This document shows positions 1-64,000 of a stretch of 64,000 bases of DNA, one piece after another. Every line of letters starts with the position of its first letter. Position 1 is the stretch's first letter. Source of the DNA: Candidatus Enterovibrio altilux (lineage in GTDB: Bacteria > Pseudomonadota > Gammaproteobacteria > Enterobacterales > Vibrionaceae). The DNA is taken from assembly GCF_002381345.1 (NCBI RefSeq), contig NZ_CP020660.1:310001-374000 (forward strand). The letters are read 5' to 3'. The translations under genes and the position numbers were made by a program. The notes beneath the pieces are model-generated. The model did no database searches and was not told the origin of the DNA. It worked only from the letters and a program-made list of their open reading frames with translations.

Positions 1-572
1 TTTTAATGCCATTGAGAGCTCTGCAAGAGCTCATTAATGCTGGTTTCAAACTTACTCAACTGTTGTTGTCATGCCCCCACTATTCATGCATTAATAAGCA
101 AGCCAAAACGATTAATATCGCGTTCAAGACGAAAATTAAAGAAACCATCCCGCGCTTAGCCATTAATTCCAGGAGATCAAAGTCTACGATGACGAAAAAT
201 AAAAAGTCAAGAAGCATGGTATTAGTGGGAAACAGTGAGTTTGGCGCAAGTTACGTTTAACGGTAGCTATAAATAAAATATGCATGAAATCATTGCTTTT
301 GAATTAAGTGCCATCAAATGGGACTGACGGTGAAGTGCTACCTAACTTGCAAACAGACCCGTCGAAAAACGAATGAAATATCAGCTGATAGTCCTTACAA
401 CACCAGACAATATTACGAAACCGTTCGTATTAAACGAGTGGTTCTACTCATCCCACCAAGAAAAGAAACAACTTTTTGGGAATGTAGTCATCCACGTAAT
501 TTAGGGGGTCAGTTACCATAAGTTATCCTGTTCAAATTAGCATCGAAAAAACTAAGTGTAGTTACTATAAAC

Positions 573-1432
573 GGCTTTATTGCAAAAAAATTAACCAAGA
601 CTCAGAATTTAGTTCTGTCTTTTCTGATCTAGTGACTCAATGATCAATCCCACATGCAAATGGAAATATTTTGCTCCTGAAATCATTCTTTGGTGCCTGT
701 GCTGGTATGGTTCGACCCCAATGAGCTATGCCAACCTCAGCGATATGCTGGCAGAGCGAGGGGTTTCGGTTAACCGCTCGACCATTTATCGTTGGTTCAT
801 GGAATATGCCCCAGCATTACGCAAGAAGTTACGTTGCCATCAATTCATCCGAGCAGATTCTTCGTGGCAGCTCGATGAAACCTACGTTAAGGTGAAAGGG
901 AAATGGCATTATCTGTATCGAGCTATCAACAAGTAAGGCGAGACACTGGACTTCTATTTTTTCCAAAAACGTAATAAAAATAAGGCTTATCAGTTCTTGA
1001 AACGGTGCCTAAGATACTATGATGTAGACACTCAGCCTAAGACCTTGAACACAGACAAGCATTCCTCGTTTGCTCATGCTATCTCGCGCCTGAAGAAGGA
1101 GGGACGGCTGCGAGCGGATGTCGAGCAACAGCAAGTGAGGTATCTCAGTAATGGTATCGAGTCCGATCACGCCCCATGAAGAAGCTCGTTGTCAGATCCT
1201 GCGGTTTTAAAATACGAAAGCGAGCCTAGTCAACCATCGAGGGATTCGAATCACTGCGAATGTTGAACAAAGGCCAGTTTGATTTCTGATTACGTCATGA
1301 TGAGGGTAAAACTCTTGTTCAGGAGAGATCCGCCTTCAGGAATCGTCTATTCAATGTTGAGGTGATTTATTAGTAATCGTTAAGCCCATTACTGGGTAGA
1401 TCTGCATCCTATAATTAGTTGCAACAGCCCTC
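573..1432 (+). mobile_element. IS6-family (IS26-like) insertion sequence, nested
   Basis: An element of about 860 bp with imperfect inverted ends: GGCTTTATTGCAA on the left, and on the right a sequence whose complement begins GGGCTGTTGCAA. It is flanked by an 8-bp direct repeat CTATAAAC (565-572 and 1433-1440), the duplication size typical of IS6 elements. It is inserted in an IS5-type copy, so it arrived later than that copy. It carries a single degraded transposase gene. Confidence 0.8.
640..1373 (+). pseudogene. IS6-family transposase, inactivated
   Basis: The reading frame from 640 gives a typical IS6 transposase start (FAPEIILWCLCWYGSTPMSY) followed by the helix-turn-helix-like segment ERGVSVNRSTIYRWF. 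The DDE motifs are visible: DETYVKVKGKWHYLYRAI, LNTDKHSSF and a Glu in GIESDH. A TAA at 934-936 interrupts the frame after RAINK and the same frame then continues (GETLDFYFF). A frameshift near 1176 moves the rest to another frame, with further stops before the C-terminus VNRLF-like end at 1373. This enzyme would catalyse replicative transposition if intact, but it is dead here. Confidence 0.85.
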
Positions 1433-1746
1433 CTATAAACATCCCCCTCTGAGGAACGTTGAGCCTAAGGAAGCACAATGCTCAGATTAGCGAAATTTAC
1501 GCCATAATAAAAGCGATCAATAAGCTGACTCGGCTAGGTATACCTAAAACGAAAGCGATTAATTCATAATGAAGCATGTTGAGCTTTACTATCTGCACTC
1601 AAATTAAAAAAACAAAGTTCTTCAATGGCTTAAATACATATTCCTTTATTTTTTACATTAATGAAAACATTGATTGTTAGTTGCTCTAACAAGCATGTAA
1701 TATATTATTTTTTGCTACTTTTTTTATCGTATCTTAGGAGTAATAG

Positions 1747-3117
1747 GTGCAAAACTACTACCTAGAAATAAAATCTATTATTAAGTTGAGTACACCTGTC
1801 TTTATCGCACACCTCGCGCAAACCTCCATGGGATTCGTTGACACAGTGATGGCGGGTAGTGTGAGTATCACTGACATGGCTGCGGTTGCTGTCGCATCTA
1901 GCGTTTGGTTACCGTCCATTTTTTTTAGTATTGGTATATTGATCGCCATGACCCCAATAGTAGCTCAGCTTAATGGTTCAGGTCGTCAACATAAAATTTC
2001 ATTTCAAGTTCAGCAATGTGTCTACATGGCGCTAGCACTATCTATTCCCAGCGGACTAGTGCTTTACAATGCAGGTACAATCATTCATTACATGGATGTT
2101 GATCCATCTTTAACTGAAAAAACGGTAGGCTATCTGCATGCTGTAATCTGGTCCATTCCTGCATTTTTATTGTACCAAGTTTTACGAAATTTTACGGAAG
2201 GTATTTCAATGACCGTGCCAGCAATGGTCATTAGTTTTCTTGGTTTAGCAGTAAACATTCCTTTAAACTGGATTTTCGTTTACGGTAAATTTGGTGCTCC
2301 AGTTTTAGGCGGTGTAGGTTGTGGTGTGGCAACAGCGATTGTATATTGGCTAATGTTTATAGCCATGCTCATTTATGTCATGGTCAATAAGCGTCTTCGA
2401 CGCATCAATGTCTTTAATTCATTTCAAAAATTCAATAAAAAAGCTTTTTTACGTATATTCAAAATGGGTTTTCCTGTTGCAGCAGCTTTATTTTTTGAAA
2501 TTACATTATTTGCTGTTGTTGCCGTGCTTCTTGCACCACTTGGTTCAGTGGTGGTCGCAGCGCACCAGATAGCAATAAATTTTTCCACAATGATTTTTAT
2601 GTTACCAATGAGTTTAGCCACGGCCGTTTGCATTAGAGTGAGTCATTTGCTTGGAGAAAAGTCTATCGAAAGTGCTGCGCGTTCAGTCAAATTAAGTTTG
2701 ATGATAGGTTTATTTTTTGCGCTGTGCACTGCTTCACTTACTATTCACTTTCGGGAATCTATTATTCACCTTTATAATGGTAATCCTGAAGTGGTCGCTA
2801 TTGCCGCAAACATAATGTTGCTTGCAGCACTCTATCAATGTATGGACTCTTTTCAGGTCGTAGCATCTGGTGCATTGCGTGGCTATAAAGATATGAAAGC
2901 CATATTCCATCGCACTTTTGTGGCATATTGGATACTTGGTGTTCCTATCGGCTATGTCTTAGGTATGACAGATTTACTCATTGAACCACTGGGAGTATAT
3001 GGTTTTTGGATTGGTGTTATCATTGGTGTATCTGCAGCGGCGATTATGTTAGGATGGAGACTAATGTGGATAAAAAGACAGTCTAATGATTTTCAATTAG
3101 CAATGGCGGAGAGATAA
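1747..3117 (+). CDS. norM: MATE-family multidrug efflux pump NorM
   Basis: NorM is an inner-membrane Na+- or H+-driven exporter of cationic drugs and dyes. The 456-residue length matches vibrio NorM (about 457-461), and the protein is hydrophobic throughout with about 12 predicted membrane segments in two MatE halves. Family-typical stretches are MGFVDTVMAGSVSITDMAA near the N-terminus, PLNWIFVYGKFGAP in the middle, and QCMDSFQVVASGALRGYKD with IFHRTFVAYW near the C-terminus. The start is GTG at 1747, preceded by TTAGGAG at good spacing. The gene stands alone between IS remnants, with a strong hairpin about 170 bp downstream. The frame is intact, so it is likely functional. Confidence 0.93.
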   Translation: MQNYYLEIKSIIKLSTPVFIAHLAQTSMGFVDTVMAGSVSITDMAAVAVASSVWLPSIFFSIGILIAMTPIVAQLNGSGRQHKISFQVQQCVYMALALSIPSGLVLYNAGTIIHYMDVDPSLTEKTVGYLHAVIWSIPAFLLYQVLRNFTEGISMTVPAMVISFLGLAVNIPLNWIFVYGKFGAPVLGGVGCGVATAIVYWLMFIAMLIYVMVNKRLRRINVFNSFQKFNKKAFLRIFKMGFPVAAALFFEITLFAVVAVLLAPLGSVVVAAHQIAINFSTMIFMLPMSLATAVCIRVSHLLGEKSIESAARSVKLSLMIGLFFALCTASLTIHFRESIIHLYNGNPEVVAIAANIMLLAALYQCMDSFQVVASGALRGYKDMKAIFHRTFVAYWILGVPIGYVLGMTDLLIEPLGVYGFWIGVIIGVSAAAIMLGWRLMWIKRQSNDFQLAMAER

Positions 3118-3286
3118 AATAACGTCATGCCTTCAATGGATATCTTAGTGTAGTGTGCTCATTTTTATGGAAGGATTACTACTCATGTTGAATGTCATTC
3201 TTGTCAGCAAACGAGTATAATTCAAAAGTACAGAATAAGCCATCGTGGGCACTAATGCTACCGTAATTTTTTAACTCAAATATACT

Positions 3287-3316
3287 TATACAGCTGATAA
3301 GCGTATCAGCTGTATA
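3287..3316. terminator. Perfect 13-bp inverted repeat, probable terminator downstream of norM
   Basis: The arms TATACAGCTGATA and TATCAGCTGTATA pair perfectly around the 4-base loop AGCG and are followed by an A-rich tract on the + strand. It lies 170 bp after norM. It could end norM transcription or be a protein-binding palindrome; the T-run expected after a + strand terminator is missing. The rest of 3118-3464 holds nothing I recognise. Confidence 0.45.
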
Positions 3317-3464
3317 TAAAATAAAAGAACACATTATTGAACTTGCTGTGAACAATACCAGTATTTTTTATGCTGATCATGTGTTACAAATCAGAAGCAA
3401 TGTAATTATTCATATTTAAAAAATTTTAACTCTTGCGGCGTAATTATGCTAACTCTAAATGCAT

Positions 3465-4253
3465 TTTTTAATGCGAGTTCAGATAGCAAATTTCAACATG
3501 CTTAACGCTTCTCCATTAATCCAGAATATTAGTGAGCCACAATTGATGAAGAAACCATTCAGCTATGGAATCAAGCTAAGCAAGAATAATCATGGGAGAC
3601 CGCGTTTATTGAACCAATTAGTAATTCCAACGATTTTCATGGCTACATGCGTATTTTCAATGCCATTGAGAGACCTACAAGGATTCATCAATTCTGTTTT
3701 TACACTTACTTAACTGACATTATCATGCCCTCACTATTCATGCATTCGCAAGCGAACCAAAACGATTAACGCCACCTTCAAAACAAAAAATAAAGGATGC
3801 ATCCGACACTTAGTCATTGATTCTACGAGGTTTAAAATCTATGGTAAAAAATAGAAGGTAAAAAAGCATGGTACTAATGGAGAATGGCGAATCTGACACA
3901 AGTTACATTTAGCGGTAGATATTAATGCGCATGAAATCATTGCTGCTAAGTTAAATGCATCAAATGCGGCTAACAGTAAAGTGCTGCCAATTTACTCAAA
4001 CAGATCAGCATTGAAAAACGAGATATGGTTACCATAAACGTTCCCTATCAAAGACCGATAATGATTCGAGTCAAAAAACTACTGTGAGGAACATTAAGCT
4101 TAAGAGATCACAATGCTTAGATTAGCGAAACTTACGGCATGATAAAATCGTTAAATAATCTGACTGGGGTTAGCTATGCCTAAAATAAAAGCGATTATTG
4201 AATTGTTCATTATGTTGAGATTTACTATCTGAACTCAAATTAAAAAATAAATC
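3465..4253 (+). mobile_element. IS5-family remnant, rearranged
   Basis: The first ~75 bp are two short pieces of the element in reverse orientation (its left end, then the segment around CCAGAATATTAGTGAGCC). From about 3541 the element runs forward with transposase fragments (AFSYGIKLS-like, CVFSMPLRDLQGFINS). An internal deletion near 4000 joins the Lys-Gln-Thr region directly to the C-terminal region. The shared in-frame TGA before the YREK motif is present. It ends at about 4253 in an AT-eroded terminal repeat. Confidence 0.75.
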
Positions 4254-4349
4254 TATTCCATTGTATAACAATAGTACAGGTTATTCAGTAAAACAACATC
4301 AAGAAGGCTGCTTACTACATAGTAATCTTCTTGAGTATCCACAAGACAA

Positions 4350-4901
4350 TCAACCTACATTAAGCAAATCATCTTTTACAGCTAAAAAATATTGGTACAT
4401 TGACCAATACGTCAAACCTGTTGCTATATACAATGCTACATAACCAATGTAAACAACAATATCATTGTATTGCCAAATCAGCATGATTAACGCGAATATT
4501 TGCACTACGGTCTTACATTTGCCCGCCCGAGACACTGCTACGTTAGCACGTTTTCCTAGTTCTGCCATCCATTCTCTCAGTGCCGAAATGATAATTTCTC
4601 GAGCAATCATAGTTGCGGCTGGAATTGTCACCCACATAGAATGGTAATGTGCCGCTATTAGTACTAATGCGATGGATACCATAACTTTATCGGCAACTGG
4701 GTCGAGGAAAGCACCAAAACGCGTAGATTGCTTAAGTGTTCTGGCAAGGTAACCATCAAGCCAATCTGTTGCACCAGCAATCACGCATATAAATGCAGCG
4801 ACAAATGCCGCCCATGAATACGGCATATAGAACGCTACAACAAAAACGGGAATTAGTGCGATGCGTAGTAGAGTTAATATTATCGGAATATTCAGTTGCA
4901 T
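4350..4901 (-). CDS. pgsA: CDP-diacylglycerol--glycerol-3-phosphate 3-phosphatidyltransferase PgsA
   Basis: PgsA makes phosphatidylglycerolphosphate from CDP-diacylglycerol and glycerol-3-phosphate in the inner membrane, the committed step to phosphatidylglycerol and cardiolipin. The 183-residue length is normal. The CDP-alcohol phosphotransferase signature DG-x2-AR-x8-G-x3-D-x3-D is complete (from [10 protein letters not shown] through [10 protein letters not shown], residues about 46-75). Several membrane helices are evident, beginning with [20 protein letters not shown]. It lies 43 bp downstream of uvrC on the same strand, the usual gammaproteobacterial uvrY-uvrC-pgsA arrangement, so it is probably co-transcribed. 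The tRNA genes that often follow pgsA are absent here. Confidence 0.95.
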
Positions 4902-4944
4902 AGTTTTTATTTATTATGAATAGCAACATTATGTTGCTTGAAAC

Positions 4945-6771
4945 TCAAAGCTGTTGCAATGATGAATGAATCTTTTCAGCTAAAACTCGGCTAATGCCTG
5001 GCACTTTGGCTATTTCTTCAACAGAAGAACGCTTAAGCTCCTGAATGCCGCCCAAATATTTGAGCAAGGCTTGTCGACGTATTGGTCCTACACTCTCGAT
5101 CTCTTGGAGCATGCTAGTTTTTCGTACTCTAGCTCGTTTCATCCTATGGCCTAAGATTGCATGATTATGACTTTCATCTCGAATATACTGGATTAAATGC
5201 AATGCAGGTGAGTCAAATGGCATCGAAAATTTTTCTCCAGATACTTTTACCAAGGTCTCCAAACCAGAACGATATCTAATGCCTTTTGTCACTCCCAACA
5301 TCAATGGGTGTTTTAACCAATTTATCATTAACGAGTTTACAACGTTCCACGCACGATTAAGCTGCCCTTTACCACCATCAATCAAAATAATGTCTGGAAC
5401 CTTTTCAGGGTCGATCTGTTTGCTATATCGACGTTCAAGCACTTGAGCCATTGCAGCATAGTCATCACCCCCGGTGATACCTGTAATATTGTAACGTCGA
5501 TACTCTTGCTTTACAGGACCATCGTGATTAAATACTACGCACGACGCCACTGTTAGTTCACCCATAGTATGGCTAACATCAAAACACTCTATTCGCTTAA
5601 CAACTTCCAGACCTAATGCTGCCGTCAATGAATTAAAACGATTGTGCATTGTCATCTTGTGATTCATTTTGCTGGTTAACGCGAATGCTGCATTGGTCTG
5701 TGCTAACTTGAGAAATCGGGCATAGATACCACGAGCGTTATCATGTAGGTGTACTTTTCGACCAGCAATTTCAGATAAAACCTTGCTAAGGCGCTCCAAT
5801 TCTTCGCCCATTTTCTGCCCAATCAAAATATTGGGAGGAATTATTCGTCCTGCAGTTTGGTTGAAGTAAAATTGACCAATAAAGCTTGATACCAGCTCGT
5901 GAATATCTGTATTTCTTGGCATCTTAGGAAAATAACTTCGACTCTCTAACACCTTTCCTTGCCGTAAAAACAGCACGTGAATACACGCAATACCATTTTT
6001 TATGGACACACCAACCGCATCTAAATCATTGCCGCTATTTTGGGAAACGAACTGTTGTTCTTGAATACGTCGCAAAAATTGAATTTGATCGCGATACTCT
6101 GCGGCTTTTTCAAACGCTAAGACTTGTCTCGCAGCTTCCATTTTTGACACCAGAGCAGCTATAACTTGCTTATCTTTAGCTTGAAGGAATAAACGCGTGA
6201 AGTTCACTAATTCATCATACTGTTTATCAGTAATAACACCTTTTACGCATGGACCAGCGCACCGACCAATTTGAAACATTAAACAGGGTCGTGAGCGGTT
6301 AGCATACACCGAATCTGCGCATTGGCGGACGGGGAAGATCTTCTGAAGAAAATAAAGACTTTGCCGTACTGCACCCACGTCAGGAAACGGGCCAAAATAT
6401 TCTCCTTTGTGCTTTTGGGCACCACGATGAATGGACAGCCGAGGATGTTTACTAGCAGAGAGAAAAATATATGGATAAGATTTATCGTCTCGTAGCAAAA
6501 CATTATAGCGTGGCAAATGCAACTTTATCAAATTTTGCTCAAGAATGAGTGCCTCTGTTTCACTGTGCGTAATTGTAACTTCAACATTGGCAATTTTTTG
6601 CACTAAAGCTTGAGTTTTTCCACCAGCCATATTTTTTTTAAAATAACTAGAGAGTCGCTTCTTGAGCCCCTTCGCTTTACCTACATATATAATCTCACCG
6701 GAAGCATCCATCATCCGATAGACACCCGGTTTATTTGAAACTGTTTTTAAAAAGTCTATGGCATTAAACAC
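4945..6771 (-). CDS. uvrC: Excinuclease ABC subunit C UvrC
   Basis: UvrC makes the 3' and 5' incisions of nucleotide excision repair after UvrAB load it at a lesion. At 608 residues it is full length. An N-terminal GIY-YIG nuclease domain is visible ([21 protein letters not shown], residues about 15-95). A cysteine set follows (VRQC, RPC, GRCAGPC, residues about 150-180), then the UVR motif near 200-235, the RNase-H-like domain ([19 protein letters not shown]), and C-terminal helix-hairpin-helix repeats ([25 protein letters not shown]). The start is GTG at 6771; no clear ribosome site is visible. Directly upstream is only the 3' scrap of uvrY, so its promoter arrangement has been disturbed by an IS. 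Confidence 0.95.
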
Positions 6772-6786
6772 AATAAATAGCAGGAG

Positions 6787-6895
6787 TTAAAAAGTTTCTG
6801 TATCTAGTATACCATGGATAGCAGCCATATGAATCAGCTGAACGTCACCATGAAGATCTAATTTATGAAATAATTAGCTTTCTTAATTGTATTGC
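6787..6895 (-). pseudogene. uvrY: 3' remnant of response regulator uvrY/varA (gacA)
   Basis: Reading the minus strand into the stop at 6787-6789 gives LDLHGDVQLIHMAAIHG followed by ILDTETF and the stop. This matches the LuxR-type HTH end of UvrY/VarA (consensus KL-x2-x-GDVELTHLAIRHG). Two in-frame stops lie just before this segment, and the IS begins at about 6896, so only about 30 codons survive. The fragment sits 16 bp upstream of uvrC, exactly where uvrY normally lies. UvrY is the response regulator of the BarA/VarS system that activates CsrB-type small RNAs. This copy is dead; a second locus cannot be excluded from this window. Confidence 0.75.
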
Positions 6896-8076
6896 CTAAT
6901 GCGAGTTCAAAAAAATGTCACCATGGCTGACTCCTAGATTGCTCGAATGATCTCGTTCCTTGAAAGTTGCCTCTTTTTTTGGTGGGGTGAGTGGAACTCG
7001 AGCATTTAACACGAACGGTTTAGTAACAATGCCTGGTATCGTAAGCAATATCGGCCAATACTTCATTGATTTTTCAGCGGATCTGTTTGAATAAGTTAGG
7101 TAGTACTTCACCGTCAGTCATATTTGCTGCATTTAACTCAGTAGCAATGATTACATGCGATTTATATCTCGCGCTAAATATAATTTGCACCAAACTCGCC
7201 GTTTTCTCTTAATGCCATGTTTTTTTTACTTTCCATTCGCTTTCACCGTAGACTTTGATCCCAGTAGAATCAATAGCTAAATGCTGGATGATTCCTTTAT
7301 TCTCGTCTTGAACGTAGCGTTAACCGTTTGGATCCAGTTGTAAATGCATGAATAGTGAAGCCATGACAATGACAGCTTAGTAAGTTTAAAAACAGAATTA
7401 ATGAATCCCTGCAGACCTCTCAATAGCATTTAAAATACGCATTTAACCATAAAGGCCGTCGTACTGACTAAGTCGCTAAATAAACGAGATCTCCCATGAT
7501 TAATTACAGTTTGATGATACTGCTTCCAGTTAGTTGTTTTATAACAAAAATTGTTTATAAAGCTGAACATCAAAGTGAGCCTAACTATTTAGAATATTAA
7601 TTAAAAATTTAGCTCCCTTATTTTTTAAAAAATAAACCGGTAACCATCAATGTTCCCTAACAGAGACAGCAATGGTTCAAATAAAAGAATTATATGGTGG
7701 GACATTGAGAAGCCTGCCAGGATTAATTAATTCTGTTTTCAAACTTACTCAACTACCATTGCATGCCATCATTATTCATGCATTCATAGGCAGACTAAAA
7801 CTGTTCACATCGTGTTCAATATGCAGATTAAAATTAAAAAACCACCCAGCACTTCACCATTCATTTTACGAGACTAAAAGTTTACGGTCAAAGCGAATGA
7901 TAAGTAAAAAAGCATAGCACTAATGAAAAACATCAAAGCTGGCGTAAGTTATATGGTTTCAAGAAGCACTGGAAAACAAAGTATGATTATGATAAAATAT
8001 TCATCATTAGAGACGGCAATGCTACGAATTAAAAAACTACACTGAGGAGCATTGTCATTCCTAAGAAGCTTTGTTT
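6896..8076. mobile_element. IS5-family composite, reverse body fused to a chimeric forward piece
   Basis: A reverse-orientation copy with an internal deletion near its left end runs to about 7640. There its terminal repeat (AATAAACC) is joined to the forward tail beginning GGTAACCATCAATG, the junction shared with other composite copies. At about 7711, at the sequence CATTGAG, which occurs twice in the element, the tail switches to the middle of a forward transposase gene. That gene continues, heavily decayed, to about 8076. The interval 8077-8434 is AT-rich and holds no gene I can see. Confidence 0.75.
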
Positions 8077-8434
8077 TCTATATTTCAACTAAATAAAATA
8101 GCTGTGGTAAGTGATAAATACATAGCTAAAAACAACGTGCACTTCAAAAATACACAGTGTTTCAAAGAGACTATGCGACAATTTTTCACTATGACTATTT
8201 TTCAAAATTGCAAATCTTTTGAAGTTTCGAGTAAGTGATTAGTTTCAGATATTAAGGCATGCATTTTCAAATTAATTCAATTTAGATACAATGATCATTA
8301 ATAAAATATTTTTAATGAAAAAATGACTTTTCCTTAAATCACGCCACGCATTAAGCACTTAAAATTTCAATATTATAATAAAAAACAGCATCATAGTATT
8401 ATATAAATTCAATAACTCATGACTCACTAACCAC

Positions 8435-8989
8435 TTAACGATTTTTCAAGTATACGGGAACATCAGCAATGCTATTGAGGACAATTATAGCTAATTCTTC
8501 GCCTTCTTTAGAAATTTTTTGTCCACTACGCACAAGTATTTTAGTGCCTATGCCAGCGGCATGAGCTGCACGCATATCATCAGTTTTATCACCAATCATC
8601 ACAGATCTATGCATATCAATGTTTAAGGAGTCACGGGCATCGAAAAACATCCCTGGCTTAGGTTTTCTAAAATTACAGTTTTTTTTATATGTCTCATCTC
8701 CATACTCAGGATGATGAGGACAATAATAAATACTATCAAAATTTATGCCTTGTTTTGCAAAACTCCAATTCATCCATTTGGTTAATGACATAAAATCATT
8801 TTTTGTGTAGTAACCGCGAGCAATGCCAGACTGGTTAGTCACTAGTACCAGCAAGTACCCCATGCTTTTTAATGCTCTGCATGCATCAAACACCCCTTCG
8901 ATATATTCAAAGTCATTGACTTTACTAATGTATCCATGCTCGACGTTAATCACTCCATCTCTATCCATAAATACTGCTGGATTAGCCAA
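8435..8989 (-). CDS. gmhB: D-glycero-beta-D-manno-heptose-1,7-bisphosphate 7-phosphatase GmhB
   Basis: GmhB removes the 7-phosphate from heptose bisphosphate in ADP-heptose synthesis for the lipopolysaccharide inner core. At 184 residues it has the normal length. HAD motifs are present: nucleophile and acid Asp9 and Asp11 (FMDRDGVIN), VTNQSGIARGYY near residue 50, RKPKPGM near 109, and GDKTDDMRAA for Mg2+ binding. The structural zinc site of the family is Cys-x-His plus Cys-x-Cys. Here Cys90, His92 and Cys105 are kept, but the fourth ligand (residue 107, in NCNFRKP) is Phe. The protein may fold less stably or bind zinc poorly. The gene is isolated between IS copies. Confidence 0.9.
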   Translation of the reverse strand: MANPAVFMDRDGVINVEHGYISKVNDFEYIEGVFDACRALKSMGYLLVLVTNQSGIARGYYTKNDFMSLTKWMNWSFAKQGINFDSIYYCPHHPEYGDETYKKNCNFRKPKPGMFFDARDSLNIDMHRSVMIGDKTDDMRAAHAAGIGTKILVRSGQKISKEGEELAIIVLNSIADVPVYLKNR

Positions 8990-9080
8990 AATTATACCCT
9001 CTATATACTCAATTAATTTATAGCTGTAGGTTTAAGTATCTGAAACGTATTATTTTTTTCTGCACACTAAAAATTTTGTA

Positions 9081-9118
9081 AAAAAATAACGTTTATTTTT
9101 AAACAAACGTTATTTTTT
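9081..9118. terminator. Perfect 14-bp inverted repeat, probable bidirectional terminator
   Basis: The arms AAAAAATAACGTTT (9081-9094) and AAACGTTATTTTTT (9105-9118) pair perfectly around a 10-base loop. The A-run on one side and T-run on the other make it terminator-like on both strands. It lies about 90 bp upstream of the gmhB start, so it probably ended a neighbouring transcript whose gene is no longer here. 9119-9264 holds nothing I recognise. Confidence 0.6.
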
Positions 9119-9264
9119 GACTGTATCTTAGTGCTAACAGATGATTAGTCTGCTTCCATAATATCTCACTCGTTGCAACATGCTTCATTCATTGTTTATA
9201 ATATAATTTAGGTCTCTTTTTATCTCGTATATAATAATTTTTATTATTCTTACCGTAATCATCG

Positions 9265-10125
9265 AAACTTTGTTTCTTACTTTTAGTTTAAATAGCAAAT
9301 CCCAACATGATTCACTGTTAGATAATTGTTTTCATGTTAGACATGCCTAGTCCTGTCAGTTTATTTAACGCTTTGATCATGCCGTAGGTTTCCCCTAATC
9401 TGAGCAGTGCACTCCCTTAGGTTCGATATCTCTTCCAGTAATTTTTGGATTCGAACCATTCCTATTTTTTGCTAAAAAACATTTACGGTTACCACACCTC
9501 GCTTTACAATGCTGATTTAAATCGTATCGCTTTTAATAAAAAGTCACTAAATTACACGGATAATTTACTTCCTAAAAAGTGGCTCCTTTTCTTTGTGAAA
9601 TGAGTGGGACCGTTCGTTTAATACGAGTAATTTCATAATATTATCTGATGTCGTAAGCACCAACGGTTAATATTTTATTAATTTTTTCTACGGGCCTATT
9701 TGAGCAAATTAAGTAGCACTTCACCTTCAGTCACATTTAATGCATCTCACTCAACAGCAATAATTTCATGCATATTTATATCTTCCGCTAAATGTAACTT
9801 GTCTCAAAATCGGCGATTTCCATCAGTACCACGCTTTTTTACTTTCTATTTTTATTCACCGTAGACTTTTAAACCCGTAGAATCAATAGCTAAGTGCTAG
9901 ATAGTGAGGACATGACGATAGTAGTTAAAGAAATATGAAAAAGCAGAATTAATTAATCCTTGCATACCTTCCAATAGCATTGAAAATACGCATTTAACCA
10001 TGAGGGCCGTCGAAATGGCTCAGTCGCTAAATAAACTGACATGAGTAGGTATGTCTAACACAAGAGTTATCGTCTAATAATTAACCCTGTTTCAATTTAC
10101 TACCTGCATTAAAATTAAAAAAGCC
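9265..10125 (-). mobile_element. IS5-family composite remnant with internal deletion
   Basis: A reverse-orientation copy runs from an eroded left end (ACTTTGTTTCTTAC, about 9265) to the region AGTCGCTAAATAAAC. It then jumps at AATAAACTGAC into the forward tail, which ends at AAAAAAGCC (10125). Both outer ends are therefore the transposase-3' end of the element in inverted orientation, as in the composite family, but the 5' body is missing. The in-frame codon before the YREK motif reads TGT. Not functional. Confidence 0.7.
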
Positions 10126-10182
10126 AACCAGATAAACATTGTTGCAACGAAATTTTATGCTATTATTGATACATAAAAATTA

Positions 10183-10548
10183 GGGGCTGATTTAGGATTC
10201 GACAGGATTAAGAAGGCTCGTGGAGCATGCCGAGGGGCGGTTTGCCTCGTTAAAAGCCGCAAAACAATAGTCGCAAACGACGAAACCTACGCACTAGCAG
10301 CTTAATAACCTTCTAGTGCCTGCTCTCCATAACCTCTGTCTGTAGGACATGGATTAAGGGCAGTCAAACCTAAACAGAATCGCATAGAGGCTTACACCTA
10401 ATAGCCAAAATGTTAAAACTAAATTAGGTATGTCATTATGTGGCGGGTCTATTAGCAGCATAGTGCCAAGAACAGATATAGACTAAGCATGTAGCGCCAT
10501 TAGTGAGACTAATTTTGGACGCGGGTTCAACTCCCGCCAGCTCCACCA
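10183..10548 (+). ncRNA. ssrA: Transfer-messenger RNA (tmRNA)
   Basis: tmRNA rescues ribosomes stalled on broken mRNA and adds a degradation tag. The 5' part GGGGCTGATTTAGGATTCGA and the 3' part ending CAGCTCCACCA form the alanine tRNA-like domain. The core TGCCGAGGGGCGGTTTGCCT and the reading frame at 10273-10305 are highly conserved. The frame encodes ANDETYALAA and a TAA stop; the Escherichia coli tag has Asn where this has Thr. The length of about 366 nt and the encoded CCA are normal. It lies between two IS composites, is unbroken, and looks functional. Confidence 0.97.
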
Positions 10549-10605
10549 GATATTTATAAAATATTTTAAGAATTTTTTAAGTCACTGGTTTTAAGTTCTG
10601 TATAT

Positions 10606-11638
10606 TTATAGTATCTGTACTAATGCGGGTCCAAATCATAAATTCCGACATGATTCACTATTACATGCCTCATTTTCAAAACGTGACTCTTTTTAGGTTA
10701 TATGAATGGCACCACTCGTTTAATACGAACGGTTGCGTAACATTGTCTGGTGTCGAAAGTACTATCGCTGATGTTTCATTAATTTTTAACGGTTTTTTCA
10801 AGCACGTTAGGTAGCACTTCACCATCAATCACATTTAATTCATTTAACTCGGCAACAATAATTTCATGCGTATTTATATCTACCGCTAAATATCACGTCC
10901 GCCAAACTCGCCGTTTTCCAGTAACACCATGCTTTTTACTTACCATTCTCCTTCACCGCAAACTTTGAGTCCCGTAGCATCAATAGCTAAGCGCTGAATA
11001 CTTCCTTTCTTCTTCGTCCTGAACGTAACGTTAATCATTTTGACTCGTTTGCTAATGCATGAATAGTGAGAGCATGACAATGACAGTTGAACAAGTTTGA
11101 AAACAGAATTAATCCTTTTTTGGAACTCTCCATGACATTAAAAATACGCATTTCACCATAAGGACCGTCGTAATGGCTAAGTCATTGAATAGACGAAGTC
11201 TCTCATAATTATCTTGCTGAGTTTCATTCCACAGCTGAGTAGCTTTTTCATCCATTCAGAATGTTAGTAAACTACGATTGATTAAAGCTTCACTATATTC
11301 TTTCCAGTTAATTGTTTTGTAGCAAACATTATTCATGACCTGAATATTTAAGTGAGCCTAACTGTTTAGAGTATTGATTGAAAATTTAGTTCTCTTATCT
11401 AGGAAATCAAGCCCTTTACCATAAACGTTCCCTAATAGAAACAGCAATGATTCGAGTAAAAAATTTACTGGGAGGGACATTGAGCCTAAGGGACAACACA
11501 ACTCAGATTAGTAAAATCTACGCCATGATAAAAGCGTTAAATAAGCTGATAAAACTAGGTATCCATAACACGAAAGCGGTTGTCTAATAATGAATCATGT
11601 TGAAATTTGTTATTTAAACTTATATTAGAGAACATAGG
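10606..11638 (-). mobile_element. IS5-family composite element with inverted extra tail
   Basis: A reverse-orientation body, with a deletion in its left end region, runs to about 11413. There the internal terminal repeat (AGGAAATCAAGCCC) is joined to the forward tail TTTACCATAAACG. The tail ends at about 11638 (eroded TTAGAGAACATAGG). The tail carries the composite-specific variant ACAACTCAGATTAGTA. Transposase fragments are broken by many stops. Confidence 0.75.
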
Positions 11639-12105
11639 CATTTTTTAAATACGAACAACAGCATTAATATTAATAGGTAGCGTTTGAATCGCAGCATGAA
11701 TACCAGTATGGTTCATAATAAATTCAATAATGTGCTCTTTGAGGCTCAGCCGCTAAATTTTATCGGTATATTTAAGCTAAAAGATTTAACGGTATTGCTT
11801 ACAACGGTAGCATTGGTGTCCAACCTGATCTAGCCTATATTTTACGCTGCATTTGTTTGCTAACAAAAACAATACTAAGCATCAACAAAAAACACAATAA
11901 TTACTCCGTAAAAAATGATACATTACACTAAACTTAATCGATTGAATACATGCTCTAAATAGGGTATTAATAGTGTTACTATTTTTGAATTCATGCATTC
12001 GCATGCTCATGTGTAATGTTTAGTCAAAAATAAAAATCTCTTGGCCTGCATAAATAATTCTATGTGTTTTAATATTTCGTTGCTTTTTTTAAGGGGGACG
12101 CTTCG
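11639..12105. other. Intergenic stretch with an unrecognised short coding-like relic
   Basis: On the minus strand 11645-11752 reads without stops as LSLKEHIIEFIMNHTGIHAA followed by IQTLPININAVVRI and a TAA. It looks more protein-like than the AT-rich surroundings, but I do not recognise the family; it may be the C-terminal scrap of a lost gene. The rest, up to the cosR-like gene, contains no convincing gene. A ribosome site AAGGGGGA lies just before 12106. Confidence 0.3.
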
Positions 12106-12585
12106 GTGGAGAAGCACGAAGAGATACTGGTTGCACTTAGACAAATAATACGAGCAATCGATTTGCATTCACGAAAATTAAACAAAGAAGCAGGACTAAC
12201 TGGTCCTCAATTGGTTCTTATGAAAGCAATTCATGATCTAGATGAAGTAACCATTCGTCAGCTATCAAATCATACCAATATGAGCCAAGCGACAGCAACG
12301 ACTATTCTTGACCGTTTAGCAAACCGCAACTTCATAGTGCGTGTTCGCAATAATTTGGATAAACGCAAAGTACATGCGCATTTGACAGCAGAGGGTCTTC
12401 AAGCACTTCAGCAAGCACCTAAGCCTTTACAAGAAAACTTTATTTTTCGCTTTCAGTCATTAGAGGCATGGGAGCAATCGTTGCTAATTTCATCTGTTCA
12501 ACGTATAGCAGTAATGATGAATGCTGAACACATTGATGCGGCACCTTTGCTAGAAGTGACGTCTTTGACGATATCCGAGAAATAG
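12106..12585 (+). CDS. cosR: MarR-family transcriptional regulator, CosR-like
   Basis: A 159-residue winged-helix regulator. Helix 1 region KEAGLTGPQLVLMKAIHDL, recognition region MSQATATTILDRLANRNF (residues about 62-80) and wing RVRNNLDKRKVHAHLT are typical of MarR proteins and closely resemble the vibrio compatible-solute regulator CosR, which represses ectoine synthesis and transport genes. The start is GTG at 12106 behind AAGGGGG with 8-base spacing. No ectoine or betaine gene is adjacent, so the usual context is missing and its targets cannot be told from this window. The frame is intact. The CosR name rests on recalled similarity; the MarR assignment is firm. Confidence 0.75.
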   Translation: MEKHEEILVALRQIIRAIDLHSRKLNKEAGLTGPQLVLMKAIHDLDEVTIRQLSNHTNMSQATATTILDRLANRNFIVRVRNNLDKRKVHAHLTAEGLQALQQAPKPLQENFIFRFQSLEAWEQSLLISSVQRIAVMMNAEHIDAAPLLEVTSLTISEK

Positions 12586-12623
12586 CATTCAAAATAGTCC
12601 TGTTGCAAAACCAAATGAGGGAC

Positions 12624-12653
12624 AAAAAAGCCACATCTTCTTAAGCTAGTGGC
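12624..12653 (-). terminator. Rho-independent-type terminator for the 51-aa ORF
   Basis: On the minus strand GCCAC and GTGGC pair across a 14-base loop and are followed by six T's. It lies about 60 bp beyond the stop of the small ORF at 12713-12868 and converges with the cosR-like gene, so it probably serves the former. Confidence 0.55.
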
Positions 12654-12712
12654 GTTAACCTATGGGTTTAATTTTTTGATTTTAAACTTTTAAAATTTTT
12701 AAAAGTGGTATT

Positions 12713-12868
12713 TTAACGAATCAATTCACAAATAATAACACTCAGAGAACTCACAACCAATAAAACACCAAACGCAATTCCTACTTTTTTTTGGGCTTGC
12801 TCGTCCATAAACTTTACAGCCAATAACCCAATGACTACCAAACCAACAATGAAAACAATTTTAATCAT
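12713..12868 (-). CDS. Small two-helix membrane protein, 51 aa, unknown function
   Basis: This frame starts at ATG 12868 behind GAGGCTTAGAG and ends at 12713. The protein has a first hydrophobic helix (IVFIVGLVVIGLLAV), a short polar middle (KFMDEQAQKKV), and a second helix (IAFGVLLVVSSLSVIIC), ending ELIR. The charged loop and ends are what an inner-membrane protein of two helices would have. A terminator-like hairpin follows, which supports it being a real transcribed gene, and the frame is clean in a region otherwise full of decayed sequence. I do not recognise the family. 12869-13267 holds nothing else I can support. Confidence 0.6.
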   Translation of the reverse strand: MIKIVFIVGLVVIGLLAVKFMDEQAQKKVGIAFGVLLVVSSLSVIICELIR

Positions 12869-13267
12869 CTCTAAGCCTCACTTATGGCATTACGTAGTGA
12901 TCATTGCTTAACACCTTAGTCAAGGCAACAATTTGATTTTTAATAAAGTATAGCTGACTTCGATGCGAAATACCGCGCTTAATCACCCACTTTACAATCA
13001 AACCCAAGATTCATATTATAAAGGCTACATTTACCCAATATTACAAGGCACTCCATCAAAATTTAATGATCCGAAGCAAATTAATTTAAGAGGCAACACA
13101 AGGCGCACCTCCATGAAATAGCTATTTTAATCAAAATATTTTTGATATCCTAAGTGTTACTTCACGATCCCAAACGGAAGTACCTCCAAAACTAAGCAGA
13201 CAATAACTTCTACTATTTACAATTCGTTTTCAATAAAATTAACTAAAGTAAGCAAAAAATTTATTTT

Positions 13268-14208
13268 AAAAAAGTACTTTTTTAGTGGCGCGAGTGAAAC
13301 TCTCGTTTCATACGAATGGCTTCGTAACATTGTCTGATGTCGTAAACACCATTGCTTTACGTCTTGTTGATTTTTCGGCAGGTCAGTTTGAGGAAATTAG
13401 GTAGCACCTTGTCGCCAGTCACATTTAATGCAATTAATTCAGCAGAAATGATCTCATACGTATTTACATCTACCGCTACATGTAATTTGCACCAAACTCA
13501 ACGTTTTCCGTCGAAGGCTATGTTTTTTACTTTCAATCTACCTTTACCGTAAATTTTAACCTCGTAGAGTCAATAGCTCAGTTCTGGATAATTTCTTTAG
13601 TCTTCATCTTGCACATGACGTTCACCATTTTGATTCGCTTACTAATGCATGAATAATAAGGATACGGCAAGGATAGTTGAGCAAATTTAAGATAAAATTA
13701 GTGAATTTTGCAGACCTCTCAATTATATTGCAAATACGCGTTTGACCATAAGAGCCATCGTAATGTTACGTTACTAAATAAACGAGGTTTCTCACGATTA
13801 TCCTGCTTAGTTTGACTCCAGAGCTAAATCGCTTCTTCATCAATCCAGAATGTTAGCAAGCCACGATTAATTAAAGCTTGATTATACTGCTTTCAGTTAG
13901 TTCTTTTATAATAAAAACTATTCATAGACCTGAATGTTTAGAGTGTGATTGACAATTTAGTCCCTTATTGAAAAAATAAAGTCAGTTATCATAAACATTC
14001 CTAGCAAAGACAACAATGGTTCGAGTCAAAAAACTACTGGTAGGGACATTGAACCCAAGGAATCATACAACTCAGATTAGTGAAATCAACGCCATCATAA
14101 AATCATTAAATAAGCTGACAAAACTAAGTGTGCCGAAAATGAAAGCAATTATTTCATAGTGAATCATGTGAAGATTTACTATCTGAACTAAAAGTAGAAA
14201 ACAAAACC
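13268..14208 (-). mobile_element. IS5-family composite element with inverted extra tail, left-truncated
   Basis: The reverse body begins inside the element (about 13268, at the region encoding the C-terminal third) and runs to the internal junction AATAAAGTC/AGTTATCATAAACA (about 13982). The forward tail follows with the shared variants AGACAACAATGG and ACAACTCAGATTAGTG and ends at GAAAACAAAACC (14208). No intact transposase. Confidence 0.75.
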
Positions 14209-14261
14209 CTGTGGTAAGTAAAGTCTCAAGACCTTACTAACGTATTTATATATATCGATTT

Positions 14262-15262
14262 TATTTTTTAAATTATGACTTAGTCATCAACCTACGCTCT
14301 CAACAACTAGATTCACTACAAAACAACCATCCGAAAGCCATATAACCAAACCTTTATTAATGGTAACTCACTGACATTCTGGATTGATCAAGAAGTCATT
14401 TAACGATGGCATCAAACCAAGCATAGTAGTCACACGGAAGATCTCTTTTATTTAACGACTTAGCCATTACGACAACTCACATGATCAAACGAAGATTTTA
14501 ATGCTGTTGAAAGGAGCTAACAATCTATACTAAAAGCGAATAGAAAGTAGAAAATATAGCATTGATAGAACACGGTTAGTCTGACGTAAATTAAATTTCA
14601 CGATAGATATAAATACGCATGAAATCATTACTGCTGAGTTAAGTGCTTCAAATATGACTAACGGTAAAGTGCCACCTAATTTTCTTAAACAAATTTACTG
14701 AAAAATCAATGTAAAATTAGGAAATGGAATTAACAACACCAGACAATGTTTCGAAGCCGTTCGTATTAAACGAGCAACTCCACTTCATCCCATCAAGTAA
14801 AAAAAACAATTTTTTGAAAACTAAATTATCCCCCTTAATTTCATAGTCCGTTTCCAGAAGTTATACGGTCCAAATGCGCGTTGAAAAATGAAGTATGGTT
14901 ACCATAAACGTTCCATATCAGGGACGGAAATGACATGAATCAAAAATTTCTCAGAGGGACCTTGAGTCTAAGAGATGACAATGCCAGATTAGTAAAACCG
15001 TCGCTATGATAAAAGCGTTACATAAGCTAGCAAGGCTCAGTATACTTAAAACGAAAGCGAGCATCTAGTAATTCATCATACTAGGATTTGCTACCTAAAC
15101 TCAAGTTAGGAAATCAAGCCAAATTAGGTACCACTTCACCATCAGTCAATCTATGTTCTAAACAGCTAGATGCACTCAAATATTTAGGTCTATGAACAAG
15201 TTTTTGCTATAATACAACTATCTAAGAGTAGTTGTGGCTCACTAACATTCTGGATGGCTTTG
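14262..15262 (+). mobile_element. IS5-family remnant plus end fragments
   Basis: A forward copy runs from an eroded left end (about 14262) to GTTAGGAAATCAAGCC (about 15118). Its transposase is broken throughout and carries the shared TGA before the YREK motif (about 14887). From 15119 to about 15262 a short reverse scrap (ACCACTTCACCATCAGTC) and another forward 5' scrap (TCTAAACAGCTAGATGCACT to TTCTGGATGG) follow, the residue of further insertions or recombinations. Confidence 0.7.
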
Positions 15263-15374
15263 TATAATTCAATACAGTGACTTTGTTAACATCGTATTAG
15301 CTCGTGCACTATATATAAGGTATAAAAAATCACTGGAGTGACTTCTTTAGGCTATCATATGCACAAGTATATAA

Positions 15375-15959
15375 TTAAATTGTGCGAAGCAGTTGGTGCT
15401 TAGTCTCTTCACTTAACAGCATCCAGTGAACACCTATTTGTGCACCTGCAAACATCCAGAGTAATTTAATATCTATATCATCACCATGCGAATCTCGTAC
15501 CTTACGGAACAACTCTTCTGGGCTCATAGAAAAAAATGTTTCAATATTTTCGACACCTCCTTTTTTAAGCATTCGTTCAATAGTTAAACGCATATTAGGT
15601 AAGTTACGCAGGCGCTTGTTTAACATTGAGTCACGATATACTTTGTCCCTCACTGAATTTTTAATGGACTTTTTCATCATTGCATTTAAGCTATTATCCT
15701 TCTGTTCATAAAGTTCAGTGATGTCATAGTAATTAACAATAGCAATGGAGCATTTTTTAACATGAACGAATTTCTTGCACTCTTTATAGATAAGCTTTTC
15801 TGTAAGATCAGCACCCCCTCTAAGATAAAGGCGCTTTTTTTTCACTAAAGCAAACATTGCACCACTGACAAAAAAACCTATGCCACCAAACATAGAATGC
15901 TTTTCTATTTTTCCAAATTGAAACAAGTAATCACCAAAGTCACTTTTTACTTCTTGCAC
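15375..15959 (-). CDS. tfoY: TfoX/Sxy-family regulator, TfoY-like
   Basis: A 194-residue protein with an N-terminal TfoX domain (FGKIEKHSMFGGIGFFV, residues about 14-30, then FALVKKKRLYLRGG) and a C-terminal TfoX helix-hairpin-like domain (LPNMRLTIERMLKKGGVENIE from residue about 120; LLWMFAGAQIGVHW near the end). Vibrios have two paralogues: TfoX, the competence activator, and TfoY, which controls motility and type VI secretion. The VNYYDIT segment fits TfoY better. It starts at ATG 15959 behind AAGGAGGCACC. The c-di-GMP-I riboswitch that precedes tfoY in Vibrio cholerae was not recognisable in 15960-16190. The frame is intact. Confidence 0.75.
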   Translation of the reverse strand: MQEVKSDFGDYLFQFGKIEKHSMFGGIGFFVSGAMFALVKKKRLYLRGGADLTEKLIYKECKKFVHVKKCSIAIVNYYDITELYEQKDNSLNAMMKKSIKNSVRDKVYRDSMLNKRLRNLPNMRLTIERMLKKGGVENIETFFSMSPEELFRKVRDSHGDDIDIKLLWMFAGAQIGVHWMLLSEETKHQLLRTI

Positions 15960-16192
15960 TGGTGCCTCCTTTCTCCCTCCAAAAGCGAACTACCCGAATA
16001 AAAAGTCTATAATTTTTAATACATGTTAATGTAATGCATGAAAGTATAGAAAACCATGCACTATATCACCTCATATAAGATGTCGTATCAAAAAAACAAC
16101 ACTCATCACGATAATAATGTATAATAATTATTTTTATGATATGTTCAATGAATTCTTAGTGTGAGTGTGCATAAGCTAAGTCATTTCTTTTA

Positions 16193-16949
16193 GGCTTTGT
16201 TTCTCAAAAGAGAAACTCAATTATCAAGCTATGCTCTAAATAATTAGGCTCACTTAAATATTGAAATCTATGAGTAGTATAATCAAGCTTTACTCAATCA
16301 TGCCTCACTAGCATTCTGGATTGATGAAAAATCATTCAGTTACGGAATTACACTAAGCAAGGTAATCATAGAAGTTTCTGTTTATTTAGTGGCTTAGCTA
16401 TTACGACTACTCACATAGTCAAAAACCTATTCTCAATGCTTTTAAAAGTCTGCAAGTATTCCTTAATTCTGTTTTCAACTTTACTCAACTGCCGCTGTCA
16501 TACCATCATTATTTATGCATTAGTAGGCGAGCCCAAGCAGTTCATATCGCGTGCAAAACGAAGACTAAAGGAATTCTCCAGCACTTAACCATTAATTTCA
16601 CGGGACTCCAAGTCTACGGTGAAAGCGCATGAAAAGTGAAAAAGCATGACACTGATGGAAAACAACAAATCTGGTGCAAGTTACACTGAGTGATAACTAT
16701 AAATACGCATGAAATTATGGCTGTTACGTTAAGTGCACCAAATGTGACTGACGCTGAAGTACTATCTAACTTGTTAACACAGACCTACCGAAGAATCAAT
16801 GTAACATCAGACGATGGAGCTGACGACACCAGACAATATTACGAAACCATTCGTATTAAACGAGCGGTTCCACTCATCCTACCAAGAAGAGGGCAACTTT
16901 TGGAGAGCTAAGCCATCCACGTCATTTAGTGGTCAGTTATCACAAAGGC
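16193..16949 (+). mobile_element. IS5-family remnant, 3' part missing
   Basis: A forward copy from the terminal repeat GGCTTTGTTTCTC (about 16193) through the transposase body to GTCAGTTATCAC, where it abuts the left end of the next, reverse-oriented element. One fairly long stretch (16690-16911) still reads MITINTHEIMAVTLSAPN and on to DDTRQYYETIRIKRAV. The second catalytic Asp region and the YREK region are not in one frame, so it is inactive. Confidence 0.8.
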
Positions 16950-18223
16950 TTGGTTTCCTAATTCGAGTGCAGATAGCAAACTCCAACATTATTAATGATT
17001 AAACAACCATTTTTGTTTTAGGCATACTTAGCTCAGTCAACTTATTTAACGCTGCTATCATGACATAAATTTCGCTAATTTAAGCATTGTGATCTCTTCA
17101 GCTTAATTCCCCCTCTAAGTAATTTTTGACTCAAAGCATTGTTATTTTTTGACAGGGAAAGTTTATGATTATCATATCTCATTTTTCAATATTGGTTGGA
17201 ATCGTATAACTTCTGATAACTGACCGCTACATGACGAGATAACTTCGTTACCCAAAAATTATTCCTCTTCTTGGTAGAATGAGTGGAATCGCTCGTTTAA
17301 TACGAATGGTTTCGTAACATTGTCTGGTGTCGTCAGCTCCATCGTCTGATGTTACATTGATTCTTCGGTGGGTCTGTGTTAACAAGTTAGATAGTACTTC
17401 AGCGTCAGTCACATTTGGTGCACTTAACGTAACAGCCATAATTTCATGCGTATTTATAGTTATCACTCAGTGTAACTTGCGCCAGACTCGTTGTTTTCCA
17501 TCAGTGCCATGCTTTTTCACTTTTCATGCGCCTTCACCGTAGACTTGGAGCCCCGTGAAATTAATGATTAAGTGCTGGATGGTTCCTTTAGTCTTCGTTT
17601 TACACGCAATATTAACTGTATGGGCTCGCCTGCTCATACGTGAATAGTAAGGGCATAACAACGGCAGTTGAATAAATTTGAAAGCAGAATTAATGCATCC
17701 TCTCAAACCTCTCAATGACATTAAAAATACGCATTTAACTAGGAGAGCCATCGTAATGGCTAAGTCACTAAACGAAACAAAGTCTCCCATGGTTACTATG
17801 TTTCGTTTAGTGACTTAGCTGAATAGTTTCTTCATCAATCCAGAATGTCTGTAAATCACAATTGATTAAAACTTGATTATACTGCTTCCAGTTAATTGTT
17901 TTGTAGCGAAGATTGTTCATAATCTTGAGTATTTAAGTGAGCCTAACTGTTTAAAGTGTTAATTAAAAATTTAGTTCCCTTATTTAAGCAGTAAAGCCGG
18001 TTACCATAACCATTCCCTAGCAGAGATAGCAATGATTCAAATCAAACACTACATAGAGGGATATTGAGCCTAAGAAATCACATAATTCAAATTAGTAAAA
18101 ACATCGCCATGATAAAAACATTAAATAGGCTAACAAGACTGGGTATACCTAACGCGAAAGCGATTCTCTAATAGTGAACCATCTGAGGATTTGCTATTAA
18201 AGCTCGGATTAAAAGACAAAACC
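16950..18223 (-). mobile_element. IS5-family composite element, near full length (about 1.27 kb)
   Basis: One of the best-preserved composites. The left terminal repeat GGCTTGGTTTCCTAATTC is at 16950, a complete reverse body runs to the internal terminal repeat GTAAAGCC at about 17992, and a forward tail beginning GGTTACCATAACC runs to the outer end GACAAAACC (18223). The outer ~225 bp on each side are inverted copies of each other. The transposase (for example CVFLMSLRGLRGCINSAFKF, reverse) is split among frames and has the shared TGA near 17195. Confidence 0.85.
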
Positions 18224-18340
18224 AATGGTTAGGATCCTACTCACATCTTTTTTTATGTATTTATAGCATCAAACTAAAAATTTACTTGAGAAATATAGCT
18301 ATTCGCCGCAAAATAACACAAATTTTAATTGGAGCAATAC

Positions 18341-18979
18341 ATGGATCTGTTTGATATTCGTAGAGAATATAATCGAAGCGGATTGAGACGCAAGAATCTG
18401 CCTGAAAATCCTGTGCAATTCTTTGAGCATTGGCTCAAGCAAGCAATAGATGCTAAGTTTCCTGACCCTACGGCGATGACAATTGCAACTGTTAATGAAC
18501 ATGGCCAACCCTATCAACGTATTGTTCTGCTAAAGCATATGGATGATCAAGGCTTTATATTTTATACTAATCTTGGAAGCCGTAAAGCAAAACAGCTTGC
18601 CAAAAATGCGCGTATTAGTCTTCACTTTCCTTGGCACCCTTTGGAGCGTCAGGTGCATATTACAGGTATTGCAATCAAATTAACGAACATAGAAGTAATG
18701 AAATATTTTTTGTCTCGACCAAAAGAAAGCCAGCTTGCAGCATGGGCGAGTCGCCAAAGTGAACGTATCACGGCACGATTAGCACTGGAAAGTAAATATA
18801 TAGAATTGAAGCAACAATTTGATAAAGATAAAATTCCAGTGCCGACTTTTTGGGGTGGTTTTCGTGTAAAGCCGGCATCATTTGAATTTTGGCAGGGCGG
18901 CGAACATCGATTACATGATAGGTTTATATATCAAAATCAAGATAATGGACAGTGGAACGTAGAACGTTTAGCACCATAA
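18341..18979 (+). CDS. pdxH: Pyridoxamine/pyridoxine 5'-phosphate oxidase PdxH
   Basis: PdxH is the FMN enzyme that oxidises pyridoxine or pyridoxamine 5'-phosphate to pyridoxal 5'-phosphate, the last step of the vitamin B6 pathway. I start it at ATG 18341, 212 residues, because GGAG lies 10 bases before it; an in-frame TTG 12 bases earlier has no ribosome site. FMN-binding and catalytic stretches are intact: [61 protein letters not shown] and the C-terminal [10 protein letters not shown] signature. Length and sequence agree with family members of about 210-218 residues. It is single and flanked by IS copies on both sides. Confidence 0.96.
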
Positions 18980-19018
18980 TTATTTATTGTGCAGTGTTAT
19001 GTATACTCAAAAAGAAGT

Positions 19019-19074
19019 GATCGTATAATCATTCATTATGTTGAGATTTACTATCTGCATTCAAATTAGGCAAC
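19019..19074 (+). mobile_element. Solo IS5-family 3' end
   Basis: About 55 bp matching the terminal part of the element (TTCATTATGTTGAGATTTAC to CAAATTAGGCAACAAG), with no body attached. It is left by deletion of a former copy downstream of pdxH. Confidence 0.6.
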
Positions 19075-19169
19075 AAGTATGCGTGGGTAGCCAAAAATAT
19101 TTCGTTGACTCTGGATGCATAAAGACCTCGATTAAAGAAGTTCCGTGCTCATGTATTTGATTGTCATGA

Positions 19170-20386
19170 GGTTTTGTTTTCTAATTTTAGTTCAGAGAGC
19201 CAATTTCAACATAATAAATGATTACACGATCGCTTTTATTTTAGGCATGCCTAACACGGTAATCTTATTTAACGCTTCTGTCATAACGTAAGTTACGCTA
19301 ATCTAATCATTATAATATCTTAAACTCAATCTTCCTCTTAGTAATTTTTTTAATTTGAAACATTGCCGTCTTTGATAGAAAATGCTTATGGTAACTAACT
19401 GTTAAATTATGCGGATGATCTCGTTCCCAAACAGTTGTTCCTTTTTGATGGGATGAATGGAACTGCTCGTCCAATACGAACGGTTTCGCAACAGTATCTG
19501 GTATCGTAAACAATATCGGCTTATATTTCATTAATTTTTCGATATGACTGTTTGAATAAGTTAGATAGTGCTTCACCGTCAGTCACATTTGCTGCACTTA
19601 ACTCAACAGCAATGATTTCATGCGTATTTATATCTCGCACTAAATATAATTTGCACCAAACTCGCCGTTTTTTTATCAGTGCCATGTTTTTTTACTTTCC
19701 AGTCGCTTCCACCGTAGACTTTTAGTCCTGTAGAATCAATAGCTGAATGGTTCCTTTATTTTCTTCTTGAACGTGACGTTAACTGTTTTGGCTTGCTTGC
19801 TAATGCATGAATGGTGAGGGCATGATAACGACAGTTAAGCAAATTTAAAAAAAATTTAATGAACCCTTGTAGGTCTTTCAATGACATTAAAAATACGCAT
19901 TTAACCATAAGAGCCGTTGTAATGACTCAGTCGATAAATAAACGAGATTTTCCATTCAACTTGGCTTAGTTTAATTCCATAACTGCATGATTTTCATCAC
20001 TCCAAAATATTAGTGAGTCACGATTGATTAAAATTTTATTATACTGTTTTTAGTTAATTGTTTTATCGTGAAGCTTGTTCATAGACCTGAATATTTCAGC
20101 TAACCTATCTATTTAGAGTGTTAATTAAACATTTAGTTCCATGATTTTAAAAATAAATCCGATTACCATAAACGTTACTTAGCAGAGACAGCAATGGTTA
20201 AAATCAGGAAACTATTGGGAGCAATATTGAATTTAAGGAATCACAGAACTCAGATTAGTCAAACCGACGCAACGATCAAAGAATTAAATAGACTGACAAA
20301 ATTAAGTATCTTTAACACGAAGGTGAGTGTCTAATAGTGAATCATTTGGGGATTTGCTATCTGAACTAGAATTAAAAAATAAAGCC
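19170..20386 (-). mobile_element. IS5-family composite element (about 1.22 kb)
   Basis: The left outer end GGTTTTGTTTTCTAATTTTAG is at 19170. The reverse body reaches the internal terminal repeat AAATAAATCC at about 20160, followed by the forward tail GATTACCATAAACGTTAC. The tail carries the shared AGCAGAGACAGCAATGG and CAGAACTCAGATTAGTC variants and ends at AAATAAAGCC (20386). The transposase has stops and a deletion across the YREK region. 20387-20733 is AT-rich and shows no gene. Confidence 0.83.
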
Positions 20387-20733
20387 TTTTAATGAAAAAA
20401 TATTTTTTATTTTTGAATCGGTTATTAATATTCAAAATTTATAATGTGGTGTATTTATGACTTTAATGTACACTATACTCTTCCTGAAAATACCAATAAT
20501 ATTAGCAAGCTCTAATACACAACGCATGCAGAGAAAAAATATAACCTTTAGCACTCGTTTAATACGACTTAATAGAAAAACGCTTGGCTACTCAATATTG
20601 ACGTAAATGCATAATATAGTTATTAATATATTCATTTAACGTGTGTATGATATTTAAACTAAAATTAATATTTTTGAGCACATAACCTTAAAAAAAATTA
20701 TTTTAACACATGATGTATGAATTTAAGTTAATG

Positions 20734-21495
20734 TTACGATAAATTTTTTTTGTCCATCGAGTGCTTAGCATTTTTGGGATTCTTGAACACATACCTAGTA
20801 CCATTATAGATTAATGTCAATAATAAGCGGCGGCAATCAGCTTTTCCTGGTTCATTAAACACCATTCCATAGGTTTGTTTACCTCGCTTCGTACGACCAT
20901 TTTTCACCTTACCACTAAGTGCATATGTGTCTTCTGTCATACTGTTCCTGACCTCCAACACAATTCTTTGGTCAACATCAAAGTCCAAGGCCATCGCTTC
21001 ATAACTAAACCCACATCCCCTAGAAGACACATCCGTCAATACTACCCGTAGTTTTCGGTTTGTAAGCTGGATATCGCCAGGAAGGCATAACTCATATCGA
21101 ATTTCATTTCTTAGCAACACCAATTTAGCTTGCTGCGGAACAGGAAAAACCAATATTGAAACAGGTTGATAAATAACATGTGCTATTCGAGTACGAAAAC
21201 AAACCAGAGCGCCGTCCCCATGTTCAAAAATACCTTCAATGTCAATGTTAAACCCTTCTATGAAAAATGAATTATACTTATTTTTAGAAAGCTTTGGCAT
21301 GGTGAAAAAAATATGTTGTTGATCATCAAAACCAATAAAATTTGCTTTAAAATTCAATTTTTGTCCAAGTGGTGTGACGATCTCAAGAGAGGCTTCTGTA
21401 CCATGTTGGATGAAATCCATAGCTTGCAGCCCCATCACTACTTTTTCTCTGGTTTTTGCTGGCGACTTTGTTGCTGGTACTGAATTTATATTCAT
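20734..21495 (-). CDS. YcgR-type PilZ-domain c-di-GMP receptor
   Basis: A 253-residue protein with an N-terminal YcgR-like flagellar-brake domain (residues about 20-115: EASLEIVTPLGQKLNFKANF, HIFFTMPKLSK) and a C-terminal PilZ domain (about 125-235). Both c-di-GMP-binding motifs are present: Arg-x3-Arg in LLRNEIRYEL and Asp-x-Ser-x2-Gly in VLTDVSSRGCGF. Proteins of this layout, such as vibrio PlzD, bind c-di-GMP and alter motility or surface behaviour. It starts at ATG 21495 and is divergent from the prkA operon. No flagellar or cyclase gene is adjacent, so its output is not clear here. Confidence 0.8.
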   Translation of the reverse strand: MNINSVPATKSPAKTREKVVMGLQAMDFIQHGTEASLEIVTPLGQKLNFKANFIGFDDQQHIFFTMPKLSKNKYNSFFIEGFNIDIEGIFEHGDGALVCFRTRIAHVIYQPVSILVFPVPQQAKLVLLRNEIRYELCLPGDIQLTNRKLRVVLTDVSSRGCGFSYEAMALDFDVDQRIVLEVRNSMTEDTYALSGKVKNGRTKRGKQTYGMVFNEPGKADCRRLLLTLIYNGTRYVFKNPKNAKHSMDKKNLS

Positions 21496-21853
21496 AAAAA
21501 CCCCGCCGCAAACACTAAAATATAAATTTTTTTGCTTGCGCTGCTTTCAAAGTAAACGGCTTATTACATAATAATATATAATTAATTTTTACACTCTTAA
21601 TATAATAGATTTTGTTACAAAGTGGTTCTGTTTCCTGATACAAAAAGACACTTAACATCAATAGTAAGCATAATAATGACTTTGCAAAAATAAATACATT
21701 GTACTACGTTCAATCCATTGAATACATAATTGTTTCCCTTGCTTCACCATCAAATGCACAATGAAAATTATGAAAAAAAGTTATACTCCTAGCAAAAGAC
21801 CTTATCCCAAAAGAAAAAAATATTATAAAAATAGGTAAGTCAAATAAGCAAAT

Positions 21854-21870
21854 TAGTTAGTTACTAACTA
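21854..21870. promoter_or_regulatory. Perfect 8-bp palindrome upstream of prkA, candidate operator
   Basis: TAGTTAGT and ACTAACTA are exact inverted repeats around a single T, 82 bp before the prkA start. The short spacer argues for a dimeric protein site rather than an RNA hairpin. I know of no regulator with this exact site; no sigma-54 -24/-12 pair was seen near it. Confidence 0.4.
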
Positions 21871-21889
21871 GTCTTATATGAGTGAGGAT

Positions 21890-21940
21890 ATGAAAACAAC
21901 TGCGACGATATTCTTTCTAGTTGTTAACAGCACGCTTTAA
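21890..21940 (+). CDS. Possible 16-aa leader peptide upstream of prkA
   Basis: An ATG at 21890, preceded by GTGAGG, opens a 16-codon frame, MKTTATIFFLVVNSTL, ending in TAA at 21938-21940. That stop overlaps the start of AAGGGG, the ribosome site of prkA 12 bases further on. Translation of the leader would end over the prkA ribosome site, so translational coupling is plausible. It may equally be chance; conservation in related genomes would decide. Confidence 0.35.
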   Translation: MKTTATIFFLVVNSTL

Positions 21941-21951
21941 GGGGCAGGACC

Positions 21952-23886
21952 ATGAGTATTTTCGATCATTATCATCAACGCTATGAAGGAGCCAAAAATG
22001 AAGAACTTAGCCTTCAAGAGTATTTAAACCTGTGCCGAGGCGACAGCAGTGTTTACGCCAATGCATCGGAACGTTTGTTAATGGCAATAGGAGAGCCCAA
22101 AAGGGTAGATACGGCACTTGAGCCACGTCTGAGCCGGCTTTTTTCTAATCGTATTATTTCACACTACGATACATTTAAAGACTTCTATGGTATGGAAGAA
22201 GCAATCGAGCAAATTATTTCTTACCTCAAGCATGCAGCTCAAGGCCTTGAAGAACGTAAGCAAATTCTCTATTTACTTGGTCCTGTGGGCGGAGGTAAAT
22301 CATCACTGGCAGAAAAGCTCAAAGATTTGATGCAAAATGTGCACATTTACATTCTTGTCGCCAATGGCGAACGCAGTCCTATTAATGACCATCCTTTTTG
22401 TTTATTCGATTCAGCTGAAGATGGCGAATTACTAAAAAGTGACTTCGGCATTCCTCAACGTTACCTTAGTTCTATCATGTCCCCTTGGGCGGCAAAACGT
22501 CTACGCGAGTTTGGCGGAGATATTAGTAAGTTTAGAGTGATGAAAATTAGACCTTCCATCCTTAACCAAATTGCGGTGGCAAAAACAGAACCTGGTGATG
22601 AAAACAACCAAGACATATCGTCTCTGGTTGGTAAAGTCGACATTCGTCAGCTTGAACACTTCGCGCAGGATGATCCAGATGCGTATAGCTATTCAGGGGC
22701 TCTGTGTAAATCCAATCAAGGCTTGATGGAGTTTGTAGAGATGTTCAAAGCACCAATTAAAGTACTGCATCCACTGCTTACAGCCACTCAAGAAGGGAAC
22801 TATAATGGCACTGAAAGCCTCTCAGCATTACCATTTGAAGGCATGATCCTTGCGCACTCAAACGAATCTGAGTGGCAAACATTCCGTAACAATAAAAATA
22901 ACGAGGCCTTCCTAGACCGTGTTTACATCGTAAAAGTACCTTACTGTCTACGTGTATCGGAGGAGATGAAAATTTACAACAAATTACTGCAACATAGTGA
23001 GCTATCATCAGCACCTTGTTCACCAAGTACACTTGATATCCTAGCTCGTTTCAGTATTCTCTCACGATTGAAAGAACCAGACAATTCAAGTATTTTTTCA
23101 AAAATGCGAGTTTATGATGGTGAAACACTAAAAGACACTGATCCAAAAGCCAAATCATATCAAGAATACCGTGACTATGCAGGTGTTGACGAAGGCATGA
23201 ATGGTCTATCTACGCGTTTCGCATTCAAAATACTATCTCGAGTATTCAACTTTGACCACTCTGAAGTCGCTGCCAATCCTGTACACCTATTCTACGTACT
23301 TGAACAGCAAATTGAACGGGAACAGTTTCCACAAGAATTTGCAGAAAAATATATTGAGCATCTCAAAGGGTACTTAATCCCTAAATATGTCGAATTTATT
23401 GGGAAAGAAATTCAAACTGCCTACCTCGAATCCTATTCTGAATATGGTCAAAATATTTTTGATCGTTATGTTATGTATGCAGATTTCTGGATTCAAGATC
23501 AAGAATATAGAGACCCAGATACTGGCCAACTGTTCGACCGCTCTGCATTAAATAGTGAGCTAGAGAAGATTGAAAAGCCTGCAGGTATCAGTAATCCTAA
23601 AGACTTTCGGAATGAAATCGTCAACTTCGTACTCCGGGCTCGTGCTAATAATGAAGGTAAAAATCCTGGTTGGACAAGCTACGAAAAACTTCGCACTGTG
23701 ATCGAAAAAAAAATGTTTTCAAATACAGAAGAATTATTGCCTGTAATTTCCTTCAATACGAAAACTTCTAATGAAGAACAAAAAAAACACGACGACTTCG
23801 TCGCTCGTATGATGGAAAAGGGTTATACTCGAAAGCAAGTACGACTCCTATCTGAATGGTACTTACGCGTACGTAAGTCTTCATAA
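21952..23886 (+). CDS. yeaG: PrkA-type AAA+ serine protein kinase (YeaG)
   Basis: Exactly 644 residues, the length of Escherichia coli YeaG. The N-terminal PrkA AAA+ domain carries the Walker A loop LLGPVGGGKSSLAEKL (residues about 106-121) and YGMEEAIEQIISYLKHAAQG before it. The C-terminal region holds the kinase-like PrkA domain (FHDFVARMMEKGYTRKQVR-like end, read HDDFVARMMEKGYTRKQVR). The family takes part in nutrient-stress and stationary-phase adaptation. The ribosome site AAGGGGC precedes ATG 21952. It is the first gene of a three-gene set with yeaH and ycgB, the standard operon, and all three are intact, which suggests selection keeps this stress module. Confidence 0.93.
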   Translation: MSIFDHYHQRYEGAKNEELSLQEYLNLCRGDSSVYANASERLLMAIGEPKRVDTALEPRLSRLFSNRIISHYDTFKDFYGMEEAIEQIISYLKHAAQGLEERKQILYLLGPVGGGKSSLAEKLKDLMQNVHIYILVANGERSPINDHPFCLFDSAEDGELLKSDFGIPQRYLSSIMSPWAAKRLREFGGDISKFRVMKIRPSILNQIAVAKTEPGDENNQDISSLVGKVDIRQLEHFAQDDPDAYSYSGALCKSNQGLMEFVEMFKAPIKVLHPLLTATQEGNYNGTESLSALPFEGMILAHSNESEWQTFRNNKNNEAFLDRVYIVKVPYCLRVSEEMKIYNKLLQHSELSSAPCSPSTLDILARFSILSRLKEPDNSSIFSKMRVYDGETLKDTDPKAKSYQEYRDYAGVDEGMNGLSTRFAFKILSRVFNFDHSEVAANPVHLFYVLEQQIEREQFPQEFAEKYIEHLKGYLIPKYVEFIGKEIQTAYLESYSEYGQNIFDRYVMYADFWIQDQEYRDPDTGQLFDRSALNSELEKIEKPAGISNPKDFRNEIVNFVLRARANNEGKNPGWTSYEKLRTVIEKKMFSNTEELLPVISFNTKTSNEEQKKHDDFVARMMEKGYTRKQVRLLSEWYLRVRKSS

Positions 23887-23922
23887 ATCGCATAGACGAG
23901 AAGTAACAACATACGGGGGCTT

Positions 23923-25194
23923 ATGACGCATTTTATAGATCGACGGCTCAACGGAAAAAACAAGAGTACGGTAAATCGTCAGCGTTTTTTAAGGCGTCAC
24001 AAAAGGCAAATTAAAAAATCAATTGCTGATGCTGTAACTCAGCGCTCAATAACAGATGTGCATAGTGGTGAAAACATAACTATTCCTTCTCGAGACATCC
24101 GTGAGCCAACATTCCATCAAGGTAAAGGAGGACAGCGAGATGCGGTTCACGCAGGTAATGACCAATTCATTCCAGGAGATTGCATTGAACGTCCATTAGG
24201 ACATGATGACTGTGATCATGCAGGAAAAGGTAAAGCGAGCCAAGATGGCGAAGGACAAGATGATTTTATTTTTCAGATTTCAAAAGACGAATATCTCAAT
24301 TTATTATTCGAAGATTTAGAGTTGCCAAATCTTCGAAAAAATCAAATAACAAACTTGATTGAATATAAAACGTATCGCTCAGGCTTTAAAGCAACAGGTA
24401 TACCTGCCAATATTGCTATTCTTCGCTCGTTAAAAAATTCTCTTGCCAGACGAACAGCAATGTCTGCGGGCAAGCACAAAAAATTCAAAGAACTTGAAAT
24501 AGAGTTGGCAGCGTTAACAGGTACTGAGCCAGCTCAACCTTTAGAAGAAAAGCGCATTCTAGAAGAGATTCAAATACTCAAAGAACAAATAGCAGCAGTA
24601 CCGTTTATAGATACTTTTGATTTTCGATTTAAAAACTATGAAAAACGACCTCAACCTAGCAGTCAAGCAGTGATGTTTTGTTTAATGGATGTCTCTGGTT
24701 CCATGGATCAGGGTACCAAAGATATCGCTAAACGTTTTTATATATTGCTTTATCTGTTCTTAACTCGGACTTACAAAAGCGTAAAAGTTGTTTTTATTAG
24801 ACACCACACTCAAGCTAAGGAAGTCGATGAACACGAGTTTTTTCATTCACAAGAAACAGGTGGCACTATCGTCTCAAGTGCCCTAAGATTAATGGATGAT
24901 GTTATCAAATCACGTTACTCATCCAATGCATGGAATGTGTACGCAGCACAAGCGTCTGATGGTGATAACTGGGCGGACGATTCACCCTGCTGCCGAGAAC
25001 TACTCGAACGCAATTTACTTCCGGTAACACGATATTATTCTTATATTGAAATTACACGCCGTGCGCACCAAACACTGTGGTGTGAATATGAAAACCTTAA
25101 TAAAAAATACGATAATTTTACTATGCAAAACATTCAAACTGTCGACGATATATTCCCAGTTTTCAAAAAATTATTTAAGAAGCAAGTAAGCTAA
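23923..25194 (+). CDS. yeaH: YeaH/YhbH-family von Willebrand-type protein
   Basis: 423 residues, matching YeaH (427 in Escherichia coli). The N-terminus is basic ([24 protein letters not shown]) as in the DUF444 family. The middle is polar and includes [13 protein letters not shown] and [10 protein letters not shown]. The C-terminal half contains a metal-ion-dependent adhesion site Asp-x-Ser-x-Ser in [16 protein letters not shown] (residues about 250-265) and [19 protein letters not shown]. Family members work with the PrkA kinase and SpoVR proteins in stress responses; the precise biochemical role is not known. It lies 36 bp after yeaG with a ribosome site GGGGGC. Confidence 0.92.
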
Positions 25195-25259
25195 TAGGCT
25201 TGCCATTGGATACGCACAAGATATCTTGTGTTAGCTAAAAAAAGCTCAGGAGAACCACT

Positions 25260-26768
25260 ATGGCTGTCACAACAAAGAAAAAACATAAGGTACTCAGTGA
25301 TGGACCAGACTGGACATTTACTCTCCTCGAACAATACCAAACTGAGATACAGCGCGTAGCTGGCTATTACAAGCTAGACACATACGTTAATCAAATCGAA
25401 ATTATTACCTCTGAACAAATGATGGATGCCTACTCTAGCATAGGCATGCCAATTAATTACAGCCATTGGTCTTTTGGTAAAAAATTCATTGAAACAGCTC
25501 GAAATTATAAACACGGTCATATGGGGCTAGCTTATGAAATTGTCATTAATTCGAACCCATGTATTGCATACTTAATGGAAGAAAACACCATTACTATGCA
25601 GGCACTTGTCATAGCGCATGCATGCTATGGTCACAACTCTTTCTTTAAAGGCAACTACCTATTTCAAACTTGGACCGATGCAGGTTCCATCATTGATTAC
25701 CTGCTTTTTGCAAAAAACTATATAAGTGAATGCGAAGAAAAATATGGTGTTGATGAAGTTGAGAAATTACTCGACTCTTGTCACGCGCTAATGAATTACG
25801 GTGTCGACCGTTACAAGCGCCCGCAAAAAATTTCAATGGCAGAAGAAGCAACGCGTCAAAAGACCCGTGAGGATTACCTTCAAACTCAAGTTAACGCACT
25901 ATGGAAAACCATTCCCATCAGCGAACAGAAACGTGAAATGGTACTGGAAAGGTTCCCTTCAGAGCCACAAGAAAACATCCTCTATTTCTTTGAAAAGCAC
26001 GCTCCTCTTTTAGAGCCTTGGCAACGTGAAGTCATACGTATCATCCGTAAAACTAGCCAGTATTTTTACCCACAGAAACAAACGCAAGTGATGAATGAAG
26101 GTTGGGCAACATTCTGGCATTACACCATTTTGAACCATTTATACGATGAAGGCTTGGTATCTGACCGTTTCATAATAGAGTTCTTACATAGCCATACAAA
26201 TGTCGTGGCACAACCTCCTTATAATAGTAGGTACTACTGCGGTATCAACCCGTATGCACTAGGCTTTGCTATGTTTACTGATATTCGACGAATTTGTGAA
26301 AATCCAACCGAAGAAGACAAACACTGGTTTCCAAATATTGCTGGGTCTAACTGGCTCGAAAATATTCATTTTGCGATGAATAACTTTAAAGATGAAAGCT
26401 TCATTAGTCAATTTTTGTCACCCAAAGTTATGCGAGACATGAAATTATTTGCCATCAATGATGATGACCGACAAAATCACATGAAAGTGACAAGCATTCA
26501 TAACGAAGAAGGCTATCAGCAGCTCCGTGAAAAGTTATCCGCGCAGTACAATCTCGCGAATCACGAACCCAACATTCAAATATGGAATGGGGCCCTAAGC
26601 GATAATCGTTCTCTAACTCTTCGTTACGTACCACATAATAGAATTCCGCTGGCTCACTCCCACAACGAAGTGCTTAAACATGTTCATCGATTATGGGGGT
26701 TTAAAGTGGTACTTGAAGAGGAAGTAGCATCTGGTAAAGGGGAAATCATCGCAACATGTCCGAATTAA
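25260..26768 (+). CDS. ycgB: SpoVR-family protein YcgB
   Basis: 502 residues, close to the 510 of Escherichia coli YcgB. Family stretches are DWTFTLLEQYQTEIQRVAGYYKLD at the N-terminus (residues about 14-38), the His-rich segment HACYGHNSFFKGNYLF (residues about 120-135), QVMNEGWATFWHYTILNHLYDEG near 275-300, and NPYALGFAMFTDIRRI near 330. It completes the yeaG-yeaH-ycgB operon, 65 bp after yeaH, behind AGGAG. The molecular function is unknown; the link to stationary-phase adaptation is from the operon partners. 26769-27131 downstream shows no gene or clear terminator. Confidence 0.92.
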   Translation: MAVTTKKKHKVLSDGPDWTFTLLEQYQTEIQRVAGYYKLDTYVNQIEIITSEQMMDAYSSIGMPINYSHWSFGKKFIETARNYKHGHMGLAYEIVINSNPCIAYLMEENTITMQALVIAHACYGHNSFFKGNYLFQTWTDAGSIIDYLLFAKNYISECEEKYGVDEVEKLLDSCHALMNYGVDRYKRPQKISMAEEATRQKTREDYLQTQVNALWKTIPISEQKREMVLERFPSEPQENILYFFEKHAPLLEPWQREVIRIIRKTSQYFYPQKQTQVMNEGWATFWHYTILNHLYDEGLVSDRFIIEFLHSHTNVVAQPPYNSRYYCGINPYALGFAMFTDIRRICENPTEEDKHWFPNIAGSNWLENIHFAMNNFKDESFISQFLSPKVMRDMKLFAINDDDRQNHMKVTSIHNEEGYQQLREKLSAQYNLANHEPNIQIWNGALSDNRSLTLRYVPHNRIPLAHSHNEVLKHVHRLWGFKVVLEEEVASGKGEIIATCPN

Positions 26769-27131
26769 CCACCACTTAAGCAGGATTTGATTCTAAGAAC
26801 ATAAGCCTAAAAGGATCCTCCTAATTATATATTCAATACAGTAACATAGCCAGTTTTTAAAATGATCCTACTAAATTTTGAATAACTTATTTTTATGTTT
26901 TCTAGAAAACGTGTATTTAATAAGTTGACTATGGTTTAAAAGTAATCCTTACATTCAACAAATGCACAAAATGCGTTGTCGTGCATTATCATTAATTTTG
27001 AGTACCCGATCGTTGAGTCATTTTGAGTGTGTATTAAGGTCAAATTCTTCGGTTAAATGAGCTATGCGTAGAACTTACCAAAAATCTGTGTATACTTGAG
27101 AAAAATTTCATACACATTGTAGCCATCCGTA

Positions 27132-28408
27132 GGCTTTATTTCCTAACTCAAGTTCAGATAGCAAATCCCAATATGATTAACGATTAAAGAATTGCTTTTA
27201 TTTTAGGCATACCTAGCCCGGTCAGCTTATTTAACGCTTGTATCATACCGTAAGTTTCGCTAACCTAAACATTATGATCGCTTAAGCTCAATGTCCCTCC
27301 GAGTAATTTTTTGACTCGAAACGTTTCCGTCTCTAATAGGGAACGTTTATAATAACCATACCTCATTTTTCAATGTCTATTTAAATTATATAATTTCTGG
27401 TAACTGATCGCTAAATTACGCGGATGACATCGCTCCCCAAAAGTTACTCCTTTTCTTGGTGGTATGAGTGAAACCGACCGTTTAATACGAACAGTTTCGT
27501 AACATTGTCTGGTATCGCAAGCATCATCGACTAATATTTCATTAATTTTTCGGCGGGTCTGTTTGAGTAAGTTGGTAGCACTTCACCATCAGTCATATTT
27601 GATACACTTAACTTAACAACAATGATTTCATACGCATGTATATTTACCGCTAAATGTAACTTGCACCAAACTCGCTGCTTTCCATCAGTGTCATCCTGTT
27701 TTACTTTCCATTCACTTCTGCCGTAAATTTTGAGTCCTGTAGGCTCAATAACTAGGTGCTGGATGGTTCCTGTATTCTTCGTCTTGAACGTGATGTTAAC
27801 TGTTTGGGCTCGCTTGCTATGCATAAATAGTGAGGGCATTACAACTGCAATTGAACAATCTTAAAAAACAGAATTAGTGAATCCTTGCAGACCTCTCAAT
27901 GACATTGAAAATACGCATTTAATCATGAGGGCCGTTATAATGGCTAAGTCACTAAATAAATGATGTCTCCCATGATTACCCTATGTAGTTTAATTCCATA
28001 GCAAAATGGCTTATTCATTAACCCAGAATGTTAATGAGCCACGATTGACTAAAGCTTGATTATACTGCTTCCAGTTAGTCATTTTATAGCTAAGCTTGTT
28101 CATGGATCTAAATATTTGAGTTATTCTAGCTGTTTAAAGTGTTGATTGAAAATTTAGTTCCATGACTTAAGAAATAAAGCCAATTACCATAAACGGTTCC
28201 TAGCAGAGACAGCAATGGTTGGAGTTAGAAAATTACTGAGAGGGACATTAAGCCGAAGAAATCACATAACTCAGGTTAGCGAAACCTACGCCGTGATAAA
28301 AAACGCCAAATAAGCTGACAGAACGAGGTATTCTTAAAACGAAAACGAGCATCTAATAATTGATTATTTTAGGATTTGCTATCTGAACTCGGATTAGGTA
28401 AAAAAGCC
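27132..28408 (-). mobile_element. IS5-family composite element, best-preserved copy (1,277 bp)
   Basis: The outer left end GGCTTTATTTCCTAACTC is at 27132 and the outer right end GGTAAAAAAGCC finishes at 28408. The reverse body reaches the internal terminal repeat GAAATAAAGCC (ending 28181), then the forward tail AATTACCATAAACGG begins. Bases 27132-27357 and 28182-28408 are inverted copies of each other, both corresponding to the transposase-3' end of the element. The transposase reads in fragments (KTKNTGTIQHLVIEPTGLK) with a TGA before the YREK motif near 27375. No target duplication is visible. It serves as the reference copy for the composite family in this window. Confidence 0.88.
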
Positions 28409-29069
28409 AACAATGAGTTAAGAATTTTCTTGTGTTCTAAATTTACATTGCGTTAACTTACATAATAATCTCGAATATCATATTTAATGTGCACATGCGG
28501 CATGTAATTTTATCAATTTATTGTCGCAAGTAGGTACTGGAACCTTAACTTTAGTGGAAGGGCATTGATAGAGTTATTCGGTCGTAGAAGGTCAGGGATA
28601 TATTGAGGAACCCAACAGTAAGTAAATTATGTACTCATTTAACTCTTATTTTACCACATTTCAGTATTATTACTAAGTATTACATTAATCAATCTGATCC
28701 TTTGAAATTTTAGTCTCGTGTTTCATGAATTCATGAGTCAAATTATATGGTTTTTTTTACGCTTGTATTCATTGTTTTTTTTCCACATGATAGTTCTCTG
28801 TTTGGTGAAAGTCCGCTGTACGGAGACTATTATATCTATTTTTTGTAGTGTATTTTATCTGTAAATATATTTCTCCATAAGAGCATCATGCATAAAAAAT
28901 AATATACTGGAAAAGCTTTTGTTGTGGTGTTTAGGTGGCAAGACGAGAATGAACAACGGAGTGATCAATTACACCACTAATACTTTGGGCAAAACAATTG
29001 AAAGCATGATTCCTATATTACAAGGTCTACACGATCTTACACCTGACAAATTATTACTTAGCTAAGAGC
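28409..29069. other. Intergenic or decayed stretch before dat-ddc
   Basis: No recognised gene. A frame from 28948 reads MNNGVINYTTNTLGKTIESM and on to LLLS with a stop at about 29065. It may be a relic, but I cannot assign it. The remainder is AT-rich without evident structure. Confidence 0.3.
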
Positions 29070-30787
29070 ATTATGAGTCTGACATGTGTTCTTATCCTCA
29101 CCGTTTACCTATAACTATTAAAAAAGCATCAAAAATTTTGGTTGAAAATAGTTAGAGTAAGTTTATCTCGGCTGTCTCGCTGGCGCTGGAGCTTTAACGT
29201 TAGGGCACAACCATCCAGCGATTAATCATGCTTTAATTGAGCAATTAAATGCTGGCATTCCATATCAAACACTTAATATAATGACGCTGGCTAAAGATAA
29301 TTTCATTCATGAATTAATAATGTTTTTCCTGCAAAATTTTTCTAAAAATACCAAAGTACAATTTTATGGACGGGTCGGGAACCGATGTTGCCGAAGCAGC
29401 TATCAAACTTACAAAACAAACAACAGGACGAAATACTATTACTGCTTTTCATGGCACATACCTCGGTATGACTAATGGAACGATGTCAATGATAGGGGAA
29501 CCTTGAAACCAAATCTCGTCACCAAGGCTTGATGCCAAACGTTCATTTTTTCCTTTTCCTTACGATTTACATTGCTCCTTGGGTCTTCAAGAGAAACCAG
29601 ATGCACGTCCAGGACTGCAATATATTTAACGGATTTTAGTGAATGATAAGAGCAGGCTTCAAAAGCCCGCAGCTATGATTGTTGAGCCGATTCAAGGTAA
29701 AGGTGGTATTATTCCCGCTCTTCCTTTTTGACTTCAAGAACTTCATCGTATTACTAAAAAAATAGTATATTACTAATATTCAATTAAATTCAATGCGACA
29801 TTGGTAAAACAGGGACCCACTTTACATTTGAAGACGCGGGTGTAAAACCTGACCTTTTATGTCTTTCAAAAGCGGTGAGAGACGGCTTGCCAATGTCTAT
29901 ATTGATCTTCGACAAAGAGATTGACACTTGGTTACCAGGTGAACATACGGGCACGTTTCGTGGTAACCAATTGGCCATGGTATCAGGCGTGAAAGCAATG
30001 GAAATAATCCGTCGTGATAATTTTGCAAACAAAGCAAAAATGACTGGTAATTATATTCGGCATGGATTGCAAAAAATTGCTACTTGCATAAGTTGTATTG
30101 TGGACGTTCGTGGTAAAGGCTTAATGCTTGGCATAGAGATCTATAACCCAGAAGATGGTAGTAACAAGTTTGGTGAGCCTCTCGCGACATCTGAATTAAT
30201 CATTGGTCTCCAATGTGCGGCGCTAGAGTATGGACTGACTATCGAAAAAGATGGTCACGAAGGATCAGTTTTATGTTTCCCACCCCCCGATGATTATTTT
30301 TTTGAATAAATTAATTTTGCCCTTCATGCACTACAAGCCGCCATCGGATCGTTAGGAGAACCTAAGCAAGCCGTTCAGTCTGCAGATGCATTGCAACAAA
30401 ACTGGCGCAATCATTTTATTCATGTTGGCAAAAATGGCGCAGAAAGTTTTGAGGCAGCAATGACCCAAAGTACTTAAGCATTGAAAAAGATCTTTGAAAA
30501 CTCAAAGGTTCCTTATAGAGGTATTGATCCAACAGTTCTCGCATCTCTCAAATTCAGCATGTTAACTTAGGAAAATTTCCTCGGTCTTTGACTAATGTTG
30601 TTAAAGAAACCAGCGAGTTAATTGGTCAGAACTCTATCGTTGTTCAACATTTACATTTTATTGTGCATCTCTATACGCCGCCGCTCATTCCAGTCATAAT
30701 GGCTGAAGCTTTTATCTCGGCACTAAACCAGTCTATGGATTCATGGGATCAAGCCAGTGTGGTCACTTTTGTGGAACAAGAAGTGTG
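29070..30787 (+). pseudogene. N-terminal part of fused diaminobutyrate aminotransferase / decarboxylase (Dat-Ddc), broken
   Basis: A class III aminotransferase in several frames: YPHRLPITIKKASKILVE, then GHNHPAINHALIEQLNAG, TDVAEAAIKLTKQTTGRN, PAAMIVEPIQGKGGI, and a longer intact block at 29875-30306 with the PLP-lysine region CLSKAV and GTFRGNQLAMVSGVKAMEI. It runs on into the start of a PLP decarboxylase (NSIVVQHLHF, ALNQSMDSWDQASVVTF, VEQEV), the layout of the vibrio fused enzyme that makes 1,3-diaminopropane for norspermidine. Multiple frameshifts and stops kill it. It ends abruptly at 30787 against part of an IS. The missing C-terminal part lies at 48498-49545 on the opposite strand. Confidence 0.85.
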
Positions 30788-31600
30788 CTCCCTTAACTCA
30801 AGGTTCCTCTCGATAATTTTTGACTTAACCCATTGTCGTTTCTGATAGAAAACGGTTTATGGTACCAGACCTAGTTTCGCAATGCTGATTTAAACCGTAT
30901 AGCTTGGCAATTGACCGCTAACTTACGCTAATGATCTCGTTTCCAAAATATTACTCCTTTTCTTGGTGATATCAGTTGAATCGCTCGTTTAACACGAATA
31001 GTTTCGTAAGATTGTTTGGTGTCATAAACACCATTAGCTGATATTGCATTGATTTTTCAGTAAGTCTATTTTAGTAAGTGAGGTAGCACTTCACAGTCAG
31101 TCATATATGATGCATCATAATTCAGCAGCAATGATTTTATGCGTATTTATATGTACTGTTAAATGTAACTTGTGCCAGACACACTGTTTTCCATCAATGC
31201 CATGCTTTTTTATTTGTCAATTTTCTTCACTGTAGACTTTAAGCCCTGTAAAATCAATGGCTAAGTGCTGATGCTTCTTTTACTCTTCGTCTTGAACGTA
31301 ATGTTCACTGTTTTGGTTCGCTTGCTAATGCATGAATAGTGAGAGCATGGCACTGGTAGTTGAGCAAGTTTCAAAACAAGATTTATAAATTTTTGCAGAT
31401 CTGTTAATAGCATTGTAAATACGCGTTTAATCATGAGGTCCGTTGCAATGGCTCAGTCGCTAAATACATGAAATTTCCAACGATTACCCGACTTAGTTTG
31501 ATTCCAGAGCTGAATAGCTCCTGTATCAATTCAATACATTAGTGAGCTATAATTAATTCAAGCTTAATTATACTATTTTAAGTTAGTGGTAAATTTTATA
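30788..31600 (-). mobile_element. Partial IS5-family element at inversion breakpoint
   Basis: It begins without a terminal repeat, directly after the Dat-Ddc codons, at an internal position about 130 bp from an element end (GTGCTCCCTTAACTC). It runs to about 31600 in reverse orientation and decays in the 5' region of the transposase. The missing ~130-bp end is at 49546-49680. 31601-31841 holds no gene. Confidence 0.8.
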
Positions 31601-31841
31601 TTCAACGTAGTACGAAGAAGAATTTTACCCTTTGCACACGCTTAAAATAATTTATATAAAAAGGATAGGGTACTTAAAATTAACAAAAATATAATCTTAA
31701 ATTTATTATCTAGTTTCCTGATTCAAAAAATACAATCCCTTCAATATAATAACTTTACCAATCATACAGTATTTTTATTACTTTTTTTCCCCTGCTCCAC
31801 CAATACATGTCATCTTCCTGTTTTTTATTTTTAAAATATGC

Positions 31842-32612
31842 TCAGCGCATGGGCGCTTTCACATAAACATCAAACCGATTATTCTTAGTTTTTATTTGTA
31901 CTGACGGAATTTTTTCTGAAAGAAATTTTGCATAATTTGGACGCTTGACTACGATCCGCTTGGTAGCTAATGCATACGCAAGTGCAAATAAATCATAAGC
32001 ATCCATATCAGTACCGACAAGTGATCGTAACATCCGCATCTCTTTTTTTGCTAAGGCAGACTTTTTTTTATGCGGATACATAGGATCTAAGTAAATAACG
32101 TCAGGTCGCTTAAGCAAAGTGTCATTCATCAGCTGCATGAATACATCATAGCTTGAAGCATGCTTCATTAACATACGCTCACTCACCCAGCCACTAATAT
32201 TAGCATCCAATTTGGCACGTTTTAAGCCATCCTCCAATAAAGCTCCAATAACAGGGTGACGTTCTACCATCATGACTGTACAACCCAAAGAAGCTAACAC
32301 AAATGCATCGCGTCCTAATCCTGCTGTCGCATCAAGTACTGTCGGTCTTATGCCTTTATTTAAGCCTACTGCTTTTGCAATCGGCTGCTTTTTACCACCC
32401 CCGAATTTGCGTCGATAACCAACATATCCACCGGATAAATCGACATGAACTGCCCCTAGTTTAGGTTCATCACGTTTTCTTAGTTCTAGGAACCACTCGG
32501 TCAGAATAAGGCTGAATATAGCATCAGTATCATGGATTAGACCCCAATCTTGAGTAATTTTAACTAGAGCTTCTGCGCGCTCTGGTGCATCGCAGGACAA
32601 GGCAATATGCAC
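31842..32612 (-). CDS. rsmJ: 16S rRNA (guanine1516-N2)-methyltransferase RsmJ
   Basis: RsmJ methylates G1516 of 16S rRNA with S-adenosylmethionine. I start it at GTG 32612 (256 residues) because TGGAGG lies 7-12 bases before it; an in-frame TTG at 32627 would place that ribosome site inside the gene. Family motifs are present: [35 protein letters not shown], the SAM-binding [35 protein letters not shown] and [12 protein letters not shown]. The length is near the 250 of Escherichia coli RsmJ. The C-terminal [10 protein letters not shown] is in place. The prlC gene that often neighbours rsmJ is absent; both sides are IS wreckage. Confidence 0.93.
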
Positions 32613-32782
32613 TTGAATCCTCCACAAAAGTTATCCAAGTGATTATATCATATTTACTGGCAGAGCAAAGCGTAAAAGCGCGGTCCATCACCTACTAAGC
32701 ACTCATAAAAAAGCCACTAAAAACCACATAAATAAAAATCGCAGTTCATAAGTTATCATTTTTATAACTTAGTTTTTTTCCG

Positions 32783-33766
32783 TCTCTGTTTCCTAAATTT
32801 AATTTAGATAGTGAATCCCAACATAATTTACTATTAGTCAATCGCTTGCATTTTAAGCACACCTAGCTTGCTAACTTATTTAATGCTTTTATTATGCCAT
32901 AGATTTCGTTCATTTAAGTATTGTAATCCCTTTGGCCTAATATTCTTCCTCGTAGTTTTTGGGCTCTCAATATTACTGTTTTTTATAGGGAACGTTTATA
33001 GTAAAATCTTATTTTTCAATGTTAATTGGAACCGTATAACTTCTGGTAACTGACTGCTAAATTACGTTGCTAACCGTGTTTCAAAAAGTTATTCCTTTCC
33101 TTTGTGGCATGAGTGAAACTGCTCGTTTAATACGAACGGTGTCGTGAGCACCATCGGTTGGTATTTTATTAATTTTAAGGTTATTTTGTTGGAGTAAGTT
33201 AGGTAGGATTTCATCGTCAGTCACATTGGATGCACTTAACTCTGCAGCAATAATTTCACATGCATTTATATCTACCACTAAATGTAACTTGCATCCGACT
33301 CGCTGTTTTTCATTAGTATCCTGCTTTTTCACTTTCCATTCTCCTTCACCCTAAACTTTGATCCCCCAAAAAATGAATGGCTAAGTGCTGGATCCTTCCT
33401 TCATTCTTCGTCTTAAACGTGACATTAACCGTTTTGACTCGTTTGCTAATGTATGAATAGTGAGGACATGACAATGGCATTGAAAATACGCATTTAACCA
33501 TGAGGGCCATCGAAATGGCTAGGTCACCAAATAAACGAGCCCTCCCATGATTATGCTGCTTCGTTTGATTCCATTACTGATTAGTTTTTTCATCACTCCA
33601 GAAGGTTAATTAACCACGATTGATTAAAACTTCATTATACTACTTCCAGTGAGTTTTTTTGTAACGACGATTGTTTATAAACCTGTTAGAGCGTTGGTTG
33701 AAAATTTATCTCTATAATTTCGGAAACAAAACCATCTAAACTAAAATTTAGAAATAAAGCTTTTTT
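32783..33766 (-). mobile_element. IS5-family remnant plus a solo end
   Basis: A reverse copy from GTCTCTGTTTCCTAAATTTA (about 32783) to CGGAAACAAAACC (about 33733), with a deletion in the middle of the body around 33475. It carries the shared TGA before YREK near 33018. Immediately after it a second end fragment (ATTTAGAAATAAAGC, to about 33766) abuts the puuB-like gene's 3' side. A short readable block (33081-33332, reverse) gives NEKQRVGCKLHLVVDINACE. Confidence 0.75.
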
Positions 33767-33780
33767 AGATACATGCAACT

Positions 33781-35088
33781 TTATTGTTGTAGTGCTTCTT
33801 TTATTTTGTAGTATGTCATACCTATCGCCAACAATGATGAACCAAACATCGCTCCGCCTGGAAAAGTCATGGATTTCACTTTGGCAAACACATCAAAACG
33901 TTCAGCGGTTCCGGAGACAGCTTCAGCTATCACTTTACCTGCCATGTGCGTAGTATTAATACCGTGGCCTGAATATGCTTGAGCAAAAAAAATATTGGGT
34001 GAATCAGGTAATGCACCTATTTGAGGTAATCGATTCGCACCAATACCAATCATCCCACCCCATTCAAAGTCGATATTAATGCCTTTCAGCGAAGGAAATA
34101 CACGCTCAAGGTTTGGGAGCAGTGCACTTGTGATATCTTTCGGATCTTTGCCTGAGTAAGTACATAATCCGCCAAATAATAAACGATTGTCGTCAGAAAG
34201 GTGATAATAATCCAGTGCAATATTCAAGTCAGCAAAGGCCATGTTTTTCGGTATAGTTTGATGTACTTGTTCATCACTTAGAGGTTCAGTCACAATAATA
34301 TAACTTCCAGCCGGTAATATTTTTCCACCAATGTAAGGTTCAAGTTTATGCCCAATGTAAGCATTTCCAGCCAGCAATAAATAACGGCAAGTTACTTGCC
34401 CACTTTCCGTCTTCACAACAGGCTGATTACCTTTGATAATACTAACTGCAGCACTGTCTTCAAAGATCTGAACACCGAGCGATGCTGCGGCAACTGCTTC
34501 GCCTGTAACTAAGTTAAGTGGGTGCAAATGCCCGCTGCCCATGTCTAGCATGCCCCCAATATAGCGATTAGAACCGATAACCTCAGCAAGTGCAGCTTTA
34601 CTGAGCATTTTAATCTCATAAGGATACCCACTTTGCGTCAGTAATTCAAAATCTTTTGTTAGCTCACGTATATGAGAAGATTTAAGCGCTAGAGCGCAGT
34701 ATCCCATTTCTAGATCGCAATCTATGTTAAATTCGCCAATGCGATCCTTAACGATCTGAACCGCCTCTATACTCATTTGATTAATTGCATTTACACCGTC
34801 ACACCCAATCTGATTAGTAAATTTTTCAATGCTATGTCCCATACCACGAATAAGTTCACCCCCATTTCGTCCTGATGCTCCCCACCCGATTTTATTAGAT
34901 TCAAGTAGAACAACAGAATAGCCACGCTGTGCCAATTCAATAGCACTATTGACCCCACTAAAACCTCCACCAACAATGCACACATCAGCAGGAATATGCT
35001 CCGATAATGTAGGGTAGCGCTGCGCATATTTAATTGTGGCAGCATAATAAGATTGTGTATGCGGTAATTTTGATGCCACGTGGCACAT
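33781..35088 (-). CDS. FAD-dependent gamma-glutamylputrescine oxidoreductase-like protein (PuuB family)
   Basis: A 435-residue DAO-family flavoenzyme. The N-terminal FAD-binding dinucleotide motif is VCIVGGGFSGVNSAIELAQ (residues about 33-51), followed by GWGASGRNGGELI, a hallmark of the PuuB/YgaF-like group, and C-terminal FAQAYSGHGINTTHMAGKVIAEA (residues about 375-397). PuuB oxidises gamma-glutamyl-putrescine in putrescine catabolism; other members act on related amines, so the substrate is inferred. The start at ATG 35088 has only a weak ribosome site. No other puu genes are adjacent. A second family member lies at 63038-64000. 35089-35516 holds no gene I can support. Confidence 0.8.
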   Translation of the reverse strand: MCHVASKLPHTQSYYAATIKYAQRYPTLSEHIPADVCIVGGGFSGVNSAIELAQRGYSVVLLESNKIGWGASGRNGGELIRGMGHSIEKFTNQIGCDGVNAINQMSIEAVQIVKDRIGEFNIDCDLEMGYCALALKSSHIRELTKDFELLTQSGYPYEIKMLSKAALAEVIGSNRYIGGMLDMGSGHLHPLNLVTGEAVAAASLGVQIFEDSAAVSIIKGNQPVVKTESGQVTCRYLLLAGNAYIGHKLEPYIGGKILPAGSYIIVTEPLSDEQVHQTIPKNMAFADLNIALDYYHLSDDNRLLFGGLCTYSGKDPKDITSALLPNLERVFPSLKGINIDFEWGGMIGIGANRLPQIGALPDSPNIFFAQAYSGHGINTTHMAGKVIAEAVSGTAERFDVFAKVKSMTFPGGAMFGSSLLAIGMTYYKIKEALQQ

Positions 35089-35516
35089 AGCTGCATTCTC
35101 ATGTGTAATATAATAACAAAGATTAACGTACTGTAGTCTTGAGAGTAAAGCGGTAAATCACAACATTAAGCTAAGATGATATCTTTACCACGCACTACCT
35201 GATGAATATATTCGTAATTATTGAAGCTACATTATTTTTTGATGATTCTGGGTCATTTATAAATGTGACATTGCTTTAGCCAAAATTTGAAACTAAACAT
35301 CTCTCACGATAAGATTAGTGATGGTAAAATTAATCATGTATTTATTAAATTAAGTTTAGCTTAATATGCTTATTTTTTAAAGTGGTTATTATGACTACTG
35401 TTAATGGTAAGTACTTGTTTATTAAAATGACTAATGCTTAAACGTACGAACTTAAACATGGTGGATACTAATGCTACTATTGTAACCGATGCAGTGAAGT
35501 CTTCCAGCTAGAATAT

Positions 35517-36428
35517 GGCTTTATTTTCTAATTTGCGGTGAGATAGCAGATATCAGCATAATGAACGATTAGACGAGTGCTTGCGCTTTAGGCATACTTA
35601 ATCTTGTCAGCTTATATAACGCTTCTATCATGGCGCAGGTTTCGCTAAGCTGGGTATTCTGACCCCTTAGGCTCAGTGTCTCTTCCAGTAGTTTTTTGGC
35701 TCGAGCTATTGCTGTCTTTACTAGGCAACGTTTATGGCAATCCTTTTCCGTTTTTAACGTTAATTAGAATCATATAATTTCTGGTAACTAACTGATAAAT
35801 TACCTGAATGATCTCGTTCCCCAAAATTGCTCCTTCTCTTGGTGGGATGAGTGGAACCATTCGTTTAATACGAACAGTTTCGTAATATTGCATGGTGTCG
35901 TAAGCACCATTGACTGATATTCAATTGATTTTTTAACAGGTCTGTCCGAGCGCGTTAGGTAGGGCTTCACCGTCAGTTACATTTGATGCTTTTAACTCAG
36001 CATCAATGATTTCATGCATATTTATATCTACCTTTAAATGTAACTTACGTCAAATTAAACGCTTACCATTAGGATCATACTTTTTACTTTCCATTCGCCT
36101 TCATCGTAGATTTTGATTCCCGTAAAATCAGTAGCTAAGTGCTAGACAGTGCCTTTATTCTTCATCTTGAGCGTGACATTAATCGTTTTGGTTTATTTAC
36201 TAATGTGTGAGGTCTCTTATAATTACCTTACTGAGTTTGATTCCATAGCTGAGTGATTCTAACATTAATCCGGAATATAAGTCAGCCACGATTGGATTAA
36301 AGCTTGATTATACTGTTTCCAGTTAGTTATTTTGTAACGGAGCTTACTCATAGACCTAAATATTAAAGTAAGCCTAGCTGTTTAGAGGTAGATTAATGAT
36401 TTAGCTCCCTGATTTAGGAAACAAAGCC
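35517..36428 (-). mobile_element. IS5-family remnant ending inside yafS
   Basis: A reverse copy from GGCTTTATTTTCTAATTTG (35517) to the well-preserved terminal repeat TTAGGAAACAAAGCC ending at 36428. An internal deletion near 36208 joins the central region to the 5' region. The right terminal repeat overlaps the last codons of yafS. The codon before the YREK motif reads TAA. Confidence 0.8.
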
Positions 36429-37130
36429 ACTCACTGGTGATAACTGTTTTCGCAATCTCCACTCAGGTTTCATTAGCTTTAAAGAATATATTCGTTTACG
36501 TGCGACAATAAAATAAAGTGAACCTATTGCTGGCAGTAAACCTGAGCAAGAGTTTTCAAACCAAACGCTCCACGTTCGATACTTGGTTACAGGAACCAAA
36601 CCAAAGCAAGATAACTCCAACACTTCGTAGTTCAGAACACCTAACCAATCTCTTACCCTCATAGAGGTAAACATCCTCCCGTTCCAGGGTAATTTATTTT
36701 TTCGCCAAGGAATGAGCCGTCCTACTCCCATAATACTGCGGGGGTTAACCCCCGAAACAATAATGTATCCATCGTCTATCGTTACCCTGTCAATTTCACG
36801 TAAAAGTCGATGCGGATCATCAATATAATCGAGTTGATTTGCAAGAACACAAACATCAAATGCTTTATTTATAAAGGGGAGACTATAGCTTTCCGATTCA
36901 ATAGTACGTAAGGGATTTAATTTGTCGATACAAACTTGATGCCTGATGTTACAATGGTCACTTGTCAACTCACAGCTTAAACCACCAAGCTTGAGCATGT
37001 GGTAACCAAACATTCGAGGTAACCATTCGTCTAACCGTGTTTGTATATGCGAGCATGCCCATTCGCCATGTGAGAATTGATCCCATGTATACGGGTATTC
37101 CAATGGCCGTTTGCTACGTGCTGGTTTCAT
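36414..37130 (-). CDS. yafS: SAM-dependent methyltransferase YafS-like, 3' end replaced by IS
   Basis: 238 residues of a class I methyltransferase-like protein of unknown substrate. Family stretches are WDQFSHGEWACSHIQTRLDE at the N-terminus, LKLGGLSCEL in the SAM-motif I position, PFINKAFDVCVLANQLDYID near residues 85-105 and GVNPRSIMGVGRLIPW near 130. It is divergent from gloB with only 26 bp between start codons, the same arrangement as yafS-gloB in enterobacteria. The last codons, Gly-Phe-Val-Ser-stop, are the IS terminal repeat GGCTTTGTTTCCTAA itself, so the native C-terminus was cut and the IS supplies the stop. It may still fold since the length is near normal. The rnhA and dnaQ genes usually nearby are missing. 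Confidence 0.8.
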   Translation of the reverse strand: MKPARSKRPLEYPYTWDQFSHGEWACSHIQTRLDEWLPRMFGYHMLKLGGLSCELTSDHCNIRHQVCIDKLNPLRTIESESYSLPFINKAFDVCVLANQLDYIDDPHRLLREIDRVTIDDGYIIVSGVNPRSIMGVGRLIPWRKNKLPWNGRMFTSMRVRDWLGVLNYEVLELSCFGLVPVTKYRTWSVWFENSCSGLLPAIGSLYFIVARKRIYSLKLMKPEWRLRKQLSPVSGFVS

Positions 37131-37156
37131 AATTCTGTGTAGTATCTGGAGAATGA

Positions 37157-37915
37157 ATGCTATCTATATCAAGCATACCCGCATTCAATGATAATTACAT
37201 CTGGCTGATAAAAAATGAAGATAATCATTGTTTTGTTATCGATCCAGGTGATGCAAGTCTTGTATTTAAAGTATTAAAAGAGCAAAGTATTGTGCTTGAT
37301 GGAATACTAGTAACACATTATCATGACGATCATGTTAATGGCATTCCGGCACTTAAAGAGGCATTTCCAAATATCGTCGTGTTTGGTCCTCCCACTGCAC
37401 GTTTTCCATATGTGACCAACGTTTTAAAAGACAAAGAAATTTTTGTGCTATTTAACACATATTTCACTGTTTATCAAGTACCCGGCCACACCATTGATCA
37501 TATTGCTTTTTACGCTAAAGGGATATTGTTTAGTGGCGACACTTTATTTTCTGGTGGCTGCGGACGATGCTTTGAAGGCACTTTAGTACAAATGCTTGCA
37601 TCTCTTATGTCATTAGCCTCACTGCCTGATGACACTAAAGTCTATTGCGCTCATGAATATACACAAGCTAATCTAAAATTTGCACAAGTCATCGAGTCAA
37701 ATAATGCCGAATTGAATCAGTATGCTGAGAATGTAGCGTATTTACGCGAAAAAGGATTAAGCACATTACCAAGCTCCATTGGCCATGAAAAAGCTATCAA
37801 TCCATTTCTACGTATACACCAACCATCAGTAAAAGCCGGTGTAAAACACCTAACACAAAATGCATCCGATCTAGATACTTTTACAGCGTTAAGGCGCTGG
37901 AAGGACTATTTTTGA
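37157..37915 (+). CDS. gloB: Hydroxyacylglutathione hydrolase (glyoxalase II) GloB
   Basis: GloB hydrolyses S-lactoylglutathione to glutathione and lactate, the second step of methylglyoxal detoxification. It has 252 residues, the normal length. Metal ligands of the metallo-beta-lactamase fold are present: THYHDDHVNG (residues about 53-62), the His of VPGHTIDH near 110, the bridging Asp in LFSGDTLFSGGCGRCFEG near 130, and the His in YCAHEYTQANLKFA near 170. The C-terminal glutathione-binding domain is complete, ending LRRWKDYF. It starts at ATG 37157, very close to divergent yafS, and stops at TGA, which shows that UGA is a stop in this genome. Confidence 0.95.
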   Translation: MLSISSIPAFNDNYIWLIKNEDNHCFVIDPGDASLVFKVLKEQSIVLDGILVTHYHDDHVNGIPALKEAFPNIVVFGPPTARFPYVTNVLKDKEIFVLFNTYFTVYQVPGHTIDHIAFYAKGILFSGDTLFSGGCGRCFEGTLVQMLASLMSLASLPDDTKVYCAHEYTQANLKFAQVIESNNAELNQYAENVAYLREKGLSTLPSSIGHEKAINPFLRIHQPSVKAGVKHLTQNASDLDTFTALRRWKDYF

Positions 37916-37924
37916 TATTCATCA

Positions 37925-38780
37925 CTGCTTTGTTCTCTAAATCAGGGGACTAAATTATTAATCTACGTTATAAATAACTAAGTTTGCTTAAATATTTCAG
38001 TCTATGGACAGCCTTAGCTACGCAACAACTAACTGGAAGTTATATAATTAATCGTGGCTTATTAACATTTTGAATTCATGAAGAAGCCATTCAGCTACGG
38101 AATTACACTAAGTAGAATAATTATGGGAGACTTCATTTATTTAATTACTTAGCCATTGATTCTGCGGGGCTAAAATTTTACGGTGTAAGCGACTGAAAAA
38201 TAAAGAAGCATGGAATGGGTGGTAAACGTCGAGTCTAGCGCAAGTTGCATTTAGTGGTATATATAAATACGCACAAAATCATTGCTGCTGAGTTAAGCGC
38301 ATCAAATGTGACGGACAGTGAAGTGCTTAACTCGTTCAAAACGACTTGAAAAAATCAATCAAATACCAAGCAATAGTGCTTACAAAACCAGACAATGTTA
38401 CGAAACCGTTCTTATTAAGCGAGTGGTTCCCCCATCCCACCCAAAATGGGTAATTTTTAAAAGCGATATCATCTGTATAATTTAGCAGTCAATTACTAGA
38501 AATTATACGGTTCAAATAAACATTGGGAAACAAAGCTAAATGACGAGTAACAAATATCGTATTAACGGGGAACATTGAGCCTATCGAAGAGTCAATGAAA
38601 TATCAGAAGATAAGGAAGTAGTTTTTGAAAAATGAGATTGTCCTAATAATTTAGCAATCAGTTACCATAAGTCGTATAGTTCCAATATGTATTGAAAAAT
38701 AGGATATGATGTCATAAATATTTTTGTTAAAGATTATAATGTTTAAATTTAGTGAAATTTACGTAATAATAAGACTTTTA
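37925..38780 (+). mobile_element. IS5-family remnant, rearranged
   Basis: A forward copy from CTTTGTTCTCTAAATCAGGG (about 37925) with a deletion after LAIxRG-type 5' sequence, running through the catalytic region to about 38530. It is followed by duplicated, shuffled 3' pieces (two versions of the AATTTAGCRRTCAGTTAC region) until about 38780. Codons before the YREK motif are TGG in the first piece and TGA in the second. Confidence 0.65.
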
Positions 38781-38857
38781 TAATAATCACCTCGTAAAAA
38801 TTTAGGCATATTACACTTACTTATTAGGCCTACAATATCATGTAAAAAATTAAAAAG

Positions 38858-38933
38858 TGGTGGGCGATACTGGGCTCGAACCAGTGACCCCCTCCTTGTA
38901 AGGGAGGTGCTCTCCCAACTGAGCTAATCGCCC
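38858..38933 (-). tRNA. tRNA-Val (anticodon TAC)
   Basis: A 76-nt cloverleaf on the minus strand starting GGGCGATTAGCTCAGTTGGG. The anticodon stem CCTCC/GGAGG encloses the loop CTTACAA, giving anticodon TAC. The T arm has GGTTCGAGCC and the CCA end is encoded. It is followed on the same strand by no other tRNA, with tRNA-Glu upstream. Confidence 0.96.
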
Positions 38934-39060
38934 ACGATAATTTTTTATTTGTCACCACTTGAACAGTAAAAATAGAACATTTCTATGCGAAGAGACTTAT
39001 GAGTTATGTACAATTTAAACTAATAACTAATTGCTGCACTAGTTAAACTAAAGACTCATT

Positions 39061-39136
39061 TGGCGTCCCATAGGGGAGTCGAACCCCTGTTACCGCCGTG
39101 AAAGGGCGGTGTCCTAGGCCTCTAGACGAATGGGAC
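39061..39136 (-). tRNA. tRNA-Glu (anticodon TTC)
   Basis: A 76-nt cloverleaf on the minus strand starting GTCCCATTCGTCTAGAGGCC. The anticodon loop CTTTCAC gives TTC. The acceptor pairs with GGGAC, and GCCA with encoded CCA ends it. It lies 127 bp upstream of tRNA-Val in the same direction. Confidence 0.96.
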
Positions 39137-40027
39137 ACATGCTTGTCAATAAATGAACTACTAATGAACTGAGGTTTTGGAAACTTCAATCACTTTTTCA
39201 TGCCTTGGCTAATCCAACTACAGGTACCATAAAATTACTTTGTGATGATTTTATCGAAATATAAACACTTATAATAAACGGCCTTTAGAAGATTTAGTTA
39301 TCCACTTTCTGAGGCAAACTACTCTTATTATGTGATGAATGGTGTGATGAAAGAAACATACAAAATTGTTACATATTACATTGTGTCAATAGAATCAAAA
39401 TTAAACTTGTATATACTTACTGAAATTCACACTACTATCTCAATACATACTATTATAATACATGACTGGCCCAATTCGTAAAGGTCATGATGACTTGATG
39501 TTACCCCCTATCTTATCTACCTCCTGTTTATAACTGATAGTATCTCTCAAAGTTTCAGATATACTTCTCTAATAAATCAAAATTAAAGTGACTACAAATT
39601 ATATCAGATAATTTTTAAAAAAATCAATATTTTTTTGGAAATATATTGATACAATAGGTAAAATTCTCCATTTTGTATTGAATTAAAATGTATATTTTTT
39701 TATTTTCACTGTTCACATCAATTTATTTGACTTTTGTAGCTACCCTTTTTAAAAATTCTTTTAACGCATTAGCCTCTAGATTCATAGTACATGGTTATAA
39801 TCTTTAATTAAGTATCATGTACAATATAGACTACTAAAATTTATATTAGTTTACTTTCCATCTAAGTTTTAGTTTGCTCTCAAGGCCACTTTCTGACACT
39901 TCTATTATACTTAAAATTATTTTTTCAATTTTTCTTAATTATCATAAGTACTAAATTATACTTAATAATAATTGATTTATAGTACACTACTGTAAACACA
40001 TCCGTCAAGTTGCTTAGATCGTATAAT
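39137..40027. other. AT-rich stretch without a gene
   Basis: About 890 bp with no reading frame, RNA or repeat that I can support. The composition is more AT-rich than neighbouring genes, consistent with fully decayed sequence upstream of the tRNA pair. Confidence 0.5.
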
Positions 40028-40905
40028 AACTTTGTTTCTGAACTCGAGTTCAGATAGTAAAGCCTAACATAATTCACTATTAGACTATTGCTTTAATTTT
40101 AGGTTGCTTTATTCCCTAAATAAGGGAATTATATTTTCAATTTATACTCTAAAAAGCTAGGCTCACTTAAATAGTCAGGTCTATGAACAATCTTCGCCAC
40201 AAAACAACTAACTGGAAGCAGTATAATCAAGCTTTAATCAATCGTAATTCACTAACGTGCTGGATTGATGCAGAAGCTATTTAGCTATAAAATGAAATTA
40301 AGCAGGGTAATCATAGGAGACCTCGTTTATTGAACGACTTAGCTATTATGACGGCCCTGATGGTTAAACACGTATTTTCGATGCCATTGTAATGTCCTCA
40401 CTATTCATGCATTAGCAAATGAGCCCAAATAGTTAACGGTACGTTCAAAACGCAGAATAAAGGAAGCATCCAGTACTTAGCCATTGATTCTACGGAGTTT
40501 ACAGTTTACGGTGAAGAAGAATGGTACTGATGGGGAACAGCAAGTCTGGCGCAAGTTACATTTAGTGGCAGATACAAATATGCATGAAATTATTGCTACT
40601 GAGTTAAGTACATCAAATATTACTGGCGATGAAGTGCTGCCTAACTTACTCAAACAGACTCACCGAGAAATCAATGCAATATTAGCCGATAGTGCTTATG
40701 ACACCAGACAATATCACGAAACCGTTCGTATTAAATGAGTGGCTACACTCATCCCACGAAGAAAAGAAATATTTTTTGAAAACGAGATCATCCGTGTAAT
40801 TTAGCGATCAGCTTATTTAATGCTTTTATTATGGCGTAGGTTTTGCCAATCTGGGCATTATAATACTTTAGATTCCATATTTTTCCGAGTAATTGTTCTA
40901 AACAA
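40028..40905 (+). mobile_element. IS5-family composite remnant, both ends shuffled
   Basis: The left side starts as the inverted tail (CTTTGTTTCTGAACTCGAGT, about 40028), which is shortened by a deletion and joined at TTGCTTTATTCCCTAAATAAGG to a forward element. A good stretch reads NGTDGEQQVWRKLHLVADTN and LTHREINAILADSAYDTRQY-like codons (about 40511-40720). At about 40805, at the sequence TCAGCTTATTTAA, it flips to reverse-oriented end sequence, ending near 40905. Inactive. Confidence 0.7.
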
Positions 40906-41099
40906 AGCCCATGCAGGGAGGAAATTTTAACTGAAATCATCAGCATTGACGAAAATAATATTTAAATAGATAATACTATAATTCTTATTATGTCAATGAT
41001 TTTTTTCAATGATCAAATTGTAATTTTGACGTTTAGTTTATTTTTATATGCAATTCAAATAAAATTTTTTGTATAAATACTAGTTATTTAGGATACAGC

Positions 41100-42380
41100 C
41101 CTTGGTCGCTGAAATATTGGTTTACTTGCTAGACGTGATCGACCTTATAAAAATGCTTGTCGCTGTCAGTTGAGATGACTAGGTTAACGGTGATAAAAAC
41201 AGTGCAAAAAAATTTTTTATGGAGCCCTCTTGCATTATATTTTTTCATGTCTCTGCTGCCATCAGTAATGGAAGTAATGCGAATGGATACGCCAAAATGA
41301 GGTGCCAGTAAGAAAAAGCGATTAGTGATAGCATGATGTTAATCATGATAACAAGCACGGTCGAACAAAAAAAGTAGCGACCATTGTTTTTCATTGGTAA
41401 TTGCGGTTCCTCGTTTAATTATGTGCTTAATTTTTTCCACTTCCTTCAATGTACTTTTGCAGACAAAATTACAGTTACTGTACCCATGACAAAAAGAATA
41501 ACTTGCCAGCAATGTTGGTGTAGTAATTATAGTCAGCTGATCGTGATAATCCAACCAAACTTAACGTTAATAATAATACGGTTTGAAAATAACGTGAAAC
41601 TATATCTCAACCAATCAAAGACGGCTGTGAGTACCGGATAAATGTGGAGGATACAATATCCAATGTAGCGGCTGCTTTCTTGGCTTATGGTGTTATTAAC
41701 CATATATTCTTGAAAATAAATGATGAAGGCTATCAAAATGAAAATTTTTGCTTCAATGACGCCAATTCAAGAAGGATAAGCCATCCGACGGTATAATAAG
41801 TAGCAAGAAATAACAGTAAGGACTGGCCATGAATAGCGTAACTGCATTACTCCACAATAGTAAAAACGTGTATAAAGCTATAAAGGAATGATGAATTTTT
41901 TCTAAGTTTGAAAGCAAATTAAAAATACAAAACAGCAAAAAAGCATAAGTAAGAAGGGTTGTAGAGCATGCTATCGTACAAAAGCCAAGGGTTGTGCCAA
42001 TAAACGATCATAAGTAATAAGCGTACAGGGAGCTAAAAACGTCTTTAATCACTAAGTCTAATAAAAAATGCAACAACCAGCAATATAACAAGCAATAACA
42101 TGGGCGTCCATGGAGAATACCAGATTAAAAGAGGGCTGCCCACCACCCAGGATGACAGTGATCCAAATACGTTTTTATAGCGCTTGCGGTATTATCGAAT
42201 GTCAGTCAAACGTTACAATATGTACCAAAATATCCTTTCTTCAGCATTTGGATCTGATTGCCGGTTAAGAACCGATTGCTTGCATATAAAAGTGTGAAAA
42301 ATAGCTAACAATAAAGCTGATCCACCGAAAAAAAGAGATATTTTTATTAAAAATGCTTGGTATCATTTAAATGTTGTCCA
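41100..42380 (-). pseudogene. Third gene of the gtr cassette (integral membrane glycosyltransferase), decayed
   Basis: Downstream of gtrA on the same strand, several minus-strand frames encode strongly hydrophobic pieces interrupted by stops: SPWTPMLLLVILLVVAFFIR, IVYWHNPWLLYDSMLYNPSY, TYYTVGWLILLELAS and, further down, EYMVNNTISQESSRYIGYCI. Together they resemble a polytopic glycosyltransferase of the GtrC/GtrII kind, which would attach a sugar to the O-antigen in the periplasm. Exact family assignment is uncertain because GtrC proteins differ widely. At least four stops or frameshifts make it non-functional. 40906-41099 has no gene. Confidence 0.55.
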
Positions 42381-42387
42381 CACATGT

Positions 42388-42783
42388 TTAACTATTCGAG
42401 TTGTTATAGGTCCAAATACGATGGATAATATAAGTAATGAGAGGGAGCATAAAGACAACAATTAATACGCGTAGGTAACTATTTGTATCTTCAAACAACT
42501 CGCTGATTAATTGTGAAATTAATAATGCATTAACTTGAACAACGAAGAAACGCTTTGCATTCGTAATGGATAATTTTTTTTTAAATACAAAGCGCGATTG
42601 CATCAGGTAAGACCAACCAAACGAGCAAGAAAATCCGAATAGATTTGCTATAAACACCGATATGCTCAAAAAATGTAATAAGGAAAATGCAGTTGCGATG
42701 TGCAGCATTGTCGCGAAGCCACCAGTTAACACAAACCTAATTATTCGATAATCAAGTACTTTGTTTACTAAATTTTGTATCAA
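42388..42783 (-). CDS. gtrA: GtrA-family lipid-linked sugar flippase
   Basis: A 131-residue GtrA-like protein with four predicted membrane helices, beginning YRIIRFVLTGGFATMLHIAT (residues about 12-31), then FIANLFGFSCSFGWSYLMQSRFVF (about 43-66), and two more in the C-terminal half ending YIIHRIWTY. GtrA proteins are thought to flip undecaprenyl-phosphate-glucose for O-antigen modification. The start is TTG at 42783, overlapping the last codons of gtrB, which argues for coupled translation. It stays intact although the third gene of the cassette is dead. Confidence 0.85.
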   Translation of the reverse strand: MIQNLVNKVLDYRIIRFVLTGGFATMLHIATAFSLLHFLSISVFIANLFGFSCSFGWSYLMQSRFVFKKKLSITNAKRFFVVQVNALLISQLISELFEDTNSYLRVLIVVFMLPLITYIIHRIWTYNNSNS

Positions 42784-43727
42784 AACTTGTCTTTCTGAGT
42801 ATTAGAGTCGTCTTCAATGATGTAAATTGGCCGTCGCTTGGATTCCATATAAAGCCGTCCTATGTATTCCCCCATAATGCCAAGTCCAATTAGTTGAATG
42901 CCGCCAAAAAACAATATGATAGTAAGTAATGACGCATAACCTGGTATATCAACACCTAAAAAAAGCGTTTTCAATATGATTGATGCACCAAAAATAAAGG
43001 CGATGGCAGAGACAAAGACACCGAGATAGAGCCAAATACGCAGAGGAGTAGTACTAAAACTAGTTATTCCTTCCAGTGCAAAATTCCAGAGCCGCCATCC
43101 ATTGAAACTGCTTTTTCCTGCAGCTCTTGGTTGGCGTGTGTATTGAATAATGGATGTTTTAAAGCCGACCCAAGAAAAAATTCCCTTCATAAAGCGTTGG
43201 TTTTCAGGAAGAAGTTGAATAGCGGTAACGACACGTCGCGTAATTAGTCGAAAATCGCCTACATTATCTGGAATAATCACATCTGAGATACTGTTATGGA
43301 ATTTATAAAATAGGCTGGCGGTGATCTTTTTGGTAAGCGTATCGCTGCTTCTATTGATGCGTTTTGCTACAACAACATCATAGCCTTTTTGCCACTCACG
43401 CAGAAAGTCATGAATCAGTTCCGGTGGGTCTTGCAGGTCTACATCAATGAGGATGACGACTTCCCCTTTTGCATGGTCAAGCCCTGCAGTTAATGCTGCC
43501 TCTTTACCGAAGTTCCGAGATAAATTGATAATGCGAATGTTCTTATTGCGCACTGCAAGTTCATGAAGGAAAATAAGTGTATTATCCTTACTACCGTCAT
43601 TTACGAAAAGTAATTCATAGGTAAACGTATCCATCGATAAAATGTTAATGATCTTGTCGGTAAATACATGGAGAACTTCTTGCTCATTGTAGCAGGGACA
43701 TACAATAGAAATTATCGGTGAGATCAT
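42780..43727 (-). CDS. gtrB: Bactoprenol glucosyltransferase GtrB-like
   Basis: A 315-residue family 2 glycosyltransferase. The nucleotide-binding start ISIVCPCYNEQEVL (residues 6-19), LFVNDGSKDNT near 40, the Asp-rich metal motif VVILIDVDLQDPPELI near 90, and NQRFMKGIFSWVGFKT near 160 are typical. Two C-terminal membrane helices (IWLYLGVFVSAIAFIFGA and LLTIILFFGGIQLIGLGI) anchor it. GtrB moves a sugar from UDP-glucose to undecaprenyl phosphate on the cytosolic face. It is followed directly by gtrA. With the third gene decayed, the O-antigen modification pathway is probably broken at its last step unless another transferase takes over. Confidence 0.87.
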   Translation of the reverse strand: MISPIISIVCPCYNEQEVLHVFTDKIINILSMDTFTYELLFVNDGSKDNTLIFLHELAVRNKNIRIINLSRNFGKEAALTAGLDHAKGEVVILIDVDLQDPPELIHDFLREWQKGYDVVVAKRINRSSDTLTKKITASLFYKFHNSISDVIIPDNVGDFRLITRRVVTAIQLLPENQRFMKGIFSWVGFKTSIIQYTRQPRAAGKSSFNGWRLWNFALEGITSFSTTPLRIWLYLGVFVSAIAFIFGASIILKTLFLGVDIPGYASLLTIILFFGGIQLIGLGIMGEYIGRLYMESKRRPIYIIEDDSNTQKDKF

Positions 43728-43802
43728 GATTTACCTTCCAATATTGAAGTGGGTGCATTCATTAATACACGTTTATTGATGTACTTTTTTAGGGGATGAT
43801 CA

Positions 43803-44402
43803 GGCTTTGTTTCCTAATTCTGTCAGCTTATTAAATACTTTTATCATGGCGTAGCTTTTGTTAATTTAAACATTATAATTTTTTAAGCCCAATGTCCCTC
43901 CGAATAGCCCTTTGACTCGAAACATTGCTGTCTTTGATAAGGAACGTTTATGATAACCATACTTCATTTCCTAACGTTTTGCTGGATGATGCCTTCAGTA
44001 TTCGTCTTGAACGCATGTTAACCGTTTTGGTTCACTTGTTAATACATAAATAGTGAGGGTATGACAACGGTAATTGAGCACATTTGAAAACAGCATGAAT
44101 AAATTTTTGCAAACTTTTTAAAGGTATTGGGAATATTCGTTTGACTATGAAAGCTGTTGTAATGGTTAAGTCGTTCAAGACACAGGTCTCCCATGATGGC
44201 CCTGCTTAGTTTGATTCCATAGCTGAATGGTTTCTTCATCAACCCCAAACATTAGTGAGCCACCATTGACTCAAATTTGATTATATTACTTTTAGTTAGT
44301 TATTTTGTAGCGGAGTTTGTTCATAGATCTGAATATCTAAGTGACCTAGCTGTTTAGAATGTAAATTAATAATTTAGTTCTCTGATTTAAGAAATAACGC
44401 CG
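43803..44402 (-). mobile_element. IS5-family remnant with two deletions
   Basis: A reverse copy from GGCTTTGTTTCCTAATTC (43803), with a small deletion right after the end and a large one near 43982 (the catalytic middle is missing). It ends at the internal-type terminal repeat AAGAAATAACGCC (about 44402). The codon before the YREK motif reads TAG. Confidence 0.75.
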
Positions 44403-45000
44403 TTTTTGATAGAGAATGTTTATGGTGACCATACCTTGTTTTTCAATGCTAATGCGAATCGTATATCTTTTGGTAACTAACCGCTAAATTGCACGGATGA
44501 TTTAGTTCCCACATGGTTACTTTTTTTGGTGCTATAAGTACCATTACTCTATATTTCATTGATGCCTCGGCGGGTCTATTTGGCCAAGTTAGATAGCACT
44601 GAACTGTCAGTAATATTTGATGAACTTCACTTCGCAGGAATGATTGCATGCGCATTTATGTCTGCCGCTCAATGTGACTGATGCTAGACTAGACGTTTGA
44701 TGCTAGTACCATGCTTGTGTGCTGTTTATTTGCTTTCATCGCAGACTTTCAGTTCCGTAGAATAAACTGTTAAGTGCTGTACTTTTTCTTTAGTTTTCAT
44801 CTTGGGCGAAATGTGAACCATTTGGCTCGTTTGCTATTACATGAATCATGATAAAGATAGTGATGCACGTTTAAAAATAAAATTAATAAATTCTGTCAAA
44901 CATCTCAACAGCATGCAAAAGATTCGTTGGGCTATGAGAGCCGTCGTAATGGCTAAGCCTCTAAATACACAAGGTCTTCCACGGTTATTCTGTTTAATTT
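44403..45000 (-). mobile_element. IS5-family fragment, reverse
   Basis: It starts without a terminal repeat at TTTTTGATAGAGAATGTTTA, directly after the preceding copy's end, and continues to about 45000 in the 5' region of the transposase. It carries the TGA at the shared position (about 44440). Heavily decayed. Confidence 0.7.
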
Positions 45001-45044
45001 TATTTCATATCTTAGTAGTTCGCGTATAAATATAGAAGGTAAGT

Positions 45045-45936
45045 GAGTCACTAATATGCTGAATTAATAAAAAATTATTCAGCTATGGAATCAAACTAAG
45101 CAAGATAATAATGAAAGACTTTATGTGTTTAACTACTTAGCCACTATGATTGCTCTCATGGTTAGACGTCTATTTTCAATGTCATTGAGTGGTCTTCCAG
45201 GATTCATTAATTCCGTTTTCAAGCTTGCTCAACTATCGTTGTTATGCCCTCACTGTTCATGCATTAGCAAACAAGCCAAAACAGTTAACATCGCATTCAA
45301 GACGAATATTAAAGGAACTATCCAGTACTTAGCCATTGATTTTACGGGGCTCAAAGTCTACGGTAAAGGCGAATGAAAAGCAAAAAAGCATGGTACGGAT
45401 GAAAAACAACACGTCTAGCATAAGTTATATTTAGAGGTAAATATGAATATGCATGCAATTATTACTGCTGATTTAAGTGTATTAAATGTGATTGATAATG
45501 AAGGAATACCTAATTTTTCAAAATAAATTCGCTAAAAAATTTATGAAAAACTAAGCAATGGTACTTACGACCCCATTCGTATTAAATGAGCGAAGCCACT
45601 CATCCTATCAAGAAAGCGCACAGTTTTTTGGAAATAAGGTCGTTCGTGTAATTTAACGGTCAGTTGCCAGAAATTATACGGTTCAACTCAGAATAAGAAA
45701 ACGAAGTATAGTTACCACAAAAGTTACCGATTAAAATGGCAATGTTCGAATCAAAAAACTCCTCAGAAGAACAGTGAGCTTAAGAGATAGCAATACTCAG
45801 ATTAGCGAAACCAACACTATGATAAAAGTGTTAAAGAAGCTGGCAGAGTTAGGTATGCCTAAAATAAAAACAATTATTTAATAGTGAATCATGTTGAGAT
45901 TTGTTATTTGAATTTGAGTCAGAAAATAAAGCTGCG
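45045..45936 (+). mobile_element. IS5-family remnant, forward, 5' end missing
   Basis: It begins inside the transposase (GTCACTAATATGCTGAATTA) and runs to GTCAGAAAATAAAGC (about 45936). A continuous block at 45125-45375 still reads GLPGFINSVFKLAQLSLLCP and IQYLAIDFTGLKVYGKGE. Later parts are out of frame. The codon before YREK is TAA. Confidence 0.8.
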
Positions 45937-45978
45937 TATAATAAATAATTGAATTTCCTGATTAAGAGAATAATGCCA

Positions 45979-47112
45979 CTAGTTGACAGACCACTGTGAC
46001 AAGGAACGCTTAAAGTCTTGATAGTCGAATGCGTTTAATAATTGAATATAACCGTTAGTACGTTGGCAATATACAGAGGGCATGCGGAGGCCATTAAACC
46101 AGTTGAGTTTAACCATGGTGTATCCTGCGCTATCAAGAATATGCAAACGTTGACCAACCTCCAAGGGCTCTTCAAAATTAGCCACACAGAACTGATCTCC
46201 CGCTAAACATGAACAACTGCCAATTACATATGTGTGCTTACCATTTTCGGTCGATTCCTTGATGAATGCGGGTTCATTGTAAATCAAAGTATCTAAACGA
46301 TGTGCTTCAGTGCAACTGTCTACAATCGCAGTTTTCATGTCGTTTTCTACGATATCTACTATGGTAACAACTAGGTCAGTGGTTTGAGTAATAATCGCCT
46401 CGCCAGGTTCCAAATAAAGCTGTAAATCATAATGCATACCAAAGGCTTTTAACGCAGAAGCTAACTTCTCTATGTTATAGCCAGGCCAAGTGAAGAATAC
46501 TCCACCGCCTAAACTTACCCAATCCAACGCATCAAAATAATTGCCAAATTTATCAGAGATTACATTAAGTAAAGCAACAAAAGCATCCACATCTTTATTC
46601 TCACAGTTCATGTGGAACATCACCCCATTTAACGATGTAAACACTTCAGGATCAATTTTATCTGCATGCACACCCAAGCGAGAAAACTGACGGGCAGGAT
46701 CGGCAAGATCTTGTCCAGCATAACTGACTCCAGGATTAAGTCTAAGGCCTAATGATGCTTTGCCTGCTACCATATGACGATAAGTCTTCAATTGTGATTG
46801 GCTATTAAATATAAACTTATCGCAAATATCCGTGATATCGCGCACATCATCTTCGCTATACCCGACACTGTAAGCGTGTGTTTCGCCGCCAAAAGTTTCA
46901 TAGCCAAGTTTTACTTCGAATGGTCCACTGCTAGTTGTACCATCAAGATAAGGTTTAATGATATCAAAAACGCCCCATGTGGCAAAACATTTCAGCGCCA
47001 GAAGTAATTTAACACCTGATAGCTCTTTTAAATATTTTGCTATTTCTAAGTTGCGGAGCAATTTATGTTCATCAATCAAAAAATATGGAGTTTTCAATTG
47101 TAATGGGCTCAT
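45979..47112 (-). CDS. nspC: Carboxynorspermidine (carboxyspermidine) decarboxylase NspC
   Basis: NspC is a PLP enzyme of the alanine-racemase fold that decarboxylates carboxynorspermidine and carboxyspermidine, the last step of the vibrio polyamine route. Its 377 residues equal the Vibrio cholerae enzyme in length. The PLP lysine is in [14 protein letters not shown] (Lys41); [31 protein letters not shown] and the catalytic Cys region [12 protein letters not shown] are intact. It starts at ATG 47112 behind AAGGAAAG and lies 60 bp after the dehydrogenase gene, as in vibrios. With Dat-Ddc broken, spermidine from putrescine would be the likely product rather than norspermidine. Confidence 0.95.
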
Positions 47113-47172
47113 TACTTTCCTTACAAAAAACCCACAATATTTATTAAAAATATCGCAGGCCTAATCTTAAAC

Positions 47173-48417
47173 TTACTTAAGAATATTAATAATAGGAGAT
47201 TGAGGCTCTAGCTCTTTCACACTCCAATCAAGACCAATTAATGGTAACAGTTCGAGGAATGGATCAGGATCAAGTTGTTCCATATTGAACACCCCCTTGC
47301 CATTCCATACGCCTTTAAAATAAAGCAATGCAGCAGTAATCGCAGGAATACCTGTAGTGTACGCAATCGCCTGATGCTCAACATCTTTGTATGCCACTTT
47401 GTGATCGGCATTGTTATAAATAAATACGCTGCGCATTTTGTTATTTTTCTTGCCTTGCACCCACGTGCCAATACAAGTTTTACCCGTATAGTCAGGTGCT
47501 AAAGACGTTGGATCAGGCAACAAAGTTTTCAGTACTTTTAACGGTTCAACCACTGTACCATCTTGCAGCGTGATCGCATTTGGGCTCAATAAACCAATAT
47601 CACGCATACAGTTAAAGTAGTTTAAGTAAGAGTGACTAAAACCCATCCAAAATTCTATCCGTTTTGCAGGAATAAACTCCTTCATTGAACGTACTTCATC
47701 ATGGGCCATCGAGTAAACTTTATGGCTACCCACTAGCGGGAATTCAAATTCCATCATGCGAGTATGGCACGCCACTTGTTCCCATTTACCATTTTCCCAG
47801 TAGAAAGAATCACCCTGGATCTCTAGCATGTTGGTTTCTGGATCGAAGTTGGTTGCAAAGTTCTTACCGTGGTTTCCCGCATTAACATCCATGACATCAA
47901 TAGTATCAATTTCATCGAATAAGTGTTTTACCGCATATGCCGCAAACACACTTACTACGCCCGGATCGAAGCCCGCGCCAAGAATCCCTGTAATACCTGC
48001 TTCTTTGAATCTCTTTCGATAGTTCCATTGCCAGTCATAAGCTTGAGGGACTTGCTGGCCTTCAGAATAAAGATCAACCGCTGCTGACGTATCAAGGTAT
48101 GATACTTTTGCTTGATAACATGCTTCCATGATGCTCATATTAACCCGCGGGGGGCCAGCATTAATCACCAAGTTAGGTTTTACATTTTGGATTAATGTAA
48201 TAAGCGCATTGATATCATAAGCATCAACAGTTCGTGATTTAAGTTTTCGGCGAGAATCCTTTAAATTATGATGTCTTTTGATCGACGCAATTATCGCATC
48301 AGATTTACTAACCGTGCGCGATGCAATAGTGATATCACCAAGTATATCATTATTCTGTGCCGCTTTGTGCGCAATAACCCAACCAACACCGCCAGCACCA
48401 ATTTGTAAAATTGTCAT
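47173..48417 (-). CDS. Carboxynorspermidine / carboxyspermidine dehydrogenase
   Basis: A saccharopine-dehydrogenase-like enzyme that condenses aspartate semialdehyde with 1,3-diaminopropane or putrescine using NADPH, giving carboxynorspermidine or carboxyspermidine. I start it at ATG 48417 (414 residues, the vibrio length) because the Rossmann motif TILQIGAGGVGWVIAHKAAQ follows immediately and AAGGAAC precedes it; an upstream in-frame start adds only a low-complexity extension. Family stretches are LVINAGPPRVNMSIMEACYQ, GILGAGFDPGVVSVFAAYA, HDEVRSMKEFIPAKRIEFWM and TCIGTWVQGKKNNK. It lies between the broken ddc end and nspC in the canonical vibrio order. The frame is intact. Confidence 0.93.
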   Translation of the reverse strand: MTILQIGAGGVGWVIAHKAAQNNDILGDITIASRTVSKSDAIIASIKRHHNLKDSRRKLKSRTVDAYDINALITLIQNVKPNLVINAGPPRVNMSIMEACYQAKVSYLDTSAAVDLYSEGQQVPQAYDWQWNYRKRFKEAGITGILGAGFDPGVVSVFAAYAVKHLFDEIDTIDVMDVNAGNHGKNFATNFDPETNMLEIQGDSFYWENGKWEQVACHTRMMEFEFPLVGSHKVYSMAHDEVRSMKEFIPAKRIEFWMGFSHSYLNYFNCMRDIGLLSPNAITLQDGTVVEPLKVLKTLLPDPTSLAPDYTGKTCIGTWVQGKKNNKMRSVFIYNNADHKVAYKDVEHQAIAYTTGIPAITAALLYFKGVWNGKGVFNMEQLDPDPFLELLPLIGLDWSVKELEPQSPIINILK

Positions 48418-48497
48418 ATTCTTCAGTTCCTTTTCAAGCAGTTTGATGTCTTTACTAACCAGTAATCCTTTCAAGGCATCACACTTAGTTATTAACC

Positions 48498-49545
48498 CTA
48501 AAATTGCTGAACTGCATCGTTCGCAAGGTTCTCTACTTTATTCAACAAATTATCGAAATCACTTAACTGCAACCATGGATTGAGGGCGTGAACTTGAGAG
48601 TGACGTTTTCATTGACCACAGTTTCACCAGAGCATCCAACCGGATTTACTTATTGAAATAATCAAGGTTAAAGTCTTCATTTATGCACACATACCTAAGC
48701 AAAATCATTGATAAACATGGAGCTACTAATAGCTCAAACTGCAAACAGTTGTTCACCATATCAGCAATAAGTTGAGTTTAGCGTAGCAAGTGATCAACCA
48801 TTAAACCTAGCGTTTGAGGTCTTACATTCTGTAAGATAAGCCATAATTTTAGTGCATCAAAGCGGCATATTGTCACGACAGATTTATCAATCTAAAGTAA
48901 GAAGTATATCTTCTTCTTAATTGAGATAATAGGCGTTATGTTGAATATACTCAAAGTGGTTTTTATTTTTGAGCAGCACGGTACTACAGCTAATTGGTTG
49001 AAAGAACATTTTGTGAAAATCTACAGTTAGTGAATTTGCACGTTCAATGCCTTCCAAACGGGCATAATGGTTACTTAATATTGGCGCACCACCATAAGCT
49101 GCACCCATAAGCCATGTTTTTTTGCCAACGTCGCGGCGTCATCTAAACTGTGAATCACACCATGATCTGTCGTGCTTACCGTACCCATTATGGCGAAAGG
49201 GATTAAACCTTCGGCTTTCAACGTAACCAAAACCGCATCGGCTGGTTCAATATCCATAGTGCCATCGCTATAGGTACCAACACTAACAATTGCATGCCAC
49301 CCAGCCTCAGTAATGACGCAAATTTTCGTATAGTGAAGTAAAAATTTTTTGAGCTTATAATACGCAGTTTATTTGTATAATTTGGTAAACTATCTTTCTG
49401 CACATCTGCGTCTGAAATGATTTTTGATTGCATGGTTACGCGCCATCAATAACCCCACACGGTTACTTTGTGTACCATCATTGGTGCAAACACCATCAGC
49501 GTTATCATCAAAGTCAAAACGTTGACATAGCCAATCCGTTAATGC
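48498..49545 (-). pseudogene. C-terminal part of fused Dat-Ddc (decarboxylase domain), broken
   Basis: Minus-strand frames from 49545 downwards read DWLCQRFDFDDNADGVC and TQSNRVGLLMA, then CVITEAGWHAIVSVGTYSDG, EPADAVLVTLKAEGLIPFAI, GTVSTTDHGVIHSLDDAA, ERANSLTVDFHKMFFQPISC (the PLP lysine is in DFHKMF), RFDALKLWLILQNV and a C-terminus NPWLQLSDFDNLLNKVENL ending at the TAG 48498. This is the part missing from the Dat-Ddc fragment at 29070-30787. Several frameshifts and stops are present. It lies 80 bp upstream of the dehydrogenase in the correct orientation, so the original operon was dat-ddc, dehydrogenase, nspC. Confidence 0.87.
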
Positions 49546-49680
49546 GCAGATTAGTGAAGCTACGTCATGATCAAAGATTTAAATACGCTGATAGCGTTAG
49601 GTACGCCTAAAATAAAAGCAATGCTTTAATAGTGAATCATGTTGAAATTTGCTCTCTAAACTAGAGTAAAAAAAACAAAA
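49546..49680 (+). mobile_element. IS5-family end fragment at inversion breakpoint
   Basis: It begins at AATGCGCAGATTAGTG, directly after Dat-Ddc codons, and runs to AAAAAAACAAAACC (about 49680), the last ~135 bp of the element. It is the exact complement of what is missing from the partial copy at 30788-31600. Confidence 0.8.
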
Positions 49681-49684
49681 CCTG

Positions 49685-49803
49685 ACTAAATCACTAAATA
49701 AACAAGATCTCCCATGATTATCCTGCATGGTTTAATTCCATAACTAAATGGCTTCTGCATCAACCCCAAATATTAGTGAACTACGGGTAATTAAAGTTTC
49801 ATT
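49685..49803 (-). mobile_element. Short IS5-family 5' fragment
   Basis: About 120 bp of the transposase 5' region in reverse (ATAAACAAGATCTCCCATGA through CCAAATATTAGTGAACTACG). A scrap without ends. 49804-49895 is AT-rich without a gene. Confidence 0.6.
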
Positions 49804-49895
49804 TGAATAAACAAATGTTTATGTATGTTTTGAAGTTCGATAATGCTAGATTATAATTTATGCAATTTAATCGTTTACTAAAATAAATACGAAAT

Positions 49896-49918
49896 AGCCC
49901 TCTCAATCAGATCGGGCT
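49896..49918 (-). terminator. Terminator of the tRNA-Arg/His/Pro transcript
   Basis: On the minus strand AGCCC and GGGCT pair around 13 bases, followed by ATTT. It lies 12 bp after the CCA of tRNA-Pro. The inner stem has mismatches, suggesting an eroded former longer hairpin. Confidence 0.6.
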
Positions 49919-49929
49919 TTCCCTAAACA

Positions 49930-50006
<77 letters not shown>

Positions 50007-50009
50007 AAG

Positions 50010-50086
50010 TGGGGTGGCTAGCGGGACTCGAACCCGCGACAACTGAAATCACAATCCAGAGCTCTACCAACTGAGCTATAACCACC
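50010..50086 (-). tRNA. tRNA-His (anticodon GTG)
   Basis: A 77-nt tRNA including the extra 5' G that pairs with C73, on the minus strand: GGTGGTTATAGCTCAGTTGG at the start. The anticodon loop in TGGATTGTGATTTCA gives GTG. CCA is encoded. It lies 3 bp from tRNA-Pro. Confidence 0.95.
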
Positions 50087-50124
50087 ACATTATCTTTTTG
50101 CCTAATGACTTCCATTTTTTGGTT

Positions 50125-50201
50125 TGGTGCACCCGACAGGATTCGAACCTACGACCTTTGGCTCCGGAGACCAACGCTCTATCCAGTTGAGCTACGGGTG
50201 C
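50125..50201 (-). tRNA. tRNA-Arg (anticodon CCG)
   Basis: A 77-nt cloverleaf on the minus strand starting GCACCCGTAGCTCAACTGG. The anticodon stem TTGGT/GCCAA encloses CTCCGGA, giving CCG. CCA is encoded. It is first in the Arg-His-Pro set; the enterobacterial cluster has a tRNA-Leu between His and Pro that is absent here. 50202-50416 upstream shows no gene. Confidence 0.95.
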
Positions 50202-50416
50202 TTTGTTCTTAATTACGGAGTCGGATACTACGTGGATCGCTTCTTGCCGTCTAGAACTTTTTAGAATTTTTACCTAAATGGTCTTTTTTTTATTCATCAA
50301 AATAAAATCCATACAAGTAATAGTGAGCATAACGGTTTGAAGCAATAATCTAAAGAACTATAATCATTTAATATTTACACGAAGTTAACTTAATTACGGT
50401 TTTGCTACATAGTTAG

Positions 50417-51048
50417 ATTTTGTCTCTTCATGCGAGTTTAGATAGTAAATCCTAGCATAATTAACTATTAGACGATCACTTGCGTTTTAGGCATACCTAG
50501 TCTTCTTAGCTTATTGAATGCTTTTATCATTATGAAAATTTCAATTTATTTTTTAAATTAGGGAACTAAAGTATTAATCTATGCTCTAAACAGCTAAATT
50601 CACTTGAATGTTCAGGCCTATGGATCAACTTATCTACAAAACAACCAACTAAAAGCAATATAATCAAGATTTAATCAATCGTGGCTCACTAATACTCTAG
50701 ATTAATACAAAAGCCATTTAGCTATGGAATCAAACTAAGCAGGGTAATAATGGGAAACGATGAGTCTGACACAAGTTGCCAGAAATTATACGGTTCCAAT
50801 CAACATTGAAAAGCGGAGTATGATTACCATAAATATTCCCTACCAAAGACGGCAATATTTTAAATCAAAAAACTATTCGAAGGAACATTGAGCCTAAGAG
50901 ATTACAATGCCCAGATTAGCGAAACATACACCATGATAAAAACGTTAAACAAACTGATAAGGCTAGATATCTCTAACATGAAAGCGCTCATCTAACAGTT
51001 CATAATATTAAAGTTTTCTCTCTAAGCTCGAATTAGGAAACACAGCCT
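50417..51048 (+). mobile_element. IS5-family composite remnant with large internal deletion
   Basis: The left side is a shortened inverted tail (TCATGCGAGTTTAGATAG) joined near 50540 to the forward element start (AAATTAGGGAACTAAAGT). The middle of the transposase is deleted (jump near 50757), and the 3' part runs to ATTAGGAAACACAGCC (about 51048). TGA at the shared position near 50810. Confidence 0.72.
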
Positions 51049-51149
51049 AACTAGCACACATTACCATTTATAACCAATGCTTACACCCGTTCCAAATAAA
51101 TGTATCATTTATAGTGATTATTTAGTGTTATACAGTATGATTACATATA

Positions 51150-51190
51150 TACCATTATATGGTATTAGTATCCTTTTTGTTCTTTTACTC
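51150..51190 (+). promoter_or_regulatory. Possible relic of the pyrBI attenuator/leader
   Basis: TACCAT and ATGGTA pair around a 3-base loop (51150-51164) and are followed by a T-rich tract (TCCTTTTTGTTCTTTTACTC, 51171-51190) about 30 bp before pyrB. Enteric pyrBI operons use a UTP-sensed transcription attenuator here. This hairpin is weak and AT-rich, so function is doubtful. An open frame from 51077 runs through it into pyrB, without a ribosome site. Confidence 0.3.
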
Positions 51191-51217
51191 ACAATAAATC
51201 ATAAAAAGAAAACAAAC

Positions 51218-52150
51218 ATGACGACCTCGCTGTATCATAAACACATTATCTCAATTTTGGAGTTATCCCGAGAAGAATTGGAACTAATCGTTGAAACGGC
51301 AGGTAAACTAAAAAGACAATCCCATCCTACGTTATTAAAAAATAAAGTAGTCGCATGTTGTTTTTTTGAAGCCTCCACCCGCACACGTCTATCATTCGAA
51401 ACAGCCGTACAACGCCTTGGTGGCACTGTAATTGGTTTTCCTGATGGTGATAATACTTCTTTAGGTAAAAAAGGCGAGACACTTTCTGACACTATACAGG
51501 TCATCTCTGCATATGTAGATGCTTTCGTCATGCGCCATCCTAAAGAAGGCGCTGCACGCTTGGCATCTGAATTTTCTAATGGTATACCCGTAATTAATGG
51601 TGGTGATGGTACAAACCAGCATCCATCACAAACCCTTCTTGATCTCTTTAGTATTCATGAAACACAAGGACGCTTGGATAACCTAGACATCGCAATGGTA
51701 GGTGACCTTAAATACAGTCGAGTCGTGCACTCACTAACTCAAGCACTATCAAAATTCACCAATAATTATCTCTATTTTATTACACCTGAAGAGCTGGCAA
51801 TGCCTAACTACATTTTAGAAGAACTGGATGAAACTGGCATTAAATACAGCTTGCATACCACGATTGAAGAAGTGGTTCCAGACCTCGATATTCTCTACAT
51901 GACTCGTGTACAAAAAGAGCGCTTCGATGATGAGTCTGAATATGCACACATTAAAGCTTCCTGCATACTCGACACACCAGCACTAGAACATGCACGCAAA
52001 AATTTCAAAGTTCTTCACCCCCTGCCACGCATCAATGAAATCACCATTGCGATCGATAAAACACCGTATGCCTACTATTTTCAGCAGGCAAAAAACGGAA
52101 TCTATGCTCGCCAAGCATTATTGATACTAGTAATTAATGAAGGGCTTTAG
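51218..52150 (+). CDS. pyrB: Aspartate carbamoyltransferase catalytic subunit PyrB
   Basis: PyrB joins carbamoyl phosphate to aspartate, the committed step of pyrimidine synthesis. I start it at ATG 51218 (310 residues; Escherichia coli has 311); the frame is open for 47 codons further upstream but those codons look like leader sequence. Carbamoyl-phosphate binding motif [13 protein letters not shown] (residues about 50-62), the 80s loop with Lys ([13 protein letters not shown]), [12 protein letters not shown] near 134 and MTRVQKERF near 228 are all present. The ribosome site is poor (AAAAAGAAAAC). pyrI follows 16 bp later, so the two subunits are made together. Confidence 0.95.
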
Positions 52151-52166
52151 GACAGGAGTGAATATT

Positions 52167-52634
52167 ATGAGTAAAGGTTATAAACTACAAGTTGAAGCTA
52201 TTAAAAATGGCACTGTCATTGACCATATTCCAGCGCATATTGCCTTTAAAGTCATGAAGCGGTTCAAACTGTACAAAACTAATGAACGTGTTATAATTGG
52301 TCTAAATTTGCCTTCTTCTGCGCTGGGTGCAAAAGACTTGATCAAAATTGAAAATTTTTTCATTAGTACAGAGCAGACAAAGCAGCTAGCTATATATGCA
52401 CCACAAGCAACAGTAAACCAAATTAAGAACTATACTGTTATTGCCAAATTGCCGTTAGCGCTACCAGACACAATTATAGACGTGTTCAACTGTCCAAATA
52501 CAAACTGTATTACCCATGATGAAAGAGCTGTAACTAGTAGTTTCATCATCGTAAACAAAACAAATGATCTGCATCTAAAATGTAAATACTGTGAAAAAAT
52601 ATTTTCACGTGTAACCATGACCGGCAGTAACTAA
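52167..52634 (+). CDS. pyrI: Aspartate carbamoyltransferase regulatory subunit PyrI
   Basis: PyrI binds CTP and ATP and gives the holoenzyme its allosteric control. I choose ATG 52167 (155 residues) because AGGAG lies 9 bases before it; an earlier in-frame start overlaps pyrB. The allosteric domain ([39 protein letters not shown]) and the zinc domain with four cysteines (CPNTNC near residue 109 and CKYC near 138) are complete, so it should pair with PyrB as a regulated dodecamer. Confidence 0.95.
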
Positions 52635-52821
52635 AATATTATATTTATATATACAAAAAATAATGTTTATAATAGCTTTTATCTCGTTACTGCATCATAA
52701 TATTCAACCACTTATATTTCTAAAAATGTGTACTTTGCTTAAAAAGCATGACACAGACTAGATGTTAACTCGATTTCCACCCAAATGCATAAATTCAGGA
52801 AAAACATAATTAAAATAAATC

Positions 52822-52841
52822 AGGCTAAATAGCCTTTATTT
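52822..52841 (+). terminator. Candidate pyrBI terminator
   Basis: AGGCT and AGCCT pair around AAAT and are followed by TTATTT, about 190 bp after pyrI. A second, longer hairpin (53001-53028: GCACCTTA with TAAGGGTGC, one bulge) lies just before the end of convergent plsC. The remaining sequence between pyrI and plsC carries no gene I recognise. Confidence 0.5.
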
Positions 52842-53042
52842 CGATAGCCAAAGAGTTTACCACAGCAAATAAAGGATACGATAATTTTGTTGATAAAAAC
52901 GATGGTGAACACTAACCTGTGCGTTCCTATGTAAAGAGTGCGCGTTTGCCTAAAACTATGGGCTGATGAACTCCAACCATTACAGTTCGCAGCTAGTCCT
53001 GCACCTTATTTAAGTTACCTAAGGGTGCTTGGTTATGTAAGA

Positions 53043-53798
53043 TCAGCTGATGTTATGAGACTTCTTCACTTCATTTTTTTGATTCAACTCAGTTACTTCA
53101 GCATCTAATTCTACCAGATGTGTCGACATAACATTATGACAATGTTGTGCCAATTCACGGACATTTTTCTTACCATAGCCTTCAATTGAAATAGGATCCA
53201 TTAACTCGACAATAATGTAACCGTTATCCCCACGAGATACTTTCAAATTTTTTGTAGAACTACAAACAATCGGCACAATCGGCACACCCGCACCAATCGC
53301 AGCATGGAATGCACCCGTTTTGAATGGCAATATGCCACGGCCATGTGAACGTGTGCCTTCAGGAAACAGCCAGACTGATACGTTGATCTTTTTTACCTTG
53401 TCTATAACTTGCCCAATAGTACCTATCGATTTACTTCGGTTGTTGCGGTCAATCAAAATATTTCCCGTCAACCAGTACAAGGCGCCAAAGATAGGGATAT
53501 AAGCGAGGTTCTTTTTACCAACAGTCACCGCACCTGGACGTACAGCATTGGATACTGTCACTAAATCCCAATTACTTTGATGATTAGCAATATACACACA
53601 AGTTCCCACTGCTTTTGATGCTGCAGATTGACGTAGCTCAAGTTTAATACCAAACACACGAGACATTTTGCCGAACCAACGTCCCACAGTGTAAACGTTT
53701 TTAGGATTTCTTGGGCTAAAGAGACAGTAACCACAACCGAAAATAAGCATAACAGTCGCAAATAACACGACAGCCAACAGCCGTAGTATTAAATACAT
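53043..53798 (-). CDS. plsC: 1-acyl-sn-glycerol-3-phosphate acyltransferase PlsC
   Basis: PlsC acylates lysophosphatidic acid to phosphatidic acid at the inner membrane. Its 251 residues are close to the family length. One N-terminal membrane helix (ILRLLAVVLFATVMLIFGCG), the catalytic His-x4-Asp in IANHQSNWDLVTVS (residues about 70-83), and the substrate motif LFPEGTRSHGRG (about 144-155) are intact. Start ATG 53798 behind TAGGAG. It lies downstream of parC in the same direction, the same neighbourhood as in Escherichia coli. Confidence 0.93.
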   Translation of the reverse strand: MYLILRLLAVVLFATVMLIFGCGYCLFSPRNPKNVYTVGRWFGKMSRVFGIKLELRQSAASKAVGTCVYIANHQSNWDLVTVSNAVRPGAVTVGKKNLAYIPIFGALYWLTGNILIDRNNRSKSIGTIGQVIDKVKKINVSVWLFPEGTRSHGRGILPFKTGAFHAAIGAGVPIVPIVCSSTKNLKVSRGDNGYIIVELMDPISIEGYGKKNVRELAQHCHNVMSTHLVELDAEVTELNQKNEVKKSHNIS

Positions 53799-53992
53799 TT
53801 TTTTCTCCTAAAGTCAATGAGTCACGCAGTAGAAATATAACTGCTACTATGATTTATAACGTACTCTTGTACGCTTAAATAAAACTTTAAATAATATTCG
53901 TATGCACTAAAAAAATTCATCTATTTATAAATTAACCGACTCAAAATCTTTCCTAATTGAGAATTGTGTGATTACGCTTCCCTCAATACAAT

Positions 53993-56257
53993 CTAAGTAG
54001 TAGGTACGGAACCTGTAATTAAAATTTCTATCGCAGTGATATGCTGCAGACCTCGCGGTAACATTGAGCCCCGTTTACCTCGCTCACCACGGAAGTTATC
54101 CATATCTACTGGTTTCAGTGACAACTTACGTTTACCTGCATGCAATATAACTGTTGAACCTGCTGGTACAATAAACAGCTGAGCCAGTAACTCTTCTCGC
54201 GTTTTAGTTCGGGCCGGAGGAATATTAATGATTTTATTCCCTTTTCCCTTGCTCAGCTGAGATAATTCTTTCACCGGGAAAACTAGCATATGACCTTTAT
54301 TAGTGATACCAACGATATCATCACTATCAATATCAAACACTTGCTGAGGCGGCATCACTTCTGAGGCTTGAGGTAAACTTAATAAGGCTTTACCACTTCG
54401 ATTTTTTGACAATAAATCATCATATTTACACACAAAACCATATCCAGCATCCGATGCCATTAATATCAAATTTTCATTATCACCCATCAATACATGACGA
54501 ATTGTCGTACCAGCAGTGATATTCAGGCGTCCTGTAATTGGTTCACCTTGACTTCGTGCAGCTGGCAAATTATATGATTCAAGTGCATAACTTCGACCAT
54601 CAGTACCAACGCAAACAACTAGCTGGCTACTTTTCCCCCGCGCCGCAGCAAAATAACTGTCGCCTAACTTATAGTTTAATGTAGTTGGATCAACGTCATG
54701 CCCTTTCGCATGACGGATCCATCCTTTATCTGATAACACAACCGTAATTGATTCATTTGGAACTAAGTCACGCTCTGTCATTGCTTTCGCTTCTTCGCGC
54801 TCAACCAAGGGCGATCGACGAACATCACCATACTTATCAGCATCAGCCATAAGTTCTTTTTTTAACAACTTGTTCATGCGACATTCAGAGCCCAACAGTT
54901 TATTCAACTCCTCACATTCTTTGCGCAATCCGTCTTGCTCAGCACGAATTTTAATTTCTTCTAATTTGACTAACTGACGGAGTTTAATGTCAAGAATAGT
55001 GTCAACTTGACAAGTGCTCAGTTCAAAGTGCTGCATCAGCTTCGTTTGCGGATTATCTTCTGTACGTATAATCTCGATGATTTCGTCAATATTCAGGTAT
55101 GCAACCAATAAGCCATCAAGGAGGTGCAGGCGAACCAGTACATTATCTAAACGATATTGCAGACGGCGGCGTACTATGTTACGCCTAAACTCAATCCATT
55201 CAGTCAAAATTTGCAATAAACCTTTGACTTGAGGATGACCATCAAGACCAATCATATTCAAATTGGTACGATAGCTACGCTCAAGATCCGTTGTTGCAAA
55301 CAAGTGATGCATGAGCTGATCACAATCAATACGCTCTGAACGTAACACAATCACAATACGCGTAGGATTTTCATGATCCGATTCATCACGAAGATCTTCT
55401 ACCATAGGTAGTTTCTTTGCACGCATTTGATTTGCAATTTGCTCAAGTAATTTTGCACCAGAAACCTGATGCGGTAACGCACTGATTACGATATTATAAT
55501 TTTCTTTATGCCAACAAGCTCGCATACGCACAGAACCTTTACCACTGCGATATAATTTCCTCAGTTCTACCATTGAGGTAATAATTTCTGCTTTCGTTGG
55601 GTAATCAGGACCTTTCACATATTCCAGCACGCCATCCAAACAAAGCTTTGGCGTGTCAATAAGAGCCACCACTGCATTCGTTATCTCACGCACGTTATGA
55701 GGAGGGATGTCTGTCGCCATACCAACAGCAATGCCTGTCACACCATTCAAGAGTATATGTGGCAAACGCGCTGGCATGGTTTTAGGTTCTTTCATTGTAC
55801 CATCGAAGTTCGGCTGCCAATTTACTGTACCTTGACTAATTTCATCCAGCAAAATTTCAGAAAAATGAGACAAACGTGACTCAGTATAACGCATCGCAGC
55901 GAACGACTTCGGGTCATCTGGAGCACCCCAATTACCATGACCATCAACCAGTGGATAACGATATGAAAATGGTTGTGCCATCAATACCATGGCCTCATAA
56001 CATGCAGTGTCACCATGGGGGTGATATTTACCTAACACATCTCCCACAGTACGAGCAGATTTTTTGTATTTTGCAGTTGCCAATAAACCGAGCTCAGACA
56101 TGGCATAAATAATGCGCCGTTGTACTGGCTTCAGACCATCACCGATAAATGGTAATGCGCGGTCCATTATGACATACATAGAGTAATTGAGGTATGCATC
56201 CTCAGTAAATTTTCTGAGTGGAAGCTGCTCGACACCATTATAAGTGATATCACTCAT
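53993..56257 (-). CDS. parC: DNA topoisomerase IV subunit A ParC
   Basis: ParC is the DNA-breaking and rejoining subunit of topoisomerase IV, which unlinks daughter chromosomes. It has 754 residues, near the 752 of Escherichia coli. The winged-helix domain contains [19 protein letters not shown], the quinolone region [15 protein letters not shown] and the catalytic Tyr in [11 protein letters not shown] (residues about 116-126). C-terminal beta-pinwheel repeats run from about 500 ([19 protein letters not shown] near the end). The position equal to Escherichia coli Ser80 is Thr, a mild change at a fluoroquinolone-contact site. parE lies 25 bp upstream in the same direction. Confidence 0.96.
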
Positions 56258-56282
56258 TAAAATGCTCTATCCTAAAATTCAG

Positions 56283-58175
56283 TTAAATATCTGCCAGTAC
56301 GGCCATGTCACCTTTTTTTTGCAACCAATAACAACGATCTTTTGAGCGCTTTTTTCCAAGCAACATATCCATCATGCGATCCGTTTCATTATGGTCATCG
56401 ACGATAAGCTGCACCAAACGACGGGTATTAGGATCCATAGTGGTTTCACGAAGCTGGAGTGGATTCATTTCACCCAGACCTTTAAATCTTTGAATATCAA
56501 TTTTGGCGCGTTTTGGGCTAAGATTTTTCAAAATTCCAGCTTTTTCGACATCATCAAGAGCATAAAAAACTTTATTACCACAATCAATACGATACAAAGG
56601 GGGCATTGCCACATACACATGGCATGCAGCCACCAGAGCTTGAAAATGTTTAAAAAATAGTGCACAAAGCAGTGCCGCTATGTGTAGGCCATCCGAATCT
56701 GCATCCGCAAGAATACATACTTTACCGTAACGCAATCCACTCAGATCGTCACTGTCAGGATCAATCCCTAGAGCAACTGAAATGTCATATACTTCCTTTG
56801 ACGCCAGCACCTCATCAGCTGACACTTCCCATGTATTTAAGATTTTACCACGCAGCGGCATTATAGCTTGAAATTCGCGATTACGCGCTTGTTTAGCAGA
56901 ACCTCCCGCTGAGTCACCCTCGACAAGGAACAATTCCGTACGTGCCAAATCTTGCACAGAACAATCAGCCAATTTACCTGGAAGTGCTGGACCTGACGCC
57001 ACCTTTTTGCGCACTACTTTCTTCGCAACACGCATACGTTTATGTGCATTAGCAATGCAAATTTCTGCCAACTGTTCTGCCAATTGTGGACGCTCATTCA
57101 ACCAAAGACTAAATGAATTTTTCACTACACCAGACACGAATGCCACGCATTGGCGTGAAGACAACCGCTCTTTAGTCTGGCCAACAAACTGTGGGTCTTG
57201 GATCTTCACTGACAACACATAGGCACATCGGTCCCAGATATCATCAGCCATCAGCTTAACGCCACGTGGCAGCAAGCTACGGAATTCACAAAACTCACGT
57301 ATCACGTCAAGCAAACCTTGCCGTAAACCATTAACGTGCATACCTCCTTGTGTCGTAGGAATTAAGTTAACGTAGCTTTCAGTAATCAGTTCACCACCTT
57401 CAGGTAACCAAACGATAGCCCAATCAGCCGCTTCATGCGACGCAATAAAGTTACCAACATACGGCTCATCGGGTAAAAGCTTATAGCCTCTTACGCCTTC
57501 TGCAATATAGTCCTTAAGACCATTTTTATAATACCATCTAATCATCTCATTGGTATTCTTGTCAGTAAAAACGACTTCTAATCCTGAACACAGAACTGCT
57601 TTTGCTTTAAGAGTACTTTTGAGGCGCGAAATCGAAAATTTTGGCGACTCAAAGTAAGACATATCAGGCCAAAAATGAACGCGCGTCCCTTGAGCTCGAC
57701 GACCACAAGTTCCTGTTACCGTCAACTCTTGCACTTTTTTGCCATGTTCAAACGCAATGCTGTACACCTGACCATCACGTTTAACAGACACTTCAATTCG
57801 ACTAGACAGCGCATTAACCACTGAAATGCCAACGCCATGCAAACCACCACTAAATTGGTAGCTATCATTCGAAAATTTACCTCCAGCATGCAATTTACAC
57901 AGGATCAACTCAACACCAGACATTCCTTCTTTAGGATGAATATCAACTGGCATGCCCCGGCCGTCATCAATAACTTCAAGGGACTGATCCGCATGAAGAA
58001 TAACTTCAACTTTACCAGCATACCCTGCCAGTACCTCATCAACACTATTATCAATCACTTCCTGACCAAGATGATTAGGACAAATTGTATCCGTATACAT
58101 ACCAGGACGGCGACGTACTGGTTCTAGGCCATTGAGAATTTCAATGGATTCCGCATTATAAATTTGCTCTGTCAT
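56283..58175 (-). CDS. parE: DNA topoisomerase IV subunit B ParE
   Basis: ParE is the ATPase subunit of topoisomerase IV. I start it at ATG 58175 (630 residues, the Escherichia coli length) because the conserved start MTEQIYNAESIEILNGLEPV begins there; a GTG nine codons earlier is possible but has no better ribosome site. The GHKL ATPase motifs RRRPGMYTDT, IDDGRGMPVDIH and GLHGVGISVVNALS are in place. The Toprim domain has LFLVEGDSAGGSAKQA (residues about 407-422) and ILADADSDGLHI. It is probably co-transcribed with downstream parC; yqiA and cpdA lie upstream in the same direction. Confidence 0.96.
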   Translation of the reverse strand: MTEQIYNAESIEILNGLEPVRRRPGMYTDTICPNHLGQEVIDNSVDEVLAGYAGKVEVILHADQSLEVIDDGRGMPVDIHPKEGMSGVELILCKLHAGGKFSNDSYQFSGGLHGVGISVVNALSSRIEVSVKRDGQVYSIAFEHGKKVQELTVTGTCGRRAQGTRVHFWPDMSYFESPKFSISRLKSTLKAKAVLCSGLEVVFTDKNTNEMIRWYYKNGLKDYIAEGVRGYKLLPDEPYVGNFIASHEAADWAIVWLPEGGELITESYVNLIPTTQGGMHVNGLRQGLLDVIREFCEFRSLLPRGVKLMADDIWDRCAYVLSVKIQDPQFVGQTKERLSSRQCVAFVSGVVKNSFSLWLNERPQLAEQLAEICIANAHKRMRVAKKVVRKKVASGPALPGKLADCSVQDLARTELFLVEGDSAGGSAKQARNREFQAIMPLRGKILNTWEVSADEVLASKEVYDISVALGIDPDSDDLSGLRYGKVCILADADSDGLHIAALLCALFFKHFQALVAACHVYVAMPPLYRIDCGNKVFYALDDVEKAGILKNLSPKRAKIDIQRFKGLGEMNPLQLRETTMDPNTRRLVQLIVDDHNETDRMMDMLLGKKRSKDRCYWLQKKGDMAVLADI

Positions 58176-58271
58176 AACTAAATGGTTTTCTAAGTTTCTC
58201 ACATGGCTTATGATAGCTCGTTCGCGTGTCCGATACTGGCACAGTTCACGAGAACATTCTGTGAAACATAC

Positions 58272-58850
58272 TCACAGTCCCAAAAATTGAATAATTTCAG
58301 CGAAGTATCTTTCAAAGCCAATAAAGGCATGACTACCACCTGCTTCAATAGTTTGCTTACACCCTTGATATTTAGCAACAGCCTGGCGGTAATCTAATAC
58401 TTCATCTCCTGTCTGCTGTAACAACCATAAAGATTCCGGATGGTAGATAAATTTGGTATTCAATGTGCTTAATTCATCCATATGATAAGATTTCAGTAGG
58501 TACTGTTCTCCCGTATAAGGATTTTGCTGTGGTCCCAAGTAATCAACCAGTAATTCATAAGGTTTAACGGCCGGATTGACTAGAACAGCTGAAAATCCAT
58601 ATTTACTATGTAGCCACGTCGAAAAATACCCACCTAAAGAGCTGCCTACCAAACCAATGCGATAGTTACCTCTATAAGCATTAACAAGGGTTATAAGTTG
58701 AGTAACCACGGCAGCAGGATAACAAGCTAACCGAGGAACTACCAGCTTTATGTCTGGACGATGAACCTTGCACCAATGCTGTATTTGCTGTGCCTTAACG
58801 GAAAGTGGAGAACTGTTAAATCCATGAATATAAAGTAACATCACCGACAT
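58272..58850 (-). CDS. yqiA: Esterase YqiA
   Basis: A 192-residue alpha/beta-hydrolase of the YqiA family, active on short acyl esters in the one characterised example; physiological substrate unknown. N-terminal LLYIHGFNSSPLSVKA (residues 4-19), the nucleophile elbow GLVGSSLGGYFSTWL (Ser near residue 70), VNPAVKPYELL, the acid in LQQTGDEVLDYRQA and the catalytic His in GGSHAFIGFE are present. Start at ATG 58850 or Met4. It follows cpdA after 2 bp and precedes parE, the usual order, so it is probably translationally coupled to cpdA. Confidence 0.92.
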   Translation of the reverse strand: MSVMLLYIHGFNSSPLSVKAQQIQHWCKVHRPDIKLVVPRLACYPAAVVTQLITLVNAYRGNYRIGLVGSSLGGYFSTWLHSKYGFSAVLVNPAVKPYELLVDYLGPQQNPYTGEQYLLKSYHMDELSTLNTKFIYHPESLWLLQQTGDEVLDYRQAVAKYQGCKQTIEAGGSHAFIGFERYFAEIIQFLGL

Positions 58851-58852
58851 AT

Positions 58853-59677
58853 TTAATATCCAGAAGAATTCATATCAGGATGGAAGCCACTCCCTTTTAT
58901 GCGTCCAATTTTACTGATTATCGTTCCGTCTTGGTGCAACGAAATTTCTCGCCACCCCGGGTTTGTAGAATCTAGCGCGAAATCATCAGAATCAGGTAAA
59001 AATTGAATGCATGTAGATGGCGCAGCCATTACGCGTAGACCCGCATATTGGATATCAAGCGCTTGATGAATATGTCCACACACGATACCCTTAATATTAT
59101 TGTGTCTTTCGATACATAACCAAAATACACCTTGGTTATGTAACTGATGCTGATCAAGCCAAGCACTGCCTACTGACAACGGATGATGGTGCAATAACAC
59201 AAGCGCATGTCTTTTGGGTTGCGATATTAATGTCTGTTCAAGAAGCATCAGCTGTTTATTGGACACATAACCATGTGGAACACCCTTGACTTGGCTATCT
59301 AAAATAATCATTTGCCAATGCTCACCTAACAATACTTGCTCACAACGTACCAAAGTAGATTGGTTGAGCACAGCCAGCATCTCTAGCTGACAGTCATGAT
59401 TCCCCGGTAACCAATAGCAGGGTTGGATCCATCCAGAAATACCATCCGCAAAATGTTGATATGATTCTGCAGAATGATCTTGTGATAAATCACCGGTTGC
59501 AATTATGGCATCAAAGACAATGTATTGGTCTCTGATTTCGCCAATAACCGCTTTATAGCTAGCTACAGTATTTACCCCCAGTAAACTACCATGAGGGTCT
59601 GCGAAAAGATGAGTATCCGTTATTTGCAGCAACCGAATAGTATGGTTGTCCTGGCTAAATAGATGACGAATCCGCAA
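58853..59677 (-). CDS. cpdA: 3',5'-cyclic-AMP phosphodiesterase CpdA
   Basis: CpdA hydrolyses cAMP and so tunes CRP signalling. It has 274 residues, the normal length. Class III calcineurin-like metal motifs are all visible: Asp-x-His in LLQITDTHLFADP (residues about 16-28), IIATGDLSQDHSA near 60, LPGNHDCQLEM near 93, ALVLLHHHPLSVGSAWLDQH near 162 and VCGHIHQALDIQYAG near 200. Start ATG 59677. It is followed by yqiA after 2 bp and preceded by the dead yqiB, so the nudF-yqiB-cpdA-yqiA order is kept. Confidence 0.95.
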   Translation of the reverse strand: MRIRHLFSQDNHTIRLLQITDTHLFADPHGSLLGVNTVASYKAVIGEIRDQYIVFDAIIATGDLSQDHSAESYQHFADGISGWIQPCYWLPGNHDCQLEMLAVLNQSTLVRCEQVLLGEHWQMIILDSQVKGVPHGYVSNKQLMLLEQTLISQPKRHALVLLHHHPLSVGSAWLDQHQLHNQGVFWLCIERHNNIKGIVCGHIHQALDIQYAGLRVMAAPSTCIQFLPDSDDFALDSTNPGWREISLHQDGTIISKIGRIKGSGFHPDMNSSGY

Positions 59678-59738
59678 CGTTTAAAAATCCTGATATAAGT
59701 AAGCACTAATATATTGTGTTGCACCACAACATCGCATG

Positions 59739-60120
59739 TCATTTAACTCGCAGACAATAGACCAACCAATCAGAGAGAATACGTTAACTTCATGTTTTTC
59801 ATCTCGCTGAAGCATGTGCAGGTTAGAATAGTAATAACGCAGCTACATCCGCATGATGATACATACAAACAACCAATCGTACTCGCAAATACGCTAACAC
59901 ATCCCCATACTGCCAAAGATTCAACAATGTTATATATTGAATTGATTATACAACATCAACTTAAAATGCAATGCCTTATATTTCATAGTCGCAACATTTA
60001 CTACTATCAACCTAATGTGACATTAGCCTTAGCAGTTTGGCATAATTAATTTCGTGTATTCGAATTAAAGATACTCAGGCCAACCCCATACCCTTATTTC
60101 ACGACATAATCGTAATATTA
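59739..60120 (-). pseudogene. yqiB: Decayed yqiB (DUF1249)
   Basis: In the slot between nudF and cpdA where yqiB lies in related bacteria, minus-strand frames read INYAKLLRLMSH, then LLNLWQYGDVLAYLRVRLVV, YHHADVAALLLF, HMLQRDEKHEVN and DWLVYCLRVK before the stop at 59739. These follow the order of YqiB (for example its QRDEKHQIN and DWLRYC end). At least five in-frame stops and two frameshifts are present. The flanking genes are intact, so this gene alone has been lost. Confidence 0.75.
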
Positions 60121-60142
60121 ATGCAGTGTAGTCACGGGATTA

Positions 60143-60769
60143 CTAACGTAAACTTTCTACATTCAACATCAACCACTGCAATGCAATAATTGATGCCGCA
60201 TTTTCGATCTTGCCATTAAGCACCCATTGATACGCCATCTCTCTCGGTACAATGTGCACCAAAATGTCTTCGCTTTTTTTTGGTAATCCGTGAATACCAC
60301 TAGCAGTAGAAACATCAACCTGACCCAGGTAAAGATGAATACGCTCTGAGCACCCACCTGAACTTGATAAATAGCTTGTGATAGGAATAAGATTTTCCAC
60401 AAGCAATCCAGCTTCTTCTTCTGATTCCCGAATTGCTACCATATCAGGTGTTTCATCCTTATCGATGATTCCAGCAACGATTTCTAATTGCCATGGCTCT
60501 ACATTGGCGACCATTGCTCCAATGCGAATTTGCTCAATCAATATAATATTATCATTGGCCACATCGTAGGGAAGCATAGCAGCCGCTTGTCCACGTTCAA
60601 ACAGCTCACGTTCAACAGTTTTGCTCCAACCACCAGCAAACAAACGATAACGAAAGCGATATTTTACTATCTTAAAGTAACCATTATATACAAGGTCACT
60701 TTGATCAATCTGAACATCATGTTTGCCAAACTGGTTTAACTGTATTTCCTGTAGGATACACTCACCCAT
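60143..60769 (-). CDS. nudF: ADP-ribose pyrophosphatase NudF
   Basis: NudF cleaves ADP-ribose to AMP and ribose-5-phosphate, limiting toxic ADP-ribose. It has 208 residues (Escherichia coli 209). The Nudix box G-x5-E-x7-R-E-x2-E-E-x-G is complete in GIIDKDETPDMVAI and RESEEEAGLLVENL (residues about 97-125). The substrate-loop region YLSSSGGCSERIHLYLGQVD follows. Start ATG 60769. It is the first of the nudF-(yqiB)-cpdA-yqiA set. tolC, usually divergent from nudF, is absent; an IS begins at 60977. Confidence 0.93.
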   Translation of the reverse strand: MGECILQEIQLNQFGKHDVQIDQSDLVYNGYFKIVKYRFRYRLFAGGWSKTVERELFERGQAAAMLPYDVANDNIILIEQIRIGAMVANVEPWQLEIVAGIIDKDETPDMVAIRESEEEAGLLVENLIPITSYLSSSGGCSERIHLYLGQVDVSTASGIHGLPKKSEDILVHIVPREMAYQWVLNGKIENAASIIALQWLMLNVESLR

Positions 60770-60976
60770 ATAGCGCTTATATTAAAAGATAAATAATAGC
60801 GATTCCATCCCGTATACTGCAATCATAAACCTCTACTTTTTTGGCATAGATTACAGAATAATTTGAATCCCAATTTAATACCGATCATTTTACATTCAAT
60901 TTTTTTCACTAACCTATCATATTGTTAGTATTCAGTAAGGGTGCATAATTTATGGTAAAAGTGGATACTTTTTGGG

Positions 60977-61790
60977 CTTTGTTCCCTAATTAGAATTCAG
61001 ATAATAAATCCCAAATATGATTCACTATTATGCAATCTCTTTCATGTTCAGCATACCTAGCCGAGTCATCTTATTTAATGCTTTTATCCTAGCGTAAATT
61101 TTGCTAACCTAAGCATTATGCCCTCTTAAAGCTTAATGTTCCTCCAAAAATTTTTTAATTCAAAACATTACAATATCTGATAAGAAACATTTATGGTAAC
61201 CATACTTCGCTTCCCAACGCTGATTTGAACCGTATAATTTCTGGTAACTAACCGCTAGATTATACGAATAACTCATTTTCAAAAATTGCTCCTTTTTTTG
61301 GTAAGATGAATGGAATCACTCATTTAATCCGAACAGTTTCGTAACATTGTCTGGTCTCGTAAACTCTATTGCCTGATATTACATTGATTTTTCGATAAAT
61401 TTGGCATAAATTAGGTAACATTGCACTGTTAGTTACATTTGATGAACTTAACTCAGCAACAATGATTGTATGCGTATTTATATCTGCCGCTACATGCAAG
61501 TTGCATCAAACTCGCCGTTTGCCACCAGTACCATGCTTTTTGACTTACCATTCAACTTCACCGTAGATTTTTAGCTCCGCAGCATCAATGGCTAAGTACT
61601 ATATGATTTCTTTATTCTTCGTCTTGAACGTGACATTAACTATTTTAGTTTGTTTGCTACTGCATTAATAATGCAGAGCATGAAGACGGCAGTTAAGCAA
61701 GTTTGAAAATAAAAATAATGAATCCTTATAAACCTCGCAATAGTATTAAAAATACACATTTAACCATGAAAACCACTGTAATGGCTAAAC
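60977..61790 (-). mobile_element. IS5-family remnant, reverse
   Basis: From GGCTTTGTTCCCTAATTAG (60977) through a decayed transposase to about 61790, where the 5' end is lost and a few bases of opposite orientation (TCGTGGGAAACCTCCTTTAT) follow. The codon before the YREK motif is TGG here, one of the few copies that keep the tryptophan, but other stops inactivate it. Confidence 0.78.
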
Positions 61791-61829
61791 TGTATTATCG
61801 TGGGAAACCTCCTTTATTTAACTACTAGT

Positions 61830-62838
61830 GACTTTTTTCCTAATTCAAATTCAGATAACAAATTTTTACATAATGCACTCTTAAACAATCGATTTCGTTT
61901 TAGGTATACTTATTCTTGTCATCATATTTAATGCTTTTATCATTGCACCAGTTTAATTAATATAAATTGTATAGTTCCTTAGGCTCGATCTACCTACCAA
62001 TAATTTTTTGACTCGAACCGTTGCTATCTCTGCTGGAGAAAATTTATGATAACCGGCTGTATTGTCTAAATAAGGAAACTAAATTTTTTTAATCAAAACT
62101 CTCAACAGTAAGGCTCACTTAAATATTCAGGTCTATGAACAATCTCCGCAACAAAATAACTAACTAGAAGCAGTATAATCAAGCTTTAATCAATCATGGC
62201 TAGCTAACATTCTGTATTGATGAAAAAGCTATTTAGTTATGGAATCACACTAAACAGAGTAATGATGGAAGACCTAGTTTGTTTAGCGACTGAGCCATTA
62301 CGGTGGTTTTCATGGTTAAATGCACATTTTCACTACCATTGAGATGTCTTAAAGAATTCATTAATTCTATTTTCAAACTTGTTCAACTGTCATTGTCATG
62401 ACCTCATTATTTATGCATTAGCAAACGAGCCAAAACGATTAACGTCACGTTCAAGACTAAGAACAAAGGAGGCATCCAGCACTTAAATATTGATTCTATG
62501 GGGCTCAAGGTTTACGGTGAAGAAAAATGAAAAGTAAAAATGTGGTGCTGATGGGAAATGGCAAGTCTGGCATCAGCTATACAGTTCAAACTTGCATTGA
62601 AAAATGAGGTATAGTTACTATAAATATTCTCTATCAAAAACGACAATGTTTCGAGTTAAAGAACTACTGGTAGGGACATTAAGCTTAAAAAATTATAATG
62701 CTCAAATTAGCAACACTTACTCCATAGTAAAAGCGTTAAATAAGCTGACAGGACTAGGTACATCTAACACAAAAACGATTGTCTAATAGTGAATCATGTT
62801 GGGATCTATTATCTGAACTCACATTAGGAAACAAAGCT
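61830..62838 (+). mobile_element. IS5-family composite element, forward orientation
   Basis: The only clear composite in forward orientation. The inverted tail comes first (CTTTTTTCCTAATTCAAATT, about 61830, to TTTATGATAACC at about 62053), then the internal terminal repeat GGCTGTATTGTCTAAATAAG and the forward transposase. A deletion removes the catalytic middle near 62573; the 3' part runs to ATTAGGAAACAAAGC (62838). TGA at the shared position near 62601. It confirms that the tail travels with the element whatever the orientation. Confidence 0.82.
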
Positions 62839-63037
62839 CACTAAAATTTTTTATATGTTAAGTTTGGTCTTTCACTAAAAACATTCATGTAATTAGTAAT
62901 CATCATTATTTTAGTAATGTTATTTTTTGTGTTTTTATCATGGTACATCGCTCATTAAGCAATGCAAAAACCCCAAAAAGAAATGAAACGAATTTTCAAA
63001 AAACATTATTATACTTAAATGAAAGGGTGTATATATC

Positions 63038-64000
63038 ATGCTGGAACAAATAAATTTTAGTAGTTTATCAAAGTGTGCTCACAGGCAAGCAAGCGAACAT
63101 GTGTCGTCTTATTATGCTGCATCAGCAAATCCATCTCCGTTAAGAAACACTTTAACATCAAATGCTAAAACCGATATATGTATTATTGGCGGTGGTTATA
63201 CAGGGCTTTCATCTGCCCTTTATCTCCTTGAGGAAGGATTTCGTGTGACGATATTGGAGGCTGCTAAAGTGGGATGGGGTGCGTCTGGACGAAATGGAGG
63301 ACAAATTGTTAATAGCTATAGTCGTGATATTGACGTACTCGAAAAAATAGTAGGTAAAAAGCAGGCGATATTATTTGGAACAATGGCATTTGAAGGAAGC
63401 AAGATCATTCGTGATCGTATCACTCAATATGGCATTCAATGTGACCTTAAAGACGGGGGGGTTTTTGCAGCACTGAATAACAAGCAATTGCAAAAAATAA
63501 CCCAGCAAAAAGCCCTATGGGAACGCTATGGATATAATCAGCTAGAAATGTTATCTCAATCAGACATGAAAAATATAGTTAATTCAGATATTTATGTGGG
63601 GGGGTTGTTGGATAAAAGCGGGGGGCATATTCATCCATTAAACCTTGCACTTGGAGAAGCTACTGCAGTAGAAAACCTCGGTGGTAAAATTTACGAACGC
63701 TCAGCGGTGATACGCATTGAACATGGTGATCCCGTGAAAGTATTTACTAATAAAGGCTCGGTTACGGCAGCATTTTTGGTTCTGGCGGGTAATGCCTATC
63801 TAGGTGGGCTTGTGCCAGAACTGAAGGCCAAGTCGATGCCTTGCGGCACACAAGTGATCGCGACAGAACCGCTTTCGGATAAACAAGCTAAAAGCATACT
63901 GCCGCAAGATTATTGCGTTGAAGATTGTAATTACCTATTAAATTATTATAGACTATCTGGAGATAAGCGATTGATTTATGGGGGTGGAGTGGCGTATGGT
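63038..64000 (+). CDS. Second PuuB-like FAD-dependent amine oxidoreductase, partial
   Basis: A frame open from ATG 63038 (behind AAAGGGTG) to the window edge, 321 codons without a stop. It shares the plan of the oxidase at 33781-35088: FAD motif ICIIGGGYTGLSSALYLLEE (residues about 47-66), GWGASGRNGGQIVNSYSRD near 83, GGLLDKSGGHIHPLNLALGE near 190 and FLVLAGNAYLGGL near 245. This is the gamma-glutamylputrescine oxidase family (PuuB); the N-terminal RQASEHVSSYYAAS is typical. The C-terminal part lies outside the window. Substrate is inferred. Confidence 0.85.
   Translation, partial: MLEQINFSSLSKCAHRQASEHVSSYYAASANPSPLRNTLTSNAKTDICIIGGGYTGLSSALYLLEEGFRVTILEAAKVGWGASGRNGGQIVNSYSRDIDVLEKIVGKKQAILFGTMAFEGSKIIRDRITQYGIQCDLKDGGVFAALNNKQLQKITQQKALWERYGYNQLEMLSQSDMKNIVNSDIYVGGLLDKSGGHIHPLNLALGEATAVENLGGKIYERSAVIRIEHGDPVKVFTNKGSVTAAFLVLAGNAYLGGLVPELKAKSMPCGTQVIATEPLSDKQAKSILPQDYCVEDCNYLLNYYRLSGDKRLIYGGGVAYG

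Follow-up and report, generated by a model that had tools for sequence, protein, structure and literature searches.

Our analysis indicates that, probably, one insertion element inserted in inverted orientation into another, that the two outer 3' ends then mobilized the pair, and that the fused form spread as a unit in the genome of a bacterium that lives as a symbiont in the light organ of an anglerfish. The composite consists of a plain element whose 5' repeat continues, directly after its outermost base, into an inverted 226-bp copy of the transposase-3' end.

Within the window (the whole 64-kb stretch of DNA that was analyzed), the composite copy at 27132..28408 (minus strand, as given by the transposase sense) shows an 86% match to positions 1-1277 of the composite consensus of this IS5-family element. 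This 1277-bp consensus, comprising the 1051-bp element and the 226-bp arm, was built by aligning 22 copies. The element body at 27132..28181 (minus strand) corresponds to the plain element, and its native transposase-3' terminal inverted repeat at 27132..27149 (plus strand, consensus GGCTTTGTTTCCTAATTC) forms the first outer end. The extra arm at 28182..28408 (plus strand), recognized by blastn and consensus match as an inverted copy of the transposase-3' end, forms the second. Between them, a remnant of a DDE transposase reading frame is found at 27531..27839 (minus strand; Pfam PF01609, E 2e-4, slightly below the cut-off). The preliminary description had identified 27132-27357 and 28182-28408 as inverted copies of each other, which is borne out by blastn (E 8e-33). 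It also correctly assigned both arms to the transposase-3' end of an IS903-like element, with 27132-28181 matching the 1051-bp element, and placed the extra arm directly next to the other terminal repeat. This 5' repeat, now internal (28164..28181, minus strand) and carrying the A7 allele that a comparison of composite and plain repeats found common in composites, closes with ...AAATAAAGCC at 28181, and the arm begins at the next base. The assumption of two identical 3' ends does not hold, as the pair in this copy is 73.5% identical. A 9-bp target duplication is absent from the flanks (1/9 bases agree). The left flanks of this composite (27132) and of another copy (L096 at 12087) are 72.5% alike over 91 bp and perhaps belong to another repeat. 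Beside the composite, at 21952-26768, lie three consecutive long open reading frames matching PrkA, DUF444 and SpoVR.

The same junction had been proposed for further positions in the window, and five were detected alongside the one at 28181 (six in total). These belong to two composites with shortened bodies (10668..11637, junction 11413, and 13278..14208, junction 13983), a full composite adjoined on the left by another element piece (16947..18223, junction 17998), a composite keeping both outer ends with flanks that agree at 7/9 positions (19170..20386, junction 20160), all on the minus strand, and a copy in opposite orientation with an internal deletion (61833..62837, plus strand, junction 62055). 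All were found by consensus match, combined with 5'-end detection and, for the copy at 19170, also with flank comparison. A sixth, shortened composite (6927..7709, minus strand, junction at about 7639) was seen by BLAST and consensus match yet failed the 5'-end filter. Shortened forms are indeed present at 9268-10117, 40030-40897 and 50419-51047, but the one at 50.4 kb has the 5' haplotype of the plain element. By consensus match and 5'-end detection, a plain copy with an internal deletion and no arm beyond its 5' end was located at 35517..36428 (minus strand). Two sequence variants had been described as confined to the arms. The first, AGCAGAGACAGCAATGG (arm sites 21, 29 and 36), is frequent in arms but also occurs in native 3' ends: the alleles G/A/G occur in fractions of 0.78/0.90/0.63 of 68 arms versus 0.12/0.28/0.14 of 144 native 3' ends. 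The second, around AACTCAGATTAGT (sites 85-87 and 98), is present in only 0.53-0.62 of the arms.

From its sequence, the element is classified as a decayed, IS903-like insertion sequence of the IS5 family with a length of about 1051 bp, close to ISVa2-like elements of Vibrio. The consensus retains a frame of about 306 codons, interrupted by a single stop, and its translation, with this stop codon kept as X, matches the NCBIfam model NF033579 (IS5 family) with 359.6 bits at a cut-off of 140. A premature stop shared by the composites was considered and dropped; the consensus stop near codon 245 probably reflects decay, in view of the many C/T splits. GGCTTTGTTTCCTAA is common to the 5' ends of 91 plain copies and the 3' ends of 43, which gives the plain element terminal inverted repeats on both sides. 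In the IS903 group of IS5, insertion generates a 9-bp target duplication, and it is the inner part of the IS903 repeat to which the transposase binds. The nearest relatives found are from Vibrio ouci (85% amino acid identity) and V. aestuarianus (84%), followed by plasmid copies annotated as ISVa2 (79%). These Vibrio elements share the transposase family, a length of about 1053 bp, terminal repeats beginning with GGCTTTGTT (in the copies inspected) and a leader of about 78 bp ahead of the transposase. Among 80 related loci scanned, some of which stop at contig ends, none has an inverted 3' end joined to its own 5' end. One Vibrio ouci locus (L172, scaffold_56) contains an element at 1576-2887 with inverted 5'-end copies nearby (2-148 and 2712-2887), which does not correspond to the present fusion. 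Likewise, no match spanning both sides of the junction was obtained among 40 scored of 115 candidates in relative G012 or among all 32 in G017; most matches begin at the arm side, and three G017 contigs inspected terminate inside the element. Two G012 matches starting slightly before the junction look like another IS5-family element in its native context. This element likewise carries G at arm site 21 and A at arm site 29, so these alleles can recur.

The copies were surveyed in a sample of 864 kb, consisting of 40 evenly spaced 20-kb stretches and the window and representing 40% of the 2,143,356-bp genome (largest contig 1,604,691 bp). The element accounts for 28% of the DNA in this sample. 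Its 189 5' ends that reach the terminus comprise 77 composite, 91 plain and 19 other ends, the latter with arm-like sequence at a different offset or truncated, and two at the edges of stretches. Consequently, 77 of the 168 classable 5' ends are not part of plain IS5-family elements; extrapolated by length to the whole genome, the number of composites would be about 190. The published account of the CC26 genome ("Ca. Enterovibrio luxaltus") lists 672 IS5-family transposases, none of them complete, and refers to them as pseudogenes without inverted repeats or truncated (PMC6020299). In the portions of that account available to us, neither the composite forms nor such a fraction of ends outside plain elements is mentioned (PMC6020299). 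The mean divergence from their own consensus amounts to 18% in 56 plain copies and 16% in 58 composites, and at least one copy classed as plain (L099 at 1907) seems to retain the remnant of a nearly deleted arm. Since every copy examined is decayed, the process of fusion and spread is probably over. With plain copies at least as common as composites (91 versus 77), the original pair of ends has not been displaced, contrary to the earlier suggestion that it may have been replaced.

The junction itself is strongly recurrent. Element sequence adjoins 93 of the 189 5' ends (within 20 bp); in 73 of them it starts exactly at inverted body position 226, and in 77 no more than 4 bp away from it. These 77 ends and the composite class have 76 members in common, and the arm stands at offset 0 in 72/77 composites. 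The preliminary description had named varied junction positions as an argument against a single fusion, and they hardly vary: the second commonest position in the sample occurs twice.

We propose that an element B would have taken up an element A, inverted, in its 3' part at ATGGTTACCAT, with 9 bp duplicated and a founder locus of the structure B - GGTTACCAT - A - GGTTACCAT - B as the result. The transposase would then pair the 3' end of A with the 3' end of B, so that A and the last 226 bp of B would move together. This founder locus was found neither in the 864-kb sample, in which three partial matches were inspected, nor among the 40 scored of 688 genome-wide candidates. Such a result would also fit an intramolecular founder, in which a 5' end attacked the 3' region of its own element or of a neighbor; this agrees with our explanation except for the founding step. 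We consider this variant unlikely; nested insertion is simpler, and element ends adjoining element pieces are common (51/317 3' ends, with position 652 as the commonest, four times).

Alleles on both sides of the junction link the composites to each other. In comparison with up to 59 related elements, the composite alleles at body positions 1010, 1013 and 1034 and at arm sites 21, 36, 85, 105 and 155 are derived, where the outgroup includes several elements from one genome and body 1034 is the least clear case (T in 5/58). The A at arm site 29 is the commonest outgroup allele (48/59) and therefore not derived, and body 1020 is mixed among the relatives (T in 35, A in 20). At positions 1013/1020, 55/77 composites have the haplotype TA and 63/91 plain copies have AT. 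Furthermore, position 7 of the internal terminal repeat is changed from G to A in 71 of the 74 informative composites (of 77), compared with 26/55 plain AT copies (p 1e-10) and 17/54 outer ends of arms (p 1e-15); among composites of the TA haplotype it is A in 53/55. Outside repeat positions 7 and 18, decay is not higher in the internal repeat than in the others (0.100, 0.111 and 0.112), which points to a specific shared change instead of general decay. Among plain copies, too, the 5' ends have A7 more often (26/55) than native 3' ends do (17/72, p 0.008); the allele may therefore be older than the fusion, and it does not necessarily disable the 5' end. The strongest composite-specific changes of the body are located near the 5' end, at 994-1034 and 1045 (about 28125-28175 in the window), most of them within the leader that precedes the start of the transposase and within the internal terminal repeat.

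Sequence trees showed the same separation for the regions next to the junction. Arms and native ends require 16 label changes versus 28.0 after shuffling (minimum of 300 shuffles: 23), and composite and plain bodies require 14 at positions 701-1051 versus 34.9 (minimum 27). In contrast, composite and plain copies are not separated by body 227-950 (28 label changes versus 28.1 shuffled) or by their native 3' ends (26 versus 23.6). Unrelated histories of arm and body had been named as evidence against a single fusion; their distances do correlate, although weakly (r 0.079, with 15/5000 permutations as high), and not significantly for body 227-700 (548/5000). The association between the presence of an arm and body alleles is strong near the junction alone, with a mean r2 of 0.143 at 1000-1051 versus 0.012-0.049 in the other bins. 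Such a pattern would be in line with one fusion whose spread to copies already present was due chiefly to recombination or gene conversion and not to transposition as a unit, as would the fact that target duplications are mostly not visible. However, coding sequence under selection should also look alike in both forms, and the arm is no closer to the native end of its own copy (0.696, n=33) than to those of other copies (0.698), so that the two ends are not homogenized. Together with one clear case of unit insertion described below, this makes spread by recombination improbable. Gene conversion between the two ends within a copy was likewise dismissed on this comparison, and linkage decay was abandoned as proof of recombination, because the informative sites are too few. 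We read the lack of separation in body 227-950 and in native 3' ends, and the weak correlation of arm and body, as the outcome of coding constraint on the body while the form spread, combined with a recent common origin and heavy decay afterwards, with exchange between copies being possible.

The ancestral T at arm site 21 is retained in nine composites, including two copies with a shifted junction; six of the remaining seven have haplotype TA and one has CA. Three copies with mostly native arm alleles (L100 at 18643, L092 at 10688 and L099 at 7735) could be early ones. Others carry later arm alleles, which implies that decay or conversion was also involved and that the arm history is no clean series. 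Later alleles tend to nest, with 85C at 0.93 and 86A at 0.95 among arms with 105G, and 105G is associated with 636C in the body (12/13 versus 13/30, Fisher p 0.003, one of 16 tests).

Movement as a unit is most evident for the composite at L124:13076-14329 (C2:223076-224329), which is flanked by TGTATAATA and TGTATAATG (8/9 bp alike) and lies between two genes that we take to be cpoB and nadA. Their homologues are 155, 156 and 161 bp apart in all three relatives searched (G003, G006 and G016), and the gap of 1470 bp found here corresponds to 207 bp without the unit and one copy of the duplication. This composite is an insertion as a unit with a near-perfect 9-bp duplication. It is the one clear case; the other composites probably moved in the same way. 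Composite flanks are mostly distinct; among 78 of them only two pairs are weakly similar. The search for 9-bp target duplications that had been suggested for the composites yielded agreement of at least 7/9 in 2/29 testable copies, including this 8/9 case between genes adjacent in relatives, and nothing visible in the rest; the value for plain copies is 1/40, and copies without both recognizable ends (48/77 composites and 51/91 plain copies) are left out of these counts. Scanning duplication lengths of 5-12 gave a z of 2.0 in composites at 9 alone, and of 1.0 in plain copies at 8 and 9. At the observed level of decay, duplications would be expected to still agree at about six to seven of nine positions, yet 66 of the 69 testable copies of both forms fall below 7/9. 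Most flanks have therefore probably been exchanged by recombination or altered by adjacent deletions, in both forms alike.

A further alternative is that ATGGTTACCAT within the element acts as a hot target, which many copies hit separately in inverted orientation. For most copies, we reject such independent nested insertions, which as a general explanation appear very unlikely. In all 39 full-body composites (39/39), the left flank is not the remainder of element B, i.e. no trace of nesting in place is visible; five of them adjoin other element pieces, at positions 264, 652, 652, 740 and 805. The single recurrent junction and the shared, mostly derived alleles on both of its sides also argue against separate events. 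What such events would explain are two of the 77 copies (L124 at 6979 and L116 at 18567), in which the arm starts 2 bp earlier (ATGGTTACC) and which combine a plain 5' haplotype with native arm alleles; according to the alignment, one has a 1-base deletion. Judging by these features, the two probably represent a separate fusion at the same near-palindromic site, which was thus probably hit at least twice. Altogether, the idea of one founding fusion with later spread as a unit, already put forward in the preliminary description, is supported by junction, alleles, trees, flanks and the unit insertion, with these two copies as probable exceptions. An artefact of short-read assembly is hardly credible: the available part of the CC26 account reports 14x coverage and 250-bp library reads (PMC6020299), but 72 junctions agree, and copies should not be confused in assembly because their end sequences differ by about 28-30%.

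In addition, a mirror-type fusion recurs, connecting a 3' end with another copy that is inverted and begins at body position 652. Four cases were found by strict abutment and five clear ones by junction search in the 864-kb sample, and six among 40 places scored genome-wide (L094:1590, L100:4783, L119:330, L117 at about 7027, C1:1479752 and C2:46270, with L104:12141 from the sample search). With the plain parent, the fused derivative and apparently further, rarer fusions in one genome, shared alleles make it possible to trace how an end-swapped element arose and spread. New transposable units are usually inferred and not seen being made, and the composite is an unusually clear trace of a new mobile unit made from an old one. 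As a tentative reading, somewhat less likely than not, an insertion sequence could have escaped from its own changed 5' repeat (G7A) when it nested in a sibling and took over that sibling's 3' end; the resulting form, with swapped ends but still bearing the transposase, would have become nearly as abundant as its parent, with the arm evolving without coding constraint through successive subfamilies.

In the titles and abstract openings of the open-licence papers found by our searches, no self-fused insertion sequence of this kind was described. The consensus with its frame of about 306 codons sets the element apart from MITEs, which are short and have no transposase gene. Eukaryotic foldback elements have long inverted ends around a core, and it is this shape, and nothing beyond it, that justifies the earlier term foldback-like. 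The ends of the composite, unlike those of foldback elements, are 226 bp of transposase sequence tipped by short terminal repeats of the ordinary kind, and the transposase gene is kept; internal repeats, a foldback trait, are not expected in the arm because it is transposase sequence. In composite transposons such as Tn10, Tn5 and Tn903, the inverted outer ends of two IS copies mobilize the DNA between them, and the outer ends would be used here in a similar way. However, two complete IS copies flanking a segment are not found; one full element is combined with only the last 226 bp of its partner, and there is no cargo gene. The maize double Ds, finally, arises when an element inserts in inverted orientation into another copy of itself and thereby creates new end pairs, as we propose for the composite. 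It differs in host and family, the present case being a bacterial IS5-family element in which one fusion is represented by many copies.
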